From assembly GCF_900110485.1 (NCBI RefSeq), contig NZ_FODY01000012.1, forward strand, positions 1-64,000: a stretch of DNA of 64,000 nt, written 5' to 3'. The notes under the pieces were generated by a model that was not told the origin of the DNA, ran no database searches, and was given only the letters and a program-made list of their open reading frames with translations. Below, in pieces: positions 1 to 64,000 of this stretch (position 1 is the first letter of the stretch; each line of letters opens with the position of its first letter). The DNA comes from Propionispora vibrioides (GTDB taxonomy: Bacteria > Bacillota > Negativicutes > Propionisporales > Propionisporaceae). The position numbers and the translations under genes were made by a program.

Positions 1-15
1 CTCAGGCTGTCGAAG

Positions 16-51
16 AACCCATGGCTTTTTAGAAACCGAGAGCCATGGGTT
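16..51. repeat. Subterminal hairpin, left end of the IS
   Basis: Perfect 11-bp arms (AACCCATGGCT at 16-26, complement at 41-51) with a 14-base loop. It lies downstream of the transposase stop. It has no clear U-tract, so it is more likely an IS-end structure that limits transcription crossing the element than a classical terminator. Confidence 0.6.
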
Positions 52-116
52 TTCTATGTAACAAAGAAAATATTGAAAAAACGTAATAATAGACAATAAA
101 AAAGATTGCTGACCCC

Positions 117-995
117 CTACGCTAGTCTTGCGAGGTGATTGGCAATCTTCTTCATGTTTTGACAAGCAGCCGTTAGTAGCGCCTGCTCTTGTACGTGCTC
201 CCTACCCCTAAACCGACAATAGCGAAGACCGTGCAGTTCTTTAGCATCTGCAAAGCTTCGCTCAATGGTTTGACTTCTCTTCTTATATAGCATCTTCCCC
301 GACTTTGTAAGTCGGTTTTGTCTAACCCATTCTTTAGACTCTTCCCACACATGTCGCGTGATAATCTTTTTATGGGTCTTAGAGCGGGTGCAACTTTCTA
401 GCATAGGACAGCTCTTGCATATCTTGGGGTCACAATGGTATTCTTGGTAGCCTTCGCGGTTAGTAGTCCGATAGACTAAGTCTTGTCCGTTAGGGCAAAC
501 ATACTTTGCATTTGCTTTATCAAAAGTGAATTTCCACTTAGGAAATAGTCCTTTGGTTGACTGAAACCGTCTGTTGCCAATTACAGCAAATATTTTTTTA
601 GCTTGCAGCTCCTTGCAGATAGATGCTGTTAGATAACCGGCATCAAGTGCTACCGCTTCTACTGCAAATTTGAACCTTTCAGTTTGTCGTTCAAGTCTTT
701 CGATGTAAGGAGAAGCATCGTGTACGTTTCCGGCGGTGATATGAACATCGGTGATGATGTTATATTTAAAATCGACTGTACGATGGTCTAAATAAAAGAA
801 CCCTTCCGGTTTACCCGTTCGATACATATAACCACTTTCCGGATCAGTTTTGTTTATTTTTACTTCCCTTTCCTCAACCACTTCCTCTCTAATATCTAGG
901 GCTTTTTTCCATGTTCTTCGCGATCTTGGTTGATTGCCGAGCCTAGTTGCTCTAAATAGGCCTGAGTGGAGGGAAAGACCATTTGTTTTTCCCAT
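117..995 (-). CDS. IS1182-family transposase, C-terminal frame
   Basis: This is the second half of the transposase, with the catalytic ALDAGYLT motif and the terminal RSFADAKELHGLRY segment carrying the last acidic residue of the DDE triad. A cysteine-rich segment (about residues 168-202) is typical of the family. It lacks its own ribosome binding site, and its first 30 residues are out-of-frame reading of the upstream ORF. The meaningful part starts at the AAA AAA slip site near 902. It is probably made only as a -1 frameshift fusion of about 450 residues, or it is a decayed copy. Confidence 0.75.
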   Translation of the reverse strand: MGKTNGLSLHSGLFRATRLGNQPRSRRTWKKALDIREEVVEEREVKINKTDPESGYMYRTGKPEGFFYLDHRTVDFKYNIITDVHITAGNVHDASPYIERLERQTERFKFAVEAVALDAGYLTASICKELQAKKIFAVIGNRRFQSTKGLFPKWKFTFDKANAKYVCPNGQDLVYRTTNREGYQEYHCDPKICKSCPMLESCTRSKTHKKIITRHVWEESKEWVRQNRLTKSGKMLYKKRSQTIERSFADAKELHGLRYCRFRGREHVQEQALLTAACQNMKKIANHLARLA

Positions 996-1468
996 TTCTT
1001 CTTATTGGCGTTTGCCTTAAGATGGGTAGAATCAGAGAAGAGAACACGCCCACCCACCATGCGATGGCGCATAGCCTGCTCGACGATTTCATCAAAGATT
1101 TCCTGAAAGATAGTGGTGCCTTTAAAACGAGAGTGTCGGTTCACACTTATCGTGGTATGGTCAGGGACAGGATCAGTCAGGCCTAGCCCTAAGAACCAGC
1201 GGTAAGCGTTGTTTGCCTGAATCTCTTTTTCGAGCTGTCGCTCAGAACGAATACCATATAGGTACCCTATAAAAATCATCTTAAAGAGTATCACGGGGTT
1301 TACAGGTGGACGGCCATTGTCCTGGCAGTAGTAGGGTTTGGTCTTCTCATATATAAATGAAAAGTCTATGTATTTTTCTATCTTCCTGAGAAGATGGTCC
1401 TCAGGAACTAATTGGTCGATACAAACCCATTCAAATTTCATTTGTTGGGGTGCTCGTTCTTTTAGCAT
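896..1468 (-). CDS. IS1182-family transposase, N-terminal frame
   Basis: First half of the transposase, 190 residues. It has the DUF772-like N-terminal domain (RPPVNPVILFKMIF, YGIRSERQLEKEI) and the first catalytic Asp in DSTHLKANANK (about residue 146). A strong AGGAGG sits just upstream of the ATG. It ends at a TAG six bases after an A AAA AAG heptamer, while the -1 frame continues with the rest of the catalytic domain. Alone it could act as an inhibitor, but would lack two catalytic residues. Confidence 0.8.
   Translation of the reverse strand: MLKERAPQQMKFEWVCIDQLVPEDHLLRKIEKYIDFSFIYEKTKPYYCQDNGRPPVNPVILFKMIFIGYLYGIRSERQLEKEIQANNAYRWFLGLGLTDPVPDHTTISVNRHSRFKGTTIFQEIFDEIVEQAMRHRMVGGRVLFSDSTHLKANANKKKWEKQMVFPSTQAYLEQLGSAINQDREEHGKKP
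902..908 (-). promoter_or_regulatory. Putative -1 frameshift heptamer A AAA AAG
   Basis: In the zero frame the codons read GGA AAA AAG CCC TAG. A one-base backward slip on A AAA AAG gives AAA AAA GCC and enters the second transposase frame. A AAA AAG is a known efficient bacterial slippery heptamer. I see no strong downstream stem-loop or upstream Shine-Dalgarno stimulator, so a simple indel in the A6 run remains possible. Confidence 0.5.
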
Positions 1469-1491
1469 ATCGTTACCCTCCTAATAAAATT

Positions 1492-1522
1492 AGGTCCATA
1501 TAGATTATTTCTACATGGACCT
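1492..1522. repeat. Subterminal hairpin, right end of the IS
   Basis: Arms at 1492-1503 and 1511-1522 (AGGTCCATATAG against its near complement, 11 of 12 paired) lie between the IS tip and the transposase ribosome binding site. Such hairpins near IS ends are thought to shield transposase from outside transcription. Confidence 0.6.
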
Positions 1523-1562
1523 TCAAAAACCATTTTCATAATTATACTTTTTCAACAAGCTG

Positions 1563-1596
1563 AAAAAAAATACAGCTATTTATTAGCTGTATTTTT
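1563..1596 (-). terminator. Rho-independent terminator of the first PTS operon
   Basis: Thirteen-base perfect arms (1566-1578 and 1584-1596, core TACAGCTA) follow the LevR stop, with eight U residues from the A run at 1563-1570. The U-tract touches the last base of the IS inverted repeat at 1562. Confidence 0.85.
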
Positions 1597-1600
1597 CTTC

Positions 1601-4510
1601 TTATAAATCTTGCAGGAGAACTTCTCTGACTTCCATCGCACTCTGCGTACCTAACAAACGTTCCACCAAATCATCATTCGTCAGCCGTTCCCCCAGGTCC
1701 TGCACGATTTCCTTGCCATCGGCAGTTACCGCCAGCATACAGACTATATTTACCCGGTAATTTTCCCCCCAGGGAACCGCCTCGGGAAATACCGCCAACG
1801 CCGCTGAAGTTTGTTGAATATAACGGGGATCTTCGCCATGAGGAATGGCCACCCGCAGGCTCAATACCGGTACACCGATTAACTCCCGCTTCATTACGTC
1901 AGCCGCAAACTGAGGCTTAACCAGATTCCGGCTAATCAGACTTTCCGCCAGCAGTTCAATAATCTGCGGCTTGCTTGCCTCCTGATTGGGAAAGAAAATA
2001 AGCTCTTCTTTAATAATATCCTGTAAAGATGCCGGCTTATAAGCCATCGGTTTAAAAACAGACGGCAGATTGTTACTCAATACCTGCTCGACCGTAATGA
2101 AGGGAACCCCAGGAATATGAGGATCCAAGGTTCCAACGACAGCCTGGACGGTACGGGTACTCATAATTTGCCTGACCTGTTGCGTAAACGACTGGCGGTC
2201 GGCCAGTCCCAGGCAAATAATTTCCACACCGCCGGCTTGCCCCAGTTTCCGTTCCAATTCCTTTTGCAACTGCAGCGCTGCACCTTGACCGGTAATGCAG
2301 ACCGATAAAATCACCGGCTTGCCTGACGGATTATGCAACAGCTCCTGTTTTACACTGGTCATACCTATGCAGGACTGACCTATACTGTCCGCCAGTTCTG
2401 TCAGACTGGCTTCCGGCAGCAACGCACGGCGAACAGCTTCAATGACCATCATAGTGTAAACCGGCCCGACCGACCGGACCGGTATGCCGGTCAATTCGGT
2501 AATCCGGGTGCTAAAATCAGCCAGCGATCCCATATCGACTAAAAAAAGCACACCCTTGCCTTCATCGATCTGCATCACCAGCTCCACCGTACGCTCTAAT
2601 GCTGTTTCCGGACTTTCATCCAGCGACATCTCCACGGCTTTGGCATGATTTACGCCTAACAGACGATTGGCTACTTCCGCCATGCCCGCCGCCACATGAC
2701 CGTGCGACAACACCAGGATTCCCACTCTGCCCTCATTATCCTGACGGCAGTACATAGTTAAATATAATGTAATAAAACCAATCTCTTCCTCCGGCAGCCG
2801 GATTCCCGTATGCCGGGCAAAGCATTCGGCCATATCCTGGGCTATGGCAAATTCACGGGCATATTCATGCTTTGTTTTTTCCAGGTGGGGATTCATAATC
2901 GCCTTATTCTGTTTGAGACGCTTTAACGTTTCAGTCAAATGAATAGATAGTCCAACCACAATCCGTTCATTGGCATGTCCCAGCATCGACTCGGCCCGTT
3001 CCAGCATGCTTTCCACAATATCAACAATCGGCCGGCCTACCACCTTGTATAAATCGGCCTTGTTAACAAGTTCCGCCGTTTCATCCGCCCGCTTGATCCA
3101 CTGGCGAAGCTTATCTTCCAATTCCGCCCCAATAATCCGGTTTAGCTCCTTTTGCGAGAACTTCTGGCGGGAAAGTTCTCCATACCGCTCCTCAATATAC
3201 GAGTATATCTCGCGCGGCCAGGTATACAGCTCATCCATATATACCATATTGTCTTTACCGGGCGCGATTTCATAGCCGGTTACCCGTAATTTATCCAGTT
3301 TATCCTTCTGGTGCCGCACTTTAAGCAGTCCGCGGCGGGCATGGGCCGGCAAATCGGCCACGGTAATGGAAATATTCCGGTTACCGCCGGTAATCAAATT
3401 TAAGAATCCCCGGGCACAGGCAACCTGTATGTCGGCGGACAGCTGACCGACATTGCCGGTACAATCATACAGCAGCAAGGCGCGCACCGCATCGGCATCA
3501 ATAGCCAGGGTATTGCCGGTGCGCTGCGCTTCATGCCGCAAAAAATGATGAATCAGCAACAACCGTTCAGACAGCGGCCTTTCCTGCAGGCTGGGCAGTT
3601 CAATGACCATTGGGACACGCCGCCTAAAGGTCGCCAGCAGCGAGGCCGACGGCAACTCGGTAGTAGCCATAATCAGCATAACTGAAGCCTGCCGCAGGCT
3701 TTCGGTCTCGCCCAAGCGCCGGAACCGCCCCTTGTCAATAAGATAAAACAAAATTTCCTGTCCCTCCGGCGGCAGGCGATGAATCTCATCCAAAAACAAA
3801 ATACCCTCATTGGCTTTTTCAATCAAGCCTTCTTTCGGTCGTTCCGCACCGGTAAACGCTCCCTGCACATGTCCACACAGTTGCGAAAGCAACAGTTGGG
3901 GATTGTCGGCATAATCGGCGCAGTTGAACATTACAAAGGGCGCCGTTGCATTAAGTCTGCCCGTCTCTACGGCAAAGCGGTACATAGCTTCCGCCAAATC
4001 GCTTTTACCAACACCTGTCGCACCAAACAGCAGCGTATGCAGCCCCTTGGGAGGATAGAGAATAGCTGCCTTGGCCTGCTCAATGGCAGGAAACAGACTC
4101 CCTTTTTGACCGATCAAATGCCCAAACGCCATACCGGTAATTTCTTTACCGCCATATTCTGCCACCGGCTGCTGGATGCCCGGCGGCACCGCAGCTTCCG
4201 GTGACTGGCGGTATGTATCATTTTGCAGTAATTGCTCCGTAGTAAAGCGGGATACGGCAAATCCCATCTGGCGCAGCTTTTCGGTCACAGTCCGCTTTGC
4301 CAGATAAGGATCGCTGTCCATAATCTGCCGGATAGCTTCACATAATACCGGCCTTCTTCGTTCCCTTGAATCGGGAATCTTCATTCTCTGCCGCAGAAGA
4401 GTTGCTTCGCCCCGGGAAATTGCCAGTTTTTGTGCCAGTTCCTGATCGGTATAGGGATTTTTTTTATCTTCACTGCCAAGCAACAACCGCAGACTGTCTG
4501 CTTTCCCCAA
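1601..4510 (-). CDS. LevR-type sigma-54 activator with PTS domains (first paralogue)
   Basis: 969 residues. Order seen: N-terminal winged/HTH region (about 1-60), AAA+ sigma-54 activator domain with Walker A GATGVGKS (163-170) and the sigma-54 contact loop GAFTGA (217-222), a PRD around 470-590 (His524, His548), a mannose-type EIIA domain (SHGH, His603), an EIIB-Gat-like segment with CITGQG (about 730-815), and a C-terminal galactitol/fructose-type EIIA (AIPHGE, His891). Classical LevR ends in a second PRD; here an EIIA domain stands in that place. The start is TTG behind GGAGGA. It is the last gene of the EIIABC-aldolase operon, so it presumably senses flux through that PTS by phosphorylation and activates the sigma-54 promoter at 7577-7592. 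Confidence 0.9.
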   Translation of the reverse strand: MGKADSLRLLLGSEDKKNPYTDQELAQKLAISRGEATLLRQRMKIPDSRERRRPVLCEAIRQIMDSDPYLAKRTVTEKLRQMGFAVSRFTTEQLLQNDTYRQSPEAAVPPGIQQPVAEYGGKEITGMAFGHLIGQKGSLFPAIEQAKAAILYPPKGLHTLLFGATGVGKSDLAEAMYRFAVETGRLNATAPFVMFNCADYADNPQLLLSQLCGHVQGAFTGAERPKEGLIEKANEGILFLDEIHRLPPEGQEILFYLIDKGRFRRLGETESLRQASVMLIMATTELPSASLLATFRRRVPMVIELPSLQERPLSERLLLIHHFLRHEAQRTGNTLAIDADAVRALLLYDCTGNVGQLSADIQVACARGFLNLITGGNRNISITVADLPAHARRGLLKVRHQKDKLDKLRVTGYEIAPGKDNMVYMDELYTWPREIYSYIEERYGELSRQKFSQKELNRIIGAELEDKLRQWIKRADETAELVNKADLYKVVGRPIVDIVESMLERAESMLGHANERIVVGLSIHLTETLKRLKQNKAIMNPHLEKTKHEYAREFAIAQDMAECFARHTGIRLPEEEIGFITLYLTMYCRQDNEGRVGILVLSHGHVAAGMAEVANRLLGVNHAKAVEMSLDESPETALERTVELVMQIDEGKGVLFLVDMGSLADFSTRITELTGIPVRSVGPVYTMMVIEAVRRALLPEASLTELADSIGQSCIGMTSVKQELLHNPSGKPVILSVCITGQGAALQLQKELERKLGQAGGVEIICLGLADRQSFTQQVRQIMSTRTVQAVVGTLDPHIPGVPFITVEQVLSNNLPSVFKPMAYKPASLQDIIKEELIFFPNQEASKPQIIELLAESLISRNLVKPQFAADVMKRELIGVPVLSLRVAIPHGEDPRYIQQTSAALAVFPEAVPWGENYRVNIVCMLAVTADGKEIVQDLGERLTNDDLVERLLGTQSAMEVREVLLQDL

Positions 4511-4606
4511 TACAACTCTCCTCCTTGCAGCTTTTCTATCAAGATAAAATCAAACACTGCCCGGTTCTATGTTACCATGTTTCCGCCCATTTTGTTAACC
4601 ATAACC

Positions 4607-5257
4607 TTATGAGTTTTGCCCGTACGTATAGAGAAAAACATTTCTGGCTTTTTCTATTTCTTCCGGCGGCAACTGCACCGGCGCTCCCTTCAAACTGGCC
4701 AGGTGATATACCTTGGCGCCATCCTCCAGCATAACGGCGGCCACCAGCGCATGACGGACTGAATGGCCAACGGCAATGACGCCATGATTGGCCAACAGAC
4801 AGGCATTCTTATCACCAAGCACTTCCATAACGGCCGGACCGATTGCGGCTTCGGCCACCGGCGTATATCTGGCTACAGGTACACTGCCCCCCACCTCATT
4901 GGCCAGCGTCGTGCTGCAGCAGGGGATTTCACGATGCAGCATGGCAAAGCTGCAGGCATATGGCGAATGCGTGTGGATGATTCCCCGAATATCCGGACGC
5001 TGCCGGTAGATATAAAGATGATCCTTGGTATCCACGGAAGCCTTCCACTTCCCGTCCACCATATTTCCCGCCCCATCAATAATCACAATATCGGACGGGC
5101 TCAACTGCTCATAATCCATTCCACTGGGAGTGATAGCGATATATCCGGTTTGTTCATCCCTGCCGCTGACATTCCCCCCTGTAAGCGTTACCAAACCGTA
5201 ACGGATAAGCTGCAAAGCCGCAGTCAGAACCTCTTTGCGCAAATTCTCAAGCAACAT
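4607..5257 (-). CDS. Class II aldolase family protein (fuculose-phosphate aldolase-like)
   Basis: 216 residues, the length of L-fuculose-1-phosphate aldolase. Zn-binding histidines are seen at HTH (95 and 97) and NHG (158). The residue equivalent to the FucA catalytic Glu73 is Asp76 here, as in L-ribulose-5-P 4-epimerase, but the C-terminal HGSGAYYGQ signature of that epimerase is absent, so aldolase is preferred. It probably cleaves a sugar phosphate delivered by the PTS genes immediately upstream. AGGAGG precedes the ATG. The exact substrate cannot be read from sequence. Confidence 0.75.
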   Translation of the reverse strand: MLLENLRKEVLTAALQLIRYGLVTLTGGNVSGRDEQTGYIAITPSGMDYEQLSPSDIVIIDGAGNMVDGKWKASVDTKDHLYIYRQRPDIRGIIHTHSPYACSFAMLHREIPCCSTTLANEVGGSVPVARYTPVAEAAIGPAVMEVLGDKNACLLANHGVIAVGHSVRHALVAAVMLEDGAKVYHLASLKGAPVQLPPEEIEKARNVFLYTYGQNS

Positions 5258-5326
5258 GCCATTTTCCTCCTTTGCTGTGGCAGCGTGGTTCCCGTCTCAC
5301 TCTCCAGGAACCATGCTTTGTATTAA

Positions 5327-6676
5327 TCAAGCCTGCAAATCTTCCACGGCATCCCGCCGTTTCGTAATCTTTTTATTGATCACAGCCATAACGCCGATAA
5401 TGGCAACCAATACGGCTACGCCTACCGCTTTAAGACCCGTTATCTGCAATATTAGCCAGGTTAACGGATTGGCTCCGTCACAAATGGAGGCAATCTGGGT
5501 AGCACCGCTCGGCATTTTGAAATTAGCGTTGATAGCCAGTTGGGTATGCAGTGGTGCCATATCGGTAGCAATCAGCAAACCCACGACCACCATGACCAAC
5601 CCGACAATAAAGGTTCTGAATACATTGCCCCGCGTGACAGGAACTACCATGGCCAGCATAAAGGGCAGTACAGCCAGATCGGCAAACGGCAGTACGCGGT
5701 TGCCGGGCAGCACGGCTGCCAGAATGATGGTGATTGGCACCAGCACCAAGGCGGCAGCCATGCAAGCCGGGTGACCGATGGCCACGGCCGAATCCAAACC
5801 GATGTAAATTTTTCCGGCATTTTTGAACCGTTTTTGAATAAATTCCTGAGCCGAATCAGATATAGGCAACAAGCCTTCCATCAGCATGGCTGCCATTTTG
5901 GGAATCAAAACCAGGCAGCCCCCCATGGTGATACCTACCGTTAATATCGTCTTAACATCATAGCCGGCTAGAACGCCGATAATTAGTCCCAATACGCTGC
6001 CGATAATAATCGGTTCCCCAAAAATCCCAAACCGTTCCTGCAAAGTTTCCGGATCAGCCTTGATATTTCTAATCCCCGGAATCATATCAATCGCCTTGTT
6101 AATCACAATGGCAATCGGTACATAGGCCGCTGAAAAACCATGCGGCAAGGAAACGCCGGGTAATTTGTTGTATTCTTCCACTCCCGGCGCCGTCCAATCG
6201 GCCAAGTAGAATACGATGATCATGTTGACAACCGCCGCAAAGCCTCCCCAGAAAATACTGTCGGTTGCTGCGGTAACCAAAGCACCGGTAAAAGCAAAAT
6301 GCCAGTAATCCCAAATATCCACATCAATCGTTCTGGTTTGCTTGGTAAGCAGTAAAATCACATTAACTGCCAAGCCGATCGGAATAATAATGGCTCCCAC
6401 CGTCGAGGCGAACGCAATAGCCGCAGCCGCTGGCCAACCTACATCAATAACAGTCAGGTGCAAGCCCAAACGTTCCACCATAGTATGCGACGCCGGCCCC
6501 AGCGTACTTGTCAACAATCCGATGACTAAATTCAGTCCGATAAACCCTACACCAACCGTCAGGCCGGAACGGATGGCCCGGCTCAATTTGGCTCCCAGAC
6601 ACACTCCCAATATAGTGATAATGATCGGCATCATCACGCTGGCACCGAGACTGACAATGTAATTGATAATTTCCAT
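5327..6676 (-). CDS. gatC: PTS galactitol-family EIIC
   Basis: 449-residue polytopic membrane permease of the Gat family, with the recurring loops IGLDSAVAIGHPA and LPGNRVLPFADLAVLPF that are also found in the other two close EIICs of this window. It translocates and, with EIIB, phosphorylates a polyol or sugar. The start is preceded by GGGAGG. It sits between EIIB and the class II aldolase in one tight operon under a sigma-54 promoter. The gatC symbol marks the family; the real substrate is unknown. Confidence 0.88.
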   Translation of the reverse strand: MEIINYIVSLGASVMMPIIITILGVCLGAKLSRAIRSGLTVGVGFIGLNLVIGLLTSTLGPASHTMVERLGLHLTVIDVGWPAAAAIAFASTVGAIIIPIGLAVNVILLLTKQTRTIDVDIWDYWHFAFTGALVTAATDSIFWGGFAAVVNMIIVFYLADWTAPGVEEYNKLPGVSLPHGFSAAYVPIAIVINKAIDMIPGIRNIKADPETLQERFGIFGEPIIIGSVLGLIIGVLAGYDVKTILTVGITMGGCLVLIPKMAAMLMEGLLPISDSAQEFIQKRFKNAGKIYIGLDSAVAIGHPACMAAALVLVPITIILAAVLPGNRVLPFADLAVLPFMLAMVVPVTRGNVFRTFIVGLVMVVVGLLIATDMAPLHTQLAINANFKMPSGATQIASICDGANPLTWLILQITGLKAVGVAVLVAIIGVMAVINKKITKRRDAVEDLQA

Positions 6677-6694
6677 AGCTTCGTCCTCCCTGTC

Positions 6695-6988
6695 TTAAAT
6701 TTTCAAATACCCGATGATCTCTTCCACAACGCGGTCTATTCCAACTCCTGTTAAGAAAGCGGTCCCCGTAACGACCGGAATCGGAATCTTAGCCGATACC
6801 TGCGTCGTGGCAACAACCAAATCATGTGCCGCCGCCATCGATGAAATTTCAGCAATTTTGCACTGACTGATCTTCACCATTTTGAGCTTGCCTCTTTTGT
6901 CCAGCGCGTCTCTCAGCTTGTTAATCGCCATAGTGGATGTACATACGCCTGCCCCGCAGGCAACCAGAATTCTTTTTTCACCAGCCAT
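6695..6988 (-). CDS. gatB: PTS galactitol-family EIIB
   Basis: 97-residue cytoplasmic phosphocarrier. The active-site cysteine is Cys11 in VACGAGVCTSTMA, the P-loop of Gat-type EIIB; a second cysteine (Cys16) lies in the loop. It receives phosphate from the EIIA encoded upstream and passes it to substrate at EIIC. Only 18 bases separate it from EIIC. Confidence 0.9.
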   Translation of the reverse strand: MAGEKRILVACGAGVCTSTMAINKLRDALDKRGKLKMVKISQCKIAEISSMAAAHDLVVATTQVSAKIPIPVVTGTAFLTGVGIDRVVEEIIGYLKI

Positions 6989-7039
6989 TGTCCAATCCTC
7001 CTAATCCTTATGATTTTGCATTATCCTACCGTCGAAATC

Positions 7040-7504
7040 TTACGAAAACACAGCAAACAACAAACGGTACGCATCATCTGTGTCAGTTTGCAAAACTAAA
7101 CTTTGCAGCAACCTTTCATTTTCCAAAATACCAGCAACCTTTTGCAAGAACACCGGCTGTTCATGAGCTTCTTTCAGCGCCAGCATAAAGATCAATGATA
7201 CTGCAATTGTTTGCTGAGGGTTTTCCATACTGGAAAATAAGACCGGTCTGTCCAGCACGCCCACTGCCATCGCGGCCTGCAATACATGCTCCACATCGGT
7301 ATGCGGAATGGCCACATTGATATTTCCTGTCGACAGCCCGGTTGGAAAACTAATTTCCCGTTTTTTTACCGCCGCCAAATACGAATTCTTTACATACCCC
7401 TGCTGCCACAGCCGGTCGGCCAGCTTTTCCAATGCTTCTTCTCGGCTATTGACCCGAAGCGGCACAATCATCAGTTCTTGCCTAAGTAGCTGAGTAAAAT
7501 CCAC
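7040..7504 (-). CDS. gatA: PTS EIIA, galactitol/fructose type
   Basis: The frame is open to 7570, but AAAGGAGG at 7516-7523 points to a GTG at 7504, giving 154 residues, the same length as the other EIIA paralogues here. The phosphorylated histidine is His68 in AIPHTD. It is the first gene of EIIA-EIIB-EIIC-aldolase-LevR. The sigma-54 promoter lies 70 bases upstream of the chosen start and just outside the longer frame. Confidence 0.88.
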   Translation of the reverse strand: MDFTQLLRQELMIVPLRVNSREEALEKLADRLWQQGYVKNSYLAAVKKREISFPTGLSTGNINVAIPHTDVEHVLQAAMAVGVLDRPVLFSSMENPQQTIAVSLIFMLALKEAHEQPVFLQKVAGILENERLLQSLVLQTDTDDAYRLLFAVFS

Positions 7505-7576
7505 GGTGAGTAAATCCTCCTTTGCTCCTATGATTTTCCTGTTTGAGGAAAGAGCCTTCCGTCTGCCCATTTATAA

Positions 7577-7592
7577 TGCAAGTGTTGTGCCA
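7577..7592 (-). promoter_or_regulatory. Sigma-54 promoter before gatABC-aldolase-levR
   Basis: On the minus strand the bases read TGGCAC-N5-TTGCA, a full match to the -24/-12 consensus with invariant GG and GC 10 bases apart. It lies directly upstream of a PTS operon containing a LevR-type activator, the expected architecture. Confidence 0.9.
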
Positions 7593-7718
7593 AACAAAAA
7601 ATACCCTGTCCAATGACCGGCAAAACCACCGCAGCCTCACCTGCCATACTTTTTAAAGCCAACAAATTATACCGCCGGCCGCTATACTAACATTATCTGC
7701 AAGCCGTTTTGCTGTTTT

Positions 7719-7730
7719 GGTTATATAACC
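7719..7730. promoter_or_regulatory. Candidate activator site, palindrome GGTTATATAACC
   Basis: A perfect 12-bp palindrome about 130 bases upstream of the sigma-54 promoter at 7577-7592, a usual distance for an enhancer of an AAA+ activator. Assignment to the first LevR paralogue is inference. The rest of the 7571-7841 gap holds only the promoter and the terminator of the next operon. Confidence 0.4.
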
Positions 7731-7767
7731 CATACCCATCAGCCTCCCTGCAAAATTCAGGACTGCA

Positions 7768-7805
7768 CAAAAGCGGCCTGGACTTTGCTGTCCAAGCCGC
7801 TTTTG
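7768..7805 (-). terminator. Terminator of the second gatABC cluster
   Basis: Sixteen-base arms (7768-7783 and 7790-7805, one wobble) with AAAAGCGG/CCGCTTTT ends. The stem is symmetrical and could work on either strand; it lies 37 bases past the EIIC stop at 7842. Confidence 0.8.
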
Positions 7806-7841
7806 TTATTTTCTCTCCTGTCTCCGATCAGGAACTTCTGT

Positions 7842-9113
7842 TCAGCCTCCCCCACCAAGCCAGTTCAAGACGGCATATACCAGCCAGGTATACCACTGAG
7901 CCCCCAGGGCCAGTGAGGTGATCTGCATAGTGCCCGGCGGCACGGCAATTTTCAACTGACCGGCTAACTGGGTCATGACCGGAGCAGCATAGCTGGAAAC
8001 ATACAAAAGAATAATGGAAATGACCACACCGATCACAATCCCCCGGAACAAATTACCCTTTGAGGGAACGATGGCATAAACCATGAAAAAGCTCAAAACC
8101 GACAGATCAGCCAGCGGCAGTGTGATATTGCCCGGCAGAACAAACGCCAGTCCCATGACAACCGGAATCATCAAGAGTCCCATAGCCATAACAAAGGGAT
8201 GACCGATCGCCACCGACGAATCCAATCCAATATAGATTTTGTGCCCTTGAAACCGGCTTTCCATAAATTCCTGAGCCGCCTCGGCAATCACGATCAGTCC
8301 GTCCATGAGCAACGATACCATCCGGGGCATCAACACCAGACAACCGGCAATGACGACACCGGTCTGGACGGTCTGAGCAAAGTCAAACCCGGCCGCCCAG
8401 GCCAGTGTCAAACCAATGCTCAACCCCATGATCATCGGTTCACCAAAGAGTCCGAGCTTTTCCTGAACACCCTCGGTTGTCCAGTTAATATCTTTTATCA
8501 GTGGAATTTGATCCAGGACCCAGTTCAGCGGGTAACCTACCAGGGCCCAGGCAGAAGTTTGGATATGGGGCAGCGAGATTCCTTCCAGTCCCAGCACCTC
8601 TTCGCAATCCCTCTGCGTCCAGTCGGCCACCTTAAAAATAATAGCCATATTAATTACTGCACTAACGACGGCAAGCAGCATGCTCCCTGTCGTCACATAC
8701 AGGCCACTGGCAATGAATAAAGGATGCCAGAAATTCCAGATATCAATATCCATTGTCCTGGTCCAGCCCAAAAATACCATCACCACATTGGTGGCTATGA
8801 TGGCCAAAAATACGAAAGGCACCACCTCTGTCCCCCAGGCAATAGAAGAGCCGAAGCTCCAGCCCACATCGACCGCCGTCAGTTTGAACCCCAGCCGCTC
8901 CACCAGTCCCTGGTTAATCGGACTGATGGTATACAGCAGCAAACCGGTGATGGTTTTAAGACCGACAAAGCCCATGCCAACGGTAAGACCGGCCCTAAAA
9001 GCTACGGAAAAATCTTTACGAAAGATAAGACCCAAGATCGTAATAATAATCGGCATCATGACCGTCACGCCTAAGCCGATAACATAGGTAAAAACCCCTA
9101 GGATAAGCTCCAT
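7842..9113 (-). CDS. gatC: PTS galactitol-family EIIC (second set)
   Basis: 423-residue polytopic permease, clearly paralogous to the EIIC at 5327-6676 (shared IGLDSSVAIGHPF and LPGNITLPLADLSVLSFF loops). It ends a three-gene EIIA-EIIB-EIIC unit with no catabolic gene of its own, so its product probably enters a pathway encoded by a neighbouring operon. Confidence 0.87.
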   Translation of the reverse strand: MELILGVFTYVIGLGVTVMMPIIITILGLIFRKDFSVAFRAGLTVGMGFVGLKTITGLLLYTISPINQGLVERLGFKLTAVDVGWSFGSSIAWGTEVVPFVFLAIIATNVVMVFLGWTRTMDIDIWNFWHPLFIASGLYVTTGSMLLAVVSAVINMAIIFKVADWTQRDCEEVLGLEGISLPHIQTSAWALVGYPLNWVLDQIPLIKDINWTTEGVQEKLGLFGEPMIMGLSIGLTLAWAAGFDFAQTVQTGVVIAGCLVLMPRMVSLLMDGLIVIAEAAQEFMESRFQGHKIYIGLDSSVAIGHPFVMAMGLLMIPVVMGLAFVLPGNITLPLADLSVLSFFMVYAIVPSKGNLFRGIVIGVVISIILLYVSSYAAPVMTQLAGQLKIAVPPGTMQITSLALGAQWYTWLVYAVLNWLGGGG

Positions 9114-9142
9114 ATATCCGCTCCCGCATACTTAACTGTACT

Positions 9143-9439
9143 TTATTTTTCCAAAATGGCAACAACGTCCTCAATAAGCTGCTGCTTATTAACTCCGGTA
9201 AGAAAGGCTCGTCCAAGTAAAACCGGTACATTCTCCATGCCGCCGGGAATCTGCGTGGCACTAATAACCAAATCCGGCTTAACGGCCCGCACGCGCGAGG
9301 CAACTTCCGTCAGCTTGCACTGACTGACATCAGCCGTAATTTTGTATTGTTTCAGCACCTCATTAAGTTTTCTTGCAATAACTGTCGAAGTGGCAATGCC
9401 TGTTCCACAGCAAATATAAATTCTTTTTTTGATCGCCAT
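9143..9439 (-). CDS. gatB: PTS galactitol-family EIIB (second set)
   Basis: The frame opens at 9523, inside the upstream EIIA gene, but AGGAGG followed 7 bases later by ATG sets the start at 9439, giving 98 residues. The phosphocysteine motif is ICCGTGIATST (Cys10/Cys11, the second aligning with the catalytic one). It lies 29 bases before EIIC. Confidence 0.88.
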   Translation of the reverse strand: MAIKKRIYICCGTGIATSTVIARKLNEVLKQYKITADVSQCKLTEVASRVRAVKPDLVISATQIPGGMENVPVLLGRAFLTGVNKQQLIEDVVAILEK

Positions 9440-9471
9440 CCCATTTCCTCCTGCCTTATTTGTCATCCGTG

Positions 9472-9936
9472 TTAACGGCTTGCCTGTACCAGGATAGCCA
9501 AAGCCTCCTCTGCCGAACAGCACTGCAGCAGAGATTTCAGGTAATGCTCCTGCTCCAGCATGGTAATAACCATTTGCAGCACCTCCAATTGTTTTTCCGG
9601 TTCCCTCAGCGCCAGCATAAAAACAACCGACACCCGCACCGTTTCCGCATCATCGCCTCCCATTAGCCCGAATTCCACAGGATCTTTCAATATGCAAAGA
9701 CAAATCGCCGGTTTAATCACATGAACAATATCTGTATGTGGAATGGCAATTCCGATCGTTTCGCCGCCAAGTCCGGTAGGATACACCCTTTCCCGTGCTA
9801 AAACAGCCTCCCGGTAACTCTCCTTCGTATAACCGTGCCGTAATAAGCATGCCGCCATATAGCTTAGTATGTCCTCCCTTACGGACAACGTTGAAAATAA
9901 AATCAAATCCTGATTGCAGTACCTCTCAATGGACAT
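9472..9936 (-). CDS. gatA: PTS EIIA, galactitol/fructose type (second set)
   Basis: 154 residues with active-site His67 in AIPHTD and the TGL segment before it. First gene of the second EIIABC unit, with AAGGAG ahead of the ATG. No -24/-12 promoter is visible upstream, unlike the other PTS operons here; the 5' region instead contains a dispersed repeat. Confidence 0.87.
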   Translation of the reverse strand: MSIERYCNQDLILFSTLSVREDILSYMAACLLRHGYTKESYREAVLARERVYPTGLGGETIGIAIPHTDIVHVIKPAICLCILKDPVEFGLMGGDDAETVRVSVVFMLALREPEKQLEVLQMVITMLEQEHYLKSLLQCCSAEEALAILVQASR

Positions 9937-9956
9937 ACGCCTTCTCCTTATTTATT

Positions 9957-10035
9957 GAAACCACTGATTTATTCGCCTGGCCACGTCAGCAAGACTCCAA
10001 AAGAACACCGCTATCCTTTAGGGTTTTTCCCTCGC
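9957..10035. repeat. Dispersed repeat family B, copy 1
   Basis: Shares ordered blocks with 48332-48445: GAAACCACTGATTTATTC, then a CGTCAGCAA block, then GCTATCC/GCTATTCCT and GGTTTTT. Same orientation in both copies. It lies in the leader of the second gatA. The rest of the 9937-10296 gap holds the downstream terminator of the neighbouring operon and no gene I can support. Confidence 0.55.
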
Positions 10036-10208
10036 ATCGCCGACTTATTAAATCAATCGTCTTCTCGATTGTTTCATCCGGTCAGCTTTGCATAATTTTT
10101 ACTGCCGACCAACAATGACTGAAAAAATAGCCTGTTTAGACTATTCTCGTTGCTCTCCTTTAACCCCTGCTTCCCCCAGGTCTTGAAAGGTTAGGATTCC
10201 CCCGGCAA

Positions 10209-10245
10209 ATAAAAAAAATCAGCCTCCCCGTAGTTCGGCTGATTT
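10209..10245 (-). terminator. Terminator of the dehydrogenase/epimerase operon
   Basis: Nine-base arms (AAATCAGCC at 10216-10224 and its complement at 10237-10245) followed on the minus strand by eight U residues. It follows the epimerase stop by about 50 bases. Confidence 0.88.
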
Positions 10246-10296
10246 CCCCTGCTGCTTTTACCTATATAGAATGTTCAACCCGTTTCTTTCCTCTAT

Positions 10297-10986
10297 CTAA
10301 GACTGTCCATAATACGCCCCGCTGCCATGCTTGCGCAAGTAATGCTTATCCAGCAGGCACTGCTGAATAGAGCCGGCTGTATTGTTTAACCGCACCGTAT
10401 GATAGGCCATATGGCAGATTTCCTCCAAAATGACGGCATTGTGCACCGCATCCTGCGCATCCTTGCCCCAGGCAAAAGGCCCGTGGTTGCGTACCAATAC
10501 GCCGGGAATGCTGTTAATATCCAGTGTTTTGAACGTCTCGACAATTACATTGCCAGTTTCCACTTCATAATCACCGTCAATTTCCTGTTCGGTTAATGCC
10601 CGGGTGCAAGGCACCTTGCCGTAAAAATGATCGGCATGGGTAGTGCCGAGCGCCGGCAGGCTCTGGCCTGACTGGGCCCAGATCGTAGCCCAGGTGGAGT
10701 GGGTATGGACAATGCCTCCTAAGTGAGGATAGGCCCGGTATAGCACCAAATGTGTCGGCGTATCGGAAGAAGGTCTTAACTTTCCTTCCACCTGATGGCC
10801 TGCCAGGTCCAATACCACCAGATCCTGGGCGGTCATTTTTTCATATTCCACGCCACTGGGTTTAATGACAACCATTCCCCGTTCACGGTCGATGCCGCTG
10901 ACATTGCCCCAGGTAAATTTAACCAGACCATGAACCGGCAGCGCCAGGTTGGCAGCCAGCACTTCTTCTTTTAACTGTTCCAGCAT
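10297..10986 (-). CDS. araD: L-ribulose-5-phosphate 4-epimerase
   Basis: 229 residues, essentially the length of E. coli AraD/UlaF. Family residues are in place: Asp76 in PSSDTPTH, Zn ligands His95 and His97 (HTH), the catalytic base Asp120 in GTTHADHF, and the C-terminal [10 protein letters not shown] segment with the catalytic tyrosine. It converts L-ribulose-5-P to D-xylulose-5-P. It follows a Zn dehydrogenase by 13 bases in a sigma-54-controlled pair, suggesting that a pentitol phosphate is oxidised to L-ribulose-5-P and then epimerised. Confidence 0.88.
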
Positions 10987-10999
10987 AGTTCATTCCCCC

Positions 11000-12052
11000 T
11001 TATATTTCCACAAGAATTTTGTTGAAGGAAATGGTGCGGTCCGCAATGGCTGCCAGATAATGAGCCAATTCTTCCAGCTTGATCCGGTGGGAAATCATCG
11101 GCGCAAACTGCAGTTTTCCCTGGGACATAAACTCCAGGGTCGCCGTCCAGGCTTTGCCGGGATAGGGTGCCGAATAGGAATTCCAGGAACCTTGCAGGGA
11201 AATTTCTCCCCGCAGAATGGCCTCGATCGTCTTCTCCTGCAAGGGCAGGTCACTGTGAGAAATCCCCAAAAATACCACTCGTCCCTGCTTCCGGGCGACC
11301 AGCACAGCCTGCTCCTGGGTGATTTTGCTGCCTGCTGTTTCCAGTACCACCTGGGCGCCGCCGCCGGTAAGCTCCCTAATTCGCTGCACCGGATCACACT
11401 CACGGGAATTAATCAGAATATCGGCGCCTAACGACTTAGCCAGTTCCAACTTTTCCGGGAAAATGTCCACGGCAATGACGGTGGCGGCACCAAACAGTTT
11501 GGCCCATTGCAGCGTCAGTTGGCCGATCGGGCCACAGCCCAGTACTGCCACGGTATCGCCGGCCTGAATCCCACCTTTGGCTACCCCGTGATAGCCGATG
11601 GTAGCCGGTTCAATGCCGGCTGCCGTTGCATAATCCAGTTGATCCGGCAGTCGCAGCAGATGCCGAAATGGCACCTTGGTATATTCGGCAAACGCTCCGT
11701 CACTGCCGGTGCCGATGATATTATAATGCTCGCACAGGCCGTAATGACCCTCCCGGCAATGCTCACAATTCCCACAGGGAATCAAGGGAGCCACTGCTAC
11801 CCGGTCACCCGGACGGTAGCCATCAACCGCCTCACCTACGGCAGCAACTTCCCCGCAAAACTCATGCCCCAGAATCAAAGGATAGCGCCGGGCGCCGCTA
11901 ACCATAGCCCGCGGTATATCGGAGCCGCAAATCCCGGCATACTTTACTTTTACCAGTACATCCTCCCGGCCGATGTCCGGCACAGGCACCGTTTCGCAGC
12001 GGATATCCCGCAAGCCGTAGAGTACCGCCGCTTTCATCGTCTTTTGCATCAT
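11000..12052 (-). CDS. Zn-dependent polyol-phosphate dehydrogenase (GatD-like)
   Basis: GGGAGG followed by ATG sets the start at 12052 (350 residues); the longer frame would run close to the promoter. Medium-chain dehydrogenase: catalytic Zn site CGSD and GHEFCGE, structural four-cysteine lobe CGNCEHCREGHYGLC, Rossmann motif VAVLGCGPIGQL (NAD(H) likely, given the later VIAVD strand end). Closest in style to galactitol-1-phosphate dehydrogenase. Paired with an AraD homologue, so oxidation of an arabinitol or ribitol phosphate is likely; the substrate is inferred. Confidence 0.8.
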   Translation of the reverse strand: MMQKTMKAAVLYGLRDIRCETVPVPDIGREDVLVKVKYAGICGSDIPRAMVSGARRYPLILGHEFCGEVAAVGEAVDGYRPGDRVAVAPLIPCGNCEHCREGHYGLCEHYNIIGTGSDGAFAEYTKVPFRHLLRLPDQLDYATAAGIEPATIGYHGVAKGGIQAGDTVAVLGCGPIGQLTLQWAKLFGAATVIAVDIFPEKLELAKSLGADILINSRECDPVQRIRELTGGGAQVVLETAGSKITQEQAVLVARKQGRVVFLGISHSDLPLQEKTIEAILRGEISLQGSWNSYSAPYPGKAWTATLEFMSQGKLQFAPMISHRIKLEELAHYLAAIADRTISFNKILVEI

Positions 12053-12120
12053 CGTTTTCCTCCCTTTACCAGACAGGGCGGCGTTGTCTATCTTCCGCCC
12101 TGTTCCTGCCCATATCAATA

Positions 12121-12136
12121 TGCAAGATACATGCCA
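12121..12136 (-). promoter_or_regulatory. Sigma-54 promoter before the dehydrogenase/epimerase pair
   Basis: Minus strand reads TGGCAT-N5-TTGCA: GG and GC have the exact 10-base spacing and only the last -24 base departs from TGGCAC. It lies 68 bases before the dehydrogenase start. This separates the pair from the EIIC upstream while keeping it in the same sigma-54 regulon. Confidence 0.85.
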
Positions 12137-12283
12137 ACCAAAAAAACTATCTTTCCATGATCGCCAACGCTTCTGGTCCGGCGGCTTGGCGGCATGGTAC
12201 TACATTTTTGCCAACAGTCCATACATTTCGTGCATATCGACATATCCATTTACGCATCCCGGCCAGCAAAAGGGATCGTCGCT

Positions 12284-12520
12284 CTAAGAAAAGCGCAATA
12301 GCCTTGTTCTTTGGTTCTTCGTTCGGCCTTTTCTGGAAAAATACGTTCCGTAGGATGAAAAATTGCCGGCTTACGTTAAGAAATCCGTTTGTTTGAGCGT
12401 TAGCGAGTTTACGGATTTTAGTAAGCCGGCAATTTTTCAAGTATTTTGGAAGACAGGCCTAGCCTTTTGGGTCCCTTTGTGGCAATGACAAAGGGACGAT
12501 AAGCTGTTTTTCCACACTAC
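12284..12520. repeat. Dispersed modular hairpin repeat family A, copy 1
   Basis: Inverted copy of 50690-51012. Core: perfect 19-bp arms at 12356-12374 and 12421-12439 (TGAAAAATTGCCGGCTTAC and complement), with an inner AAATCCGT/ACGGATTT pair (12381-12388, 12411-12418). A second stem GTCCCTTTGT/ACAAAGGGAC is at 12471-12480 and 12488-12497. The flanks also match. It fills most of the 511-base gap between the EIIC stop and the dehydrogenase. Small frames across it are byproducts of the palindrome. Confidence 0.85.
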
Positions 12521-12563
12521 AGACTGTTATAAATAGAATCATGTTGTGACAACCCCGGACAAC

Positions 12564-13985
12564 CTATGCCTGTACGGCACCATTCTCTTCTTCAGCCGTG
12601 TTTTTCATTGCGTTCCGATCCAGGTAATTGTATACGGCTTCCTTATTCTTGCGGAACAGGAAGTACAACACCAGATAGACGGCAATGGCCAGACCGATCA
12701 GGAGCGGCGACTGGCTGAGGAAAGCCAGGAAGACCAAACCCATCAGCGGTTTGCCTAAAATATTAAAGCTGGTGATCAGCAGGGCGCCTACCGGCAGATG
12801 CACGCCCACGGTCGAGCATATTTCGGTAAACAGCGGTGCCGTATAGGTGCACATGTACAGCCCGGCACTAAACCAGATGGCACCGGTAATCAGTACCTTG
12901 AAGATATTGCCGTTAACCAGCGGTACAATCCCCTGCACCATAAACGGCAGTGCCAATAAGTCAACAACCGGCAGCACCTGATTGCCAGGAAGGGCAATCG
13001 CCAAAAAGACCATAATCGGAATGAGAATAATACCGGAAATTAAGGTGGCCGGTTCGCCGTAGCCGGTGGCATCGTTAACCCCCAGGAACCATTGCCGCGC
13101 CTTGGCATCCTTCTTGATGGATTTTCTGGCCGCTTCGGTGATTGGCAGGAAAGCCTGGGCAAACAAACCGGCTACCCGCGGGAAGATTGCCATAATTGAG
13201 CTGGTGGCAATACCCATGACGGCTACCTGTCCCCAGGCTGCCAGGGTGCCCAAGTTTTTGAAGTTACCCATGATGCCGATGAATATACCCAACAGCAGGC
13301 CCAGTGAAACCGGTTCACCGAAAAAGCCCAATTTCTTCTGCAATTCCTGAGGACTCAGTTTTACCTTGTTTAAACCGAACATATTCAAAAGCGGGTCAAA
13401 TACCACGGTAAAAATGGCAGCTTCAATGTTATGCATGGCAATAATGGTACAATTGGGATATTTGTAATAAGTCGACCAGCGTTTAGCCATCAGTTCGGCA
13501 ATCAGCAAGCTGTACATATTGAGTAGTATCATGCAGCCCAAAGCCAGCATCATATTTTTCGTAACCAGATAAACCATGGAACCCCAAACCATGTAGGAAT
13601 AGTTATTCCACAAATCACCGGGCTGGAACACCGAAGTCCATTTGCTCAGGAACAGCACTGTCTGTACGACCAGACCGATGCCGAGGAAGACCATGCCGGC
13701 TTCGGTGGAAAAGGCGACCAGTGCGGTAGCCTGCCAGCCTACATCAAACACCGGCAGCTGAATACCCGTGCTTTCTACCATTTTTTTAACCACCGGTGTA
13801 ATAATCGGTGTAAAGGCATTTAACAGCAGGGTAAAGCCCTGCAGGCCGACGCCGGCATACAATGCGGAAAAAAAGGATTTCTTGGTGTCTACCTTAAGAA
13901 TCTTGGAAATGATGAAGATAATGACCGGGACAAATACCGGAGCACCAAAGGTATCAAAAATGGCTTTTAGTGTTTCAAGAAACAT
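12564..13985 (-). CDS. PTS galactitol-family EIIC, divergent (third set)
   Basis: 473-residue polytopic permease. It keeps Gat-family landmarks (FFGEPVSLGLLLG, LPGNQVLPVVDLLALPF) but has GVNDATGYGEP where the others have IGLDSAVAIGHP, and a longer C-terminal tail ending in a charged segment. The changed loop suggests a different substrate from the other EIICs. It follows the EIIA and EIIB of the LevR operon starting at 17775. Confidence 0.82.
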   Translation of the reverse strand: MFLETLKAIFDTFGAPVFVPVIIFIISKILKVDTKKSFFSALYAGVGLQGFTLLLNAFTPIITPVVKKMVESTGIQLPVFDVGWQATALVAFSTEAGMVFLGIGLVVQTVLFLSKWTSVFQPGDLWNNYSYMVWGSMVYLVTKNMMLALGCMILLNMYSLLIAELMAKRWSTYYKYPNCTIIAMHNIEAAIFTVVFDPLLNMFGLNKVKLSPQELQKKLGFFGEPVSLGLLLGIFIGIMGNFKNLGTLAAWGQVAVMGIATSSIMAIFPRVAGLFAQAFLPITEAARKSIKKDAKARQWFLGVNDATGYGEPATLISGIILIPIMVFLAIALPGNQVLPVVDLLALPFMVQGIVPLVNGNIFKVLITGAIWFSAGLYMCTYTAPLFTEICSTVGVHLPVGALLITSFNILGKPLMGLVFLAFLSQSPLLIGLAIAVYLVLYFLFRKNKEAVYNYLDRNAMKNTAEEENGAVQA

Positions 13986-14011
13986 ATTTTCTCCTCCTCA
14001 TACCAAATGAA

Positions 14012-14320
14012 TTATTTTTTTGCTTCCAGACCTTCAATAACGCTCATCACCTCTTCCAAAAATTCATCTTCGCCAAACCCGGTAAGAAAACCAAATGCGC
14101 TGATGGTCGGAATACCGTAATCGCCGTCCGGCAAGGGACTAGTGTGGGTAATAAAATCAAACCTCCCTCCCTGGGCCAGATTCATCGCTTCCGTCGGCTT
14201 AGCCTCGGTCGCGGTGATTTTGATCCCCCGTTCCTCCATCGCATCCTTCAGCTTTTCGGCAATCATCGAGGAAGTCACTGTCCCCGAGCCACATACCGAC
14301 AATACATTAAAGCTTCTCAT
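14012..14320 (-). CDS. PTS EIIB, galactitol family (third set)
   Basis: Start set at 14320 by AAGGAG 10 bases upstream, giving 102 residues; the open frame extends to 14392 but that part has no signal. Phosphocysteine Cys10 in SVCGSGTVTSSM. More divergent than the other EIIBs, matching its divergent EIIC partner. Confidence 0.85.
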   Translation of the reverse strand: MRSFNVLSVCGSGTVTSSMIAEKLKDAMEERGIKITATEAKPTEAMNLAQGGRFDFITHTSPLPDGDYGIPTISAFGFLTGFGEDEFLEEVMSVIEGLEAKK

Positions 14321-14393
14321 TTTTTGCACGCTCCTTATATTTTTATATTTATCATGGCCCGCAAGAGCCGTATTGCCCGTTGTCCGTCTCACC

Positions 14394-14843
14394 TCATACC
14401 GCCAGGGACTGTAAAAGCTCCGCCGCCTGTTCGCGGGTCTTGGCTGCCTTCAACGCCATGAGCAGTTCCTTGTTTTGGAATACGGCCATGAGATTTTTCA
14501 ATGTCTGCACCTGCATGCCCGGGTCCTTAATCGCCAGGAGAAAGACCAGTTCCACCGCCAAACTCTCCTCCGGGTTGATCATCGAATGAAAGGCCACCGG
14601 TTTTTTCAATGCCGCCAGACCGATGGTCGAACGGTTCACATGATTGGAATCGGTATGAGGAATGGCCACATAGAAATTCCCAATTGATAAGCCCGTCGGC
14701 AAAGTGCTCTCCCTGGTCAGCACTGCCTCGACATAGCTGTCTTTCACATATTCTTTTTCTTTCATCAGCCTTCCCAAATGTTCAATGACCTCCCGCGATG
14801 TTTCCGCCTCCAGGTCAAGCACCAATAAATCTGCATCCAACAT
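14394..14843 (-). CDS. PTS EIIA, galactitol/fructose type (third set)
   Basis: 149 residues with active His63 in AIPHTD. It follows the LevR gene by 43 bases and precedes EIIB, so the order is LevR-EIIA-EIIB-EIIC. It phosphorylates the EIIB and probably the regulator's PRD or EIIB-like domain. Confidence 0.87.
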   Translation of the reverse strand: MLDADLLVLDLEAETSREVIEHLGRLMKEKEYVKDSYVEAVLTRESTLPTGLSIGNFYVAIPHTDSNHVNRSTIGLAALKKPVAFHSMINPEESLAVELVFLLAIKDPGMQVQTLKNLMAVFQNKELLMALKAAKTREQAAELLQSLAV

Positions 14844-14886
14844 ATGTGTCCACTCCTTGCCGGTAGTTTTTTATCTGCTATCGCCA

Positions 14887-17775
14887 TTAGGAACTGCTTC
14901 GCATCTCCCGATAGAGCGTTTCTTTTAGCTCAAGCATATTTTTGCTTTGTTTCAAACTGTCAATCAGCTGCATTTTTAGGAATGGCCGCAAAATCCCCTT
15001 GACCATCTTCTTATCATTCACCTTAAAGGCCGGTAAACAGGCCATTTCGACCGGTCCGCTGCCCCAGATAATAGGCTGCTTCAGCCTGGCAACCACGATA
15101 GCCGATTTATGTACGGCCAGCGAATCGCCATGGGGAAAGGCAATGCCGCCCTTCATAAAGGTAGGAGCGATAGCCTCCCGCCGGAATACCGATTCTAAAA
15201 ACTCCTTCCGGACATAACCTTTATTGATCATCAGCAGGCACATGACCTCAATTAGTTCTTTCTGCGAACGGGCGTCCGACTCAAACACGATCAGATCATC
15301 CTTGGAAAAGCCCGCCAGTTCATCTACCTGCTGCGCCGCCAGCACATAATCCAGTTCGCGGATACCCGCTTTGGCCATGCCCGGCTCATAGACGATGAAA
15401 TGGAGCCCTTCAATTTCCGGGTTGATGGTACCGATCAGGGCCAGAATCTGATAATTCTGCTGGATCTCGACCAGCTTGTTTTTTAGCTGCTCATCCATCG
15501 CCCCGACCTGGAAAACCGTTACCCCGGGATACTTCTCCTCCAGCAGCCGCCGAATATGGCAGGCTGTACCTTCACCGGTCAGGCAGACCGCCACCAGCGC
15601 CAACGGCCGGGCCGGTTCATTAATCGTCAAAACCGGATAATTATAACGGGATTTGAGCAGGCTGGAGTAAATTTCGTCCAGCTCATTTTCCGGGATAGAC
15701 GCCTTGCGAACGGCCTCAATCACCGTTACCAGATCCACCCTGTCCAGTGTCCGGGTGGGAATCGCCAGCTTGTCTGTGACGATCTTGCCCACATTGGTTA
15801 GTGAACCCATATCAACCAGAAAAAGAATGCCCTTTCCCTCATCAATAATTTGGGATATGCCGATAATCTTTTCATAGATAATGGAAGGCGCCTCATTGAG
15901 CGGCATATCAATGGCCACCGGGAACTGCACGCCCAGCAACTCCTTAACCACAGTAACAATCTCGGTGGCAATCCGTCCATGAGATACCACCACGACACTG
16001 ACCCGGTTTTCAAAAGGCTTTTTCTCAATGGCGGCCTTGATATACATGGCAATAAAGCCGATTTCATCCTCCACCAGATCCAGTTGCTTGCGTGTTGCCA
16101 GTTGTCCGGCAAACTGCACCGCCAACTGATACTCCCGTGAAAAGTCCTGTTTGATCTTAGGCAGGTTGATATTGATGATCTGCTGCTTCAGCCGGATGCG
16201 TTTGACTGTTTCCTCCAAGTGGATGGCCAAATGAGTAAAAATGCTTTCGTTCACATCATGGTACAGCCGTTCCTGGATGAGTTGCAGCCGCAACTCTTTA
16301 ACCAGCTCAATAATGTCCTTATCCACAATATTGACCAGTTCGTTGAGCGAAACATACTTGGACTTGGTATTGCCGCTTAATTCCAGGTTATTGAACTTGT
16401 TGATAATGAAACTCCACAGAATCTCTTCCACTTCCCGGGAGTCCATATTAAACTTGGTCAGTTCTTTGTATTTCTGTTCCATCTGCCGGTAAAAGTCCTC
16501 CGGCAGCGAGTAAGAGCCTTCCTGCATGTGCTTGATGAAGCTGGCTTTATTATTAAGGAAAGGAATAAACATCATATCCTGGATGTACTTGCGGACTTTC
16601 ACCACATTGACATCCTCCAGGGCAAAATCCTGCTGCATAGTGTTGGTCTCCAGCACATCCTCGTAACCAATGCTGATAAACTCTTCATTTTTGCCAATGT
16701 ATTTCATAAATGCCCTGGCACAGATCACCTGAATGGTACTCTTTAACTGACCGATATTGCCGCCAAACCGTTTTAGTGACAGGATTTCAATCACCTTGGC
16801 CTCGACGAACACCTTTTCATTGACCCGGTTACATTCCTGTTGAAAGAAGTCGTAAATAATCTCCACCTTCTCCAAGAACGAACGCTGCTGAAGCGAAGGA
16901 ATCGAAATGATCATCGGAATGCGCCGCCGGAAGCTGAGCAGCAGGCTGGATTCGATATTTTCCGTAGTGGCACCGATAAAGATGATGTTGACCCGCCGTT
17001 CATCCTTGGTTTCGCCCAGCCGGCGAAACTGCCCCCGGTCGAGAATGGAAAACAGGATTTCCTGCCCCTTAGGCGGCAACCGGTGGATTTCATCCAAAAA
17101 CAGCACTCCGTTATGGGCCTGCTCCACCAAACCTTCCGTATCACTGTCGGCGCCAGTAAAGGCACCCTTCTTATAGCCATACAGCAAGGACAGCAATAAC
17201 TGCGGATTGTCGCCATAGTCGGCGCAGTTGAACACAATAAAAGGCCTGTCGTCGGCAATCACCTGTTTCTGCCTGGCGAAGTTATACATGCATTCGGCAA
17301 ACTGGGTTTTTCCCACCCCGCTTTCCCCAATAATCAGCGTAGGCAGTCCAAAGGGAGGATACAAAATGGCCGACTTGGCCTGATTGACCGGTTTTTCCAG
17401 ACTGCCGTGGCAGCCGACCAGTGCCTGAAACGGATTGACCGTATCCCTGACGCAAGCTTCTTCCACCGGTGCCGGAATGCCCGTCTCCCTAAGCAGCTCT
17501 TCCACCACATGGCGGGAAATGTCAAAACCCCGTTCCATCAATCGCTTAGTCGCTTCAGCCACCGTCATTTTACTGCTTTGCCGGAACAACTCCTCAATGG
17601 CTTTCTTCAGGTAGGGCTTGCGCCGTTCCCGTGAGTTGCCCATGGAAAGCTCCTTGCGCAGCATAGTCACCGTCTCCCGGGTGGTGGACAGCATCTTAGC
17701 CAGACGCACATCGGTAAAAGGGTCCTTGGGATTTTCCGACCGTATAATGTTTACCAGTTTTTCCTTTAAATCCAT
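14887..17775 (-). CDS. LevR-type sigma-54 activator with PTS domains (second paralogue)
   Basis: 962 residues from ATG 17775, chosen because GAGAGG lies just upstream and because the -24/-12 promoter at 17806-17821 sits inside the longer frame that runs to 17832. Walker A GESGVGKT (150-157) and GAFTGA (204-209) mark the AAA+ domain; then PRD, mannose-type EIIA (VVSHGRIA), EIIB-like segment (CLTGEG) and C-terminal EIIA (AFPHGD). First gene of its operon and therefore apparently transcribed by sigma-54 itself, implying autoactivation on top of some basal expression. Confidence 0.9.
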   Translation of the reverse strand: MDLKEKLVNIIRSENPKDPFTDVRLAKMLSTTRETVTMLRKELSMGNSRERRKPYLKKAIEELFRQSSKMTVAEATKRLMERGFDISRHVVEELLRETGIPAPVEEACVRDTVNPFQALVGCHGSLEKPVNQAKSAILYPPFGLPTLIIGESGVGKTQFAECMYNFARQKQVIADDRPFIVFNCADYGDNPQLLLSLLYGYKKGAFTGADSDTEGLVEQAHNGVLFLDEIHRLPPKGQEILFSILDRGQFRRLGETKDERRVNIIFIGATTENIESSLLLSFRRRIPMIISIPSLQQRSFLEKVEIIYDFFQQECNRVNEKVFVEAKVIEILSLKRFGGNIGQLKSTIQVICARAFMKYIGKNEEFISIGYEDVLETNTMQQDFALEDVNVVKVRKYIQDMMFIPFLNNKASFIKHMQEGSYSLPEDFYRQMEQKYKELTKFNMDSREVEEILWSFIINKFNNLELSGNTKSKYVSLNELVNIVDKDIIELVKELRLQLIQERLYHDVNESIFTHLAIHLEETVKRIRLKQQIININLPKIKQDFSREYQLAVQFAGQLATRKQLDLVEDEIGFIAMYIKAAIEKKPFENRVSVVVVSHGRIATEIVTVVKELLGVQFPVAIDMPLNEAPSIIYEKIIGISQIIDEGKGILFLVDMGSLTNVGKIVTDKLAIPTRTLDRVDLVTVIEAVRKASIPENELDEIYSSLLKSRYNYPVLTINEPARPLALVAVCLTGEGTACHIRRLLEEKYPGVTVFQVGAMDEQLKNKLVEIQQNYQILALIGTINPEIEGLHFIVYEPGMAKAGIRELDYVLAAQQVDELAGFSKDDLIVFESDARSQKELIEVMCLLMINKGYVRKEFLESVFRREAIAPTFMKGGIAFPHGDSLAVHKSAIVVARLKQPIIWGSGPVEMACLPAFKVNDKKMVKGILRPFLKMQLIDSLKQSKNMLELKETLYREMRSSS

Positions 17776-17805
17776 TTCATGACCTCTCTTCTGCTTACTA
17801 TACTT

Positions 17806-17821
17806 TGCAAATGCCGTGCCA
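17806..17821 (-). promoter_or_regulatory. Sigma-54 promoter before the second levR
   Basis: Minus strand reads TGGCAC-N5-TTGCA, a full consensus, 30 bases upstream of the ATG at 17775. It would drive LevR-EIIA-EIIB-EIIC. Confidence 0.9.
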
Positions 17822-17991
17822 TACAAAAACACAAATTACCTTTTCCTTGTCGCAAGCCATTTACCGGCCTGTTCGTATGACGGCTTACATTTTCCGAAAT
17901 CTTCATACAGTTTCCGGCAGGTGTTACTTTACAAAAACGCAGTGTATGATATGACTGTGATAAAATTCCATTTTCATCCAGAACATAACTA

Positions 17992-18034
17992 AGTTACATT
18001 ATATCAAGTTCTCAGCTATAAGAAATATGTAACT
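17992..18034. promoter_or_regulatory. Candidate LevR enhancer: AGTTACAT ... ATGTAACT
   Basis: Perfect 8-base inverted arms (17992-17999 and 18027-18034) separated by 27 bases, about 175-215 bases upstream of the sigma-54 promoter. Wide inverted arms suit binding by an oligomeric activator. No gene is seen in the 17776-18112 gap, which otherwise holds the promoter and the terminator of the sorbose operon. Confidence 0.4.
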
Positions 18035-18045
18035 CCTCCTGAACA

Positions 18046-18087
18046 TAGAAAAACCACGCAACGGGCTATATCCCTCATGCGTGGTTT
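18046..18087 (-). terminator. Terminator of the glucitol/sorbose operon
   Basis: Ten-base arms (AAACCACGCA at 18051-18060, complement at 18078-18087), an inner GGG/CCC pair, then five U residues on the minus strand. It follows the last gene of the operon. Confidence 0.88.
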
Positions 18088-18112
18088 CCTGTATTTACCT
18101 TATTCTCATTTA

Positions 18113-18961
18113 TTACTTCTCAGCAACCAATTCCTGCAGCAGCCGATCAACCATCTCCGCCGGATTGTTCGTTCCGGCCCGGAAAATGACCGTGCCACAG
18201 ACAAGAAAGTCAGCGCCTAACGCAGCGGCATCCCGGATGGTGTTTAGCTTGATGCCGCCTTGCAGTTGAATGGCTCCGGTATATCGCTTTTTATAATAAG
18301 CGATATAATCTCTGACCACGGCCGAGGCCATCCCCCCGGCGGCAAAGGTCGAACGGGCCGCTGTGGCTTCGGCCTGGAAGGTCAAAAGCGGCAGCTCCGC
18401 CAAAAACGGTTGCACCTGGGAAAATGTTGCCGCTGCCGTCAGCGCCGGACGGCCAGCAGAACCGAAAATCTCCAGCACCGGACTGGCGCAACTGCCCTGC
18501 CCGCTAATACTGTCCAACAACTGCCGGTGATACACAGGATCTGCCACAGCGTCCAGTTGATAGCACACAGCAGCCGGCGAGACACCTTGGTATTCCCGCC
18601 AGCGTTCCAGTGGCTGGTCGGTCAACATATGCAGATTGAGATAGCCACCCTGGCGGCGAATATTCGCCGCCAGGGTGGTCAGAAAATCCGGGGTAAACAC
18701 CGCCTGATTGCTACAGGGGGCCGGTTCGCCAAACCCGCCGTAATCAGGAAAATTAATGTCGCAATGAAAAGTCATAACTTTTCCGTGGGAAAGTAAATGT
18801 CGTACCTGCTCTGTCACTTCCTGTTGCAATGCAGCCACCGGTACTACATCGATACAGCCGTCTAATAAGGTAATAAGCGCCGGATTAAGCCGAACCACCC
18901 GGCCTGCCGCCATATATTCTACCGTTGCCGGCAGCACGGCTGGACTGTAAAAGCGCCACAC
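18113..18961 (-). CDS. Ribulose-phosphate 3-epimerase-like TIM-barrel protein
   Basis: About 282 residues, longer than canonical Rpe (about 220). Rpe-like landmarks: the strand FHCDINFPDYGG near residue 66 and the closing phosphate-binding segments IQLQGGIK and GADFLVCGTVIFRA. Last gene of the sorbitol/sorbose operon, so a role in isomerising a ketose phosphate is plausible, but the reaction is unknown. Start uncertain: the GTG at 18961 has only weak support, while AGGAGG lies 8 bases before an in-frame CTG at 18979, which would add six residues. Confidence 0.65.
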   Translation of the reverse strand: MWRFYSPAVLPATVEYMAAGRVVRLNPALITLLDGCIDVVPVAALQQEVTEQVRHLLSHGKVMTFHCDINFPDYGGFGEPAPCSNQAVFTPDFLTTLAANIRRQGGYLNLHMLTDQPLERWREYQGVSPAAVCYQLDAVADPVYHRQLLDSISGQGSCASPVLEIFGSAGRPALTAAATFSQVQPFLAELPLLTFQAEATAARSTFAAGGMASAVVRDYIAYYKKRYTGAIQLQGGIKLNTIRDAAALGADFLVCGTVIFRAGTNNPAEMVDRLLQELVAEK

Positions 18962-18994
18962 TCCACCGTCTTGCCTCAGTCTGACCGCCTCCTT

Positions 18995-20272
18995 TTATTT
19001 TCGTTCTCTCAATCCAGCCGGAGCATGCCGCAGCAGATAGGCTTCGGCCTCGGCGCACCACAGGTCGTCGTTCCGCTCCAAAATGGCCTGTAGTTCACCA
19101 AAGAAAGGCTGACTTTTTCCCAACTCGGCAAACGCACTAAGTGGCGTCAGTTCCAAGTCTATACCGCTATAGATCAGCTTCTTGCCGCCGTCAATAGCGG
19201 GCAAGTTCAAAATGGTATCCTTCGCACTGTTCAAGCCACCGATATGAGTCACAATGGTCGCCGGATTAATCAGCCCCTCTTCAATCAGCGCCAGGGCTTC
19301 TTTCATATCCTCCGGATAGCCGCCACTGGTGCCGACCACATGGGTGTTGCGGTAGTGAATATCATAGTAGTTCAACTCGGCCGTAAAATTTTTATCCGTC
19401 GGTCCGGCAAAAAAGTTGAGGCAGCCATCCTTGCCTAATAGCGCGCTGCCCAGTTCGGCACTTTCCTTTAAAGGTGCATAGACAAACACATCGTCATAGC
19501 CCTGGCCTGCCGTAAGCTCCAACAGATGTTTTTTAACATCACCGACCTGTCCGGTATTGGCATAGACCAGAGTGATGCCGTGCTCGGCCGCCTTCTTAAC
19601 CGAGTTATAGCGCCGGGCCCGGCTGAGCTTTGCTTCATTAGTACCTGTCACCACCAGCAGCTCCGGTTTGCGTTCGGCATGGATGGCATAATCAACGGCC
19701 AGAAAGCCCATCGGACCGGACCCGTTCAAAATAATCATATTTCCCTTAGGCTTAATGCCCATTTCGTGCCGGTAGCTGCCTTCCACCGTATGATAGCTGG
19801 CCTTGCAGGCAGCCACAATGGAGGACAGCGGCTCGGCCAGTGATCCCTTAAAATAGGCATCGCCTTTAAAATTGAGCAGACAGTCCATTTCCATCACTTC
19901 GTTGGGAATCACGACATAGGTCGCATTGCCGCCGACAAACCGGTACGAATACCCGGGCCCGAACGGGCTTCCCTGATAGTTCAGCGTAGGCTGAATGGCA
20001 AATCTGCCGCCTACTTTGTACTTAGCCTGCCATTTCTTCCCCACAGCCAGAATCTCACCGCAGCATTCATGACCGACAATGATGGGATTATTCGCAATAT
20101 CCTTGGGAACCCGACGGTGCTCGCTTCCCTGCAGCACCGTCTTATAGGTCGACATGCATACACTGTCGGTAATCACTCTGGCCAATATTTCATCGTCCCG
20201 CAACGGGGGCAGTTCAAATTCCTCTAAACGCAAATCCTGTTTTCCATACAGCCTAAGTGCTCTGGTTTTCAT
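18995..20272 (-). CDS. sorE: L-sorbose-1-phosphate reductase-like Zn dehydrogenase
   Basis: 425-residue medium-chain dehydrogenase matching the SorE branch: N-terminal SVCMSTYK instead of CGSD, HECCGE, no four-cysteine structural lobe, a Rossmann motif around LNGSGPMGFLAVDYA. It would convert L-sorbose-1-P to D-glucitol-6-P, which the SDR of this operon then oxidises to fructose-6-P. AAAGGAG precedes the ATG. The link with a glucitol PTS suggests that one operon handles both sorbitol and sorbose. Confidence 0.82.
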   Translation of the reverse strand: MKTRALRLYGKQDLRLEEFELPPLRDDEILARVITDSVCMSTYKTVLQGSEHRRVPKDIANNPIIVGHECCGEILAVGKKWQAKYKVGGRFAIQPTLNYQGSPFGPGYSYRFVGGNATYVVIPNEVMEMDCLLNFKGDAYFKGSLAEPLSSIVAACKASYHTVEGSYRHEMGIKPKGNMIILNGSGPMGFLAVDYAIHAERKPELLVVTGTNEAKLSRARRYNSVKKAAEHGITLVYANTGQVGDVKKHLLELTAGQGYDDVFVYAPLKESAELGSALLGKDGCLNFFAGPTDKNFTAELNYYDIHYRNTHVVGTSGGYPEDMKEALALIEEGLINPATIVTHIGGLNSAKDTILNLPAIDGGKKLIYSGIDLELTPLSAFAELGKSQPFFGELQAILERNDDLWCAEAEAYLLRHAPAGLRERK

Positions 20273-20349
20273 CGGTCCATCATCACTCCTTTTAAAATTA
20301 AAGATTCGGACCTTGGACCGGAAACCCTGCTAATTTAACAAGCTTGTCG

Positions 20350-20376
20350 GCCCGGCGAGATTTTTTTTCGCCGGGC
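20350..20376 (-). other. Intercistronic hairpin between EIIA and sorE
   Basis: GC-rich nine-base arms (GCCCGGCGA at 20350-20358, complement at 20368-20376) without a following U-tract. More likely an mRNA processing or stability element than a terminator. Confidence 0.55.
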
Positions 20377-20380
20377 TGCC

Positions 20381-20743
20381 TTATTTCCTTTCGACGGAAA
20401 TGCAATCTCCCACCCGGAGCTGTGGCAGCTCGCTGTCTTCCAGATACACACTGCCACCCAGACCGTCCGTCTGTCCGTCAAACCGGAGCGTAATATGCCC
20501 TAGATTGCTAAGATTCTGCTCCACTTCATCGCCGACAAACACAATGCGAAATTCCTTATCGCCAATGCGCAGCCAGTCACCGGCCTGAATTGATCCATAC
20601 ATAGTATTGCCGCTGTGCAGGATGCAATAGTCAGCCAATTCCTCCGGCGCATTATCCTTGAACAGAATAATCATTTTTTCACTGGAAAAAGCCGCCGCCA
20701 GCTCCCCAATTCCCGTAACCGTGGTCTGATACACAAGTGACAT
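20381..20743 (-). CDS. srlB: PTS glucitol/sorbitol EIIA
   Basis: 120 residues, near the 123 of E. coli SrlB. The conserved LGHITLRF segment carries the phosphorylated histidine. Cytoplasmic phosphocarrier for glucitol uptake. Behind a strong stem-loop that separates it from EIIBC, it may be translated from a reduced or processed message. Confidence 0.9.
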   Translation of the reverse strand: MSLVYQTTVTGIGELAAAFSSEKMIILFKDNAPEELADYCILHSGNTMYGSIQAGDWLRIGDKEFRIVFVGDEVEQNLSNLGHITLRFDGQTDGLGGSVYLEDSELPQLRVGDCISVERK

Positions 20744-20778
20744 TAATCCATCCTCCTAATCTATATGCTCATTCCGAT

Positions 20779-20824
20779 AAAAATGGCAATGAAGGTATAA
20801 ACCTGCTACCTTCATTGCCATTTT
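20779..20824 (-). terminator. Strong internal stem-loop between EIIBC and EIIA
   Basis: Perfect 18-bp arms (20780-20797 and 20807-20824) flanked by a U5 tract on the minus strand: a complete intrinsic terminator by structure, yet placed inside the operon. Probably a partial terminator or 3' stabiliser that sets the ratio of membrane to soluble PTS components. Confidence 0.75.
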
Positions 20825-20835
20825 GACGTCCTAAA

Positions 20836-21822
20836 CTAATTGGAATACAATCCGAAGCTTGCCAGCCAGGCGATAAATACCGTAGTCGGGCCGGTAATAA
20901 ACCGGGAATACAGCACCGACGGCACGCCTACTTCCACCGTTTCCGCCTCGGCTTCCGCCAACCCCAAGCCTACCGGAATAAAGTCGCAGGCTGCCTGAGA
21001 GTTGATAGCGAACAGCGCCGGCAATGCCAGATGGGGAGGAATGGTTCCTTTGCCGATCTCCACACCTACCAGAACACCGATAACCTGGGCAATAACCGCC
21101 CCTGGCCCGAGGAATGGAGAAAGCAGCGGGAAGGAGCAAATCACCGATAGGAGCAACAGACCTTGTACCGTGCCGGCCAACGGCGTCAGCATTTTAGCAA
21201 AGGCATCGCCTACGCCGGTGCTCAACACCACGCCAATCAGCATGCAAACAAAGGCCATGAAGGGTAAGATAGTCCGCATAATAGTATTGATGGTGTCCCG
21301 GCCGGCCTGATAAAACGTGCCGGTAATCGAACCCATAAATTTGCCGATCTTAGCCATAAAACCGCCGCTTTGCTGGCTGATCTTTTTGCTGGTGTCATAT
21401 TTCGGCTGTTTGACCGGCGCTGCCTGATAGGCCGGCGCCTGCACGCCCTCGCCGCTTTGCTGTACATTGTCCTCTTTGACGTCCGACACGTAAATATCGG
21501 CCTTAATATGCTCGGCCAAGGGGCCGCTGGGACCGGACGGCATCAGATTGATGGTGGGAATGCGCTTTTGCGGATAAATACCGCAGCGCAGCGTACCGCC
21601 GCAATCAATAATAACGCAGGCAATTTCCTGATCAGGCACTTTGGTTTTAAACCCGTCCACCAGCGCGCAACCGCTCAGTTCGGCAATCCTCTGCGCCACC
21701 GGTGACATAACCCCGCCGGTAATATTGACCACTTTATTTCTGGTTTCATCAGGCGTAATCACTAAAGGCCCTCCAAAGCCGCCTCTGCCGGCCGTAACGG
21801 TTATCGAATGATAGTTTGCCAT
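20836..21822 (-). CDS. srlE: PTS glucitol/sorbitol EIIBC
   Basis: Start set at 21822 by AAGGGAG nine bases upstream (328 residues; E. coli SrlE has 319). The N-terminal EIIB part carries [14 protein letters not shown] with the phosphocysteine and opens with AGRGGFGGP. The C-terminal part is membrane-embedded (about 190-328). Works with the EIIC gene directly upstream; the two overlap if the longer EIIBC frame is used. Confidence 0.9.
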
Positions 21823-21838
21823 CTTTGTTTGCTCCCTT

Positions 21839-22405
21839 CTAGGCATTTAGCCCCGATTGTGTTGTTGTAACCTCGGTTTTGAGCTGGATACCCTGTTGTT
21901 TTTCCACATAGGCCGTCGTAAAGTCGGTAACCCAGCCCCGGAAGAAGTTGGTCACCACGCCAACCAGGAAATAACGGACAGCCAGATCAACGGTGGGCAG
22001 CCCCAATTGGGTGATGCCGGCAGCAATGCCCAGGAAAACAAACAGTTCACCGGGATTAACATGGGGAAACAGACCGTTCAGCGTGTGGCAGGAAAATGAG
22101 CCGGCAGCATAATAGCTGGGTTTGTATTTTTCCGGCATGAATTTACCTAAGGATAAGGTCATCGGATTGCAGAAGAAAAAGGTGCCAACCACCGGCAAAA
22201 TCAGGTAGCGGGAAAGCGGATTGCCGCCGCACATATGGGCCAGCTTCTCCACCTTTTCCTGTCCGACAAAGCGGATGAGCGCATTCATCGCCACCAGCAG
22301 CATGATTAATTTAGGAACTATTCCGGAAAACATACCGACGAATACCTTGGCGCCGGCATCAAACATACCGATAAAACCTGTTGCGAGCCAAATCAGAGTA
22401 TCCAT
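21839..22405 (-). CDS. srlA: PTS glucitol/sorbitol EIIC
   Basis: 188 residues from ATG 22405 (AAGGAG upstream), matching the 187 of E. coli SrlA; the frame extends to 22432 without a better signal. Hydrophobic, with the [16 protein letters not shown] and SFSCHTLNG segments of the family. Forms the membrane channel with EIIBC. Confidence 0.9.
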
Positions 22406-22447
22406 ACCATTCTTCTCTCCTTCTAAATTCATATTGTATGATTACGG

Positions 22448-22876
22448 TTAGGCGGTTACTTGTTCACTTGCGACCGGCTTCACCTCCCCACTTGCGTGGT
22501 TATTTGCTTCCATAAACGACCGGTAATTTTCCACCGCGTTTAGAACAGCCCTCCAGGTTTGCTTATCCGGCCCGGACGCCCGGACCGGATTGTCCGGCAA
22601 GTTAAGCAAGTCACAACCATCAAACAGGGTAAAGGCCCGCAGCCGGGCAAAACTGGACACGCCGGCCATCCTTTCCGCTTTGCTAACTCGCCCCTGCCCG
22701 TCCAGGCAGAACAGCACCACTACGCCGGCGACAAACCGGCCTTTAGAACGGCCGACCACCACTCTTCCCTGCTGCCTTAGCGCTTTAAAGTGGCTGTTAA
22801 AGTGCTTCATCTGATAAAAACCCAGCAAGCCTTGCAGCCCCCACAGCCCCGCCGCCAGCAAGAATAGTTTCCACAT
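22448..22876 (-). CDS. gutM: GutM-type glucitol operon activator
   Basis: 142 residues: an N-terminal membrane segment (about 1-22), then a small soluble domain with RQQGRVVVGRSKGRFVAG, the GutM signature. Family members are found in glucitol operons of both enterics and clostridia. Its presence beside a SorC regulator implies double control of the operon. Confidence 0.85.
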   Translation of the reverse strand: MWKLFLLAAGLWGLQGLLGFYQMKHFNSHFKALRQQGRVVVGRSKGRFVAGVVVLFCLDGQGRVSKAERMAGVSSFARLRAFTLFDGCDLLNLPDNPVRASGPDKQTWRAVLNAVENYRSFMEANNHASGEVKPVASEQVTA

Positions 22877-22895
22877 AGGCCCATCCCCTCCTTTA

Positions 22896-23669
22896 CTAAT
22901 GCATGACTTGTCCGCCGGTTATGTTGATCGCCTGGCCGGTTAGATAACAGGCCTGGTCGGATGAATAGAAAGCTACGACATTGGCCACATCCTCTACTTC
23001 ACAACCCCGCTTTAATGGAACCTTTTCCATATAGGCCTTTTTCACTTCCGATTCAGGTATGCCCAGCTTAATGGCATATTGCGGAATCAACCCTTCAAAC
23101 ATTTCTGAATTGAGCATATTACCCAGCATCATAGAGTTTACCCGGATTTTGTGTTCTGCCAAATCCAGCGCCAGACTTTGCGTCAGACCGACAGCACCGA
23201 ATTTAGCCGCCGAATAGCCGGGATTGAACTTACTGCCCACTTTGCCTGTCTTGGAATTAATCACAATGATCGAGCCCTGGATGCCCTGGTCAATCATGAC
23301 CTTGGCCACTTCCCGGGCACAGAGAAAGTAGCCCGTTAAATTGACATCCAGCAAAAACTGAAAGTTTTTAAGCTCAAACTCGGTAATCTTAGCACTGATG
23401 GTTGCCCCCACATTATAAATCAACGAGTCGATTTTTCCCAGCTCCTTGACCACCTGACCTACCATGGTTTTAATCTCGGTTTCGGAACAGACATTGACCT
23501 TAACAGCCATCGCCCGGTATCCGTCCGCCGTCAGAGAGGCCACCACCTGCTGCGCGTTTTCTTCCACCAGATCGGCAACGGCTACCGCATAGCCTTCTTT
23601 AGCCATCCGGCGGCTTAAGTGGGCTCCCAGCCCCCGGCCGCCACCTACTACTAATGCAACTTTTGACAT
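22896..23669 (-). CDS. srlD: Sorbitol-6-phosphate 2-dehydrogenase (SDR)
   Basis: Start at ATG 23669 after GGAGGA, giving 257 residues (E. coli SrlD 259); the frame to 23750 overlaps a terminator. Classical SDR: cofactor loop VVGGGRGLGAHL, catalytic Ser in INSK, and YSAAK active site. Oxidises D-glucitol-6-P to fructose-6-P with NAD. First gene after the terminator that closes the regulator segment. Confidence 0.88.
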   Translation of the reverse strand: MSKVALVVGGGRGLGAHLSRRMAKEGYAVAVADLVEENAQQVVASLTADGYRAMAVKVNVCSETEIKTMVGQVVKELGKIDSLIYNVGATISAKITEFELKNFQFLLDVNLTGYFLCAREVAKVMIDQGIQGSIIVINSKTGKVGSKFNPGYSAAKFGAVGLTQSLALDLAEHKIRVNSMMLGNMLNSEMFEGLIPQYAIKLGIPESEVKKAYMEKVPLKRGCEVEDVANVVAFYSSDQACYLTGQAINITGGQVMH

Positions 23670-23724
23670 GATCATTCCTCCACTTTCCACACATAGAATG
23701 CCCCCATAAAAAAACCGGAGGTAA

Positions 23725-23770
23725 ATAATAAAAAGCCATGAGATAAGCAATCAGTGCTTAGCCCATGGCT
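23725..23770 (-). terminator. Terminator between the regulator segment and the srl genes
   Basis: Sixteen-base imperfect arms (23734-23749 and 23755-23770, AGCCAT/ATGGCT ends, TAAGCA/TGCTTA near the loop) followed by a U-rich tract. It would stop most SorC transcripts before srlD, so srlD may need another promoter or antitermination; I see no clear promoter in the 55 bases left. Confidence 0.7.
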
Positions 23771-23831
23771 CTTACATGCTGACAAAATGTCTTTTCATTT
23801 ATGTCCTTATCTTTCGTAGTACCTTATCAGC

Positions 23832-23935
23832 CTTAATTCAGTGAATACTGGCGGTCTATTTTCCGCAGCGCTTCGTTGTCGTCAGTCAGCATACTGACGG
23901 TATGCCTCCTTCCTTCGTCTCGCGCTGCAAAAAAT
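23832..23935. repeat. Dispersed repeat family C, copy 1
   Basis: Contains CTTCGTTGTCGTC and an inner palindrome around GCATACTGACGGTATGC, enclosed by outer arms CTATTTTCCGCAGCGC (23855-23870) and a near complement ending about 23935. Related to 48240-48330 and more weakly to 61708-61768. It forms the 3' end of the small ORF beside it. Confidence 0.5.
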
Positions 23936-24097
23936 AGCCTCGCCATCCTCCTCCTGTATTAAGACCGACAAGCTACTAGGAACCTTCTCAATCTTGATTA
24001 GAAACTGCTCTGCTTTACCGCGTATCAGGACTTCCTTGTACTCGAATAAACTGTATATCTTGTCGCCCGGTTGCAGCGTTTTCATTTTATTGGCCAA
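23882..24097 (-). CDS. Small protein of unknown function
   Basis: 71 residues from a TTG start behind AGGAGGGG. Unrecognised. Residues 1-55 look like an ordinary small soluble beta-rich protein (LQPGDKIYSLFEYKEVLI); the last 15 residues (CSARRRKEAYRQYAD) are encoded by the dispersed repeat, so the original C-terminus was probably replaced by repeat insertion. It lies 92 bases after the SorC stop and before the terminator. Confidence 0.5.
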   Translation of the reverse strand: MANKMKTLQPGDKIYSLFEYKEVLIRGKAEQFLIKIEKVPSSLSVLIQEEDGEAIFCSARRRKEAYRQYAD

Positions 24098-24189
24098 AGC
24101 AACCCCTCCTGCCCGCGTTGTCTTTGTCTCCCGGTAGCAAAAAGCGCAAAAGAACTCAGTCTATGAAAGCTCCCTTACTCCCTATATAT

Positions 24190-25143
24190 TCAGCCGCTGC
24201 CCGGATTATGCCTTTCCGACCGGAAGGCCAGCAATAATCTGGCGGTGGCTGCATCGGCAATCAACACATTCATAAACCGTCCCCTTAAAGCACCGTAAAT
24301 GGCCGGCACTTTTTCCGGTGAGGCGGCAACACCGACAGAGTAGTTCGCTTTCTTCAATGTCTCCAGGTCGATGGCGATGGTCCGGTCCGTTAGTACCGTG
24401 TCAACCACCCGGCCTTCCACGTCGTAGAAGCGGGAGCAAACATCACCCACCACGCCGGCCTCCTGTAAAGCGTCAACATATTCTTTGCCAAAAGTCCCTG
24501 ACCAGACCAGATTGGAATGTCTGAGCGGCGTACCGACACCGACAACGGCAATGCTGACCCGCTCCCACAGATCAATGACCTTACGGCAGTTGGCATCCTG
24601 GGTCATGATCTCCTTGGCCTCGACCGAACCGGCAATAGCCGGCGCATACAAATAATGACTCTTGGCCTTAAAGGCATTGGCAACTTTATAGGTAATCGTA
24701 TTGACATGGTATTCACTGTCCACATTCTCCGGGCCGCCCACCAGGGGAATCATGTCGGCGCTGATCGGGTCACAGGCTTCCGCCATAGCCGCATCAGCCA
24801 CGGAGGCCATCGTCTTGCCCCAGGCAAAGCCGACAATATCCCCGTCGGTGATCACCCGCCGCAAAAACCGGATGCCCGCCTTCCCCAGGTCAGCGGCCTT
24901 ATCCACAATATAGGCTTCCTTCAAACCAAAGGTTTTCTCCAGTTGGTTTTCCAGATCTTCATACTCGTCATTAGCAATGGAAATCTGAACCAGACCGGCC
25001 AGCATGGCTTTTTTCAGATACTTGCTGACAGTGGTACGGTTAATGCCAAACCGGGCGGCAATTTCATGCTGATTCTTATTCTCCAGATAATACATCTGCG
25101 CTACTTTGATCAATAGTCGCTTATCTACAGGAAGCATAACCAT
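24190..25143 (-). CDS. sorC: SorC-family sugar-phosphate-responsive regulator
   Basis: About 317 residues. N-terminal HTH (YLENKNQHEIAARFGINRTT, about 18-37) and a C-terminal SorC/DeoR sugar-binding domain with the IDLWERVSIAVVGVGTPL strand-loop. A second ATG at 25137 is equally possible (AAAGGG upstream). It probably senses a phosphorylated sugar and binds the 28-bp palindrome 20 bases ahead of its own gene, so it is likely autoregulated as well as controlling the srl/sor genes. Confidence 0.87.
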   Translation of the reverse strand: MVMLPVDKRLLIKVAQMYYLENKNQHEIAARFGINRTTVSKYLKKAMLAGLVQISIANDEYEDLENQLEKTFGLKEAYIVDKAADLGKAGIRFLRRVITDGDIVGFAWGKTMASVADAAMAEACDPISADMIPLVGGPENVDSEYHVNTITYKVANAFKAKSHYLYAPAIAGSVEAKEIMTQDANCRKVIDLWERVSIAVVGVGTPLRHSNLVWSGTFGKEYVDALQEAGVVGDVCSRFYDVEGRVVDTVLTDRTIAIDLETLKKANYSVGVAASPEKVPAIYGALRGRFMNVLIADAATARLLLAFRSERHNPGSG

Positions 25144-25163
25144 ACCCTTTCTGTGTGAGCTGC

Positions 25164-25191
25164 CCTTATCATCACATATGTGACGATAAGG
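25164..25191. promoter_or_regulatory. 28-bp palindromic operator upstream of sorC
   Basis: Symmetric about 25177/25178 with 26 of 28 bases pairing: CCTTATC, then a core CACATATGTG, then GATAAGG. It lies between the sorC promoter and its ribosome binding site, as expected for a SorC repressor/activator site. Confidence 0.75.
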
Positions 25192-25212
25192 AACTTTTGT
25201 TATCTTGTTTTA

Positions 25213-25241
25213 ATCTTAATATAGTTTTTAGAAAATTGCAA
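25213..25241 (-). promoter_or_regulatory. Sigma-A promoter of sorC
   Basis: Minus strand TTGCAA (25236-25241), 17-base spacer, TAAGAT (25213-25218). The start would fall just before the palindromic operator. Confidence 0.65.
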
Positions 25242-25287
25242 TAGGTTATTTTCACTTTTTTCTCACTTATTTTTCGCATATTCTACG

Positions 25288-25335
25288 AAAAAAAGCCCTG
25301 GCCGGACACCATTTTGCGGTCCCCACCAAGGCTTT
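25288..25335 (-). terminator. Terminator of the eut/cbl operon
   Basis: Arms beginning AAAGCCCTGG (from 25292) and ending CCAAGGCTTT (to 25335), followed on the minus strand by seven U residues. It lies 31 bases past the last gene of the ethanolamine operon. Confidence 0.85.
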
Positions 25336-25365
25336 ACCTGCAAGAATTGCTTATTTTTTTCTGTC

Positions 25366-26124
25366 TCACTTCTTTGCTGCAAACCCTCCGATAACTTCCA
25401 GGGCAGCATGCCGGACAGGCTTTGCCAAAAACTGTTCATCCACCGCTGCCAGAATTACCGTATTCGGCCCTGCCGATTTTTTCATGTCAATCTGTACCGC
25501 CTGCTCCGGAATAAACGTCAGTTCATGACAGGCAGCCAGCAGCTTCGCTTCGGCCAGGATACCTTTTGAACCCACCGGTACCATTTCATACACGCCAGGG
25601 TGGGCAAGCAACTCCCGGATGGTGCAATAGCCCACAAGCTGCGCCTGCAGCACTTCCGCTCCGACCAGGGGCGCTCCCACCGCCACAACGGTTAGGCCAG
25701 CCCGACAGCGATTGACCCGCAGCCGGACAGTTTCAACCACTCCGACCGCTGTAATGCCAAGACCGGTGGCAAAGGTGGCGAAATTTTCCTCCGTACTGCC
25801 GGTCAATACCACCTGCTCAATTTCCGCCAACTCCAGTTCGGTCCGAATGCCCCGGATGACAGCCTGCCCGGTAGGCTTCATCTCGTTGCAAACGGCATTG
25901 GCCAGACATACGACTTCAGCTCCCGCACACAACACCTCCAGCAGAACGACCCGGGCCGCGTATCTTCCGGTCACCTCCGGCGGCACCTTCAGTACATCGC
26001 CTTCTTTTAATCCGATACCACCGCAGCTATCGCAGGCAATTACCAAAGTGCTTCCCTTTTCCAGCTCGATCAGGGTAAGGTCCCGGACCTTTTCTATCTT
26101 CACAGCTGCTGCCTGCCTGCCCAT
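25366..26124 (-). CDS. cblS: Alpha-ribazole kinase-like protein (AIR synthase/PurM fold)
   Basis: 252 residues of the AIR-synthase/ThiL-like ATP-binding fold: an ACDSCGGIG metal/ATP motif near residue 30, then a long alpha/beta body with VAVGAPLVG. In Listeria and Geobacillus the pair CblT/CblS salvages alpha-ribazole for cobamide lower-ligand assembly, and CblS belongs to this fold. Here it follows a CblT-like membrane protein and ends an operon for the B12-dependent ethanolamine ammonia-lyase. The first in-frame ATG lies inside cblT; a GTG at 26103 is an alternative start. Confidence 0.72.
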   Translation of the reverse strand: MGRQAAAVKIEKVRDLTLIELEKGSTLVIACDSCGGIGLKEGDVLKVPPEVTGRYAARVVLLEVLCAGAEVVCLANAVCNEMKPTGQAVIRGIRTELELAEIEQVVLTGSTEENFATFATGLGITAVGVVETVRLRVNRCRAGLTVVAVGAPLVGAEVLQAQLVGYCTIRELLAHPGVYEMVPVGSKGILAEAKLLAACHELTFIPEQAVQIDMKKSAGPNTVILAAVDEQFLAKPVRHAALEVIGGFAAKK

Positions 26125-26624
26125 TTCACTTTAACAAAACCCGGCAAAACCTGGAACAAACCAAAAGCCAACCCGATATTCAGCAAAGCCGCGGTGGTCA
26201 GCACCGGTAGATAAGCCAACAGCGCAGTTCGCCCCATGAGCGGCAGCAGCCAGGGGTATAACAGCAGCAATGACAGGGGGCCGTTAATCAGACAACCGGC
26301 CACCACTGCAGCCATACCGGCCACTCGTTTGGTCCGCGGCTGTTCCCGCAGCCGGCGGTAGATCCAGCCCACAGCCGCGGCGGCCAACGCCATCTCGCCC
26401 ATAATTAGAACATGCACCGGCAAGGTCAAAGGAAAGCCCGATAACGCGGCAGTGAAAAAGTGACCGGCCGCCCCGACTACAGCGCCGGCCGCCGGCCCTA
26501 GCAGTAAGGCGGCCAAAAAAGCCGGCATGGAATCAAATGCGATGGTTCCTAATATTTTAACAGCCGCTCCCATATAGCTTAATGCAATGAAAAAGGCGAG
26601 CAAAATTATCCTTCTGATCTCCAT
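26100..26624 (-). CDS. cblT: ECF-type S component, probable alpha-ribazole transporter
   Basis: ATG 26624 behind AGGAGAG gives 174 residues, with about five or six hydrophobic segments and the small-residue run AALLLGPAAGAVVGAAGHFFTA cut short here to LLGPAAGAVVGAAGHFF, typical of ECF S components. No ATPase or T component is encoded nearby, so it would use a shared module. Located between eutC and a CblS-like gene, it fits CblT; another cobamide precursor remains possible. Confidence 0.7.
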   Translation of the reverse strand: MEIRRIILLAFFIALSYMGAAVKILGTIAFDSMPAFLAALLLGPAAGAVVGAAGHFFTAALSGFPLTLPVHVLIMGEMALAAAAVGWIYRRLREQPRTKRVAGMAAVVAGCLINGPLSLLLLYPWLLPLMGRTALLAYLPVLTTAALLNIGLAFGLFQVLPGFVKVKWAGRQQL

Positions 26625-26634
26625 TTTTTCTCTC

Positions 26635-27414
26635 CTACAGCTTAAGTTCAATACCGCTTTTTTTCTCTTTCATCATCAAACAGGCCAGTTGTACAATTTG
26701 TGCCCCGGCCTCCACCGGCGGCGTGCCTTTCTTATAGATATTAGAAATCACATTGCGTTGATGCTCCGGTTTAAGAGGGCTTGATTCATAGGCCATGTAT
26801 GAGCTCATGCTTTCGCCGGTAGCCAGCCCGGGCCGTTCCCCGATCAGCAGAATGGTCACCTTTGCGGTGAGGGCCTGGCTGATTTTATCCATAGTAGCCA
26901 CCCGGCCATATTTAATAAAAATTGGCGTTCCCAACCGGTAGCCCTCCGCCGTCAGTCCATCAACAATGACCGGATAGATATCTCGGATATTGGCGGTAAT
27001 GGCATGGGAGCTTAGTCCATCGGCAACGAGAATCTGCACCTCCGGTGCCGCTACGCAGCTATTTTTTACCCTTTGCAACGTTTCTTCGGAAAATAGCCGT
27101 CCCAGGTCCGGCCGGGTAATATACTCCTCCTTATCGCGCACCAGTGTTTGTACTTTAAAAAACCCCAATTCATCGATCAAGGCTTCATCCACATCGGACC
27201 ATACCGAATCCACGGCCACGGCATGGTCGGCCCGGAACCGGAGCAGCGTTTCCGTTTTAAACCGGTCGGCGGCCCGGCCGATGCAAATCCGGGAATTGGT
27301 CGTTTTTTTCAGCCGCCGGCAGATTTCATAATCATAAGGCTGGTCAATGGTCACTCTGTCGGTATAATCAATGGCGGCAATATCCTGAATTTCTTCCTGC
27401 TTCATCCTTCTCAC
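26635..27414 (-). CDS. eutC: Ethanolamine ammonia-lyase small subunit
   Basis: 259 residues. Segments SRICIGRAADRFKT near 40, VADGLSSHA near 130 and ERPGLATGESMSSYMAYE near 203 are family hallmarks. With EutB it deaminates ethanolamine to acetaldehyde and ammonia using adenosylcobalamin. The GTG at 27414 overlaps the eutB stop (GTGA); an ATG at 27405 is an alternative. Confidence 0.95.
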   Translation of the reverse strand: MRRMKQEEIQDIAAIDYTDRVTIDQPYDYEICRRLKKTTNSRICIGRAADRFKTETLLRFRADHAVAVDSVWSDVDEALIDELGFFKVQTLVRDKEEYITRPDLGRLFSEETLQRVKNSCVAAPEVQILVADGLSSHAITANIRDIYPVIVDGLTAEGYRLGTPIFIKYGRVATMDKISQALTAKVTILLIGERPGLATGESMSSYMAYESSPLKPEHQRNVISNIYKKGTPPVEAGAQIVQLACLMMKEKKSGIELKL

Positions 27415-28775
27415 CCCGGAATCATAAATATTGACGGGTCACCGGCCCGTTCGGTCAGTCGGTTGCCTCTCATAATCCGGAGGCTCTCCATCCGGGCGGC
27501 AAACTCGGCGATGGGACCTTTACCGGTAATCTCCCGGATAGCCGCCACATCGTGATGGCTGGTCGTCTGATACATAAGCATTACATCGTCGCCACCGGGG
27601 ATTCCCATAAAATAAGTGCAATCAGCAGAGGCCAATAAAAGTGCCAGATTTTCCAGATCATTCTGGTCGGCCTTCATATGATTGGTATAGCAAACATCCA
27701 CCCCCATCGGCAGCCCGCTTAGTTTACCCATAAAATGATCTTCCAGGCCGGCCCGGATGACCTGTTTGCCGTCATACAAATATTCAGGACCGATGAAGCC
27801 TACCACCGTATTGACCAGGAACGGTTTATACCTTCTGGCAAAACCATAGCACCGGGCCTCCATCGTCAGCTGATCAGCCTGATGATGCCCCTCTGAGGAA
27901 AGCTCCGAACCCTGACCTGTTTCAAAATACATATAATTACTGCCAGTCGAACTCTTTCGCTGCCCCATCAACTGATAGGCCTCATCCATCAAAGCCACAT
28001 GAATACCGAACGCTTCATTTGACTTTTGCGAGCCGGCAATACTCTGGAACATCAAATCCATTGGCGCCCCCTGCCTCAGCGCCTCCATCTGAGTGGTTAC
28101 ATGGGCCAGCACGCAGTTTTGCGTCGGTATATCCCAGGTAAGCATAAATTCTTTGAATTTGCGTAAAATGAGCGAAATGCTTTCCACCGTATCAACCACC
28201 GGATTGAGTCCAATGACGGCATCACCGATGCCGTAGCTGATTCCTTCCATCACAGAGGCCATAATTCCCTCAATATCATCGGTGGCATGATTGGGCTGAA
28301 GACGGGAAGAAAACGTCCCTTTCCGGCCGATCGTCGTATTGCAGGTCGCTGTATTTTCTATTTTTCTGGCCCCATAGACCAGATCCAAATTGCTCATCAA
28401 TTTTGCCACACCGGCTATCATTTCCGCCGTTAATCCGCCACTGACGGACTGCAGCGTCTGTCCTTCGGCCTTAAGAATGAATTCCCGGAAATCACCAACC
28501 GTCATCGCTTTGATCTTGTTATATTCTTCGACCACCACGGCGTCCTGAATCACCCGGGTGACCTCATCTTCCTCATAGGGCACCACCGGATTGTTTCTTA
28601 AATCCTCTAACGTCAGCTCGGCAAGCACCGCCTTCGCCGCAATTCGCTCCGCCATATCGGCCGCCGCAATACCCGCAAGCTGATCGCCGGATTTTTCCTC
28701 GTTGGCTTTAGCCAGCACCTCTTTTACGTCTTTAAAGCGATAGGTCTTTCCAAATAATTTTGTTCTCAACAGCAT
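27411..28775 (-). CDS. eutB: Ethanolamine ammonia-lyase large subunit
   Basis: 454 residues, full length. Seen: GLNPVVDTVESISLILRKF, TQNCVLAHVTTQ, and FETGQGSELSSEGHHQADQL, the substrate and cobalamin-contact regions of EutB. Catalytic subunit of the B12-dependent lyase. It follows EutA by 15 bases and is translationally coupled to EutC. Confidence 0.97.
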   Translation of the reverse strand: MLLRTKLFGKTYRFKDVKEVLAKANEEKSGDQLAGIAAADMAERIAAKAVLAELTLEDLRNNPVVPYEEDEVTRVIQDAVVVEEYNKIKAMTVGDFREFILKAEGQTLQSVSGGLTAEMIAGVAKLMSNLDLVYGARKIENTATCNTTIGRKGTFSSRLQPNHATDDIEGIMASVMEGISYGIGDAVIGLNPVVDTVESISLILRKFKEFMLTWDIPTQNCVLAHVTTQMEALRQGAPMDLMFQSIAGSQKSNEAFGIHVALMDEAYQLMGQRKSSTGSNYMYFETGQGSELSSEGHHQADQLTMEARCYGFARRYKPFLVNTVVGFIGPEYLYDGKQVIRAGLEDHFMGKLSGLPMGVDVCYTNHMKADQNDLENLALLLASADCTYFMGIPGGDDVMLMYQTTSHHDVAAIREITGKGPIAEFAARMESLRIMRGNRLTERAGDPSIFMIPG

Positions 28776-28790
28776 AGCGCACCTCTTTTG

Positions 28791-30191
28791 TCAGCTAAAA
28801 ATCAAGGTTTTTACAATAACCGGCACGGCCTGGGCCACCGGGTTTCCTATATCCACATAGTCACCGCCCTTTACCCGAATCCCGTCCAGACAAAGGATTT
28901 TCTTCGTTCCTTTCACCAGGCCGCGCAGAGCCTGCCCCAACGCTTTGGCAAAATCGTGTTCAACAATAACGATGAGCGGTCCGGTGTTCAAGCTCATTCC
29001 CTCAACAACGGCGGCAGCCATCGCCTGTATCTGCCGGTAGGAGGGCGACCGGGGCCCCGTAAATGCAATGGCCACCTGCTCGTCGCCGTACAGCCTGATC
29101 TGAAAAGCAATCGCCGCACCCAGTCCGTCCAGGTCTTCCACTCCGGTAAAGGGTCTGACAATCGGCACATTCTTAAGCGGCAGCAAATCCTCCGCCAGAA
29201 ACACCGTACTGCCGCTTATCGTAAAGGCATGACTGCCTGCCCCGATAACAGTGGCCCGGATTTTTTCCTTAGGCTCCAGGAGAGGGGTCCCCTTTTCCCA
29301 ATATTTATCCCGTATCGACCTGCCAAGCAGCGGACCGATATCCTGAAAGCGAAACAGTTCTTTATCTCTGTCAGGTCCCTGGCAATCATAAATATCCTCG
29401 GCCACACCACCGGAAAACAGCATATGTTCTACAGCCAGCTCCTGGTGAGGGTGGTGAATAAACAGTTCCCGGGTTCCCGGCGGCAAAGGAAGCTGCTGCT
29501 GAAGCCGCCAAAAGACATCGGCCAGGGCATCGGTCACCTGCCGTAACTCAGCCAGTTCCGGTATCCGGTCAAAGGCAAGCGGTACGCCCAGAACAGCCAA
29601 TAGCGGTTTAATCCGCTCTGCGATATGCGTCACCCTTCCCTCCCTGTCAAAGCGAATCAGCCTGGCGCCAATATCCAGGGCAAAAGCATCTACCACCTCG
29701 CCTTCCCAGAACACCGCTCCATTGCTGGTACCTCCGCCGATATCCATATTCATAACTCTTCCGGACAATCGCTTCGATGCCTCTTGGGCGCCGGCTCCAC
29801 AGCCGGCCAATACGGCCTCCAGATCAGGCCCGGCGGTGGCCACGACAAAATCTCCGGCAAATTCCGCCAGTACCAGCGCCACTTCTGCCGCGTTTTCTTT
29901 ACGGGCTGTTTCGCCGGTAATGATAACGGCACCGGTGGAAATATCCTCCTTGTAAAAGCCGGCACTTTTATATTCTCCGGCAATCATGTCCTGCAAACCT
30001 GCCGCGTCGATAGTATCCGGCGCCAGCAGCGGCGTAAAATAAACCGGACTTTGATAAATAACCTCCTTTCCGGTAATTTTAAGTTCCGGGATCATCCAGG
30101 GCGCCGCCGTATTTTGCACCCTGATCCGGCTGAAAATAAGCTGCGTTGTGGTAGTTCCCACATCAATGCCGACACTTATCAGGTCTTGCAT
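28791..30191 (-). CDS. eutA: Ethanolamine ammonia-lyase reactivating factor
   Basis: 466 residues of the actin/ASKHA fold: N-terminal phosphate-binding VGIDVGTTTTQLIFS and a second MNMDIGGGTSNGAVF near residue 150. It exchanges damaged cobalamin on EutBC in an ATP-dependent way. First gene behind the leader terminator at 30287-30347, so it is the probable gate of the operon. Confidence 0.95.
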   Translation of the reverse strand: MQDLISVGIDVGTTTTQLIFSRIRVQNTAAPWMIPELKITGKEVIYQSPVYFTPLLAPDTIDAAGLQDMIAGEYKSAGFYKEDISTGAVIITGETARKENAAEVALVLAEFAGDFVVATAGPDLEAVLAGCGAGAQEASKRLSGRVMNMDIGGGTSNGAVFWEGEVVDAFALDIGARLIRFDREGRVTHIAERIKPLLAVLGVPLAFDRIPELAELRQVTDALADVFWRLQQQLPLPPGTRELFIHHPHQELAVEHMLFSGGVAEDIYDCQGPDRDKELFRFQDIGPLLGRSIRDKYWEKGTPLLEPKEKIRATVIGAGSHAFTISGSTVFLAEDLLPLKNVPIVRPFTGVEDLDGLGAAIAFQIRLYGDEQVAIAFTGPRSPSYRQIQAMAAAVVEGMSLNTGPLIVIVEHDFAKALGQALRGLVKGTKKILCLDGIRVKGGDYVDIGNPVAQAVPVIVKTLIFS

Positions 30192-30286
30192 AGCGCTTCC
30201 TCCCCCGGTCTTTTCCGGCTACTCCCCCGGCAGGCATGCTTACCACTGTCGACGAGAGCCGGCAAATACTCTTTTCCTTGCCCGCA

Positions 30287-30347
30287 ATAAAAAAGAACCT
30301 GCTAAAAAGACCGCCCCATGGACAGCTTTTCTACAGGCTCTTTTGCC
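30287..30347 (-). promoter_or_regulatory. Leader terminator/antiterminator before eutA
   Basis: Terminator arms AGAACCTG (30294-30301) and CAGGCTCT (30334-30341), an inner U-rich/A-rich pairing, then six U residues. Its 5' arm overlaps a small alternative hairpin GGC-AAAAGA-GCC (30336-30347). The same TGGCAA-A/T-AGAGCCTG block occurs before the ethanolamine permease. This is the layout of an ANTAR-regulated antiterminator, EutV being encoded next door. The loop has A at position 1 but G at position 5 rather than 4, so the register is uncertain. Confidence 0.6.
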
Positions 30348-30365
30348 AACTTATTCCTTTTTACT

Positions 30366-30944
30366 TCATCTCATTTCTTTTTCCCGATCAATAATCCGCC
30401 GGGCAATCTGGGCCACCGTCACCTGATGCCGCATGGCCTCCCGGAGCATTCTGTTATGCGCCTCCTGGGCCGAAAGGCTCAGCCGGTCCTGGACAAACGC
30501 TCTGGCCCGGGCGATCAGCTTCTGGTTTTCCAGTTGTTCTTTGGTTGCCTGCAGTTCCTGATGGACCTGGCACATATCCTGCCAGCGTCCATAAGCAATT
30601 TGTACGGTAGCCAGCAAATTCTTTTCCGAAACCGGTTTAATCAGATAACCATACACATGGACAGCTTCCGCCCGTTTGATCGTGTTAGGCTGACTGTAGG
30701 CCGTTACCATAACCACCGGTATGTTGAGACTGTGCATCACCTTGGCTGTCTCGATCCCGTCCAGCCCCGGCATCATCACATCCAGAATGACCAGCTCCGG
30801 CGCTGTCTGTTTGGCCAGTTCGATAGCCCTCATTCCATCGCCGCATTCGGCGCAGACAATATGGCCCGCTTTCTCCAGCATTTCCTTAATATCTACCCGG
30901 ATCAGTACTTCATCTTCGGCCAGCAATATGGATAATGGTTTCAC
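30366..30944 (-). CDS. eutV: ANTAR-domain response regulator EutV
   Basis: GTG 30944 follows AAAGGAG, giving 192 residues; the longer frame to 31040 reads into eutW. Receiver domain with the acidic pocket (AEDEVLI) and phospho-Asp in ILDVMMPGLDG, then an ANTAR RNA-binding domain (about 130-190, KLIARARAFVQDR and MRHQVTVAQIARRI). RNA antiterminator of ethanolamine genes when phosphorylated by EutW. Overlaps the eutW stop by four bases. Confidence 0.93.
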   Translation of the reverse strand: MKPLSILLAEDEVLIRVDIKEMLEKAGHIVCAECGDGMRAIELAKQTAPELVILDVMMPGLDGIETAKVMHSLNIPVVMVTAYSQPNTIKRAEAVHVYGYLIKPVSEKNLLATVQIAYGRWQDMCQVHQELQATKEQLENQKLIARARAFVQDRLSLSAQEAHNRMLREAMRHQVTVAQIARRIIDREKEMR

Positions 30945-32377
30945 AATGTCTGCTCCTTTCCGCCTGAAAGAAAAGATATGGTCGCAACGGTTGAGCCGTG
31001 CTGACGGTTGAGGGAAAATGAACCGCCCAGTTGATCGCAAATAAGCAGCTGGACAATATAGAGGCCCAGTTTATTGCCTGCCGGCAACTGCTTCAGCACC
31101 GTCTCGGCGCCGCTGTCAATCACCTGAATGGTAATACAGCCGGCCGTTTCCCGGATGCTTACCCGGATTTCACCGTCCGGCTCGGTCTTGATCCCATGCT
31201 TCAGGCTGTTGGTCACCAATTCATTTAATACCAGCGCCACCGGCACACTCTGCTGCGCCGGTATCATAATGGATGCTCCCTCTACCTGGGTGTGAATCTC
31301 CTGTTCAGCCAGACTGTAACCGGCAACGATGTTAGATACGATGTATTCGGCCAGTTCCTTCAAATCGACAGTTTCCCAGGATTGCCGGGCCAGCACCTCA
31401 TGAACCCGGGAAATAGAAAGAATGCGGTTGACACAGGTGGCAAACTCACTCTGAACTGTTTCCGAGCGGGAGCGGTTCATCTGAAGGCGCAGCAAGGATA
31501 CTACGTTTTGCAGCGTATTTTTAACCCGGTGATGAATTTCCTGAATGACCGCACTCTTTACATCCAGTTCCTTTTCCTTTTGCCGCAGCTCGGTCACATC
31601 CTGTACCGATACCACACAGCCGCTTAGCTCTCCGTCCGTAACCAGCGGATGGGCCTGACACAAGTAACTGACATGGCCAAATTCCAGATTGACCGCCTTT
31701 TTCAAGCCCTCCACCAGTTCCTCCAGCGAACCGTAGGACAGGGCGGTAATCAGGTTTTCCTTCAGCCCCCTGGCACCGCACAATACCTCCAGCATGCGTT
31801 CGGCGTGTTTATTGGTATAGGTAATGGCTCCGGCCTGATCAAGCACGAAAATTCCACTGCCCAGCCACTCTTCCCAGCCCCAGCCTGTCGTGGTAAAGTC
31901 CATCAAAGTCCGGCTCAGGTGCTCCGCCGTCTGGCTTAAAAATTCGACCTGCTCCTCCTGCCGTATTTCTTCCGAAATATCCTTTTCCATGATCAATACG
32001 CCAATCACGTGTTTTGTCAGATTGGTAACCGGCACAACCGTCTGGGCAATCGGCACCCCTTCCTGGCTAATGCCGCGAATATCCCGCATAATTTGCCCGC
32101 CAGTCAGTGCCTTATACACAGCCGGCTCTTTCTCCGCATAGGCCAGTTGACCGACCACGCTGCGGTTATACAAAGAACGGTTGGCGGAAGAATGAGCCCA
32201 GGCCAATACAATCGAGTCGCTGCTGTTCCTGCACAGGGCATCAATGAAAACATCCGTCCCTGTCAGTTCAGCGGTTATGTCCAGCTGACCCGCTATATTT
32301 TCCAGAATCACAATATCCGGTTCTGTCAGGTACGTATACTCCAGACATAGCTCACGCAGCAATCCCGTTTTAACCAT
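30941..32377 (-). CDS. eutW: Ethanolamine-sensing histidine kinase EutW
   Basis: ATG 32377 behind GGAGGA gives 478 residues. N-terminal sensor/GAF-like region, a PAS-like segment (about 170-280), HisKA_2 phosphoacceptor (EIHHRVKNTLQNVVSLLRLQ) and a C-terminal HATPase with VLNELVTNSLKHG. No membrane segment is seen, consistent with a cytosolic sensor of ethanolamine. Partner of EutV. Confidence 0.92.
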   Translation of the reverse strand: MVKTGLLRELCLEYTYLTEPDIVILENIAGQLDITAELTGTDVFIDALCRNSSDSIVLAWAHSSANRSLYNRSVVGQLAYAEKEPAVYKALTGGQIMRDIRGISQEGVPIAQTVVPVTNLTKHVIGVLIMEKDISEEIRQEEQVEFLSQTAEHLSRTLMDFTTTGWGWEEWLGSGIFVLDQAGAITYTNKHAERMLEVLCGARGLKENLITALSYGSLEELVEGLKKAVNLEFGHVSYLCQAHPLVTDGELSGCVVSVQDVTELRQKEKELDVKSAVIQEIHHRVKNTLQNVVSLLRLQMNRSRSETVQSEFATCVNRILSISRVHEVLARQSWETVDLKELAEYIVSNIVAGYSLAEQEIHTQVEGASIMIPAQQSVPVALVLNELVTNSLKHGIKTEPDGEIRVSIRETAGCITIQVIDSGAETVLKQLPAGNKLGLYIVQLLICDQLGGSFSLNRQHGSTVATISFLSGGKEQTL

Positions 32378-32429
32378 GACTTTATCCTCCGCCGCAACCA
32401 CTTACTACAACTACTTATATTTATCACTT

Positions 32430-32459
32430 AGTTAACCATATTCTATTTTATCCTGTCAA
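32430..32459 (-). promoter_or_regulatory. Possible sigma-A promoter of eutWV
   Basis: Perfect TTGACA at 32454-32459, but the -10 at the proper distance (TTAACT, 18-base spacer) is poor. Perhaps weak constitutive expression. Confidence 0.4.
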
Positions 32460-32489
32460 TACGCAGCGATAACCGGCTGCCGGTTACGA

Positions 32490-33863
32490 TTAGTCCAATT
32501 CATCCAGTACGTCGAATTCTTCTTCAAAAGGACGGATATTTTTATTCCCCCAGATGAAGTAATAAATGATGGAAACAACATACACGCCGCATACCCAGGT
32601 CAGTGCTTCGCTGGAAGTATACAGCAGGCTGCCCAGACAAAATATAGCCATGGCAATACTGATCAGGGGAACAATCGGATAAGATACTTTAAAGGGGCGC
32701 TTCAGTTCCGGTTCCCGGGAACGAAGCACAAACAGGCTTACCAGACTGATAATATACATCACTACCGAGCCAAAGGCCGATATGATAATAACCACATTGG
32801 TTAATCCGGTCAGAGCAGCTCCTAAACCGATCATACCTGGAACAATCAGACCCCAGACAGGCGTCCGGTGTTTGGGATGGACATAGGCCAGAAACTTGGG
32901 AAGATAACCGGTACGGGCCATCGCGTAAGTCTGGCGGGAATAGCCGAAAATAATGCCATGCAGCGAGGCAATCAGGCCAAACAATCCGATAAAGTTAATT
33001 AACAGTACAATAAAGGACCCTTCGCCATAAACACCCGACAACGCCATGGGCAGCGGAAAATCAATGGAATCAACCAGTTTGGTGTCGGTAATGCCGGCCG
33101 TTAGCAGCAGTGTGGCGAAAGCCATCACCATCAGTGTGCCCATACCGCTCAAGAAACCTATCGATATATCCTTCTGGGGATTGACCATTTCCTCCGCCGA
33201 CATGGCGCCCCCCTCAATAGCCAGATAAAACCAGATGGCAAAGGGAACTGCCGCCATCACACCGCTCATGCCGTTAGGCAGCATGGGCTCTGCCGTGAGC
33301 CTGGACAGTTCAAAATGCGGCAGCGCCAGCGCCCAGTAAAGCACCAGGCCGACTAGAGCCACAATGGTCACAATCAGTTCAAAAGTAGCCGAGGTTTTCA
33401 TCCCCCAGTAATTGATAAAGATAAATAACAGGAAAGCAATGACGGTAGCGGTCAGAACAGGAATGCCCGGCAGCATATTATGAATATAGCCGCCAACGGC
33501 CAGGGCAATGGCCGGTGGCGCAAAAACGAATTCAATCAGGCAACTGATGCCATTCATATAGCCCCAGAACTTACCAAGTCCCCGGCGGGCATAGGCCGAA
33601 GGACCGCCGGCATGGGGAATGGCTGTGGCCAGCTCGGAATAAGACAATATAAAGGTAACATAGAAAATAGTAACCGGGATCAACGCCAGGGCCAGGCCGA
33701 TAGCCCCGCCGGCCGCAAAGCCATAGCTCCAGCCAAAATAATTGCCCGATATAACAAGACCTACCGCCAGCGCCCACAGATGGACCGGCTTTAATACCCG
33801 GGTAAGTTTCACATCCTCCACCGGTGCCACTGGGGCTGCTTCATATTTCATGCTTGTTTCCAT
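32490..33863 (-). CDS. eat: Ethanolamine permease (APC superfamily)
   Basis: ATG 33863 is six bases past AAGGAGG (457 residues); a nearer ATG at 33869 overlaps the binding site. About 12 membrane segments; YFGWSYGFAAGGAIG and PFAIWFYLAIEGGAMSAEE are typical of ethanolamine permeases. Imports ethanolamine. It has its own promoter and a long leader with two stem-loops, so it is controlled apart from, but like, eutA. Confidence 0.9.
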   Translation of the reverse strand: METSMKYEAAPVAPVEDVKLTRVLKPVHLWALAVGLVISGNYFGWSYGFAAGGAIGLALALIPVTIFYVTFILSYSELATAIPHAGGPSAYARRGLGKFWGYMNGISCLIEFVFAPPAIALAVGGYIHNMLPGIPVLTATVIAFLLFIFINYWGMKTSATFELIVTIVALVGLVLYWALALPHFELSRLTAEPMLPNGMSGVMAAVPFAIWFYLAIEGGAMSAEEMVNPQKDISIGFLSGMGTLMVMAFATLLLTAGITDTKLVDSIDFPLPMALSGVYGEGSFIVLLINFIGLFGLIASLHGIIFGYSRQTYAMARTGYLPKFLAYVHPKHRTPVWGLIVPGMIGLGAALTGLTNVVIIISAFGSVVMYIISLVSLFVLRSREPELKRPFKVSYPIVPLISIAMAIFCLGSLLYTSSEALTWVCGVYVVSIIYYFIWGNKNIRPFEEEFDVLDELD

Positions 33864-33879
33864 ACACATCCTCCTTAAC

Positions 33880-33944
33880 GGGCAAGACGAAAAGGCTCAC
33901 TTCAACGGACAGTTTCCCGTACGTCAAAATGAGCCTCTTTGCCC
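33880..33944 (-). promoter_or_regulatory. Second leader hairpin before the permease
   Basis: Outer GGGCAA/TTGCCC (33880-33885, 33939-33944) encloses AGGCTCA/TGAGCCT (33893-33899, 33930-33936) and a further imperfect stem. On the minus strand it ends in UUUU just before AAGGAGG, so it could hinder either transcription or ribosome access. Confidence 0.55.
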
Positions 33945-33983
33945 TGCCGGTATGATTATTTTTCACCTTGCTGTTTCAATGCA

Positions 33984-34043
33984 GAAAAAAAGCCCAACAA
34001 GAAATGTCATGTACACGACACTTTTGTCAGGCTCTATTGCCAG
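33984..34043 (-). promoter_or_regulatory. Leader terminator/antiterminator before the ethanolamine permease
   Basis: Stem starting AGCCTGACAA and closing TTGTTGGGCT, an inner TGTC/GACA pair, then seven U residues (A run at 33984-33990). The 5' arm overlaps the small hairpin GGC-AATAGA-GCC (34030-34041), conserved with the eutA leader. Likely EutV-dependent antitermination; inference. Confidence 0.62.
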
Positions 34044-34095
34044 TTATTTCTTTGTAACAATAATAAATTAACTCAGCTGATCATTTATTGCTTAT

Positions 34096-34124
34096 ATAAT
34101 AACCAAGTTTACCGCTATTGTCAA
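34096..34124 (-). promoter_or_regulatory. Sigma-A promoter of the ethanolamine permease
   Basis: TTGACA (34119-34124), 17-base spacer, TATTAT (34096-34101). It predicts a leader of about 225 bases containing both stem-loops. Confidence 0.8.
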
Positions 34125-34135
34125 ATGGTATTTTG

Positions 34136-35407
34136 CTACTCTTTGATCTGTTTATTTACATTCGGCATAATTAACCGAACGCTGCGGTCATAGAAGAAAT
34201 ATTCCCAAGCCCAGTTAATAACGGTAATGATACGGTTCCTGGCACCCACTAAACGGATGACATGAACAACCAGCCACAACAGCCAGGCAACAAAGCCGGT
34301 CGGTTCCCAGTTACCCATGCGGGCTACCGCCACATTACGGCCAATAATAGCCATGGCGCCGGGATCTTTATAAACAAAGGTTTCCTGGTCTTCTCCCTTA
34401 ATCGCGTGGCAGATGTTTTTGGCAACCACAGCGGCTCCCTGGGTGGCGACCGGAGCGATCATCGGCAGCGGGCGTCCGTCCTGTTCGAAATGAGAGGAGT
34501 CCCCAATGGCATACACTTCCGGATGGCTTTCCACCTGCAGTGTCGAAGTAACGGCAATCCGGCGCATGCTGGCAAGCTTCAGGCCGCTATCGCGGGCCAC
34601 GCTGGCAGCTTGTACCCCGGCACCCCAGACCAAGGTATGGGACGGAATGACTTCGTCGCCGGCCAAAAGTACTCTTTCACCGTTAAAGTCAACCACTTTG
34701 GCTTCCAAACGGACATCTACCTTCTTTTTACGCAGTACTTCTACCGTATAATCGCGGTGATGCTGTGGCATAACCGGCAGCAAACAGGTCGCTGCTTCCA
34801 AAAGAATGACCTTTACTTCTTTTAAGTTTAGTCGCGGGAAATCTTTTACCAGCACCATGCTCATCAATTCCGATATAGCTCCTGCCGTTTCCACGCCGGT
34901 AGGACCGCCGCCAACCACGACAAAAGTCAGGAGGGCTTTACGCACTTCCGGATCCTCTTCATACTCGGCCCGTTCCACCATGCTCAGGATATGATTACGC
35001 AAACCGATAGCATCTTCCATGTCTTTTAACCCGAAGGCATTTTCTTCAATGGACTGCATGCCGAAAAAGTTGCTGGAACCCCCAGCAGCAATAATCAGAT
35101 AATCATACGTAATATCCTTGCCGTCGATGGTCATTACCTTTTTGTTATCCGCATCGATTTTCGATACCCTGGTCATACGGAATTCAATATTCTTCTGATA
35201 GCGCAGAATATCGCGCAACGGATAAGCAATATCGGACGGTTCCAGTTCCGCCGTGGCAACCTGATATAAAAGCGGCTGGAATAATTGATAATTACGTTTT
35301 TCCACCAAAGTCACCCGTACCGGTGCATGAGCCAGCGATTGCGCAGCTTTGAGTCCGCCGAAACCGCCGCCTATGATAACTACATGAGGTCTGTTATTTT
35401 CTCCCAT
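34136..35407 (-). CDS. ndh: NADH dehydrogenase, type II
   Basis: 423-residue flavoprotein: FAD-binding VVIIGGGFGGLKAA at the N-terminus and NAD-binding VVVGGGPTGVETAG near residue 165, with the second FAD contact VYAIGDSSHF near 300. A C-terminal amphipathic/hydrophobic region would attach it to the membrane. Passes electrons from NADH to quinone without proton pumping. Monocistronic by context. Confidence 0.9.
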   Translation of the reverse strand: MGENNRPHVVIIGGGFGGLKAAQSLAHAPVRVTLVEKRNYQLFQPLLYQVATAELEPSDIAYPLRDILRYQKNIEFRMTRVSKIDADNKKVMTIDGKDITYDYLIIAAGGSSNFFGMQSIEENAFGLKDMEDAIGLRNHILSMVERAEYEEDPEVRKALLTFVVVGGGPTGVETAGAISELMSMVLVKDFPRLNLKEVKVILLEAATCLLPVMPQHHRDYTVEVLRKKKVDVRLEAKVVDFNGERVLLAGDEVIPSHTLVWGAGVQAASVARDSGLKLASMRRIAVTSTLQVESHPEVYAIGDSSHFEQDGRPLPMIAPVATQGAAVVAKNICHAIKGEDQETFVYKDPGAMAIIGRNVAVARMGNWEPTGFVAWLLWLVVHVIRLVGARNRIITVINWAWEYFFYDRSVRLIMPNVNKQIKE

Positions 35408-35523
35408 AACTAAACATCCTTTCGATTTAAATGCTGATTCTGCTTTCAGTATTTACCATATGTGATTTTTTTCACTCTTTTGTGCAGAAGACTTCCTGAA
35501 AGACTGAAAAGTAGTGATATGTT

Positions 35524-35553
35524 ATTTTAGCAAACTTATAACCACTATTTCAA
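35524..35553 (-). promoter_or_regulatory. Sigma-A promoter of ndh
   Basis: TTGAAA (35548-35553), 18-base spacer, TAAAAT (35524-35529). The remaining part of the 35408-35822 gap holds the terminator of the pentitol operon and no gene. Confidence 0.65.
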
Positions 35554-35679
35554 GTACTTCGGCAAAAAAATGTTCATTTTTTCACAAATCAGAATAAAAA
35601 ATTAATAAACCCGCCTAGCACTTGGTTTTGCGCGGTATTTTTGCACTTTTGTCCACTGCCCCAAGGAACTTCCGCAGAG

Positions 35680-35730
35680 AATAAATAAAGATTTACAGAC
35701 TTATAGATATCCTATAAACTGTAAATCTTT
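35680..35730 (-). terminator. Terminator of the pentitol/transketolase operon
   Basis: Perfect 12-base arms AAAGATTTACAG (35687-35698) and complement (35719-35730), then AUUUAUU on the minus strand; about 95 bases after rpiB. Confidence 0.8.
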
Positions 35731-35822
35731 ACAATCAAAAAAGTACCATGCAATTTACAATTTATCTTTGCAATGGACAATATTTATTTACTCATCTTGC
35801 TGCCACACCTGGCAACAGACTG

Positions 35823-36269
35823 TTAACAGCTCTGGTTTTTCTCCAGCTCGACAAGCAGATCCAGGCGTTTTTGATGATGGGCCCCTACATAACCAGCTTC
35901 CAGCCAGGTATCGACAATCATCAAAGCCAGTCCCTGGCCGATGACTCTTTCGCCCAGGCAGAGCACATTGGAATTATTATGCTCCTTGGTCAGCTTGGCA
36001 GTGAACACATCCCCCACTAAGGCGGCGCGGATGCCGTCAATCTTATTGGCCGCGATGGAAATACCCACACCGGTACCGCAGCACAATATCCCTTCCGTGC
36101 ATTCGCCGGATTTAATGCTGTTGGCTACGGCCAACGCATAATTCGGATAATCAACACTATCGGCCGAGTTAGTTCCGAAATCCTTACAGGCAATTCCCTT
36201 GCTTTCCAAGTGTTTCTTAATTGCATTCTTAAGCTGGTATCCACCATGGTCGGCACCTAAAGCGATCAT
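35823..36269 (-). CDS. rpiB: Ribose-5-phosphate isomerase B
   Basis: 148 residues. N-terminal IALGADHGGYQLK, catalytic Cys in GILCCGTGVGISIAANK, and RAALVGDVFTAK: hallmarks of the RpiB/LacAB family, with the length of RpiB. Interconverts ribose-5-P and ribulose-5-P. Last gene of an operon with transketolase and Rpe. Confidence 0.92.
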   Translation of the reverse strand: MIALGADHGGYQLKNAIKKHLESKGIACKDFGTNSADSVDYPNYALAVANSIKSGECTEGILCCGTGVGISIAANKIDGIRAALVGDVFTAKLTKEHNNSNVLCLGERVIGQGLALMIVDTWLEAGYVGAHHQKRLDLLVELEKNQSC

Positions 36270-36301
36270 GCCAGCACCTCCTTACCATATTTAGCCTCCC
36301 A

Positions 36302-36961
36302 TTATTTAAGAGCGGCGTAAAAATCCTGAATGTTTTTCTCAAGCGAACCATTGAACATGGAGGAACCAATGACAATATCACTGGCGCCATGGCGAACCAC
36401 TTCGGCTATATTGCCAAGGTTGATGCCGCCGTCCACTTGAATGGAAAAGCCCAGACTTTTTTCTTGTTTGTATTGGTTCAGTTCAGCAATTTTATCCAGC
36501 ATGCCGGGAATAAATTTCTGTCCGCCAAAGCCCGGTTCAACCGTCATGATTAACACACGGTCCAGCATATGGCCTACATGCTTGATCGTATCGATCGGCG
36601 TAGCCGGGTTTAATGCCACACCGGCCTTCATCCCCAGATTTTTGATGGTAGTCAGCGTCCGGTACAAATGAGGACAGGCTTCTCCATGAACGGTTACCGA
36701 ATCCACCCCGGCATCAGCCAGACGGGCCAGCAGGGAGTCGGCATCGGTCACCATCAGATGGGCATCAAACTCCATTTTTGCCGTAACCGAACGCAGCATT
36801 TTTATTTGATCAGGGCCAAACGTAATATTCGGAACAAAATGGCCGTCCATCACATCCAGATGCAGAACAGGCACTGCATGTTGCTCCAGCACCTTGATGT
36901 CCTGCTCCAGATTACAGAAATTCGCTCCCAATATCGATGGCGATATTTTTACCGACATCAT
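36302..36961 (-). CDS. rpe: Ribulose-phosphate 3-epimerase
   Basis: 219 residues, canonical length. Metal and catalytic segments: ISPSILGANF, HLDVMDGHFVPN, MTVEPGFGGQ, VDGGINLGN. Interconverts ribulose-5-P and xylulose-5-P. Fifteen bases from the transketolase C-terminal gene. Confidence 0.95.
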   Translation of the reverse strand: MMSVKISPSILGANFCNLEQDIKVLEQHAVPVLHLDVMDGHFVPNITFGPDQIKMLRSVTAKMEFDAHLMVTDADSLLARLADAGVDSVTVHGEACPHLYRTLTTIKNLGMKAGVALNPATPIDTIKHVGHMLDRVLIMTVEPGFGGQKFIPGMLDKIAELNQYKQEKSLGFSIQVDGGINLGNIAEVVRHGASDIVIGSSMFNGSLEKNIQDFYAALK

Positions 36962-36976
36962 CTATCTCCTTCTATC

Positions 36977-37894
36977 CTAGAACGACTTTACCGTACCGGC
37001 AATGCATTCTGCAGTCAGGCTGTGACAAGCTAAGAGTTCAGCCGGTTTACCTGAGCTGCCGAAGCAATCGTTAATACCAATCATACGAACTTTGGTCGGA
37101 TGTTCCTGCGCTAGCAATTCGCATACGGCAGAACCTAAGCCGCCAACTACGCTATGTTCTTCGGCAGTTACCACTTTACCGGTGGCTTTGGCTACTTTGA
37201 GCACCAATTCTTTGTCCAACGGCTTAATGGTGCCAATATTGACAACGGTAGCTTCAATACCTTCGGCTTTTAATTGGTCGGCTGCTTCCAGTGCTTTGGC
37301 AACCATAATGCCTGTGGCAATAATGGCTACGTCTTTGCCTTCCCGCAACACTTCGCCTTTACCCATTTCAAACTTATAGCTTTCGTCATGGATTGCCGGC
37401 GTAGCTGCCCGGCCCAGTCTGATGTATACAGGTCCGTAGTATTCAGCCGCAAAGGAAATGGCCTGCTTAGCTTCGATCGCATCGGCAGGATTCAGCACAA
37501 CCATGTTGGGAATGCTGCGCATCAGGGAAATATCTTCTACTGCCTGATGGCTGCCACCGTCTTCGCCGACAGTTACGCCGGCATGGGTTGCCGCAATTTT
37601 CACGTTCAGTTTCGGATAAGCCACGGAGTTTCTAATTTGCTCAAAAGCACGGCCGGCAGCAAAAATAGCAAAGGTACTGGCAAAAGGAATCTTGCCACAG
37701 GTAGCCAGACCGGCAGCCGTTCCAATCATATCCTGCTCGGAAATTCCCATATCAAAGAAGCGTTCCGGGCATGCTTTTTTAAAATCAATGGTTTTCGTAG
37801 CTTTTGCCAAGTCGGCGTCAAGGACTACCACCTTAGGGTTTTTGCTAAGTTCTACTAAAGCCTGACCATAGGCTTCTCTTGTTGCGATGCTCAT
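36977..37894 (-). CDS. Transketolase, C-terminal subunit
   Basis: 305 residues holding the pyrimidine-binding domain (about 1-165, SEQDMIGTAAGLA with the catalytic Glu context, and HAGVTVGEDGGSHQ) and the C-terminal transketolase domain. Partner of the N-terminal subunit encoded two bases upstream; the split form is common in Firmicutes and archaea. Confidence 0.93.
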   Translation of the reverse strand: MSIATREAYGQALVELSKNPKVVVLDADLAKATKTIDFKKACPERFFDMGISEQDMIGTAAGLATCGKIPFASTFAIFAAGRAFEQIRNSVAYPKLNVKIAATHAGVTVGEDGGSHQAVEDISLMRSIPNMVVLNPADAIEAKQAISFAAEYYGPVYIRLGRAATPAIHDESYKFEMGKGEVLREGKDVAIIATGIMVAKALEAADQLKAEGIEATVVNIGTIKPLDKELVLKVAKATGKVVTAEEHSVVGGLGSAVCELLAQEHPTKVRMIGINDCFGSSGKPAELLACHSLTAECIAGTVKSF

Positions 37895-37896
37895 GC

Positions 37897-38721
37897 TTAC
37901 AGGCTCCCTTCTAATTCAGCAATTGCTTGATCTCTTTGTTCTTTGTTCGGCGCACTGCCATGCCAGCCGACCTGGTTTTCCATGAAGGAAACACCTTTGC
38001 CTTTTACTGTTTTGGCAACAATAACGGTCGGTTTGCCTTTTACCGTTTTAGCCTGATCAATGGCGGCACCGATTTCTTCCGGATTATGGCCATCAATGGA
38101 GATGACATTCCAGCCAAAAGCGGCAAATTTATCAGTTACCGGGTTTACGTTCATAACTTCTTCGTTGGTGCCGTCAATCTGCAGGCCGTTATGGTCAACA
38201 AATATAGTCAGGTTATCCAGTTTGTAGTGAGCCGAAGACATGGCTGCTTCCCAAATCTGGCCTTCCTGCAGTTCGCCGTCGCCGACAATAGCATAGACAT
38301 GATAATCTTTTTTATCCAATTTACCGGCAATAGCCATGCCGTTAGCGGCAGACAGGCCTTGTCCCAAAGAACCGGTCGACATATCGACACCGGGAGTTTT
38401 CTTCATATCCGGATGGCCCTGTAACGTGGACTCGAATTTTCTTAAGGTCTTGAGGTTTTCCACCGGGAAAAAGCCTCTTTCAGCCAGCACGGCATACAAG
38501 CCGGGTGCTGCATGGCCTTTGGACAGGACAAATCTGTCTCTGTCTTCCCATTTAGGTTCATTAGTCCGAATGTTCATTTTCGTAAAATATAACACGGTCA
38601 GTATGTCGGTCATCGATAACGATCCGCCCGGATGGCCGGATCCTGCAGCAGCTAACATATCAACGATGTTAATTCTTACTTTAGTGGCTATTTTCTTTAG
38701 CTCAGTCGTATTCATCCGCAT
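37897..38721 (-). CDS. Transketolase, N-terminal subunit
   Basis: 274 residues with the thiamine-diphosphate domain: [27 protein letters not shown], and the [13 protein letters not shown] Mg/ThDP motif. With the next gene it transfers two-carbon units from xylulose-5-P. A 270-base gap upstream has a TATAAT-like box at 38844-38849 without a good -35. Confidence 0.93.
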
Positions 38722-38894
38722 TCACCTTTCGTTTAAGTATCTCTAGTTCCTGTTGGAAATAGAGTATGCTTCTTACCTCTTATTTATCCACAATTACCGT
38801 TGCCGCACAATAGGCATAACGGTAATGCCTGGAATATAGTTATATTATATACTATCTTTCCCGATAAAAAAACAGGGAGAATTAAATTTTTTTC

Positions 38895-38932
38895 ACAAAA
38901 AGAAATGACTGTTTACATTTGTAAAAGTCATT
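38895..38932 (-). terminator. Stem-loop after the polyol dehydrogenase
   Basis: Arms AATGACT (38904-38910) and AGTCATT (38926-38932) with further inner pairing and a following UCUUUUUG. It may reduce read-through into the transketolase genes, uncoupling their levels from the PTS. Confidence 0.55.
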
Positions 38933-38991
38933 CTCCTTTGTTTACAAAGAATTTTTGCTAAAACCAGCAGGAATTACTTTGCCAATTGTTC

Positions 38992-40026
38992 CTATTCTTC
39001 CAGCGGAGCCAACACGACCTTGATCGCTTCGCCTTTTTTAATGGCGTCGTAGGCTTTGTCCCATTCGTTGATTTTAAACTGGTGAGATACCAATTCATGA
39101 GCTTTTACGGCACCGATGTTCATCAGATGCAGCGACGGTTCCCAGTCGGCCGGTTTCTGACTGCGGCAGCCCATCACCCGGATTTCCTTCTGAATGATTT
39201 TTTCAAAGTCGGTGGAGATTTCCGCTTGCGGGAAAATGCCGACCTGCACGTATTCGCCCTGCTTGCGTAAGAGGTCCAAACCTGTATTTAAGGAAGGCGG
39301 TGCACCGGTGCATTCAAACACGATATCAGCACCATAACCATCGGTTAAATCATTAACAATCTGTTTTAAATCCTGGGTCTGGATATCTACCGCCACATCA
39401 ACGCCCAGGCTCAACCCTTTATCAAGTCTGCTTTTGTCTTTGGACAATCCGGTAATCACGGTTTTGGCGCCATAATGCTTGGCAATCTGGGCCACCAAAA
39501 GGCCAATGGGTCCCGGTCCCAAGATGACAGCTACATCGCCGGGTTTTACACTGCTTTTCATCACGGCATGGTGGGCACAGGCTACTGCTTCGGTCATGGA
39601 GGCAGCCAGGTAGTCCACATTTTCCGGAAGCATATGTACGCTTTCCTTGCGGGCAATCAGATAGTTGGTGAAGGCACCATGAACCTGTGACCCCAGGCCT
39701 TTACGATGACTGCAGAGGTTATAGTCCTGAGACTTGCAATATCTGCACTCGCCGCAAATATGGAAGGTAGTTTCCGAAGTCACGCGGTCACCGACTTTAA
39801 ATTCCGTTACACCTTCGCCCACTTCCACTACTTCACCAGCAAATTCATGGCCTAAGGTAACAGGAACAGCGACCTTGTACTTTCCTTCATACGTATGCAG
39901 GTCAGACCCGCAAATGCCGGCAAATTTAATTTTAATTTTAACCTGATTAGGGCCTACTGCTGGTTCTTCTCTGTCGACAACAATCAAATTGCCATGACCC
40001 AATTCTTGTTTTACCAACGCTTTCAT
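38992..40026 (-). CDS. Zn-dependent polyol(-phosphate) dehydrogenase
   Basis: 344-residue medium-chain dehydrogenase: CGSDLHTYEGK, GHEFAGEV, structural zinc lobe CGECRYCKSQDYNLC, Rossmann VILGPGPIGLL. Follows the EIIC gene, so it probably oxidises an imported pentitol phosphate to xylulose- or ribulose-5-P, feeding Rpe, RpiB and transketolase encoded after it. Hexitol phosphate is a less likely alternative. Confidence 0.82.
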   Translation of the reverse strand: MKALVKQELGHGNLIVVDREEPAVGPNQVKIKIKFAGICGSDLHTYEGKYKVAVPVTLGHEFAGEVVEVGEGVTEFKVGDRVTSETTFHICGECRYCKSQDYNLCSHRKGLGSQVHGAFTNYLIARKESVHMLPENVDYLAASMTEAVACAHHAVMKSSVKPGDVAVILGPGPIGLLVAQIAKHYGAKTVITGLSKDKSRLDKGLSLGVDVAVDIQTQDLKQIVNDLTDGYGADIVFECTGAPPSLNTGLDLLRKQGEYVQVGIFPQAEISTDFEKIIQKEIRVMGCRSQKPADWEPSLHLMNIGAVKAHELVSHQFKINEWDKAYDAIKKGEAIKVVLAPLEE

Positions 40027-40126
40027 GAAATCCCCTCCAATGTCTGTTTATTATGCGCCTTTTGGGCTGGCATCCGTAAATGCCAGCCCAGGAAAGCGCC
40101 TGTTAATTCAATTATAAGACTAGATT

Positions 40127-41389
40127 CTAGTTAAACAAAGCGAATAATTTATAGATCAACCAGTGAATCAAGTTACCGCCTTGGTCAATACTGGAGATAA
40201 GATTGGTTCCTTCAGGCATTTTGAAGTGGGCGTCCACAGCCATCTGGGTATGGAACACAGCCACGTCGGTTGCCATGTAGAGCGACATAGCGAGTACAAC
40301 GGTACCGGCGATAACGGAGTGAATGATGTTGCCTCTGGCAGTACCAACGATGAAGCATACGATGAACGGAATGGTAGCCAAGTCACCGAACGGTAACACT
40401 TTATTGCCAGGAAGAATAACAGCCAGCAGAATCGTAATAGGAACCAGAATCAAAGCAGTCGCGATAACGGACGGATGGCCAATTGCAACAGCAGCATCCA
40501 GACCGATATACACATCTTTTTCACCGAATTTCTTGCTCAGGAATTCACGGGCCGATTCCGAGATAGGAATAAGACCTTCCATCAGAATTTTAACCATTCT
40601 CGGCATCAGGAACATAACAGCGCCCATTGCCACACCGACTTTAACGATTTTGCCAAGATCATAACCAGCCAAACCGCCAAGTACGCAACCTAAGATCAAG
40701 CCCATGAAGATCGGTTCGCCGAAAATACCGAAACGTTTTTGGATTGTATCCGGGTCAGCGTGAAGATCTTTAATTCCAGGAATTTTCTGAATAAGCCAAA
40801 CAAGAGGAATACCGATCGGAGCATAGGAAACGGTGCTGCCTGTCGGAACGGAAATACCGGGTAATTCAAAGTATTCTTCCAGCAACGGAGCTGTCCAGTC
40901 AGCAATTTTCAAAACAACAATTTCGAAGATAACTGCTGCAATCAAGGCTTGGGCCAAGCTGCCGCTCAAAGAATAAACAAACGCGCCGCAGAAAGTAAAA
41001 TGCCAGTAGTTCCAAAGGTCGATATCCATCGTTTTCGTCGTTTTGGTAACCAGCATGATGATGTTTACAACCAAACCTACGGGAATAACCAAAGCTGCTA
41101 CCGGAGATGCCCAGGCAATACTTGCTGCACCCGGCCAGCCGATATCAATAATATTAAGGCCAATACCGAAACGGTGTACCATGCCTTGCGCTGCCGGAGC
41201 CAAATTGGAAACCAGCAGGTCAACCACCATGAAAATACCTGTAAAACCAACACCAATAATAAGACCTGAACGGAACGATCTGCCGGGAGTCTGACCGAAC
41301 AGCATACCCAGGAAGAAAACGGCTACCGGTAAGATTACCGTCGGGCCTAGGCCCAAAAATGCCTGAAACATAGGAATTAAATTTTCCAC
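40127..41389 (-). CDS. PTS galactitol-family EIIC (fourth set)
   Basis: 420-residue polytopic permease, paralogous to the EIICs at 5327 and 7842 (IGLDAAVAIGHPS, LPGNKVLPFGDLATIPF). With transketolase, Rpe and RpiB in the same operon its substrate is probably a pentitol such as xylitol or arabitol. Confidence 0.87.
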   Translation of the reverse strand: MENLIPMFQAFLGLGPTVILPVAVFFLGMLFGQTPGRSFRSGLIIGVGFTGIFMVVDLLVSNLAPAAQGMVHRFGIGLNIIDIGWPGAASIAWASPVAALVIPVGLVVNIIMLVTKTTKTMDIDLWNYWHFTFCGAFVYSLSGSLAQALIAAVIFEIVVLKIADWTAPLLEEYFELPGISVPTGSTVSYAPIGIPLVWLIQKIPGIKDLHADPDTIQKRFGIFGEPIFMGLILGCVLGGLAGYDLGKIVKVGVAMGAVMFLMPRMVKILMEGLIPISESAREFLSKKFGEKDVYIGLDAAVAIGHPSVIATALILVPITILLAVILPGNKVLPFGDLATIPFIVCFIVGTARGNIIHSVIAGTVVLAMSLYMATDVAVFHTQMAVDAHFKMPEGTNLISSIDQGGNLIHWLIYKLFALFN

Positions 41390-41420
41390 TGCAATCCCTC
41401 CATACTATTTACTCTTTATA

Positions 41421-41705
41421 TTATTTTTTTAGTTCATCGAGAATTTGCGCTTTAACAGCATCCAGACCAATACCAGTTAAAAAAGCTCTGGCATTAATAA
41501 CCGGGAACGGGAATTCCTGTTTAACGATTGTAGTAGTTACCAAAAGTGATGCGCGTTCTACATAACCGGGGACTTCGGTAATTTTGCACTGTACCACTTC
41601 CACGTCCAGTTTGTTTTCTTTCGCGATTTTACCCACTGCTTCAGATACAACGGTCGAGGTTGCAATCCCAGTGCCACAAGCTACCAATACAACTTTTCTA
41701 GCCAT
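41421..41705 (-). CDS. PTS EIIB, galactitol family (fourth set)
   Basis: 94 residues, phosphocysteine Cys10 in VACGTGIATST. Separated by two bases from EIIA, so translationally coupled. Passes phosphate from EIIA to the substrate at EIIC. Confidence 0.9.
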   Translation of the reverse strand: MARKVVLVACGTGIATSTVVSEAVGKIAKENKLDVEVVQCKITEVPGYVERASLLVTTTIVKQEFPFPVINARAFLTGIGLDAVKAQILDELKK

Positions 41706-41707
41706 TA

Positions 41708-42184
41708 TTATTCACCTCCTTCCAAGCCAAGTTTTGCACTGACCAGTTCTCTAATTACTGTTTTGGAAGCTGCGGTTGCTAGTGTAGTCAGTGCGCTTTC
41801 ATCCTGAAAAATTTGCATCAATTTCTGCAGCAGTTCAAGCTGAGCATGGCTTTCTTTCATCGCCAGCATGAACACCACTTTTACCGGGACAGTACTTTCT
41901 TCCTCTCCCATGATGCCGAAATTGACTTCCTCTTTCAAGACGCCTACGCTAATGGCAGCTTGATTGACATGTTCAATGTCCGTATGGGGTATGGCTACAC
42001 CCACACTGGATGTCGGCAATCCGGTGGCAAAATTGTTTTCTCTGTCTTTGATTGCCTGTTTATAACTTTCTTTTACCATACCCTGTTCACACAGGTTGGC
42101 TGCCATACATTCCAATACTTCCATATTAGTTTTGGCTTCTATGCCGGTAAGTATCAATGTTTCGGTAAAATTAATCTTGCTCAT
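41708..42184 (-). CDS. PTS EIIA, galactitol/fructose type (fourth set)
   Basis: 158 residues, His67 in AIPHTD as phosphoacceptor. Its start overlaps the end of the LevR gene by 14 bases, indicating coupled translation of regulator and transporter. Confidence 0.9.
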   Translation of the reverse strand: MSKINFTETLILTGIEAKTNMEVLECMAANLCEQGMVKESYKQAIKDRENNFATGLPTSSVGVAIPHTDIEHVNQAAISVGVLKEEVNFGIMGEEESTVPVKVVFMLAMKESHAQLELLQKLMQIFQDESALTTLATAASKTVIRELVSAKLGLEGGE

Positions 42185-45119
42185 TCAGTAAGACCTCCCT
42201 AAATTCCTGTACACTTTGCAGCTTTTCCAATTGTGCTACAAGTTCATCGTTTTTAAATGTATTGTATAAATAGCGCACACCGTCTTTGCCATTGATGTCG
42301 AGAGCCAGGAGACAGATAATGGATACCTGGCTTTCCTCGTCCCAGACAATCGGTTCCGGCATTTTGGCTATCACAACAACAGAATGATTCACATAGCTGC
42401 TATCAGCATGGGGCAGGGCGACCTTTTGATTGATGACATAGCTGCCCATGCTTTCACGTTCCAGCACGGCTTCATAATAGCCGGGCTTCACGTAGCCTTC
42501 TTTGATAATGCTGTCGCAGAGAACCTTCAAAAGCTCCTGTTTGGTCTTAATAGCAGGCATCATCACAATCTTAGCTTCACGAACCACGTTGGGAATCAGG
42601 TTGTGGTAGCCGCTGATCAGGCTGAATTTGCTGCCATGATCCAGCAGATTGATGATTTGCTCTTTGCCGTTGACATTCAGCAGATCCTCCATCGACACAT
42701 AAGGAATACCATAATATTTGGGATCGATGCTGCCAATAATGGCCACAATTTCGTACTGGTTCATCGTTTCCTGAATCTGCTTGTACAGGTCCCTTTTGCC
42801 GATAACTCCCATATGAATAATGGCTACGTCTTTCAGTTTGTCCCCCAGCATCTTTTTTAATAAACGGCTGCAGTGGATTGCCATTCCCTCCCCGGTTAAG
42901 CACAGGGATATAATAGCTTTCTGACGCTTCGGCAGGTTTTGGTTCACCCGGGTTTTCTTAAACGTGTAGTTCAGAGTTTCTATGGCGTATACGACATCCC
43001 GCAATGTGGAGCCGGGCAGCAGGCTGCGCCGGATGGCCTCAATGACCATAACGGTGTCCACCCGGTCGATCGTCTCAACCGGAATGCCGGTGCGCTCGTA
43101 AATAATCTCACCAAAGGTGAGGAGCGAGCCCATATCCACCAGCAACAACACGCCTTTTCCCTCATCGGCGGCATGCACCACCGAAACCATACGTTCAAGC
43201 ACTTCATGGGGATTTTCTTCCAGATTCATGACTACAGCCTTACCATGGTTGACATTGAGCAGCTTATTGGCGATTTCCACCATACCGCTGCCGGCATTGC
43301 CATGAGTGACCACCAAAACAGCGACCTTGGCCTCGTCTTCTTCCTTGTTGCCATGCAGATAAAGCGCGATAAACCCGACTTCATCCTCCGGCAATTCCAG
43401 GCCGTAATACTTCTTAATATAGTCCACCATGGCCAAAGCCACGGTATATTCTTCACTGCACTTTACCTTGATGTCTTCCAGATTCGGATTGACAATTTCC
43501 CTGCCTTGTTTCAGCCGGTTGAAGGTGGCATTCAGATGAATCGCCAGGCAATAGAAGATGGAGGCATCCATTTTACCCAGCGCCGCTTCGGCAATCTTCA
43601 GGAGTTCTTCCACCAGGGCAATTGTCTCGGTTCCGACTACCTTGGCCACCTCATCGTGCGAAATCGGCGACAAACTGCCTTTTACGTGCTTGATAACCGT
43701 TTGCAGCTTCTTTTCAATCTGGCTGCCCAGCACACGGCTGATTTCATGGGTGGTTAAGCCTTGCTCCAAGTACTCGGTATACGTCTTTTCGATATAACCG
43801 TAAAATTCTTTGGAAAAACTATAAATGTCATTTTCGATATTATTTGAAATATGATGCCGTTCCGGACTAAACCTAAAATCCTGCCAAATCAGCGTGTCAA
43901 TTTCCTGACGTTTGCTGTTGATTTTCATAAGTCCCTTTTTGACATGAACATTTAAGTCCCGGACATCAATATTGACGCATTCATCCTTTTCCATGACAAA
44001 GGCCAGAAAACTTTTGGCGCAAATTACCTGAATATCACTCTTAAGCTGACCAATATTCCCCAGACATTCATAAAGCAAAAATGATTTTATCACATCCATG
44101 GATACGTGAATCGGCGCATTCATCCGCGTGGATTCGTAACCAAAGAAGGTCTTGATCAGTTTCAGGCGTTCATTCAGCGGCCGTTCTCTAAGCGACGGCA
44201 TTTCAATAATCATCGGAATCCGCCGTTTAAAAGTTGCCAATAGCGAAGTTTCAACATTTTCCGTTGTGGCGGCAATAAGCTGCACTTGCACTTCACGGAC
44301 AAACTCCGATTCGCCTAACCGGCGGAACCGCCCTTTGTCCATCAGATGGAACAGCATCTCCTGGCCTTCCGAGGTCAGCCGGTGGACTTCATCAAGAAAC
44401 AAAATACCGCCGTGGGCCTGTTCCACCAAACCCTTGCGATCACTGACCGCACCGGTGTACGCCCCTTTCACGCTGCCGAACAGGTGTGAAATCAAAAGCT
44501 GTCCGTTATCGGCATAGTCGGCGCAGTTAAAGACAATAAACGGGGCTTCCGGCGGCAAGCGCTTGCTTTCCACCGCAAATTTGTACATAGCTTCCGCCAT
44601 TTCACTTTTCCCTACCCCGGTTTCGCCTAGGATCAGACAATGCAATCCATTGGGCGGATACAGCATCGACGCTTTCGCCTGCTGAATCTGCATTTCCAGA
44701 CTGCCACTGGCGCCTACCAGATTGCTGAAAGCCATATAGTGGCCTCCATCCGCTTCCGGTACGACCTTCGAAGCCTTTTCCAGGGAAGTGCCCGTATTGT
44801 CGGCAACCCGCTGAACCGGCGCACGCTCTTCCACTTCTTCCAGATATTTATCCAGCAAATAGCGTGAAACCTGATACCCTTCTTTTTTCAAAGTCTGAGC
44901 CAGCTCACGGTAAGCCATCTGTCTGTTGCCGGCCAATAGATTGCTGATTGCCTCACAGATATACGTTTTTTTACGTTCCCGTGAGTCGGCAATATTCAAG
45001 TCTTTACGCAACAGTGTCACATATTCGCGGCTTACAGCCAGCTTGTCGCTCAGCTCCATATCGGTAAAGGGTTCTTTGCGGTTCTCTTGCAGTATGATAT
45101 CGCGGAGTTTATCTTTCAC
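42171..45119 (-). CDS. LevR-type sigma-54 activator with PTS domains (third paralogue)
   Basis: 982 residues from GTG 45119 with AGGAGG seven bases upstream. Walker A GETGVGKS (165-172). The sigma-54 contact loop is GAYTGA (219-224) rather than GAFTGA, a substitution known in some activators. Then PRD, mannose-type EIIA (VVTHGNAGSG), EIIB-like segment (CLTGEG) and C-terminal EIIA (ALPHAD). First gene of the pentitol operon and itself behind a -24/-12 promoter, so it is predicted to be autoactivated. Confidence 0.9.
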   Translation of the reverse strand: MKDKLRDIILQENRKEPFTDMELSDKLAVSREYVTLLRKDLNIADSRERKKTYICEAISNLLAGNRQMAYRELAQTLKKEGYQVSRYLLDKYLEEVEERAPVQRVADNTGTSLEKASKVVPEADGGHYMAFSNLVGASGSLEMQIQQAKASMLYPPNGLHCLILGETGVGKSEMAEAMYKFAVESKRLPPEAPFIVFNCADYADNGQLLISHLFGSVKGAYTGAVSDRKGLVEQAHGGILFLDEVHRLTSEGQEMLFHLMDKGRFRRLGESEFVREVQVQLIAATTENVETSLLATFKRRIPMIIEMPSLRERPLNERLKLIKTFFGYESTRMNAPIHVSMDVIKSFLLYECLGNIGQLKSDIQVICAKSFLAFVMEKDECVNIDVRDLNVHVKKGLMKINSKRQEIDTLIWQDFRFSPERHHISNNIENDIYSFSKEFYGYIEKTYTEYLEQGLTTHEISRVLGSQIEKKLQTVIKHVKGSLSPISHDEVAKVVGTETIALVEELLKIAEAALGKMDASIFYCLAIHLNATFNRLKQGREIVNPNLEDIKVKCSEEYTVALAMVDYIKKYYGLELPEDEVGFIALYLHGNKEEDEAKVAVLVVTHGNAGSGMVEIANKLLNVNHGKAVVMNLEENPHEVLERMVSVVHAADEGKGVLLLVDMGSLLTFGEIIYERTGIPVETIDRVDTVMVIEAIRRSLLPGSTLRDVVYAIETLNYTFKKTRVNQNLPKRQKAIISLCLTGEGMAIHCSRLLKKMLGDKLKDVAIIHMGVIGKRDLYKQIQETMNQYEIVAIIGSIDPKYYGIPYVSMEDLLNVNGKEQIINLLDHGSKFSLISGYHNLIPNVVREAKIVMMPAIKTKQELLKVLCDSIIKEGYVKPGYYEAVLERESMGSYVINQKVALPHADSSYVNHSVVVIAKMPEPIVWDEESQVSIICLLALDINGKDGVRYLYNTFKNDELVAQLEKLQSVQEFREVLLNEQD

Positions 45120-45144
45120 TTCCAGCCCTCCTGCCTATTATATC

Positions 45145-45160
45145 TGCAATAAACGTGCCA
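45145..45160 (-). promoter_or_regulatory. Sigma-54 promoter before the third levR
   Basis: Minus strand TGGCAC-N5-TTGCA, full consensus, 25 bases upstream of the GTG start. The transcript leader would be very short. Confidence 0.9.
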
Positions 45161-45222
45161 ACATTTTGCTAAAATTGTTACTATACAAGTAAAATCCAGC
45201 ATATCCAGGCATTATTCTTTTA

Positions 45223-45248
45223 AAATTTGTAACTGAACTTACAAATTT
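45223..45248. promoter_or_regulatory. Candidate LevR site, proximal palindrome
   Basis: Perfect ten-base arms AAATTTGTAA (45223-45232) and complement (45239-45248) with a six-base centre, about 65-90 bases upstream of the -24 box. Confidence 0.45.
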
Positions 45249-45309
45249 AATATTTATCATTTACCATTTTTGCAGATTTAATTACAGTTTTTTAATTTTC
45301 TTTTTGATT

Positions 45310-45363
45310 TTTACTATTTTTAAACACTCCAGTAACATCTGTAAAAAGTTTAAAAATAGTAAA
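45310..45363. promoter_or_regulatory. Candidate LevR enhancer, distal inverted repeat
   Basis: Perfect sixteen-base arms TTTACTATTTTTAAAC (45310-45325) and complement (45348-45363) around a 22-base centre, 150-205 bases upstream of the sigma-54 promoter. Size and distance fit an enhancer; an AT-rich stem-loop is the alternative. The rest of the 45120-45523 gap has no gene. Confidence 0.5.
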
Positions 45364-45481
45364 TCCTTTTACCAACTACTATACTCCCCTGCCAATTAAT
45401 TTCCTGCTTATTGAAATTAAGGAAACAGTTAGTTTTAAAAAAAGTAACCCTTCCGCTGGCATCAGTTAAAAAAAGGTAATA

Positions 45482-45510
45482 TAAAAGCAACCCTGCTTAC
45501 GCAGGGTTGC
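45482..45510 (-). terminator. Terminator of the lipoprotein gene
   Basis: Perfect ten-base arms GCAACCCTGC (45487-45496) and complement (45501-45510), a four-base loop, then UUUUAU. Confidence 0.88.
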
Positions 45511-45523
45511 CTGTTCACCATAT

Positions 45524-46006
45524 TTACAAATTCACGTTTTCCAATAACTGTTGCAGCACTTGATACTTGGCGTTCTGGTAAATTTGATTAAAATCGACAA
45601 TATACCATTCGCCGTTTACTTTTTCCAGACCCACCGGTTTCACAGTAATCCTAAGTGTTCCCTGTTCTTGCAGTGTGGCGACCACAACGGCATAGTTACC
45701 TTGGGCTGCCGCCTGTTTAATCGAAAGCAGGTTTGATTTTTTAATCTGACTTAAATCACCGTTATCGGAAATAAACTGTTTTACCGCCTGGGCGCTGCTT
45801 TTGGAAGAAGAAGAGACATATAGTCCTGCCTCGTCGATTTTATTAGCTTTGGCCAGGCTATAGAAGGTATCCACAACCCCTGTTGCCGACAGTCCGCTTT
45901 CCCGTTTCAGGTTTGAGCTTCCGCCGCCGCAACCAGCCAGGGCAAACATAAACAAAACCAACGCGCAAACGGCCAATGCTCTTGCTTTGGTATGCATGGT
46001 TTTCAT
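45524..46006 (-). CDS. Lipoprotein with DUF4878-like domain
   Basis: 160 residues. A signal peptide ends in the lipobox LAGC (Cys26), followed by a Gly/Ser linker and a small NTF2-like domain (VVDTFYSLAKANKIDEA; the C-terminal VNGEWYIVDF strand is typical of DUF4878 proteins). Envelope-anchored; function unknown. The gap 46007-46282 upstream holds no gene I can support. Confidence 0.75.
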   Translation of the reverse strand: MKTMHTKARALAVCALVLFMFALAGCGGGSSNLKRESGLSATGVVDTFYSLAKANKIDEAGLYVSSSSKSSAQAVKQFISDNGDLSQIKKSNLLSIKQAAAQGNYAVVVATLQEQGTLRITVKPVGLEKVNGEWYIVDFNQIYQNAKYQVLQQLLENVNL

Positions 46007-46282
46007 CTTCGTTCTAACATCCTCTCTATGAAATAGCAGTTTAGGTTACATAACATAGTATATCATGTCTGTTCCGGTTCGTCATTTACACTTTATGGAT
46101 GTTAGGGCGTGTCTAAAAACTATCCGAAACGCCCCCTGACGGTGATTTTTGCACTATACTTCGTTAACATTTTTTGCAATAGGGTCCACTATTCCTTCAA
46201 AATGTTGCCTTGTCTACCGCAAAAAGCACTCGCCATGGAACATTCCGTTAATTCTCAGACACGCCTGGCAGAAAACTGCCGG

Positions 46283-48130
46283 CTATACCAAATTCACCTT
46301 ATATTCCCTCAGCCAGGCATCTATCTGGATCAGATAGGCAAAAATCTGCGGTCCGGCCATCAACTGACCAAACCAGGGCGTATTAAATACAACATCGCCT
46401 TCTTCTTCCATCATCTGCCGGATTTTTTGCTCATTGACCAGATAGCGCAGATCGGAGGACGGCGTATCCAGGATTTCCCGGACACGATTTCTTACGGCCT
46501 GTAAATAGGATGGATTATGTGTCTTGGGATAGGGGCTCTTTTTCCGCCACAGAATATCTTCCGGCAAAAGTCCGGTGAGCGCCTGCCGCAGCAGCCCTTT
46601 TTCGCGGTCTTTATAATTTTTCATTTCCCAAGGCACATTCCACACGTATTCCACAATCCGGTGATCACAAAACGGCACCCGCACCTCCAAGCCGAAAGCC
46701 ATGCTCATCCGGTCCTTCCTATCCAGCAGGGTAGGCATCCAACGGGTTAGACTCAAATAGAAAATTTCCCGCATCCGGGCGGCGTAGCTGTCTTCACCGG
46801 GCAGCCGGGGTACTTCCTGCAGCGCTTCATGATATCGCTCCGCCACATACTGCAGCGGTTTTAAGTTGGCCGTAACCGAGGGAGACAGCCATTCCAGACG
46901 GATTTCCGGCTTCATCGACCAGGGAAAAGTATCGGCCGAGATCATATCTTCCCGGCGAAACCAGGGATAGCCGCCGAACACTTCGTCGGCGCACTCACCT
47001 GATAGCGCCACGGTGGCGCCTTTTTTAATTTCCCGACAGAACAGATATAAAGAAGTATCCACATCCGCCATGCCCGGCAAATCACGGGCAATCGCCGCCC
47101 GCGGCAGGCTGCCGGCCAGCTCTGGCGTATCCAGCAGAATATTATGGTGCACCGTACCCAGCTCTTCCACCATGCGCAGCACCCATGGGGCATCGGCATT
47201 AGGCTGGAAACTGCTGGCCTTGAAATACTTGTCGTTATCCAGGTAATCCACCGAATAGGTATGCAGCCGACCAAGTCCCGCCGCTTTGTAATGATCGGCT
47301 GCCAAGGCGGTGAGCGCGCTGGAATCCAGTCCGCCCGACAGCAAGGTGCAAACCGGCACGTCGGCCACTAATTGGCGCTTTACCGTATCGGCCAATAGTT
47401 CTCGCACAGTACGGACGGTACTATCGAAATCTTCCTCATGGTCGTGGCTTTGCAAGGACCAGTAAGCCCGGATCTTGGCACCGGCATGGTTATACGCCAG
47501 GCAATGCCCCGGCTTCAACTCACGGATGCCTTTAAATACGCCGTGTCCCGGTGTACGGGCCGGTCCGATAAACAAGATCTCGGCTAAACCCTCCGCATCC
47601 ACTTCCGGCTTGATCAGTGGATTGGCCAGCAGTGCCTTAATTTCAGAACCGAACAATAAACCGCTGCGACGCACGCTATAAAACAACGGCTTGACACCAA
47701 TACGGTCCCGGGCCAGAAATAACTCCTGATTTTCCTCATCCCAAACGCCAAAGGCAAAAATCCCGTTCAGCTTTTCGGTGCAGGCAGGCCCCCATTCCAT
47801 ATAGGCCGTCAACAGCACCTCGGTATCGCAATTGGTGGTAAATAGATATCCTCTGGACTCCAGCTCCTGACGCAATTCCGGTGTATTATAGAGCTCCCCG
47901 TTATACGTAATCGTAAAGGTACGCTTGCCACGCTTGCGTGTCATTGGCTGCGCACCATTTTCCGGGTCTACCACACTCAGACGGCGGTGTCCCAGAGCCA
48001 CATGATTGCGGATGTAGGTCCCTGAAGCATCAGGGCCACGGGCTTCCATTGTTTTTACCATGGCCGATAATGTATGCTGTTCTTCCGCTAAATTTCTCTC
48101 CCAATCAATCCATCCGGCAATACCACACAC
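46283..48130 (-). CDS. asnB: Asparagine synthase (glutamine-hydrolysing)
   Basis: 615 residues from GTG 48130, chosen so that Cys2, the glutaminase nucleophile (CGIAGW), follows the initiator; AAGGAG lies nine bases upstream, whereas the ATG at 48139 would bury the cysteine at position 5. Class II glutaminase domain (1 to about 200, RLSVVD, YNGELYN), then the synthetase domain with the PP-loop LLSGGLDSSAL. Converts Asp, Gln and ATP to Asn. Confidence 0.93.
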   Translation of the reverse strand: MCGIAGWIDWERNLAEEQHTLSAMVKTMEARGPDASGTYIRNHVALGHRRLSVVDPENGAQPMTRKRGKRTFTITYNGELYNTPELRQELESRGYLFTTNCDTEVLLTAYMEWGPACTEKLNGIFAFGVWDEENQELFLARDRIGVKPLFYSVRRSGLLFGSEIKALLANPLIKPEVDAEGLAEILFIGPARTPGHGVFKGIRELKPGHCLAYNHAGAKIRAYWSLQSHDHEEDFDSTVRTVRELLADTVKRQLVADVPVCTLLSGGLDSSALTALAADHYKAAGLGRLHTYSVDYLDNDKYFKASSFQPNADAPWVLRMVEELGTVHHNILLDTPELAGSLPRAAIARDLPGMADVDTSLYLFCREIKKGATVALSGECADEVFGGYPWFRREDMISADTFPWSMKPEIRLEWLSPSVTANLKPLQYVAERYHEALQEVPRLPGEDSYAARMREIFYLSLTRWMPTLLDRKDRMSMAFGLEVRVPFCDHRIVEYVWNVPWEMKNYKDREKGLLRQALTGLLPEDILWRKKSPYPKTHNPSYLQAVRNRVREILDTPSSDLRYLVNEQKIRQMMEEEGDVVFNTPWFGQLMAGPQIFAYLIQIDAWLREYKVNLV

Positions 48131-48239
48131 GACTATCATCTCCTTGGACTATCAATATATAAAAAAAGATAGATGTCTTCTTATCCTGACACTAGTACTC
48201 TGTGCCACCTAAACACCTGGATAATCCTGCACTCTTTTT

Positions 48240-48330
48240 TCACCCTGCTTCGTTGTCGTCGCCTTACATATGTCCGATATGCGCGGCTCCTCCGCCTCGG
48301 AAGACAAAAAAATCCTTGCAACCTTCTCAA
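48240..48330. repeat. Dispersed repeat family C, copy 2
   Basis: Shares CTTCGTTGTCGTC and a following palindrome (CATATGTCCGATATG) with the copy at 23832-23935. Contiguous with the family B copy that follows. The 48131-48743 gap is filled by these repeats and the cupin promoter; short frames on both strands are repeat-derived. Confidence 0.5.
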
Positions 48331-48331
48331 G

Positions 48332-48454
48332 GAAACCACTGATTTATTCACGCTGCACATCCTGACCGATCTTTTTTCGGCTGGCTGCGTCAGCAAAACC
48401 TTGAAATAGGGACTGCTATTCCTGCGGTTTTTACTTCCTTGTCAGCCGAAAAAA
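48332..48454. repeat. Dispersed repeat family B, copy 2
   Basis: Starts with GAAACCACTGATTTATTC as at 9957, then CGTCAGCAA and GCTATTCCT...GGTTTTT blocks. Part of it is enclosed by perfect twelve-base arms TTTTTTCGGCTG (48372-48383) and complement (48443-48454). Confidence 0.6.
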
Positions 48455-48651
48455 TCTCTCGCCAGGCCGGCAGGCTCATTAAATCAGCGGTTCCCTAATG
48501 ATGTAAGTGACCCAGAGTATTAGCAAGCTGCGCCTCCGGCTACAGGATAATATATGTCGGCCTCCTTTTTTTTGACACTCCCGCCACAGCACAGCAAACC
48601 GGCCGGGCGCAAGCCTCTCCTTCGTCTCCGAAAGTAAAGTATTGTAAAATA

Positions 48652-48669
48652 TTGTGATGCCCGTCACAG
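48652..48669 (+). promoter_or_regulatory. CRP/FNR-type operator upstream of the cupin gene
   Basis: TTGTGA-N6-TCACAG, with perfect TGTGA/TCACA half sites centred at 48660.5. A TATACT -10 box lies at 48691-48696; the start predicted near 48702 puts the operator at about -41.5, the class II activation position. There is no -35 box, consistent with dependence on an activator. Confidence 0.65.
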
Positions 48670-48743
48670 TTAGAAACTATTCCCCGGCGGTATACTATAG
48701 GTAGATAAAATACCACAGCGACAAATCGCAAGGAGTGATTGCA

Positions 48744-49079
48744 TTGGATAAAAAGTTCATTAAAAACATCGAGTTTGCCACCGCCCTGACCTTGAGCGAT
48801 CTGGTCCAGTACCAGCCAGGACAGGTAATCAGCCTGACGCTGGTACAAAATCCAACAACCAGCATTACCGTATTCGCCTTTGCCCAGGGAGAAGGGGTAA
48901 GTACCCATTCAGCACCTGGCGATGCTATGGTATACCTGCTCGACGGCCAGGCAGAAATCACTATCGGCACAGACAAACACTTGGTAAAAGCCGGTGAAAC
49001 CATCGTGATGCCGGCCAATGTTCCTCACGGTCTGGAAGCGGTCGAAGCTTTTAAAATGCTTTTAATCGTAATTAAATAA
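48744..49079 (+). CDS. Cupin-domain protein
   Basis: 111 residues from TTG 48744, eight bases past AAGGAG; the GTG at 48735 overlaps the binding site. Single cupin: motif 1 GEGVSTHSAPGDAMVYLLDG and motif 2 GETIVMPANVPHGLEA with His ligands. Substrate and metal unknown. Monocistronic, under a CRP/FNR-type operator, so possibly tied to anaerobic or nitrosative signals. Confidence 0.82.
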   Translation: MDKKFIKNIEFATALTLSDLVQYQPGQVISLTLVQNPTTSITVFAFAQGEGVSTHSAPGDAMVYLLDGQAEITIGTDKHLVKAGETIVMPANVPHGLEAVEAFKMLLIVIK

Positions 49080-49089
49080 TCGCCCGGCA

Positions 49090-49130
49090 AACAACAGTCT
49101 TCTTTCGTCAAGAAAGGCTGTTGTTTTTTA
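49090..49130 (+). terminator. Terminator of the cupin gene
   Basis: Arms AACAACAG (49090-49097) and complement (49118-49125), then a U-rich tract. Confidence 0.82.
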
Positions 49131-49220
49131 TTTTATAGCCGCCATTGGGTTTGATACTGCCAGCAACGACATATACTAATGATATGGCCTTTTATCCGAG
49201 CATTTTCCGGAGATTGATTA

Positions 49221-49248
49221 TTGATAAAAAACAATACTATGTTATAAT
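49221..49248 (+). promoter_or_regulatory. Sigma-A promoter of the encapsulin operon
   Basis: TTGATA (49221-49226), 16-base spacer, TATAAT (49243-49248). Predicted leader about 100 bases. Confidence 0.75.
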
Positions 49249-49256
49249 AATAATAT
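49242..49256 (+). promoter_or_regulatory. PerR-like box over the encapsulin -10
   Basis: TTATAATAATAATAT matches the Firmicute PerR consensus TTATAATNATTATAA at 12 of 14 defined positions and overlaps the -10, where a repressor would block initiation. AT-rich promoters can mimic this box. Confidence 0.45.
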
Positions 49257-49354
49257 GAATATTTTTCCAACATCATATGTCGGGTGATTCTGCCGCTTAC
49301 CGGCGGCAGTGAGCTATATAACCCTATGTAAACAAAGAAAGGATGGTCTATACA

Positions 49355-49723
49355 ATGCCAAATTTTGCAAACCCCTTTCAGGGAAACGTAAACCGGAAAT
49401 TGACTAAAGAAGAGCTGATTCAAGCCATTCGCCTGGATATCGCCGGTGAATTGGAAGCGATCTACATCTATGATGCTCATGTGCAGGCAACAGACGATCC
49501 TGTGGCAAAAGAAGTCATTGGCGATATCCGTGACGAGGAAAAAGCTCATGTCGGAGAATTGATGGCGTTACTCCGTTATTTGGACCCGGAAGAAGCTGAG
49601 CATTTTGCTTCCGGCGAAGCGGAAGTAAAGGAAATGCTGGAAGATCTGGGTATCGGCGGTTCCGAAAAAGTGGAAAAAATAACAACTGCCCACACTACCG
49701 TTGGCAGTCTGATTCAAAAATAG
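49355..49723 (+). CDS. Encapsulated ferritin-like protein (encapsulin cargo)
   Basis: 122 residues. The start at 49355 is preferred over ATG 49343, which touches the GAAAGG site, and matches the NFANPF opening of homologues. One half-ferritin helix pair with metal ligands in GELEAIYIYDAH and RDEEKAHVGEL (ExxH). The C-terminal TTVGSLIQK fits the encapsulin cargo-loading peptide. It oxidises Fe(II) for storage inside the shell encoded next. Confidence 0.93.
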   Translation: MPNFANPFQGNVNRKLTKEELIQAIRLDIAGELEAIYIYDAHVQATDDPVAKEVIGDIRDEEKAHVGELMALLRYLDPEEAEHFASGEAEVKEMLEDLGIGGSEKVEKITTAHTTVGSLIQK

Positions 49724-49739
49724 TCAGGAGGTATAGAAC

Positions 49740-50579
49740 ATGGAGTTTTTATTACGGGATGATGCTCCTTTCTCCGAACAGCAATGGGAAAAAATTGATA
49801 GTCTTGTCGTGAACACCGCTCGCCAGGTACTGACGGGCCGGAAATTCATCCATATTTACGGGCCGTTGGGCGCCGGTGCGCAAAGCGTACATATTGACGA
49901 CTACGGTTCAGTCGGCCAAGGCGATGCCGATTTCTTCGGCGACAGCGACGATACGGATGTGATAAAAACCCAGGGCAGAAGGTTCCTGGAAATTCCCTTG
50001 CTTTACAAGGACTTTTCCATTCCCTGGCGTGATGTGGAGCAAAGCAAGCAAACAGGACTTCCCCTCGATGTGGCAACAGCCGCCGGTGCCGCCGCTGTTT
50101 GCGCCAGAAAGGAAGACGAATTGATCTTCCTGGGCAATAAAGAACTTGGCTACGAAGGCCTTGCTACAGCAGCCGGCGTGAATACACTGACCAAAAAAGA
50201 CTGGAAAGTCGGCGAAAATGCTTTTTCCGATATTGCCGAAGCGCTGGAACTGCTTGCTGGGAAAGGCTTTGTCGGCAAGTTTGCTTTAACGCTGAGTCCC
50301 GATTTATACCGCCAACTACAACGGCTGCAGCCGAATACGGGCTTACTGGAAATTGCCCGCGTAAGAGAACTGCTGGACGGTCAGGTATACCAGACTCCGG
50401 CCCTGGGCAACAATAAAGCCGTACTGGTTTGCGCCGAACCGCAAAACCTGGACTTGGTCATTGGCCAGGACCTGATTACCGGTTATCTGGGACCAGAAAA
50501 ACTGAATCACACACTGCGTGTTTTGGAAACCGTTCTTCTTAGAATCAAACGCAAAGACGCGATTGTCGTTTTTGAATAA
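49740..50579 (+). CDS. Encapsulin shell protein, family 1
   Basis: 279 residues of HK97 fold: N-terminal FLLRDDAPFSEQQWEKID, RKFIHIYGPLGAGAQ, the elongated-loop region around 60-90, and LYRQLQRL in the P domain. Self-assembles into an icosahedral protein cage that holds the ferritin made by the gene 16 bases upstream. AGGAGG precedes the ATG. Confidence 0.95.
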   Translation: MEFLLRDDAPFSEQQWEKIDSLVVNTARQVLTGRKFIHIYGPLGAGAQSVHIDDYGSVGQGDADFFGDSDDTDVIKTQGRRFLEIPLLYKDFSIPWRDVEQSKQTGLPLDVATAAGAAAVCARKEDELIFLGNKELGYEGLATAAGVNTLTKKDWKVGENAFSDIAEALELLAGKGFVGKFALTLSPDLYRQLQRLQPNTGLLEIARVRELLDGQVYQTPALGNNKAVLVCAEPQNLDLVIGQDLITGYLGPEKLNHTLRVLETVLLRIKRKDAIVVFE

Positions 50580-50582
50580 GTC

Positions 50583-50618
50583 ATGGCCCTTGCGCTCTTC
50601 GTGAGCAGCAAGGGCCAT
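50583..50618 (+). terminator. Encapsulin operon terminator 1
   Basis: Arms ATGGCCCTTGC (50583-50593) and complement (50608-50618), then UUAUUUU. Confidence 0.8.
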
Positions 50619-50620
50619 TT

Positions 50621-50667
50621 ATTTTGCTACAGCCACAGTAATAGGCTGTAGCAAAATATTTTTTATT
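50621..50667 (+). terminator. Encapsulin operon terminator 2
   Basis: Perfect fourteen-base arms ATTTTGCTACAGCC (50621-50634) and complement (50644-50657), then a six-U run. Tandem to terminator 1. Confidence 0.85.
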
Positions 50668-50689
50668 ATAATAGCCTGTATGTGTGGAA

Positions 50690-51012
50690 ACTAGCTTGTC
50701 GTCCCTTTGTCATTGCCACAAAGGGACCCAAAAGCTAGGCCTGCCTTCCAAAAAACTTAAGAAAAGACTTGGCTTGTGTCGAATCCCTAAGGACGTAGAC
50801 AGAAGCCTTAGTCGTTCTTACTTATGATCAGAAGGTCTATGCTTTCTGATCATGTGAAAAATTGCCGGCTTACTAAAATCCGTAAACTCGCTTCGCTCAA
50901 ACAAATACCCAAAGGGCACAGCGCGGATTTCTTAACGTAAGCCGGCAATTTTTCATCCTTCGGAACGTATTTTTCCGGAAAAGGCCGAACAGGGAACCAA
51001 AACAAAGCTATT
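50690..51012. repeat. Dispersed modular hairpin repeat family A, copy 2
   Basis: Inverted relative to 12284-12520. Same 19-bp arms (50855-50873, 50937-50955) and same GTCCCTTTGT/ACAAAGGGAC stem (50701-50710, 50718-50727). It carries about 85 extra bases with two more stems (CTAAGG/CCTTAG at 50787-50811 and ATGATCAGAA/TTCTGATCAT at 50824-50853) and about 20 extra bases in the main loop. Occupies most of the gap between the convergent encapsulin and hexokinase genes. Confidence 0.85.
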
Positions 51013-51097
51013 ACGATTCTCTTAATACGGCGGCCTCTTTACTACTCCCGCCATGACCTATTTCTACCACCGGATCTCCTCCGCCCAGGAAAGCTCA

Positions 51098-52426
51098 TCA
51101 TGTCTGCCGTTTAACGGCAATTGCCGCCGCTATCGCCGCTCCAACGCCGGAGCCATCTTTGGACAGTCTCACCTGTACCTGTTTTGCCTTTTCCTGCAGT
51201 ACCCCATCAATCACCCGGCGAATCTCCTTGGCGTATCCCGGCAGTTTTTCATATAGCGAGCCATCGATAGCAATGGTATGGTTTTGTTCCAACCGGGGAT
51301 CAATGTGCTTAAGAATACCGATATACGTCGCCCCTACCAGCCGGGCCGACCGGACGGCAATCACACCGGCCACTTTGACCATAGCCAGGCGGTCTTCCTG
51401 GGAAGAAACCGTAAGCTTCAGCTTTTTCTCCAGCCAACCGGCCACCTCTGCCAAATCAGCATTCCGGTCGCCGAGTAAAAGCGAGATATCCTGGCTGGAA
51501 ATGCTGCCCTGTTGCTCCAGTATTTCCTCCGCTGCTTGCCGGCAAGCGGCAAACAGCCCCTCTGGCAGCAAATGGCGGGTGATAATCCGCAGCAGAGTGC
51601 CCAAATAGCAGCCTGCAACCATCTTTTCCAGCCGCATTGTACCTGGCTGCTCACTTGCCCGGTCAAGCTCATCATCATAGCAGGTCGTCTCCATAGCATC
51701 AAAAAAACCTGATTCCATATTAATAATCATTGGCGGCCACTCAGGCATCTGCGTCTCAAGATAAGCCGTATTATGTCCCGTACCACAGATCGAACCGATA
51801 TCGGCATAGGGATCGCCATAAGCGGCGGTCAGCAGCGTTCCTACCGTATCGTTCGTAATTGCCTGCGGCTTTACAGCAGGCAAGCCGCGCCTTACCAGCG
51901 CTTCGGTAAGCAGGGTATTGATATCAACCCCCTTTACACCGGTGACATTAATTTCTTTTCCCCAGTGGAGCAAGGTCGCTTTATTTATAGCGGTCTGGGC
52001 ACAGGCAAAGGAAAACGTGTGTCCCAAAGAGTAGGCACTCTCCGGTCCGGCTATACCGGCAATATGATCGGCAATAAAATCAAACAGTACTTCACCGGAC
52101 ACTCTGCTATACAGATAGTCATACTGTCCCTGCTCGTCTTTGAGTTGTTTAATCCTCTGCTCCCGTACTATAAAATTTCCGTCCTGTAATAAATCCACCA
52201 GCAATACTCTTATGTTGGTGCCACCAAAATCCAAGGCCAAAAAGGTACCGGACTCGGTTCCTGCCGGTGTTGTGATAAAAGACGGCAGCATTTTCAAAGA
52301 ACTTTTGCCACCGGCCAGGCCTTTTACCATTTCCCGGCGGAAGTTCTCCGCTATCTTTTCTATTTGTTCATCCGATATTGTCATTTGTTCCGTTATTTTG
52401 TCCAGCGCTTTTTGCAATACGTTCAT
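51098..52426 (-). CDS. Eukaryotic-type hexokinase
   Basis: ATG 52426 behind AGGAGGAG gives 442 residues, the size of a single eukaryotic hexokinase unit. Seen: LDFGGTNIRVLLV (phosphate 1), LGHTFSFACAQ, the catalytic-Asp segment NDTVGTLL, and GTGHNTAY. Phosphorylates glucose or another hexose with ATP. Bacteria mostly use ROK or Glk kinases, so this family is uncommon here. Monocistronic; the 52427-52684 gap holds the terminator of the SDR gene. Confidence 0.88.
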   Translation of the reverse strand: MNVLQKALDKITEQMTISDEQIEKIAENFRREMVKGLAGGKSSLKMLPSFITTPAGTESGTFLALDFGGTNIRVLLVDLLQDGNFIVREQRIKQLKDEQGQYDYLYSRVSGEVLFDFIADHIAGIAGPESAYSLGHTFSFACAQTAINKATLLHWGKEINVTGVKGVDINTLLTEALVRRGLPAVKPQAITNDTVGTLLTAAYGDPYADIGSICGTGHNTAYLETQMPEWPPMIINMESGFFDAMETTCYDDELDRASEQPGTMRLEKMVAGCYLGTLLRIITRHLLPEGLFAACRQAAEEILEQQGSISSQDISLLLGDRNADLAEVAGWLEKKLKLTVSSQEDRLAMVKVAGVIAVRSARLVGATYIGILKHIDPRLEQNHTIAIDGSLYEKLPGYAKEIRRVIDGVLQEKAKQVQVRLSKDGSGVGAAIAAAIAVKRQT

Positions 52427-52590
52427 AAGTCTCCTCCTAATCAATAGAGTTTCATAACTATTTAAATGCAAATTCTATGCCATAAAACACTAATTAGCAG
52501 GTAAAAGACCGTAAGTCGGGCTTTGCCGGCACTTCTATTTTTAAGTGTGTAAATATATTGCCGCCCCATCTTCCTGTAAATGCATTTCTG

Positions 52591-52629
52591 TGTAAAAAGA
52601 CCCTGTATAGTTTACTTCTATACAGGGTC
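52591..52629 (-). terminator. Terminator of the SDR gene
   Basis: Perfect twelve-base arms GACCCTGTATAG (52599-52610) and complement (52618-52629), followed by five U residues. Confidence 0.88.
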
Positions 52630-52684
52630 GAAAAAACTTTTAGTTTCCGTTGCTTCCGCCTCCTTGCTTTTACGCTACAAGGGG

Positions 52685-53584
52685 TTACGATTCAGTAATC
52701 ACGCCACCGTTAACGTGCAATACCTGGCCGGAAACAAAGCAGGAATCCTGAGAAGCCAGATAGACATAGGCCGGGGCCAGTTCAAAGGGCTGGCCGGGAC
52801 GCTTCATCGGGGTATCGGTGCCAAACGTGGCAATATAACCGGCCGGCCAGCTTGCCGGTTGCAAAGGAGTCCAGATTGGTCCCGGGGCCACGGCATTCAC
52901 CCGGATTCCCTGGCCTACCAGGGAAAGTGACAGGGATCGCGTAAAACTCACGATAGCCCCTTTGGTCGACGAATAATCAATTAAATACCGGTTCCCCTCA
53001 TATGCCGTAACCGAGGCGGTATTAATGATGGAACTGCCGGAACCTAAATAAGGTAAAGCGGCTTTGGTCATATAAAAAAAAGAAAATATATTGGTACGGA
53101 ACGTGTCCTCCAACTGCCTTGCCGAAATATCCATGATGCTGCACTGAGGGAACTGCACCCCGTGGTTGTTGACAAGTACATCCAGCTTGCCAAAACACTG
53201 CATTGTCTGTTCCACCACATAACCGGCAAAAGGCTCCTCTCGCATATCACCGGCAAGCAGCAGGCACTCTCCGTCCAATTCTTCAATCCGCCTTGCCGTA
53301 TCATTGGCGTCGCGCTGCTCATTCAAGTATACAATGGCAATCGCTGCCCCTTCTTTAGCAAAAGCAATGGCAACAGCACGTCCAATACCGCTGTCGCCAC
53401 CTGTTATAATTGCAACTTTTCCTTTTAGTTTGTCACTGCCCCGGTAATCCGGATTTTCCGAGATAGGCGGCGGCTCCATAATATATTCCAATCCCGGCTG
53501 CCGTTCCTGATGCTGTGGTGGAAATGAAATAGGCTGCTCCTCACATTTCTTCACTTTATCATAATAGGGATATTTAGGATACAT
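52685..53584 (-). CDS. Short-chain dehydrogenase, general stress type
   Basis: 299 residues, longer than a minimal SDR because of an N-terminal arm (about 1-45) typical of the YhdF/YdaD group. Cofactor loop ITGGDSGIGRAVAIAF, NNHG, catalytic Ser before YEGNRYLIDYSSTKG (YxxxK variant with Tyr-Ser-Ser-Thr-Lys), C-terminal VSGQVLHVNGG. Substrate unknown. Confidence 0.82.
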   Translation of the reverse strand: MYPKYPYYDKVKKCEEQPISFPPQHQERQPGLEYIMEPPPISENPDYRGSDKLKGKVAIITGGDSGIGRAVAIAFAKEGAAIAIVYLNEQRDANDTARRIEELDGECLLLAGDMREEPFAGYVVEQTMQCFGKLDVLVNNHGVQFPQCSIMDISARQLEDTFRTNIFSFFYMTKAALPYLGSGSSIINTASVTAYEGNRYLIDYSSTKGAIVSFTRSLSLSLVGQGIRVNAVAPGPIWTPLQPASWPAGYIATFGTDTPMKRPGQPFELAPAYVYLASQDSCFVSGQVLHVNGGVITES

Positions 53585-53650
53585 AATAATTCTCCCTTGC
53601 CCGTTTTATATATCCTATTCCATCTTTTCTTTTTATGTAACCTGCGCTTA

Positions 53651-54316
53651 TCATATAAAGCGTACAGCACACACTCCCGCCATCAATTGCACTTCTTCCA
53701 ATAATTTGTTAGTGTCGTAGCCCCTGGGCACTAAGGCATTTAATTTTAGAACAAGCTGAACATCGCCATGTTCCTTAAGCGGGATCTTCGATTCGCAAAG
53801 CGAAACTTCAATTTCCCTCTCACTCAGAGCACTTATAATTTGACCGATGACCGCCTTATCGCTAAGATCAACAGCCATTTGAACATATTTAGGCAAAAAA
53901 ATCTGCAGAAACTTGGTTAGTACTTCCAAGCCCAGCAATACCAGGATGGTGGCAACCAAGCCCAATAAATACATTCCTGCACCAACCGCCAGGCCAATGC
54001 CGGAGGTGGTCCATAATCCCGCAGCCGTAGTAAGGCCCCGGACCGAATGGCGTTGAATAATAATAGTCCCTACGCCTAGAAATCCAATTCCACTGACCAC
54101 TTGCGCAGCAATTCTACTGGGATCCAGTGCTATCCCTTGCTCAGAAAGGATATCATTAAACGCATATTTTGATATGATCATGATTAAAGCACTGCCAACA
54201 GCCACTAAAAAGTGAGTTCGTAGTCCGGCTTCTTTCCTTTTGCTTTTACGCTCAAAACCTATTATTGCGCCAAAGATTCCTGCCAATAACAGCCGTAAAA
54301 TCAAATGCCCTTCCAT
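53651..54316 (-). CDS. MgtC/SapB family membrane protein
   Basis: ATG 54316 is preferred (AAGG nine bases upstream) over TTG 54325; 221 residues. Four to five N-terminal membrane segments with GAIIGFERKSKRKEAGLRTH and GIGFLGVGTIIIQ, the MgtC signature, then a soluble ACT-like C-terminal domain (about 145-221). Linked to growth at low Mg or membrane ATPase control in other bacteria; role here unproven. Confidence 0.88.
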   Translation of the reverse strand: MEGHLILRLLLAGIFGAIIGFERKSKRKEAGLRTHFLVAVGSALIMIISKYAFNDILSEQGIALDPSRIAAQVVSGIGFLGVGTIIIQRHSVRGLTTAAGLWTTSGIGLAVGAGMYLLGLVATILVLLGLEVLTKFLQIFLPKYVQMAVDLSDKAVIGQIISALSEREIEVSLCESKIPLKEHGDVQLVLKLNALVPRGYDTNKLLEEVQLMAGVCAVRFI

Positions 54317-54338
54317 GTCACTCAACCTTCTTCCCTGC

Positions 54339-54368
54339 AGTATATTTAGTTACTTAAATGAAAGTCAA
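54339..54368 (-). promoter_or_regulatory. Sigma-A promoter of the MgtC gene
   Basis: TTGACT (54363-54368), 18-base spacer, TATACT (54339-54344). The start would lie very close to the gene. Confidence 0.65.
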
Positions 54369-54560
54369 CCATGTATTCATTATATAGATCCTCTAAAAAT
54401 TTGTATATAGATAAAAACACACTTTACCATTTGCCAATACCGGCTTTTGCCTGCGATCCTCACAGTCACGTTATTACTCGAAGTCAGTGCCAGTCATAGC
54501 GGACAGCGGCTTCACAAAAATGTTATTCAAAATATTGCCGAAAATAAAATACATTCTGTC

Positions 54561-55379
54561 TTACTGTCCTTTTCTTCTATTAAATGAACTGGGCGAAACT
54601 CCCGTACGTTTCTTAAACAGCTTGCTAAAATAGTACGGATCGGCATAGCCGACACAGGCGGCAATCTCCGCAACGGAGCAACGGGTCGTGCATAACAACT
54701 CCCGGGCACGACCGATCCGCTGCTGAATCAGATATTCAGTAGGGCCTATACCGGTATGCCGCTGAAACAAATACGTAAACTGCTTGTTATTTAATCCGTA
54801 TTGCGCAGCAATTTGCGATATGGTAAGCGGCTCCATATAATACATATTCATATAGGTTACCGCTTTTTCCACCATCTCCCGCCCGCTCTCGCGGCTTTGG
54901 TTATTCGCACTCAACAGTATCTCACTCATCATTTCCAAAAACAGCACTTTAACCCGTAAAGCCAGGAAAGGCTCCGACGTGGCACAATGTTTATGTAAAC
55001 GGTGCAACAAATCATTGATCCGGGTGTTGCTGCCTGTCTCCAACTCAAAATGAGCTTGTCCATAAGAAACTTTGTCGATTATCTGATCATCGGCCTGATA
55101 ATGAAGCACCATAAAATCCCACTCCGAATCTCCCAACACCTCTTTATCCAGCGACATATTCGGGCCGGCATGAAAAATCTTACCGTACTCCATTTCATAA
55201 GGAACACCGTCAAAAAACATGCGCGCTCTTCCACGCAGGGGAAAAACAAATCCCGAGAAGGGTGGCGTGTACACACCGAAGCATTTCCTGCCAGGAGGCA
55301 CAGTAACCCTAACCACATCAATTATGCTGATATTTACTTTGGCATAATACTGTGCCATTTCTGAAATATCCACACTCAT
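54561..55379 (-). CDS. AraC-family regulator, iron/siderophore type
   Basis: ATG 55379 behind AAAGGAGG gives 272 residues; the longer frame crosses the promoter. N-terminal cupin-like sensor (FSGFVFPLRGRARMFFDG) and C-terminal pair of HTHs (LTISQIAAQYGLNNKQFTYL and SVAEIAACVGYADPYYFSKL). Divergent from the TonB-dependent receptor. Its own promoter is covered by a Fur-like palindrome, so it is probably iron-repressed and activates the receptor operon when siderophore is present. Confidence 0.85.
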   Translation of the reverse strand: MSVDISEMAQYYAKVNISIIDVVRVTVPPGRKCFGVYTPPFSGFVFPLRGRARMFFDGVPYEMEYGKIFHAGPNMSLDKEVLGDSEWDFMVLHYQADDQIIDKVSYGQAHFELETGSNTRINDLLHRLHKHCATSEPFLALRVKVLFLEMMSEILLSANNQSRESGREMVEKAVTYMNMYYMEPLTISQIAAQYGLNNKQFTYLFQRHTGIGPTEYLIQQRIGRARELLCTTRCSVAEIAACVGYADPYYFSKLFKKRTGVSPSSFNRRKGQ

Positions 55380-55418
55380 CTTTGTAAAGGCCTCCTTTAT
55401 TGCAAGATATATGCCTCT

Positions 55419-55447
55419 ATTGTAATATGATCGATATTGATAATCAA
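55419..55447 (-). promoter_or_regulatory. Sigma-A promoter of the AraC regulator gene
   Basis: TTGATT (55442-55447), 17-base spacer, TACAAT (55419-55424). Almost the whole promoter lies within the Fur-like palindrome. Confidence 0.7.
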
Positions 55448-55460
55448 TATCGATCATATT
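55424..55460. promoter_or_regulatory. 37-bp perfect palindrome, Fur-type operator
   Basis: Eighteen-base arms pair perfectly around base 55442. The central GATATTGATAATCAATATC matches the 19-bp Fur consensus at 17 positions. Fe(II)-Fur binding would silence the AraC regulator. Confidence 0.85.
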
Positions 55461-55619
55461 TTTTGTAGTTGTTTCGCTGTAACATCTGACTGTATCTTAT
55501 ACTACCTTGGCAATTACTCATCCCCCACTCTCACCGGAAAAAAATCCATGTTACAGAAGAAATATCTCCATTTACTCCTGTACCTTAACTTTGGTATGCT
55601 ATTGGATGCCATACTTAAT

Positions 55620-55634
55620 TGATATTGATTATCA
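55620..55634 (+). promoter_or_regulatory. Fur box before the TonB-dependent receptor
   Basis: TGATATTGATTATCA matches the 7-1-7 Fur consensus TGATAATNATTATCA at 13 of 14 defined positions, 61 bases upstream of the receptor ATG. The rest of the 55380-55694 gap has no gene. Confidence 0.8.
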
Positions 55635-55694
55635 TTTATATTTTCAGCAACAATTCCTACGGGAAAGTACAGACAGAGGAGAGGAGTCAACTAT

Positions 55695-57929
55695 ATGCGC
55701 AAGAAAAAACTATCGGCTACCCAGAAACGGCTGCTTTGCGCCTTTATCGGCAGCAGTTTGTTCTGGCATACGCCTGTTTTAGGCTATGGGGAGGAAAGCC
55801 CGGAGGCCGTTCCGGCTACCGGGCACACAACAGAAGAAAAAGTCGCCAAAGATTCTGGTCAATATGAATTCAATTTAGAAGGTATCGAGGTTACGGCTAA
55901 ACGCCTGCGTACCACTTCCCCCATTTACGCCGGCGGTCAGGTAGCCCGGGAAAGCAACTTAGGTGTACTGGGCAACAGGGATTTTATGGACACTCCCTTC
56001 AGTATCACCAGCTACACCTCGCAGGCCATCGAAGACCGTCAGGCCAGCACATTGCAGGATATTTTACGGAGTGATTCTTCTGTTCGCTTCGGCACCTCCG
56101 ACGGACATATAATGGAGAATTTCACTATTCGCGGTTTGACGGTAAACAACGAATACATTTACTTTAACGGCATGGCGGGCCTGGCGCCGCAAGGGCGAGT
56201 GCCGCTTGAATTTGTTGACCGGGTGGAAGTTTTAAAAGGCCCTGCCGCCTTGCTTTACGGCGGCGTCAATGCCTCGGTCGGCGGCGCCATAAACCTGGTT
56301 CCCAAACGCGCTGCCGAGGAGGATTTCACCACCCTTACCACCGACTATACCTCTCAGACTCAATTAGGCGGCCACATTGATATCAGCCGTCGGTTCGGTG
56401 AAGATAAAGAACTGGGCGTCCGTTTCAACGGCGTATATAAAGACGGTGAAACGGAAATCGACGACCAGTCGAAAAAGCGCCTCCTTGGCTCTCTGGCTAT
56501 CGACTATACCAAGGATAAATGGCGTACTACGCTGGACGCCTACGGTTCCCAGGAAAGCTATGACAATGGCTCGGTATCGATGTACAATTTTTATCAAAAT
56601 TCCACGACTAAACAATATAGCTATTCCGACGCACCGGACGGTTCAACCAATCTGCTGAAGGGTGCCTATGGCACCCTTCGCAACAATGCCTTTTTATTTA
56701 AGACCGAATACGATTTGCAGGACAATATAACAGCTTACGCCAGTATCGGCAAGCTAGCCAGCACTTCCACCGGCTACATTACCGGTAACCATATCCGTAG
56801 CCTGAAAAGTGATGGAACAGCTACCATCAACTTATATAACCAATACCTCTGGACCGATACCACCTCCGCCGATTTCAGCATACGGGCCAACTATCAGACC
56901 GGCTCGGTCAAGCATCAGCTTAATTTGGGTTATAACCAAACCGATACCGATTCCGCATCAACGTATAACTCCATAACCGGTATTCAAACAAATCTTTATA
57001 ATCCTACGTCTCTTGCATCCTATTACTCATTACTTTCTACTCCATCCCGTCCTAATAAAACCAGCGAAACCAATCTTTCCAGTTTATTCTTCGGTGATAC
57101 ACTGTCTTTTGACAAAGCTAAGACTGAACTGACTTTAGGGCTTCGGAAACAAAACGTGGAAACCTATTCCTATGCGCTTAATACCGGAGCACTAACTTCC
57201 TCATATGAGTCGGATGCTACCACACCGGTTATCGGGTTAGTCGTTAAACCTTGGGGAGACTCCGTATCCCTTTACGCCAATTATATTGAAGCACTCTCAC
57301 CTGGCACAGTTGTTTCTAACACTAGTTATTCTAATTATGGCCAAGTACTGGCCCCCTACCGAACCAAACAACAGGAAGTCGGTGTTAAATGGGATCAAGG
57401 CAAATTTGCCAACACACTGGCCTTCTTCCAGATTAATAAACCAAATAGCCTGGTGGAAAACTCCGTACAGTCCTATGACGGTGAACAAAGGCATGAAGGA
57501 GTTGAATGGAACACCTTTGGCAACGTCTCCGAGCATGTGCGGCTTTTAGGTGGTATTACTTACCTTGACGCCAAAGTAACCCGTGCTGCCTCTAACCAGG
57601 GCAAGGTTCCCTATGGCACACCCAGATGGCTGATGAATGCCGGCGCCGAGTGGGATACGCCGTGGAACCGTGATCTAACACTGTCCCTATTGGCAGTCTA
57701 TACCGGCACACAATACGCCGACAGCGGTAATACCGTCAAACTCCCCAGTTCGGTCCGCTTCGACCTGGGCGCCCGTTACAAAACCACAGTCGACCACACA
57801 CCGGTCACCTTCCGGGCCAATGTAGAGAATATCTTCAATAAGCATTATTGGTCTGGCGCCTTTTCCGATGGTTATGTAACACTAGGCGGCCCTCGTACCT
57901 TTAAGTTATCGGCCACCTGGAACCTGTAA
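55695..57929 (+). CDS. TonB-dependent siderophore receptor
   Basis: 744 residues. Signal peptide (about 1-31, ending LGYGEE), plug domain with FSITSYTSQAIEDRQASTLQ, ENFTIRGL and VEVLKGPAALLYGGVNASVG, then a 22-strand barrel ending NIFNKHYWSGAF...FKLSATWNL. Of the ferrichrome/ferrioxamine-type family. GAGGAG precedes the ATG. Presence of an outer-membrane receptor implies a diderm cell. First gene of an iron-uptake operon running to tonB. Confidence 0.93.
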   Translation: MRKKKLSATQKRLLCAFIGSSLFWHTPVLGYGEESPEAVPATGHTTEEKVAKDSGQYEFNLEGIEVTAKRLRTTSPIYAGGQVARESNLGVLGNRDFMDTPFSITSYTSQAIEDRQASTLQDILRSDSSVRFGTSDGHIMENFTIRGLTVNNEYIYFNGMAGLAPQGRVPLEFVDRVEVLKGPAALLYGGVNASVGGAINLVPKRAAEEDFTTLTTDYTSQTQLGGHIDISRRFGEDKELGVRFNGVYKDGETEIDDQSKKRLLGSLAIDYTKDKWRTTLDAYGSQESYDNGSVSMYNFYQNSTTKQYSYSDAPDGSTNLLKGAYGTLRNNAFLFKTEYDLQDNITAYASIGKLASTSTGYITGNHIRSLKSDGTATINLYNQYLWTDTTSADFSIRANYQTGSVKHQLNLGYNQTDTDSASTYNSITGIQTNLYNPTSLASYYSLLSTPSRPNKTSETNLSSLFFGDTLSFDKAKTELTLGLRKQNVETYSYALNTGALTSSYESDATTPVIGLVVKPWGDSVSLYANYIEALSPGTVVSNTSYSNYGQVLAPYRTKQQEVGVKWDQGKFANTLAFFQINKPNSLVENSVQSYDGEQRHEGVEWNTFGNVSEHVRLLGGITYLDAKVTRAASNQGKVPYGTPRWLMNAGAEWDTPWNRDLTLSLLAVYTGTQYADSGNTVKLPSSVRFDLGARYKTTVDHTPVTFRANVENIFNKHYWSGAFSDGYVTLGGPRTFKLSATWNL

Positions 57930-57931
57930 CT

Positions 57932-58270
57932 ATGACTAAGCCGGTAATAAACTCCCTGCACCTGCTGGCCCGCAAGCTTAAACTCCGGCTCGCAGGGCAG
58001 GATAAAACCACCCAAACCGTATTGCGTATACTGGCAGCTCTGGCCGGCGGCTATACCCTGCTGCTCAGCACCACTATGGCCTTGGTGCTGCTGCTGCCTT
58101 TGCCTAAAGCCGATGCGTTGTTTTTCACTTCTTTGCTGCCTGCCATACTCTATCCGGCTTTGCTTATCTGGACCTTTTCCGGCGCTACCGCCCAGTTTAT
58201 CTGGCACAGACTGCTGTGCGCCACACTGGGCTGCACGATTCTTATTATCATCGCCGTCTGGCTGCGCTGA
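57932..58270 (+). CDS. DUF3649-type iron-uptake membrane protein
   Basis: 112 residues, three or so hydrophobic segments (about 30-55, 60-80, 90-110). Starts two bases after the receptor stop and is followed by a PepSY protein, the same order as DUF3649 genes beside siderophore receptors in proteobacteria. Function unknown, presumably in iron release or transport at the inner membrane. Confidence 0.7.
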   Translation: MTKPVINSLHLLARKLKLRLAGQDKTTQTVLRILAALAGGYTLLLSTTMALVLLLPLPKADALFFTSLLPAILYPALLIWTFSGATAQFIWHRLLCATLGCTILIIIAVWLR

Positions 58271-58282
58271 AGGAGGCCTACT

Positions 58283-59842
58283 ATGACATCACTAAAAGCA
58301 AACTCACTGTTCCGGCAGGGCATGAGCGAATTTCATACCTGGTTCGGCCTGGTCTTCGGCTGGCTGCTGTTCGTCATCTTTCTGACCGGCACGCTCTCGA
58401 TCTTTGCCCAGGAACTGACTTATTGGATGGAGCCTGAAATCAGGCAGGCTCCGGCCACGCCGCTCCAAAGCGTGGCTTCGGCCGACAAAACACTCCGGCA
58501 GCTTGCCCCAACCGCCGATATGTGGATGCTCGAACTGCCGCAAAAACGCCACCCTGATTTAGAAGTAGTCTGGCGAAAGGGCAACACCCAGTTGGAACGG
58601 CATCTTGATCCGGGCACAGGACGGATTCTGCCGGTTAGAAACACCGAAGGCGGCGAATTTTTCGCCCACTTCCATTATGAACTGCACAGCGGCAAGGCCG
58701 GCCTGTGGCTGGTCAGTTTAGCCTCCGCGGTCATGCTGGCCGCTTTGGTATCGGGCATCGTGATCCGCAAGCAGGTTTTTAAAGAATTTTTTGCCTTTCA
58801 CTGGCGAAAAAACTGGTTCAGCGCCCATACTATGACCGGCGTTCTGACGCTGCCCTTCGTGGCTCTGATCACCTATACCGGCCTGACCATTGTCCTTTTT
58901 CTGCTACTGCCTGTCCCGCAAGTGTTATATGGTAGTGCCTGGAAAGGTCCGGCGCTCATTGCATCGCAGAACTTTGACCGTCCCCCGGTCAAACAGCCGG
59001 GCACACTCATTTCCTTAACTTCTCTGTTGCCCCAGGCCGAACAGGAATTGGGTCAGGGCAAAATTGCCTTTGTACGGGTGACCCATCCCGGCGACCGCCA
59101 GGCGGTGGTCACCTTTTACCGTACCGTAGACGATACGGTAACCGCCATGAGTGAAAAAGTTTCCTTTGACGGAGTAACCGGACAGCTTTTGGGCAGCCAG
59201 CATACCTGGACACCGGCCGTCACTATCTACCGCACACTGGTCGGCTTGCATGTTGCCCGCTTCGGCGGCCACCTCATCCCCTGGCTGTATTTCATCGCCG
59301 GTTTGGCAAGCTGCGTTATGATCGCCACCGGACTTATTTTCTTTACAGTAAAACGCCGCAGCCGTTATCTGCGCAGTGAATTAACCCGCATAACCTACCG
59401 CAGTATTGAAGCACTCAATATCACAGCCGTTCTGGGTTCCTCCCTTGCCTGCGTCGGCTATCTCTGGGGCAACCGCTTGCTGCCGACAGCACTGACCGAC
59501 CGAAGCAGCACGGAAATCACCGTATTCTTCAGTCTGTGGTTCCTATCACTGCTGCACGCTTGCTTCCGTCCCTCTCTTCAAGCCTGGCGTGAACAAACCG
59601 GCGTTTTTTCCCTGCTTTGCCTGGGCCTGCCGGTCATAAACGCCTTGACCAGTCACGTCGGCCTCATTCCGTCCCTGTCAGCCGGTGACTGGCTGACAGC
59701 CGGCGTTGATTTGACCACACTTGCGCTTGGTCTCGCGAGTGTTATCGTATTCCGGCAATTAACTGTCCGCATTAGAAACACTCCCGCCGGTTCTGCAGCG
59801 ACTAAGCAGGAACGCTTATTTTCCTGCAAAACTTATCTCTAA
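58283..59842 (+). CDS. PepSY-associated membrane protein (PiuB-like)
   Basis: 519 residues, with membrane segments near 20-40, 145-165, 190-215 and 335-360 and several more at the C-terminus. FHTWFGLVFGWLLFVIFLTG at the N-terminus and HFHYELH are typical of PepSY_TM iron-regulated proteins, some of which act as ferric-siderophore reductases. AGGAGG upstream. Likely reduces iron-siderophore after TonB-driven uptake; inference. Confidence 0.82.
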   Translation: MTSLKANSLFRQGMSEFHTWFGLVFGWLLFVIFLTGTLSIFAQELTYWMEPEIRQAPATPLQSVASADKTLRQLAPTADMWMLELPQKRHPDLEVVWRKGNTQLERHLDPGTGRILPVRNTEGGEFFAHFHYELHSGKAGLWLVSLASAVMLAALVSGIVIRKQVFKEFFAFHWRKNWFSAHTMTGVLTLPFVALITYTGLTIVLFLLLPVPQVLYGSAWKGPALIASQNFDRPPVKQPGTLISLTSLLPQAEQELGQGKIAFVRVTHPGDRQAVVTFYRTVDDTVTAMSEKVSFDGVTGQLLGSQHTWTPAVTIYRTLVGLHVARFGGHLIPWLYFIAGLASCVMIATGLIFFTVKRRSRYLRSELTRITYRSIEALNITAVLGSSLACVGYLWGNRLLPTALTDRSSTEITVFFSLWFLSLLHACFRPSLQAWREQTGVFSLLCLGLPVINALTSHVGLIPSLSAGDWLTAGVDLTTLALGLASVIVFRQLTVRIRNTPAGSAATKQERLFSCKTYL

Positions 59843-59853
59843 GGAGTAAACCG

Positions 59854-60501
59854 ATGGAACTAATAAACCAAGCCCTTTACCTGTTTCACAAAGGTGGCCC
59901 TGTCATGTATGTGTTATCCGCCTGCTCGTTATTTACCCTAACTATCGCCATAGAACGACTGTTATACTATCGCAGCATATCCGTCAACAGCCGCCTATTC
60001 CAGCAAAAATTGCAGTCGTTACTGGAAAAGCAGCATTTCACTGATGCCCTCCAGCTTTGCGATCAAACCAAGAATCTGTTCTCCCGAATCGCCCAGGCCG
60101 GCCTACAGGCCCATCAACGGGGCAGCCAGGTTGATAACTCCCTGGAAAGCGCCGCTACTTTGGCAGCAGCCCGTCTACGAGAGCATTTGGATGAATTGAG
60201 CATGATCGTTACGTTGGCTCCTTTGCTCGGTTTGTTAGGCACGGTCATCGGCATGATTCAGTCGTTCAGCGTGCTGAATGTCCAAACCGGACAGCCAATG
60301 GCTATCACCGGCGGTGTCGGTGAAGCTTTGATTGCCACGGCCACCGGTCTTAGCGTGGCAACTGCGGCTCTGGTGATCCACGCGCTATTTTCCCGCTGGG
60401 TCAACCGTCAGATCACCGATATCGAGCAACTGGCAGCCCTGGTTATTGACACCACCTTAATAAAAAAAGCCAGCCGGAGAGATGCCCATGAAATTGCGTA
60501 G
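59854..60501 (+). CDS. exbB: Biopolymer transport protein ExbB
   Basis: 215 residues with three membrane segments (about 17-37, 110-130 and 160-185) and the ETIVTLAPLLGLLGTVIGMI-type segment (here LSMIVTLAPLLGLLGTVIG). Proton-channel subunit that energises TonB. AAGGAG upstream of the ATG. Confidence 0.93.
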   Translation: MELINQALYLFHKGGPVMYVLSACSLFTLTIAIERLLYYRSISVNSRLFQQKLQSLLEKQHFTDALQLCDQTKNLFSRIAQAGLQAHQRGSQVDNSLESAATLAAARLREHLDELSMIVTLAPLLGLLGTVIGMIQSFSVLNVQTGQPMAITGGVGEALIATATGLSVATAALVIHALFSRWVNRQITDIEQLAALVIDTTLIKKASRRDAHEIA

Positions 60502-60895
60502 TCTGCGGGTGGAAAACCAGCCGCAATTGATGATTATCCCCATGATTGATATTATCTTCTTTCTCTTAGTATTTTTCATGATGAGCACGCTGTACATGGT
60601 GGAGCAGCATACCGTCCCAGTCAATCTGCCGCAAGCGGCCAGTGCCCAGCAGGATAAACCACAAAGCATCACCATCACCGTGTTGGAAACAGGCAAAATT
60701 CTGTTCGACCAGGAGGAAGTGCCCTTAGAATTACTGAAAAAACGAGTCGGTCTGGAACTGAACAAGCAAACGGATATTGTCTTCATCCTGCGAGGTGATA
60801 AGGCCGTGCCCTACGGCCAGGTCGTTGCCGTATTGGACGAGCTTAAACAGTCAGGTGCCCGCCGGGTGTCCGTAGCCGTGGAAAAAGCGAGGTAA
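60488..60895 (+). CDS. exbD: Biopolymer transport protein ExbD
   Basis: 135 residues from ATG 60488 (GGAGAG upstream; an ATG at 60482 is too close). One N-terminal membrane anchor with MIPMIDIIFFLLVFFMM containing the conserved Asp, then a periplasmic domain. Overlaps exbB by 14 bases. Confidence 0.93.
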   Translation: MKLRSLRVENQPQLMIIPMIDIIFFLLVFFMMSTLYMVEQHTVPVNLPQAASAQQDKPQSITITVLETGKILFDQEEVPLELLKKRVGLELNKQTDIVFILRGDKAVPYGQVVAVLDELKQSGARRVSVAVEKAR

Positions 60896-60899
60896 CCGC

Positions 60900-61574
60900 A
60901 TGAGCTATTCCTACCACTGGCCTAAATCACTGGCATTATCATTGTGCCTGCATCTTGTTTTACTGACCATCGCCGGCTATCTTGCCCCAGGACTGGCTGC
61001 CCCCATACTACCCGAGGAACGCCTGTTGGAGATGGAATTGGCCCCCGGCGCACCGGCGATGCCCGCTTCCGATTTGCCGGAACAAACGTCGGAACCGGAA
61101 TACGCCACAGCCTTGCCCGATAGTCCGGCCGAGGCAGAAGCTCCTGTTCAGCCTGTTGCTGCCATAACCCATACACCGGTGACAAACAGCAGAAAACTCA
61201 CGTCATCGGCAGCAGGTCTCCCAGGTCCGGCTGCCGCCGCCCCAAGCGGCGGCAGTATAGCACCAGCTGCTACGATACCTGCTGCCGAGAGCAAGGGAAT
61301 CGCCGCCCCCAGTGTTCTATCACGAACCACGCCAGCCTATCCGGCTGTGGCCCGTCAGGCTGGCCAGGAAGGTACGGCTCTGCTTCAGGTCGAAATTTTG
61401 CCCAATGGACGCACTGGCGAGATCAATATTATCCGTTCGTCAGGCTACCCCACTCTGGATGAGGCGGCTGTCCAAACGGTACGTCAGTGGAAATTTATCC
61501 CGGCTAAAAATCTCCAAACCGGCAAGAATATTACCTGCACAACCAAGTTACCTGTTTCGTTCCGTTTGCACTAG
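60900..61574 (+). CDS. tonB: TonB energy-transducing protein
   Basis: 224 residues. N-terminal anchor (about 8-30), a proline/alanine-rich spacer (about 40-135), and the C-terminal TonB domain (YPAVARQAGQEGTALLQVEI, then SSGYPTLDEAAVQTVRQWKF). Links ExbBD to the receptor of the same operon. Starts four bases after exbD; a strong terminator follows. Confidence 0.92.
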   Translation: MSYSYHWPKSLALSLCLHLVLLTIAGYLAPGLAAPILPEERLLEMELAPGAPAMPASDLPEQTSEPEYATALPDSPAEAEAPVQPVAAITHTPVTNSRKLTSSAAGLPGPAAAAPSGGSIAPAATIPAAESKGIAAPSVLSRTTPAYPAVARQAGQEGTALLQVEILPNGRTGEINIIRSSGYPTLDEAAVQTVRQWKFIPAKNLQTGKNITCTTKLPVSFRLH

Positions 61575-61593
61575 GCTGTCGCCTGAAAGCGTT

Positions 61594-61632
61594 AAAAAAT
61601 ATAGGAATAACAATGTTATTCCTATATTTTTT
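61594..61632 (+). terminator. Terminator of the iron-uptake operon
   Basis: Perfect eighteen-base arms (61594-61611, 61615-61632) ending in a U6 run. A-rich on the left arm, so it may work in both directions. Confidence 0.85.
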
Positions 61633-61707
61633 ATTCCTTACTTTTTAGTTACCTTGGCAGTTCTAAAATGGCAGAGTGCTGGCGTAACTATATTTCGTAA
61701 CACCAGC

Positions 61708-61768
61708 GGAGGAAAGAGACATCCTGGACGGTATGCCAATTGACGACAACATAGCGCTCGGAATATAG
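61708..61768. repeat. Degenerate family C repeat, copy 3
   Basis: GACGGTATGCC, TGACGACAAC, AGCGCT and GGAATATAG follow in the same order as in the minus strand of 23832-23935. Weak, partly decayed match. The remainder of the 61575-61877 gap shows the terminator and no gene. Confidence 0.35.
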
Positions 61769-61877
61769 CAGCATGCACTGGACTAGGGGTTAATCTCACA
61801 GTTCAAAACTGCAGACAAGGAAAATGCCTGCTCTGCGTCGAATCAAAGCAGCATAATCCAGTTCTGGGAGGATTTCC

Positions 61878-62381
61878 ATGAAAAAGCTGCTTGCCTTGAC
61901 AGTCGCCTTGCTAGTAATCTGGCTGGGCTGGCTGCTGACCCACTCCAACCGTTCTACGCCACCGGCCACCGACAACCAAACAGCCGGCTCACAGGAACCG
62001 GCCAGTCAAGCTGCGTCACCGGCAGCACCAACCGGTCAGAAAGCTGCCGAACCATCAACCGAAACAGTACCGGCAAGCGGCAAGGAAGCCAGCCTAGGCT
62101 CACAGCAGCTGGGCGCAACGAAAGTGTTGACTCCGGCCGGCAAACAGGAAAACCTGTCCGAACAGACTTACCACCTGCAAAAAGAAGAGAAAAAGGGAGT
62201 GCAAATCCTGCCCGGCATACAGGTAAAAGACGGGGCAGTCCAAATCCTGCCTGGCGTACAGGTAAAAAGCGGGGCAGTCCAGATCGAAATGGATAAGGAC
62301 AAAGATAAGCAACTTGAAATTGAGCGCCATCCTGACAACTCCAACAGCGATTATCAGATTATGTTAAAGCAAAAATTCTAA
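61878..62381 (+). CDS. Secreted protein with short tandem repeats, unknown function
   Basis: 167 residues. N-terminal membrane/signal segment (about 4-20), a low-complexity Pro/Ala/Thr linker (about 25-75), then near-identical tandem units VQILPGIQVKDGA, VQILPGVQVKSGA and VQIEMDKD (about 108-141), which would form a short beta-stack. The charged tail ends SDYQIMLKQKF. GGGAGG upstream. No recognised family; its position after tonB may or may not imply a link to iron uptake. Confidence 0.6.
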   Translation: MKKLLALTVALLVIWLGWLLTHSNRSTPPATDNQTAGSQEPASQAASPAAPTGQKAAEPSTETVPASGKEASLGSQQLGATKVLTPAGKQENLSEQTYHLQKEEKKGVQILPGIQVKDGAVQILPGVQVKSGAVQIEMDKDKDKQLEIERHPDNSNSDYQIMLKQKF

Positions 62382-62393
62382 TCGAAGCAACCA

Positions 62394-62437
62394 AAAAGAG
62401 CAGGTTGCCGGCTTGAAACCCGGCAACCTGCTCTTTT
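62394..62437. terminator. Bidirectional terminator
   Basis: Perfect eighteen-base arms AAAAGAGCAGGTTGCCGG (62394-62411) and complement (62420-62437) between convergent genes, with A and U runs on both sides. Confidence 0.9.
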
Positions 62438-62441
62438 CTTT

Positions 62442-63200
62442 CTATAGCCGCTGAAACAAATGATTCCGGTGCTCCGGCACAGGAATATAACCTGCTATAG
62501 ACAATCCGTTGGACTCCTCCAGAACCCAGGCACTGGCTACTTCCGCCAATACATCCATGGCATCCAGCAGCACCGGATTAGCATAACTATTCGGCAACAG
62601 CACCGGCAAATCGGTACAAGCCAGCAGGACTCCCTCGGCTCCCCGGGCCAGCAATGACGCAACCATTCGCTGGAGGGCCGTACGATCCTTGGACAAAAAC
62701 TGACCTTTAACAATGTGCATAATAATGGCTGCCAACAGTTCTTGCTGACTTTGGTCCGGCAGAACGGGTTCGATATCGCGTTGATGCAATTCATAGGTAT
62801 ATAAGCCAGATTGAATCGTTGCCGTGGAAGCCAATACGCCAACTTTATTCCATCTTTTACGAAGCTGAATATAAGCGCAGGTTTCTTCAATCATGTTGAT
62901 CACCGGGACAGACGCCACCTGCCTGATGTGGGGCATAAACATATGGGCCGTGTTGCAGGGTATTACAATAAAGTCCACCCGCGGCCCCAATAAACGGACA
63001 CCTTCCAAAATCAGCTTTTGCAAATAGTCACCGCCCTGGTTCTCTTTAATCCAGGCATCGGCAGCCTGAAAAGGTTCCGGTACACTATACAGCAATACCG
63101 GCGGATAACTTTCCCGGTTTTGAAAATTCCTTATCAATTTCATGTAAAACAGCGATGTGGCATCCGGTCCCATTCCACCTATGATACCGCAAGTTTTCAT
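62442..63200 (-). CDS. Aspartate/glutamate racemase family protein
   Basis: ATG 63200 is eight bases past AAGGAGG (252 residues). IIGGMGPDATSLFYMKLI at the start, first catalytic Cys in VIPCNTAHMF (about 80-90) and second in VLLACTDLPVLLP (about 195-207), both conserved. Probably interconverts L- and D-aspartate or glutamate. Overlaps the acetyltransferase stop by four bases. Confidence 0.85.
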   Translation of the reverse strand: MKTCGIIGGMGPDATSLFYMKLIRNFQNRESYPPVLLYSVPEPFQAADAWIKENQGGDYLQKLILEGVRLLGPRVDFIVIPCNTAHMFMPHIRQVASVPVINMIEETCAYIQLRKRWNKVGVLASTATIQSGLYTYELHQRDIEPVLPDQSQQELLAAIIMHIVKGQFLSKDRTALQRMVASLLARGAEGVLLACTDLPVLLPNSYANPVLLDAMDVLAEVASAWVLEESNGLSIAGYIPVPEHRNHLFQRL

Positions 63201-63913
63201 GAACATTGCCTCCTTACAACAGATTTCCGGAAGCTGTCGCCACTAAAGCCGTCATGGCCGAACAAAAGTTCTGTTTCCGCCTGGCTACGCAGCACACCGG
63301 AACCATAAAAGCCTAAGCTTAGTAAAAACTGTTGAGATTCCAGATCGGAGCCAGTCACTCTGACTTGACAGACCGGTGCTTTACAAGGACGCTTCAAATC
63401 CAAATGCAGCACATATCTGAGCAAATGACCAAATTTATATGTTAAACGTTTAATTAGAAAGCCTTGTCGTATGGCTGAAGACAAAGAAGCATAGTTCTGC
63501 GGCGCAATAGTAAGACAAATATGCTCGTATCCTCTGTCCCTGAAGATTTTCAAATGATGATCAGCCAGCATTTTCAGTAAGCCCTGTTGACGATATTTCG
63601 GATGAATAGCGGTAGGCCCCCACTGTACAATTAGGGATACCTCGCTGCCGCCAAGACCGATATCCACACCGATGGCTTCGTTTCCCTCCAGCAAGCAAGC
63701 CATATGAAACCCAATCAAGTCTCCTGCCTCAAAAAGGCCTAAACAATTTTTCCCATCGGCCAGTACCTTTTCAAAAAAAGCCAAGGGCTCCTGGTAATAA
63801 CACTCTTTATCAGGCAAATTCTCTATGACTAAATTCTGCAGTGTTAAAATTTCCGGCAAATGTTGTGGCTTCAAAAACTTGATCTCGTAGTGAAAATGAG
63901 GCTCCATTCTCAT
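63197..63913 (-). CDS. GNAT-family N-acetyltransferase
   Basis: About 238 residues; a second ATG at 63907 with better spacing to AAGGAG is likely. GNAT core with the acetyl-CoA loop IHPKYRQQGLLKMLADHHL and the following ICLTIAPQNYAS strand. Acyl acceptor unknown. Sits between a histidine kinase and a racemase gene in one direction. Confidence 0.78.
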   Translation of the reverse strand: MRMEPHFHYEIKFLKPQHLPEILTLQNLVIENLPDKECYYQEPLAFFEKVLADGKNCLGLFEAGDLIGFHMACLLEGNEAIGVDIGLGGSEVSLIVQWGPTAIHPKYRQQGLLKMLADHHLKIFRDRGYEHICLTIAPQNYASLSSAIRQGFLIKRLTYKFGHLLRYVLHLDLKRPCKAPVCQVRVTGSDLESQQFLLSLGFYGSGVLRSQAETELLFGHDGFSGDSFRKSVVRRQCS

Positions 63914-63929
63914 CTCTCCTTCACCAAGC

Positions 63930-64000
63930 TTATATTAAAACAGGAAAACGGACAAAAAATTCGGTTCCCTGGTTACTGCTTTCCACACGAATCTGGGCTT
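63930..64000 (-). CDS. C-terminal end of a sensor histidine kinase (partial)
   Basis: Only the last 23 codons are in the window. They read AQIRVESSNQGTEFFVRFPV then LI-stop, the usual ending of a HATPase domain (G.GTxFxVxxP). It ends 16 bases before the acetyltransferase start. Too short for more detail. Confidence 0.6.
   Translation of the reverse strand, partial: AQIRVESSNQGTEFFVRFPVLI

Follow-up and report, generated by a model that had tools for sequence, protein, structure and literature searches.

A mobile, gene-less repeat with a conserved fold and one constrained strand in Propionispora and other Negativicutes

The intergenic block at 12284-12520 of the window (the whole 64,000-nucleotide stretch of Propionispora vibrioides DNA that was analysed) is a copy of a dispersed element that occurs about 25 times in this genome. 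That the element is mobile, structured and constrained on one strand is firm; the route of its movement we infer. The reading that we favour, tentatively and at somewhat less than even chances, is that of a gene-less, non-autonomous element spread in trans through a folded single strand, which would probably be single-stranded DNA.

The block and its second copy

The block overlaps only one short chance open reading frame and lies between genes for an alcohol dehydrogenase and a PTS permease, which are encoded on the - strand. As the original prediction stated, it encodes nothing and no transposase is adjacent to it. The stems described in that prediction were all recovered: the perfect 19-bp stem TGAAAAATTGCCGGCTTAC/GTAAGCCGGCAATTTTTCA pairs 12356-12374 with 12421-12439, the nested stem has 8 bp (12381-12388 with 12411-12418) and the second, 10-bp stem belongs to a separate hairpin at 12471-12497. 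The extent of the block was refined, since the conserved structured core covers 12325-12462 and the mobile unit probably reaches the terminator-like hairpins on both sides, at about 12274-12554. The core is much more stable than its shuffled versions (z of -6.9 when folded as RNA and -8.3 as DNA, with none of 200 shuffles equally stable) and scores 155.7 bits against a covariance model built from 12 copies of the element.

Along the + strand, the T1 hairpin and GGCC come first, followed by the 7-bp stem, the mini-hairpin UCC-GNA-GGA and the variable stem of 18-19 bp; next are the internal loop GTTAAG, an inner stem and the apex TGTYTGAGCGNAGCGAGTT, after which the 3' arms, AGGCCTAG and the hairpins HP3 and T2 complete the element. 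The fold common to the copies is multi-branched with a closing stem, and its internal loop reads GUUAAG as RNA. The parts found in the window are as follows.

12274-12303, + strand: T1, a degenerate terminator-like hairpin (GGCTGTTGCGCTAAGAAAAGCGCAACAGCC-type in other copies) at the 5' end of the block; most A-type copies here and in the sister genome G002 have it beside the core
12325-12462, + strand: structured core GGCC...AGGCCTAG, 138 nt, supported by the covariance model score and the fold z-scores given above
12338-12344, + strand: 5' arm AAAATAC of the 7-bp stem, partner 12441-12447; helix 2, with 100% of cells paired and four pairs changed on both sides
12346-12356, + strand: conserved mini-hairpin TTCCGTAGGAT (UCC-GUA-GGA); helix 3, TCC/GGA invariant in all aligned copies
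12357-12374, + strand: 5' arm of the long variable stem; helix 4, with 19 pairs, 11 of them changed on both sides, and 96.7% paired
12375-12380, + strand: conserved internal loop GTTAAG, opposite TA at 12419-12420; it recurs in large hairpins of distant Firmicutes
12390-12409, + strand: apical motif TGTTTGAGCGTTAGCGAGTT, a GNNA variant of TGTYTGAGCGNAGCGAGTT, supported by motif counts against a reversed control
12421-12438, + strand: 3' arm of the long variable stem, supported by the covariation of helix 4
12471-12497, + strand: HP3 downstream hairpin GTCCCTTTG-TGGCAAT-GACAAAGGGAC, common to nearly all copies
12522-12554, + strand: T2 terminator-like hairpin at the 3' end of the block, kept in A-type copies
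50735-50986, - strand: core of the second copy, long form, with extra hairpins at 50758-50852 and a loop insert, recognised by its sequence match to the first copy
50701-50727, - strand: HP3 of the second copy, with coordinates taken from the sequence

The inverted match to 50690-51012, on which the idea of a repeat had been based, was confirmed with 94% identity over 78 nt, 100% over 38 nt and 78-88% over about 100 nt. The second copy is longer owing to a 17-nt loop insert and to an extra block of hairpins of about 115 nt, which is characteristic of the long form of the element. In G002, the spacer of this second copy is swapped for 1.95 kb of unrelated sequence. Elsewhere in the window, three related stretches were observed: at 14887-17832 and 42171-45119 lie genes for related PRD/sigma-54 activators of PTS operons, and the third stretch, at 3704-4084, has similar DNA.

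Size and distribution of the family

The count of about 25 copies in the Propionispora genome derives from 26 BLAST matches and 26 covariance-model matches, some places having been counted twice. About 22 copies are present in G002, about 46 in G038 and 69, the highest number per genome, in G007. Within the class, 16 of 60 relatives sampled were positive, and a search of 380 Negativicutes genomes, in which no more than eight candidates were scored for each genome, found the element in at least 59. Its occurrence is patchy: a single copy is present in G026, closely similar to copies of G035, a member of a different family, and the other sampled members of the genus of G026 carry none. No match to the whole block was found in the plasmid and phage collections. 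No Rfam family (release 15, 4227 families) gives a match that reaches the gathering score or a believable weaker one, and no description of the element was found in Rfam or in the open-access literature searched; the broad kind to which it belongs, structured repeats without a gene, is already known (PMC2267715, PMC3116915).

Two subfamilies were distinguished. Copies of subfamily A are dispersed, and those of subfamily B mostly follow 5S rRNA at a distance of about 240 nt, one copy being near 6S RNA. At two loci (L081 in G031:C94 and L085 in G016:C90), copies about 200 bp apart alternate in orientation in a BIME-like manner. At another locus, three consecutive cobalamin riboswitches, spread over less than 1.1 kb, lie downstream of a copy of the element (L003, 1951-2987).

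Compensatory changes and constraint on one strand

The alignment of 12 copies strongly supports that compensatory base changes keep the fold of the element. In this alignment, 95.2% of the cells are paired against 83.6% after shuffling, 55 cells show changes on both sides against 18.4, and the covariation score is 0.332 against 0.123; none of 500 shuffles reached the observed values of pairing, double changes or score. Slid structures, used as control, gave 30-55% of paired cells, a comparison in which the real structure has some advantage as it came from one member. The copies were aligned with MAFFT and not by fitting to the model. The abundant compensatory changes, together with the copy number, establish the block as a member of a genuine dispersed repeat family, as had been proposed.

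In the long stem, mismatches read on the + strand are G·T in 93 cases and A·C in 11 (79:11 as distinct events), the counts being drawn from related copies so that p-values overstate their independence. Equal numbers of both kinds are expected if no strand-specific constraint exists, and this bias is thus read as a constraint acting on one strand. It amounts to 42:5 for left-hand genes in the direction of the element and persists at 27:3 for those that oppose it. Read-through RNA is therefore not needed to explain the bias and, as its sole source, is unsupported. In the genus g11, the bias is lost or reversed on the + strand (A·C 20, G·T 10, p 0.10), and the data consequently do not fit one simple strand rule.

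Filled and empty sites in sister genomes

Copies of the element are recent and mobile. Among 15 copies of the Propionispora genome (G000) compared with G002, three (L004, L009 and L011) are missing from the sister, and the four G002-only copies tested are all missing from G000. In all these cases, the spacer of the empty site contains an unrelated terminator-like hairpin, and at the filled site the complete block is present together with terminator-like hairpins of its own. At the readable sites of the outgroup G001, yet other sequences were found, mostly hairpins and without the element, which indicates that the block is the gain. General turnover of spacers was considered as a cause of the empty sites and rejected: when 52 spacers of the sisters were compared, 47 proved alignable over more than 80% of their length, among them three convergent spacers that lack the element, and the other five hold an element site or another MITE. 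Furthermore, core types or forms are exchanged in place between the same flanks of sister genomes at three loci (L003/L125, L018/L116 and L002/L126).

No target duplication was detected at the seven resolved filled/empty pairs of G000 and G002, where the whole spacer is exchanged. The suggestion that the block is MITE-like holds in the loose sense of a mobile element and finds no support for a classical MITE with terminal inverted repeats and target duplication. The comparison of the sisters could have revealed such a duplication, as the CTAG duplication of a separate 150-bp MITE is visible in it. The window carries at 23820-23975 a MITE-like element of 150 bp, its ends being TACCTTATCAGCC.../...GACAAGCTA, which is missing from the orthologous G002 site; another member of its family sits inside the G002 copy L126 and shows a clean CTAG duplication there. 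Opposite window position 38990, G002 (C6, within L180-L184) carries a MITE-like insertion of its own of 160 bp, with ends near TAGGGAACC.../...CAACCCTAG.

Gene context and replication polarity

The copies favour the 3' ends of genes, with 28 in convergent and 6 in divergent spacers, and the left-hand gene runs in the direction of the element in 55 cases against 19, in counts for which genes were called by longest open reading frame and orthologous copies were partly counted twice. In G029, a member of the genus g11, all 22 copies are oriented according to GC skew and change direction with it between 633 and 653 kb, where the skew itself reverses, and the left-hand genes are mixed (15:7). The other genomes of this genus agree for 8 of 9 copies, giving 30 of 31 for the genus. 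In G007, 47 of 68 copies fit the skew (p 0.09), and in the group of the window the polarity is modest and confounded with gene orientation. Replication polarity is thus a strong clue in g11 and unproven for the group of the window.

Degenerate tracts rich in purines (GAGTAGAGGGAGTAAAG..., AAGTGGAAAGTAAAAAGTGG...) and tracts of TTCGCGTTTTTCGCG are found repeatedly in the flanks of G029 copies (L323-L342) and of L081; both are also present at one empty site.

How the copies may spread

In the explanation that we tentatively prefer, the constrained strand would be recognised, as a folded single strand, by a host- or element-borne enzyme acting in trans. This strand would most probably be DNA exposed at the replication fork, on the lagging-strand template. 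A copy would then be placed into a 3' spacer during replication or repair, without target duplication, and would remain as a passive terminator or spacer between genes. The block had also been described as a possible structured RNA or regulatory module. Its structured nature is upheld by the covariation and by the strand-specific wobble bias and, between RNA and single-stranded DNA, the polarity data lean to the latter. A functional non-coding RNA or 3'-UTR element, whose transcribed fold (a terminator, a stabiliser or a protein-binding site) would be under selection and whose spread would be secondary, is in our estimation unlikely, at about one chance in four. Compensatory change and the tolerance of G-U pairs on one strand are what such an RNA would display, the preference for gene 3' ends (28:6) and for co-directional left-hand genes (55:19) is compatible with it, and several copies follow 5S rRNA by about 240 nt or are close to 6S RNA. 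Against it, the strand asymmetry is as strong where the left-hand gene opposes the element (27:3), a consensus scan showed no promoter between T1 and the core, the swapping of core types at one locus is hard to square with a locus-specific function and, in g11, polarity tracks replication and not genes.

Movement as a classical MITE by the DDE transposase of an insertion sequence located elsewhere in the genome appears improbable. The element is short, gene-less, intergenic and present in many copies, and some copies have imperfect outer inverted repeats, which are not uniform (GGGCTGTYGC...GCAACAGCCC in L004 and L009, 14-22 bp in g11); but the seven filled/empty pairs show no target duplication although CTAG was seen for a different MITE, the entire terminator spacer is exchanged, and a constraint on one strand is unexpected under double-stranded cut-and-paste. 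We hold to be equally improbable that homologous recombination or gene conversion among copies, with import of spacers from relatives, accounts for the spread with no transposition enzyme. The replacement of whole spacers and the in-place swaps of core types and of long and short forms at the three loci named above are in agreement with recombination, but new loci were gained where no homologous copy stood, and the spread across families (G026 and G035) requires a first insertion. The least probable of these explanations, with very little chance of being correct, is a satellite of REPIN/RAYT or IS200/IS605 type mobilised by a Y1 transposase, despite the hairpins, the lack of target duplication, the replication polarity of G029 and the single-stranded DNA logic that such a satellite would share (PMC6006769, PMC3116915). 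Thirty Y1/RAYT loci gave no match to the element or its model, the motif was found at none of 22 RAYT loci scanned, and the RAYT and Y1 loci carry other repeats. Moreover, G038 contains no Y1 gene (PF01797 match) despite its many copies, and Y1 genes are equally common in genomes without the element; Y1/RAYT was accordingly rejected as partner. A search within 2.5 kb of the copies for a recurring neighbour gene gave none: the top clusters were shared mainly by orthologous loci or among scattered open reading frames without a common position, and neighbour genes were discarded as candidates. The analysis found neither an insertion-site rule nor a transposition intermediate.

Comparison with known repeats

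Like bcr1, ERIC, RUP and BOX (PMC2267715), the element is a short, intergenic, gene-less repeat with conserved secondary structure and tens of copies per genome. It probably differs from them in sequence and fold, bcr1 being judged by its description (PMC2267715), and it combines a class-wide distribution with in-place module swapping, terminator replacement and strand-specific wobble bias. REPINs associated with RAYT are likewise non-autonomous, form hairpins in single-stranded DNA or mRNA and at times make alternating arrays (PMC3116915), as the element does in G031 and G016. The core of the element, at about 138 nt, is longer and contains a three-way junction, and no RAYT is linked to the element, the RAYTs in these genomes lying beside different repeats. 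With IS200/IS605 and their satellites (PMC6006769), it shares the single-stranded DNA logic of a lacking target duplication and, clearly in g11 only, an orientation that follows replication; it differs in that G038 has many copies without a Y1 gene, and no subterminal hairpin and guide arrangement was shown for it. MITEs are, like the element, small, intergenic and numerous, and some copies of the element have imperfect inverted-repeat ends, but the element has no target duplication and is constrained on one strand. The covarying multi-helix fold recalls the structured RNAs of Rfam, none of whose families it matches.

If the explanation by a folded single strand is correct, it would add a gene-less mobile family which keeps a complex fold on one specific strand and by which the 3' ends of transcription units are remodelled between sister species.

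The apical motif

The middle base of the apical motif is free, with A, C, G and T all occurring, and its loop exists in GNA and GNNA variants. We take the apex to be a GC-GNA-GC mini-hairpin flanked by G·A pairs, which can be formed on this strand only; a free middle base is expected of such a fold. The motif is present in 87 viral contigs and its reversed pattern, the control, in 1, many of the 87 being near-identical, streptococcal-looking prophage contigs. Six of 119 genomes of the phylum contain it, in several copies each, with no control hits, and in distant Firmicutes it tops large hairpins, some of which also carry GTTAAG. The literature searched for the apical sequence gave only unrelated papers in which the letters are present by chance.

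It is possible, though we consider it rather doubtful, that the element is part of a very widespread and unnamed superfamily of large folded elements, defined by the apex TGTYTGAGCGNAGCGAGTT and the GTTAAG/TA loop and present in several bacterial lineages and in prophages. Its members would move as folded single strands during replication by means of an undescribed recognition system and would turn over the terminators of their hosts. The apical motif, with its 87 to 1 excess in viral contigs, offers a handle for finding the protein that recognises the element; with such a protein in hand, the spread of short hairpin repeats without RAYT would become directly testable.

Among the viral contigs (L223-L302), many prophage contigs that are nearly identical have the motif at a fixed position (..CAAGTGGTTTGTTTGAGCGAAGCGAGTTAAATAAATTATC..); in others it lies within a repeat together with TTTTTAGG/CCGTTAAG.
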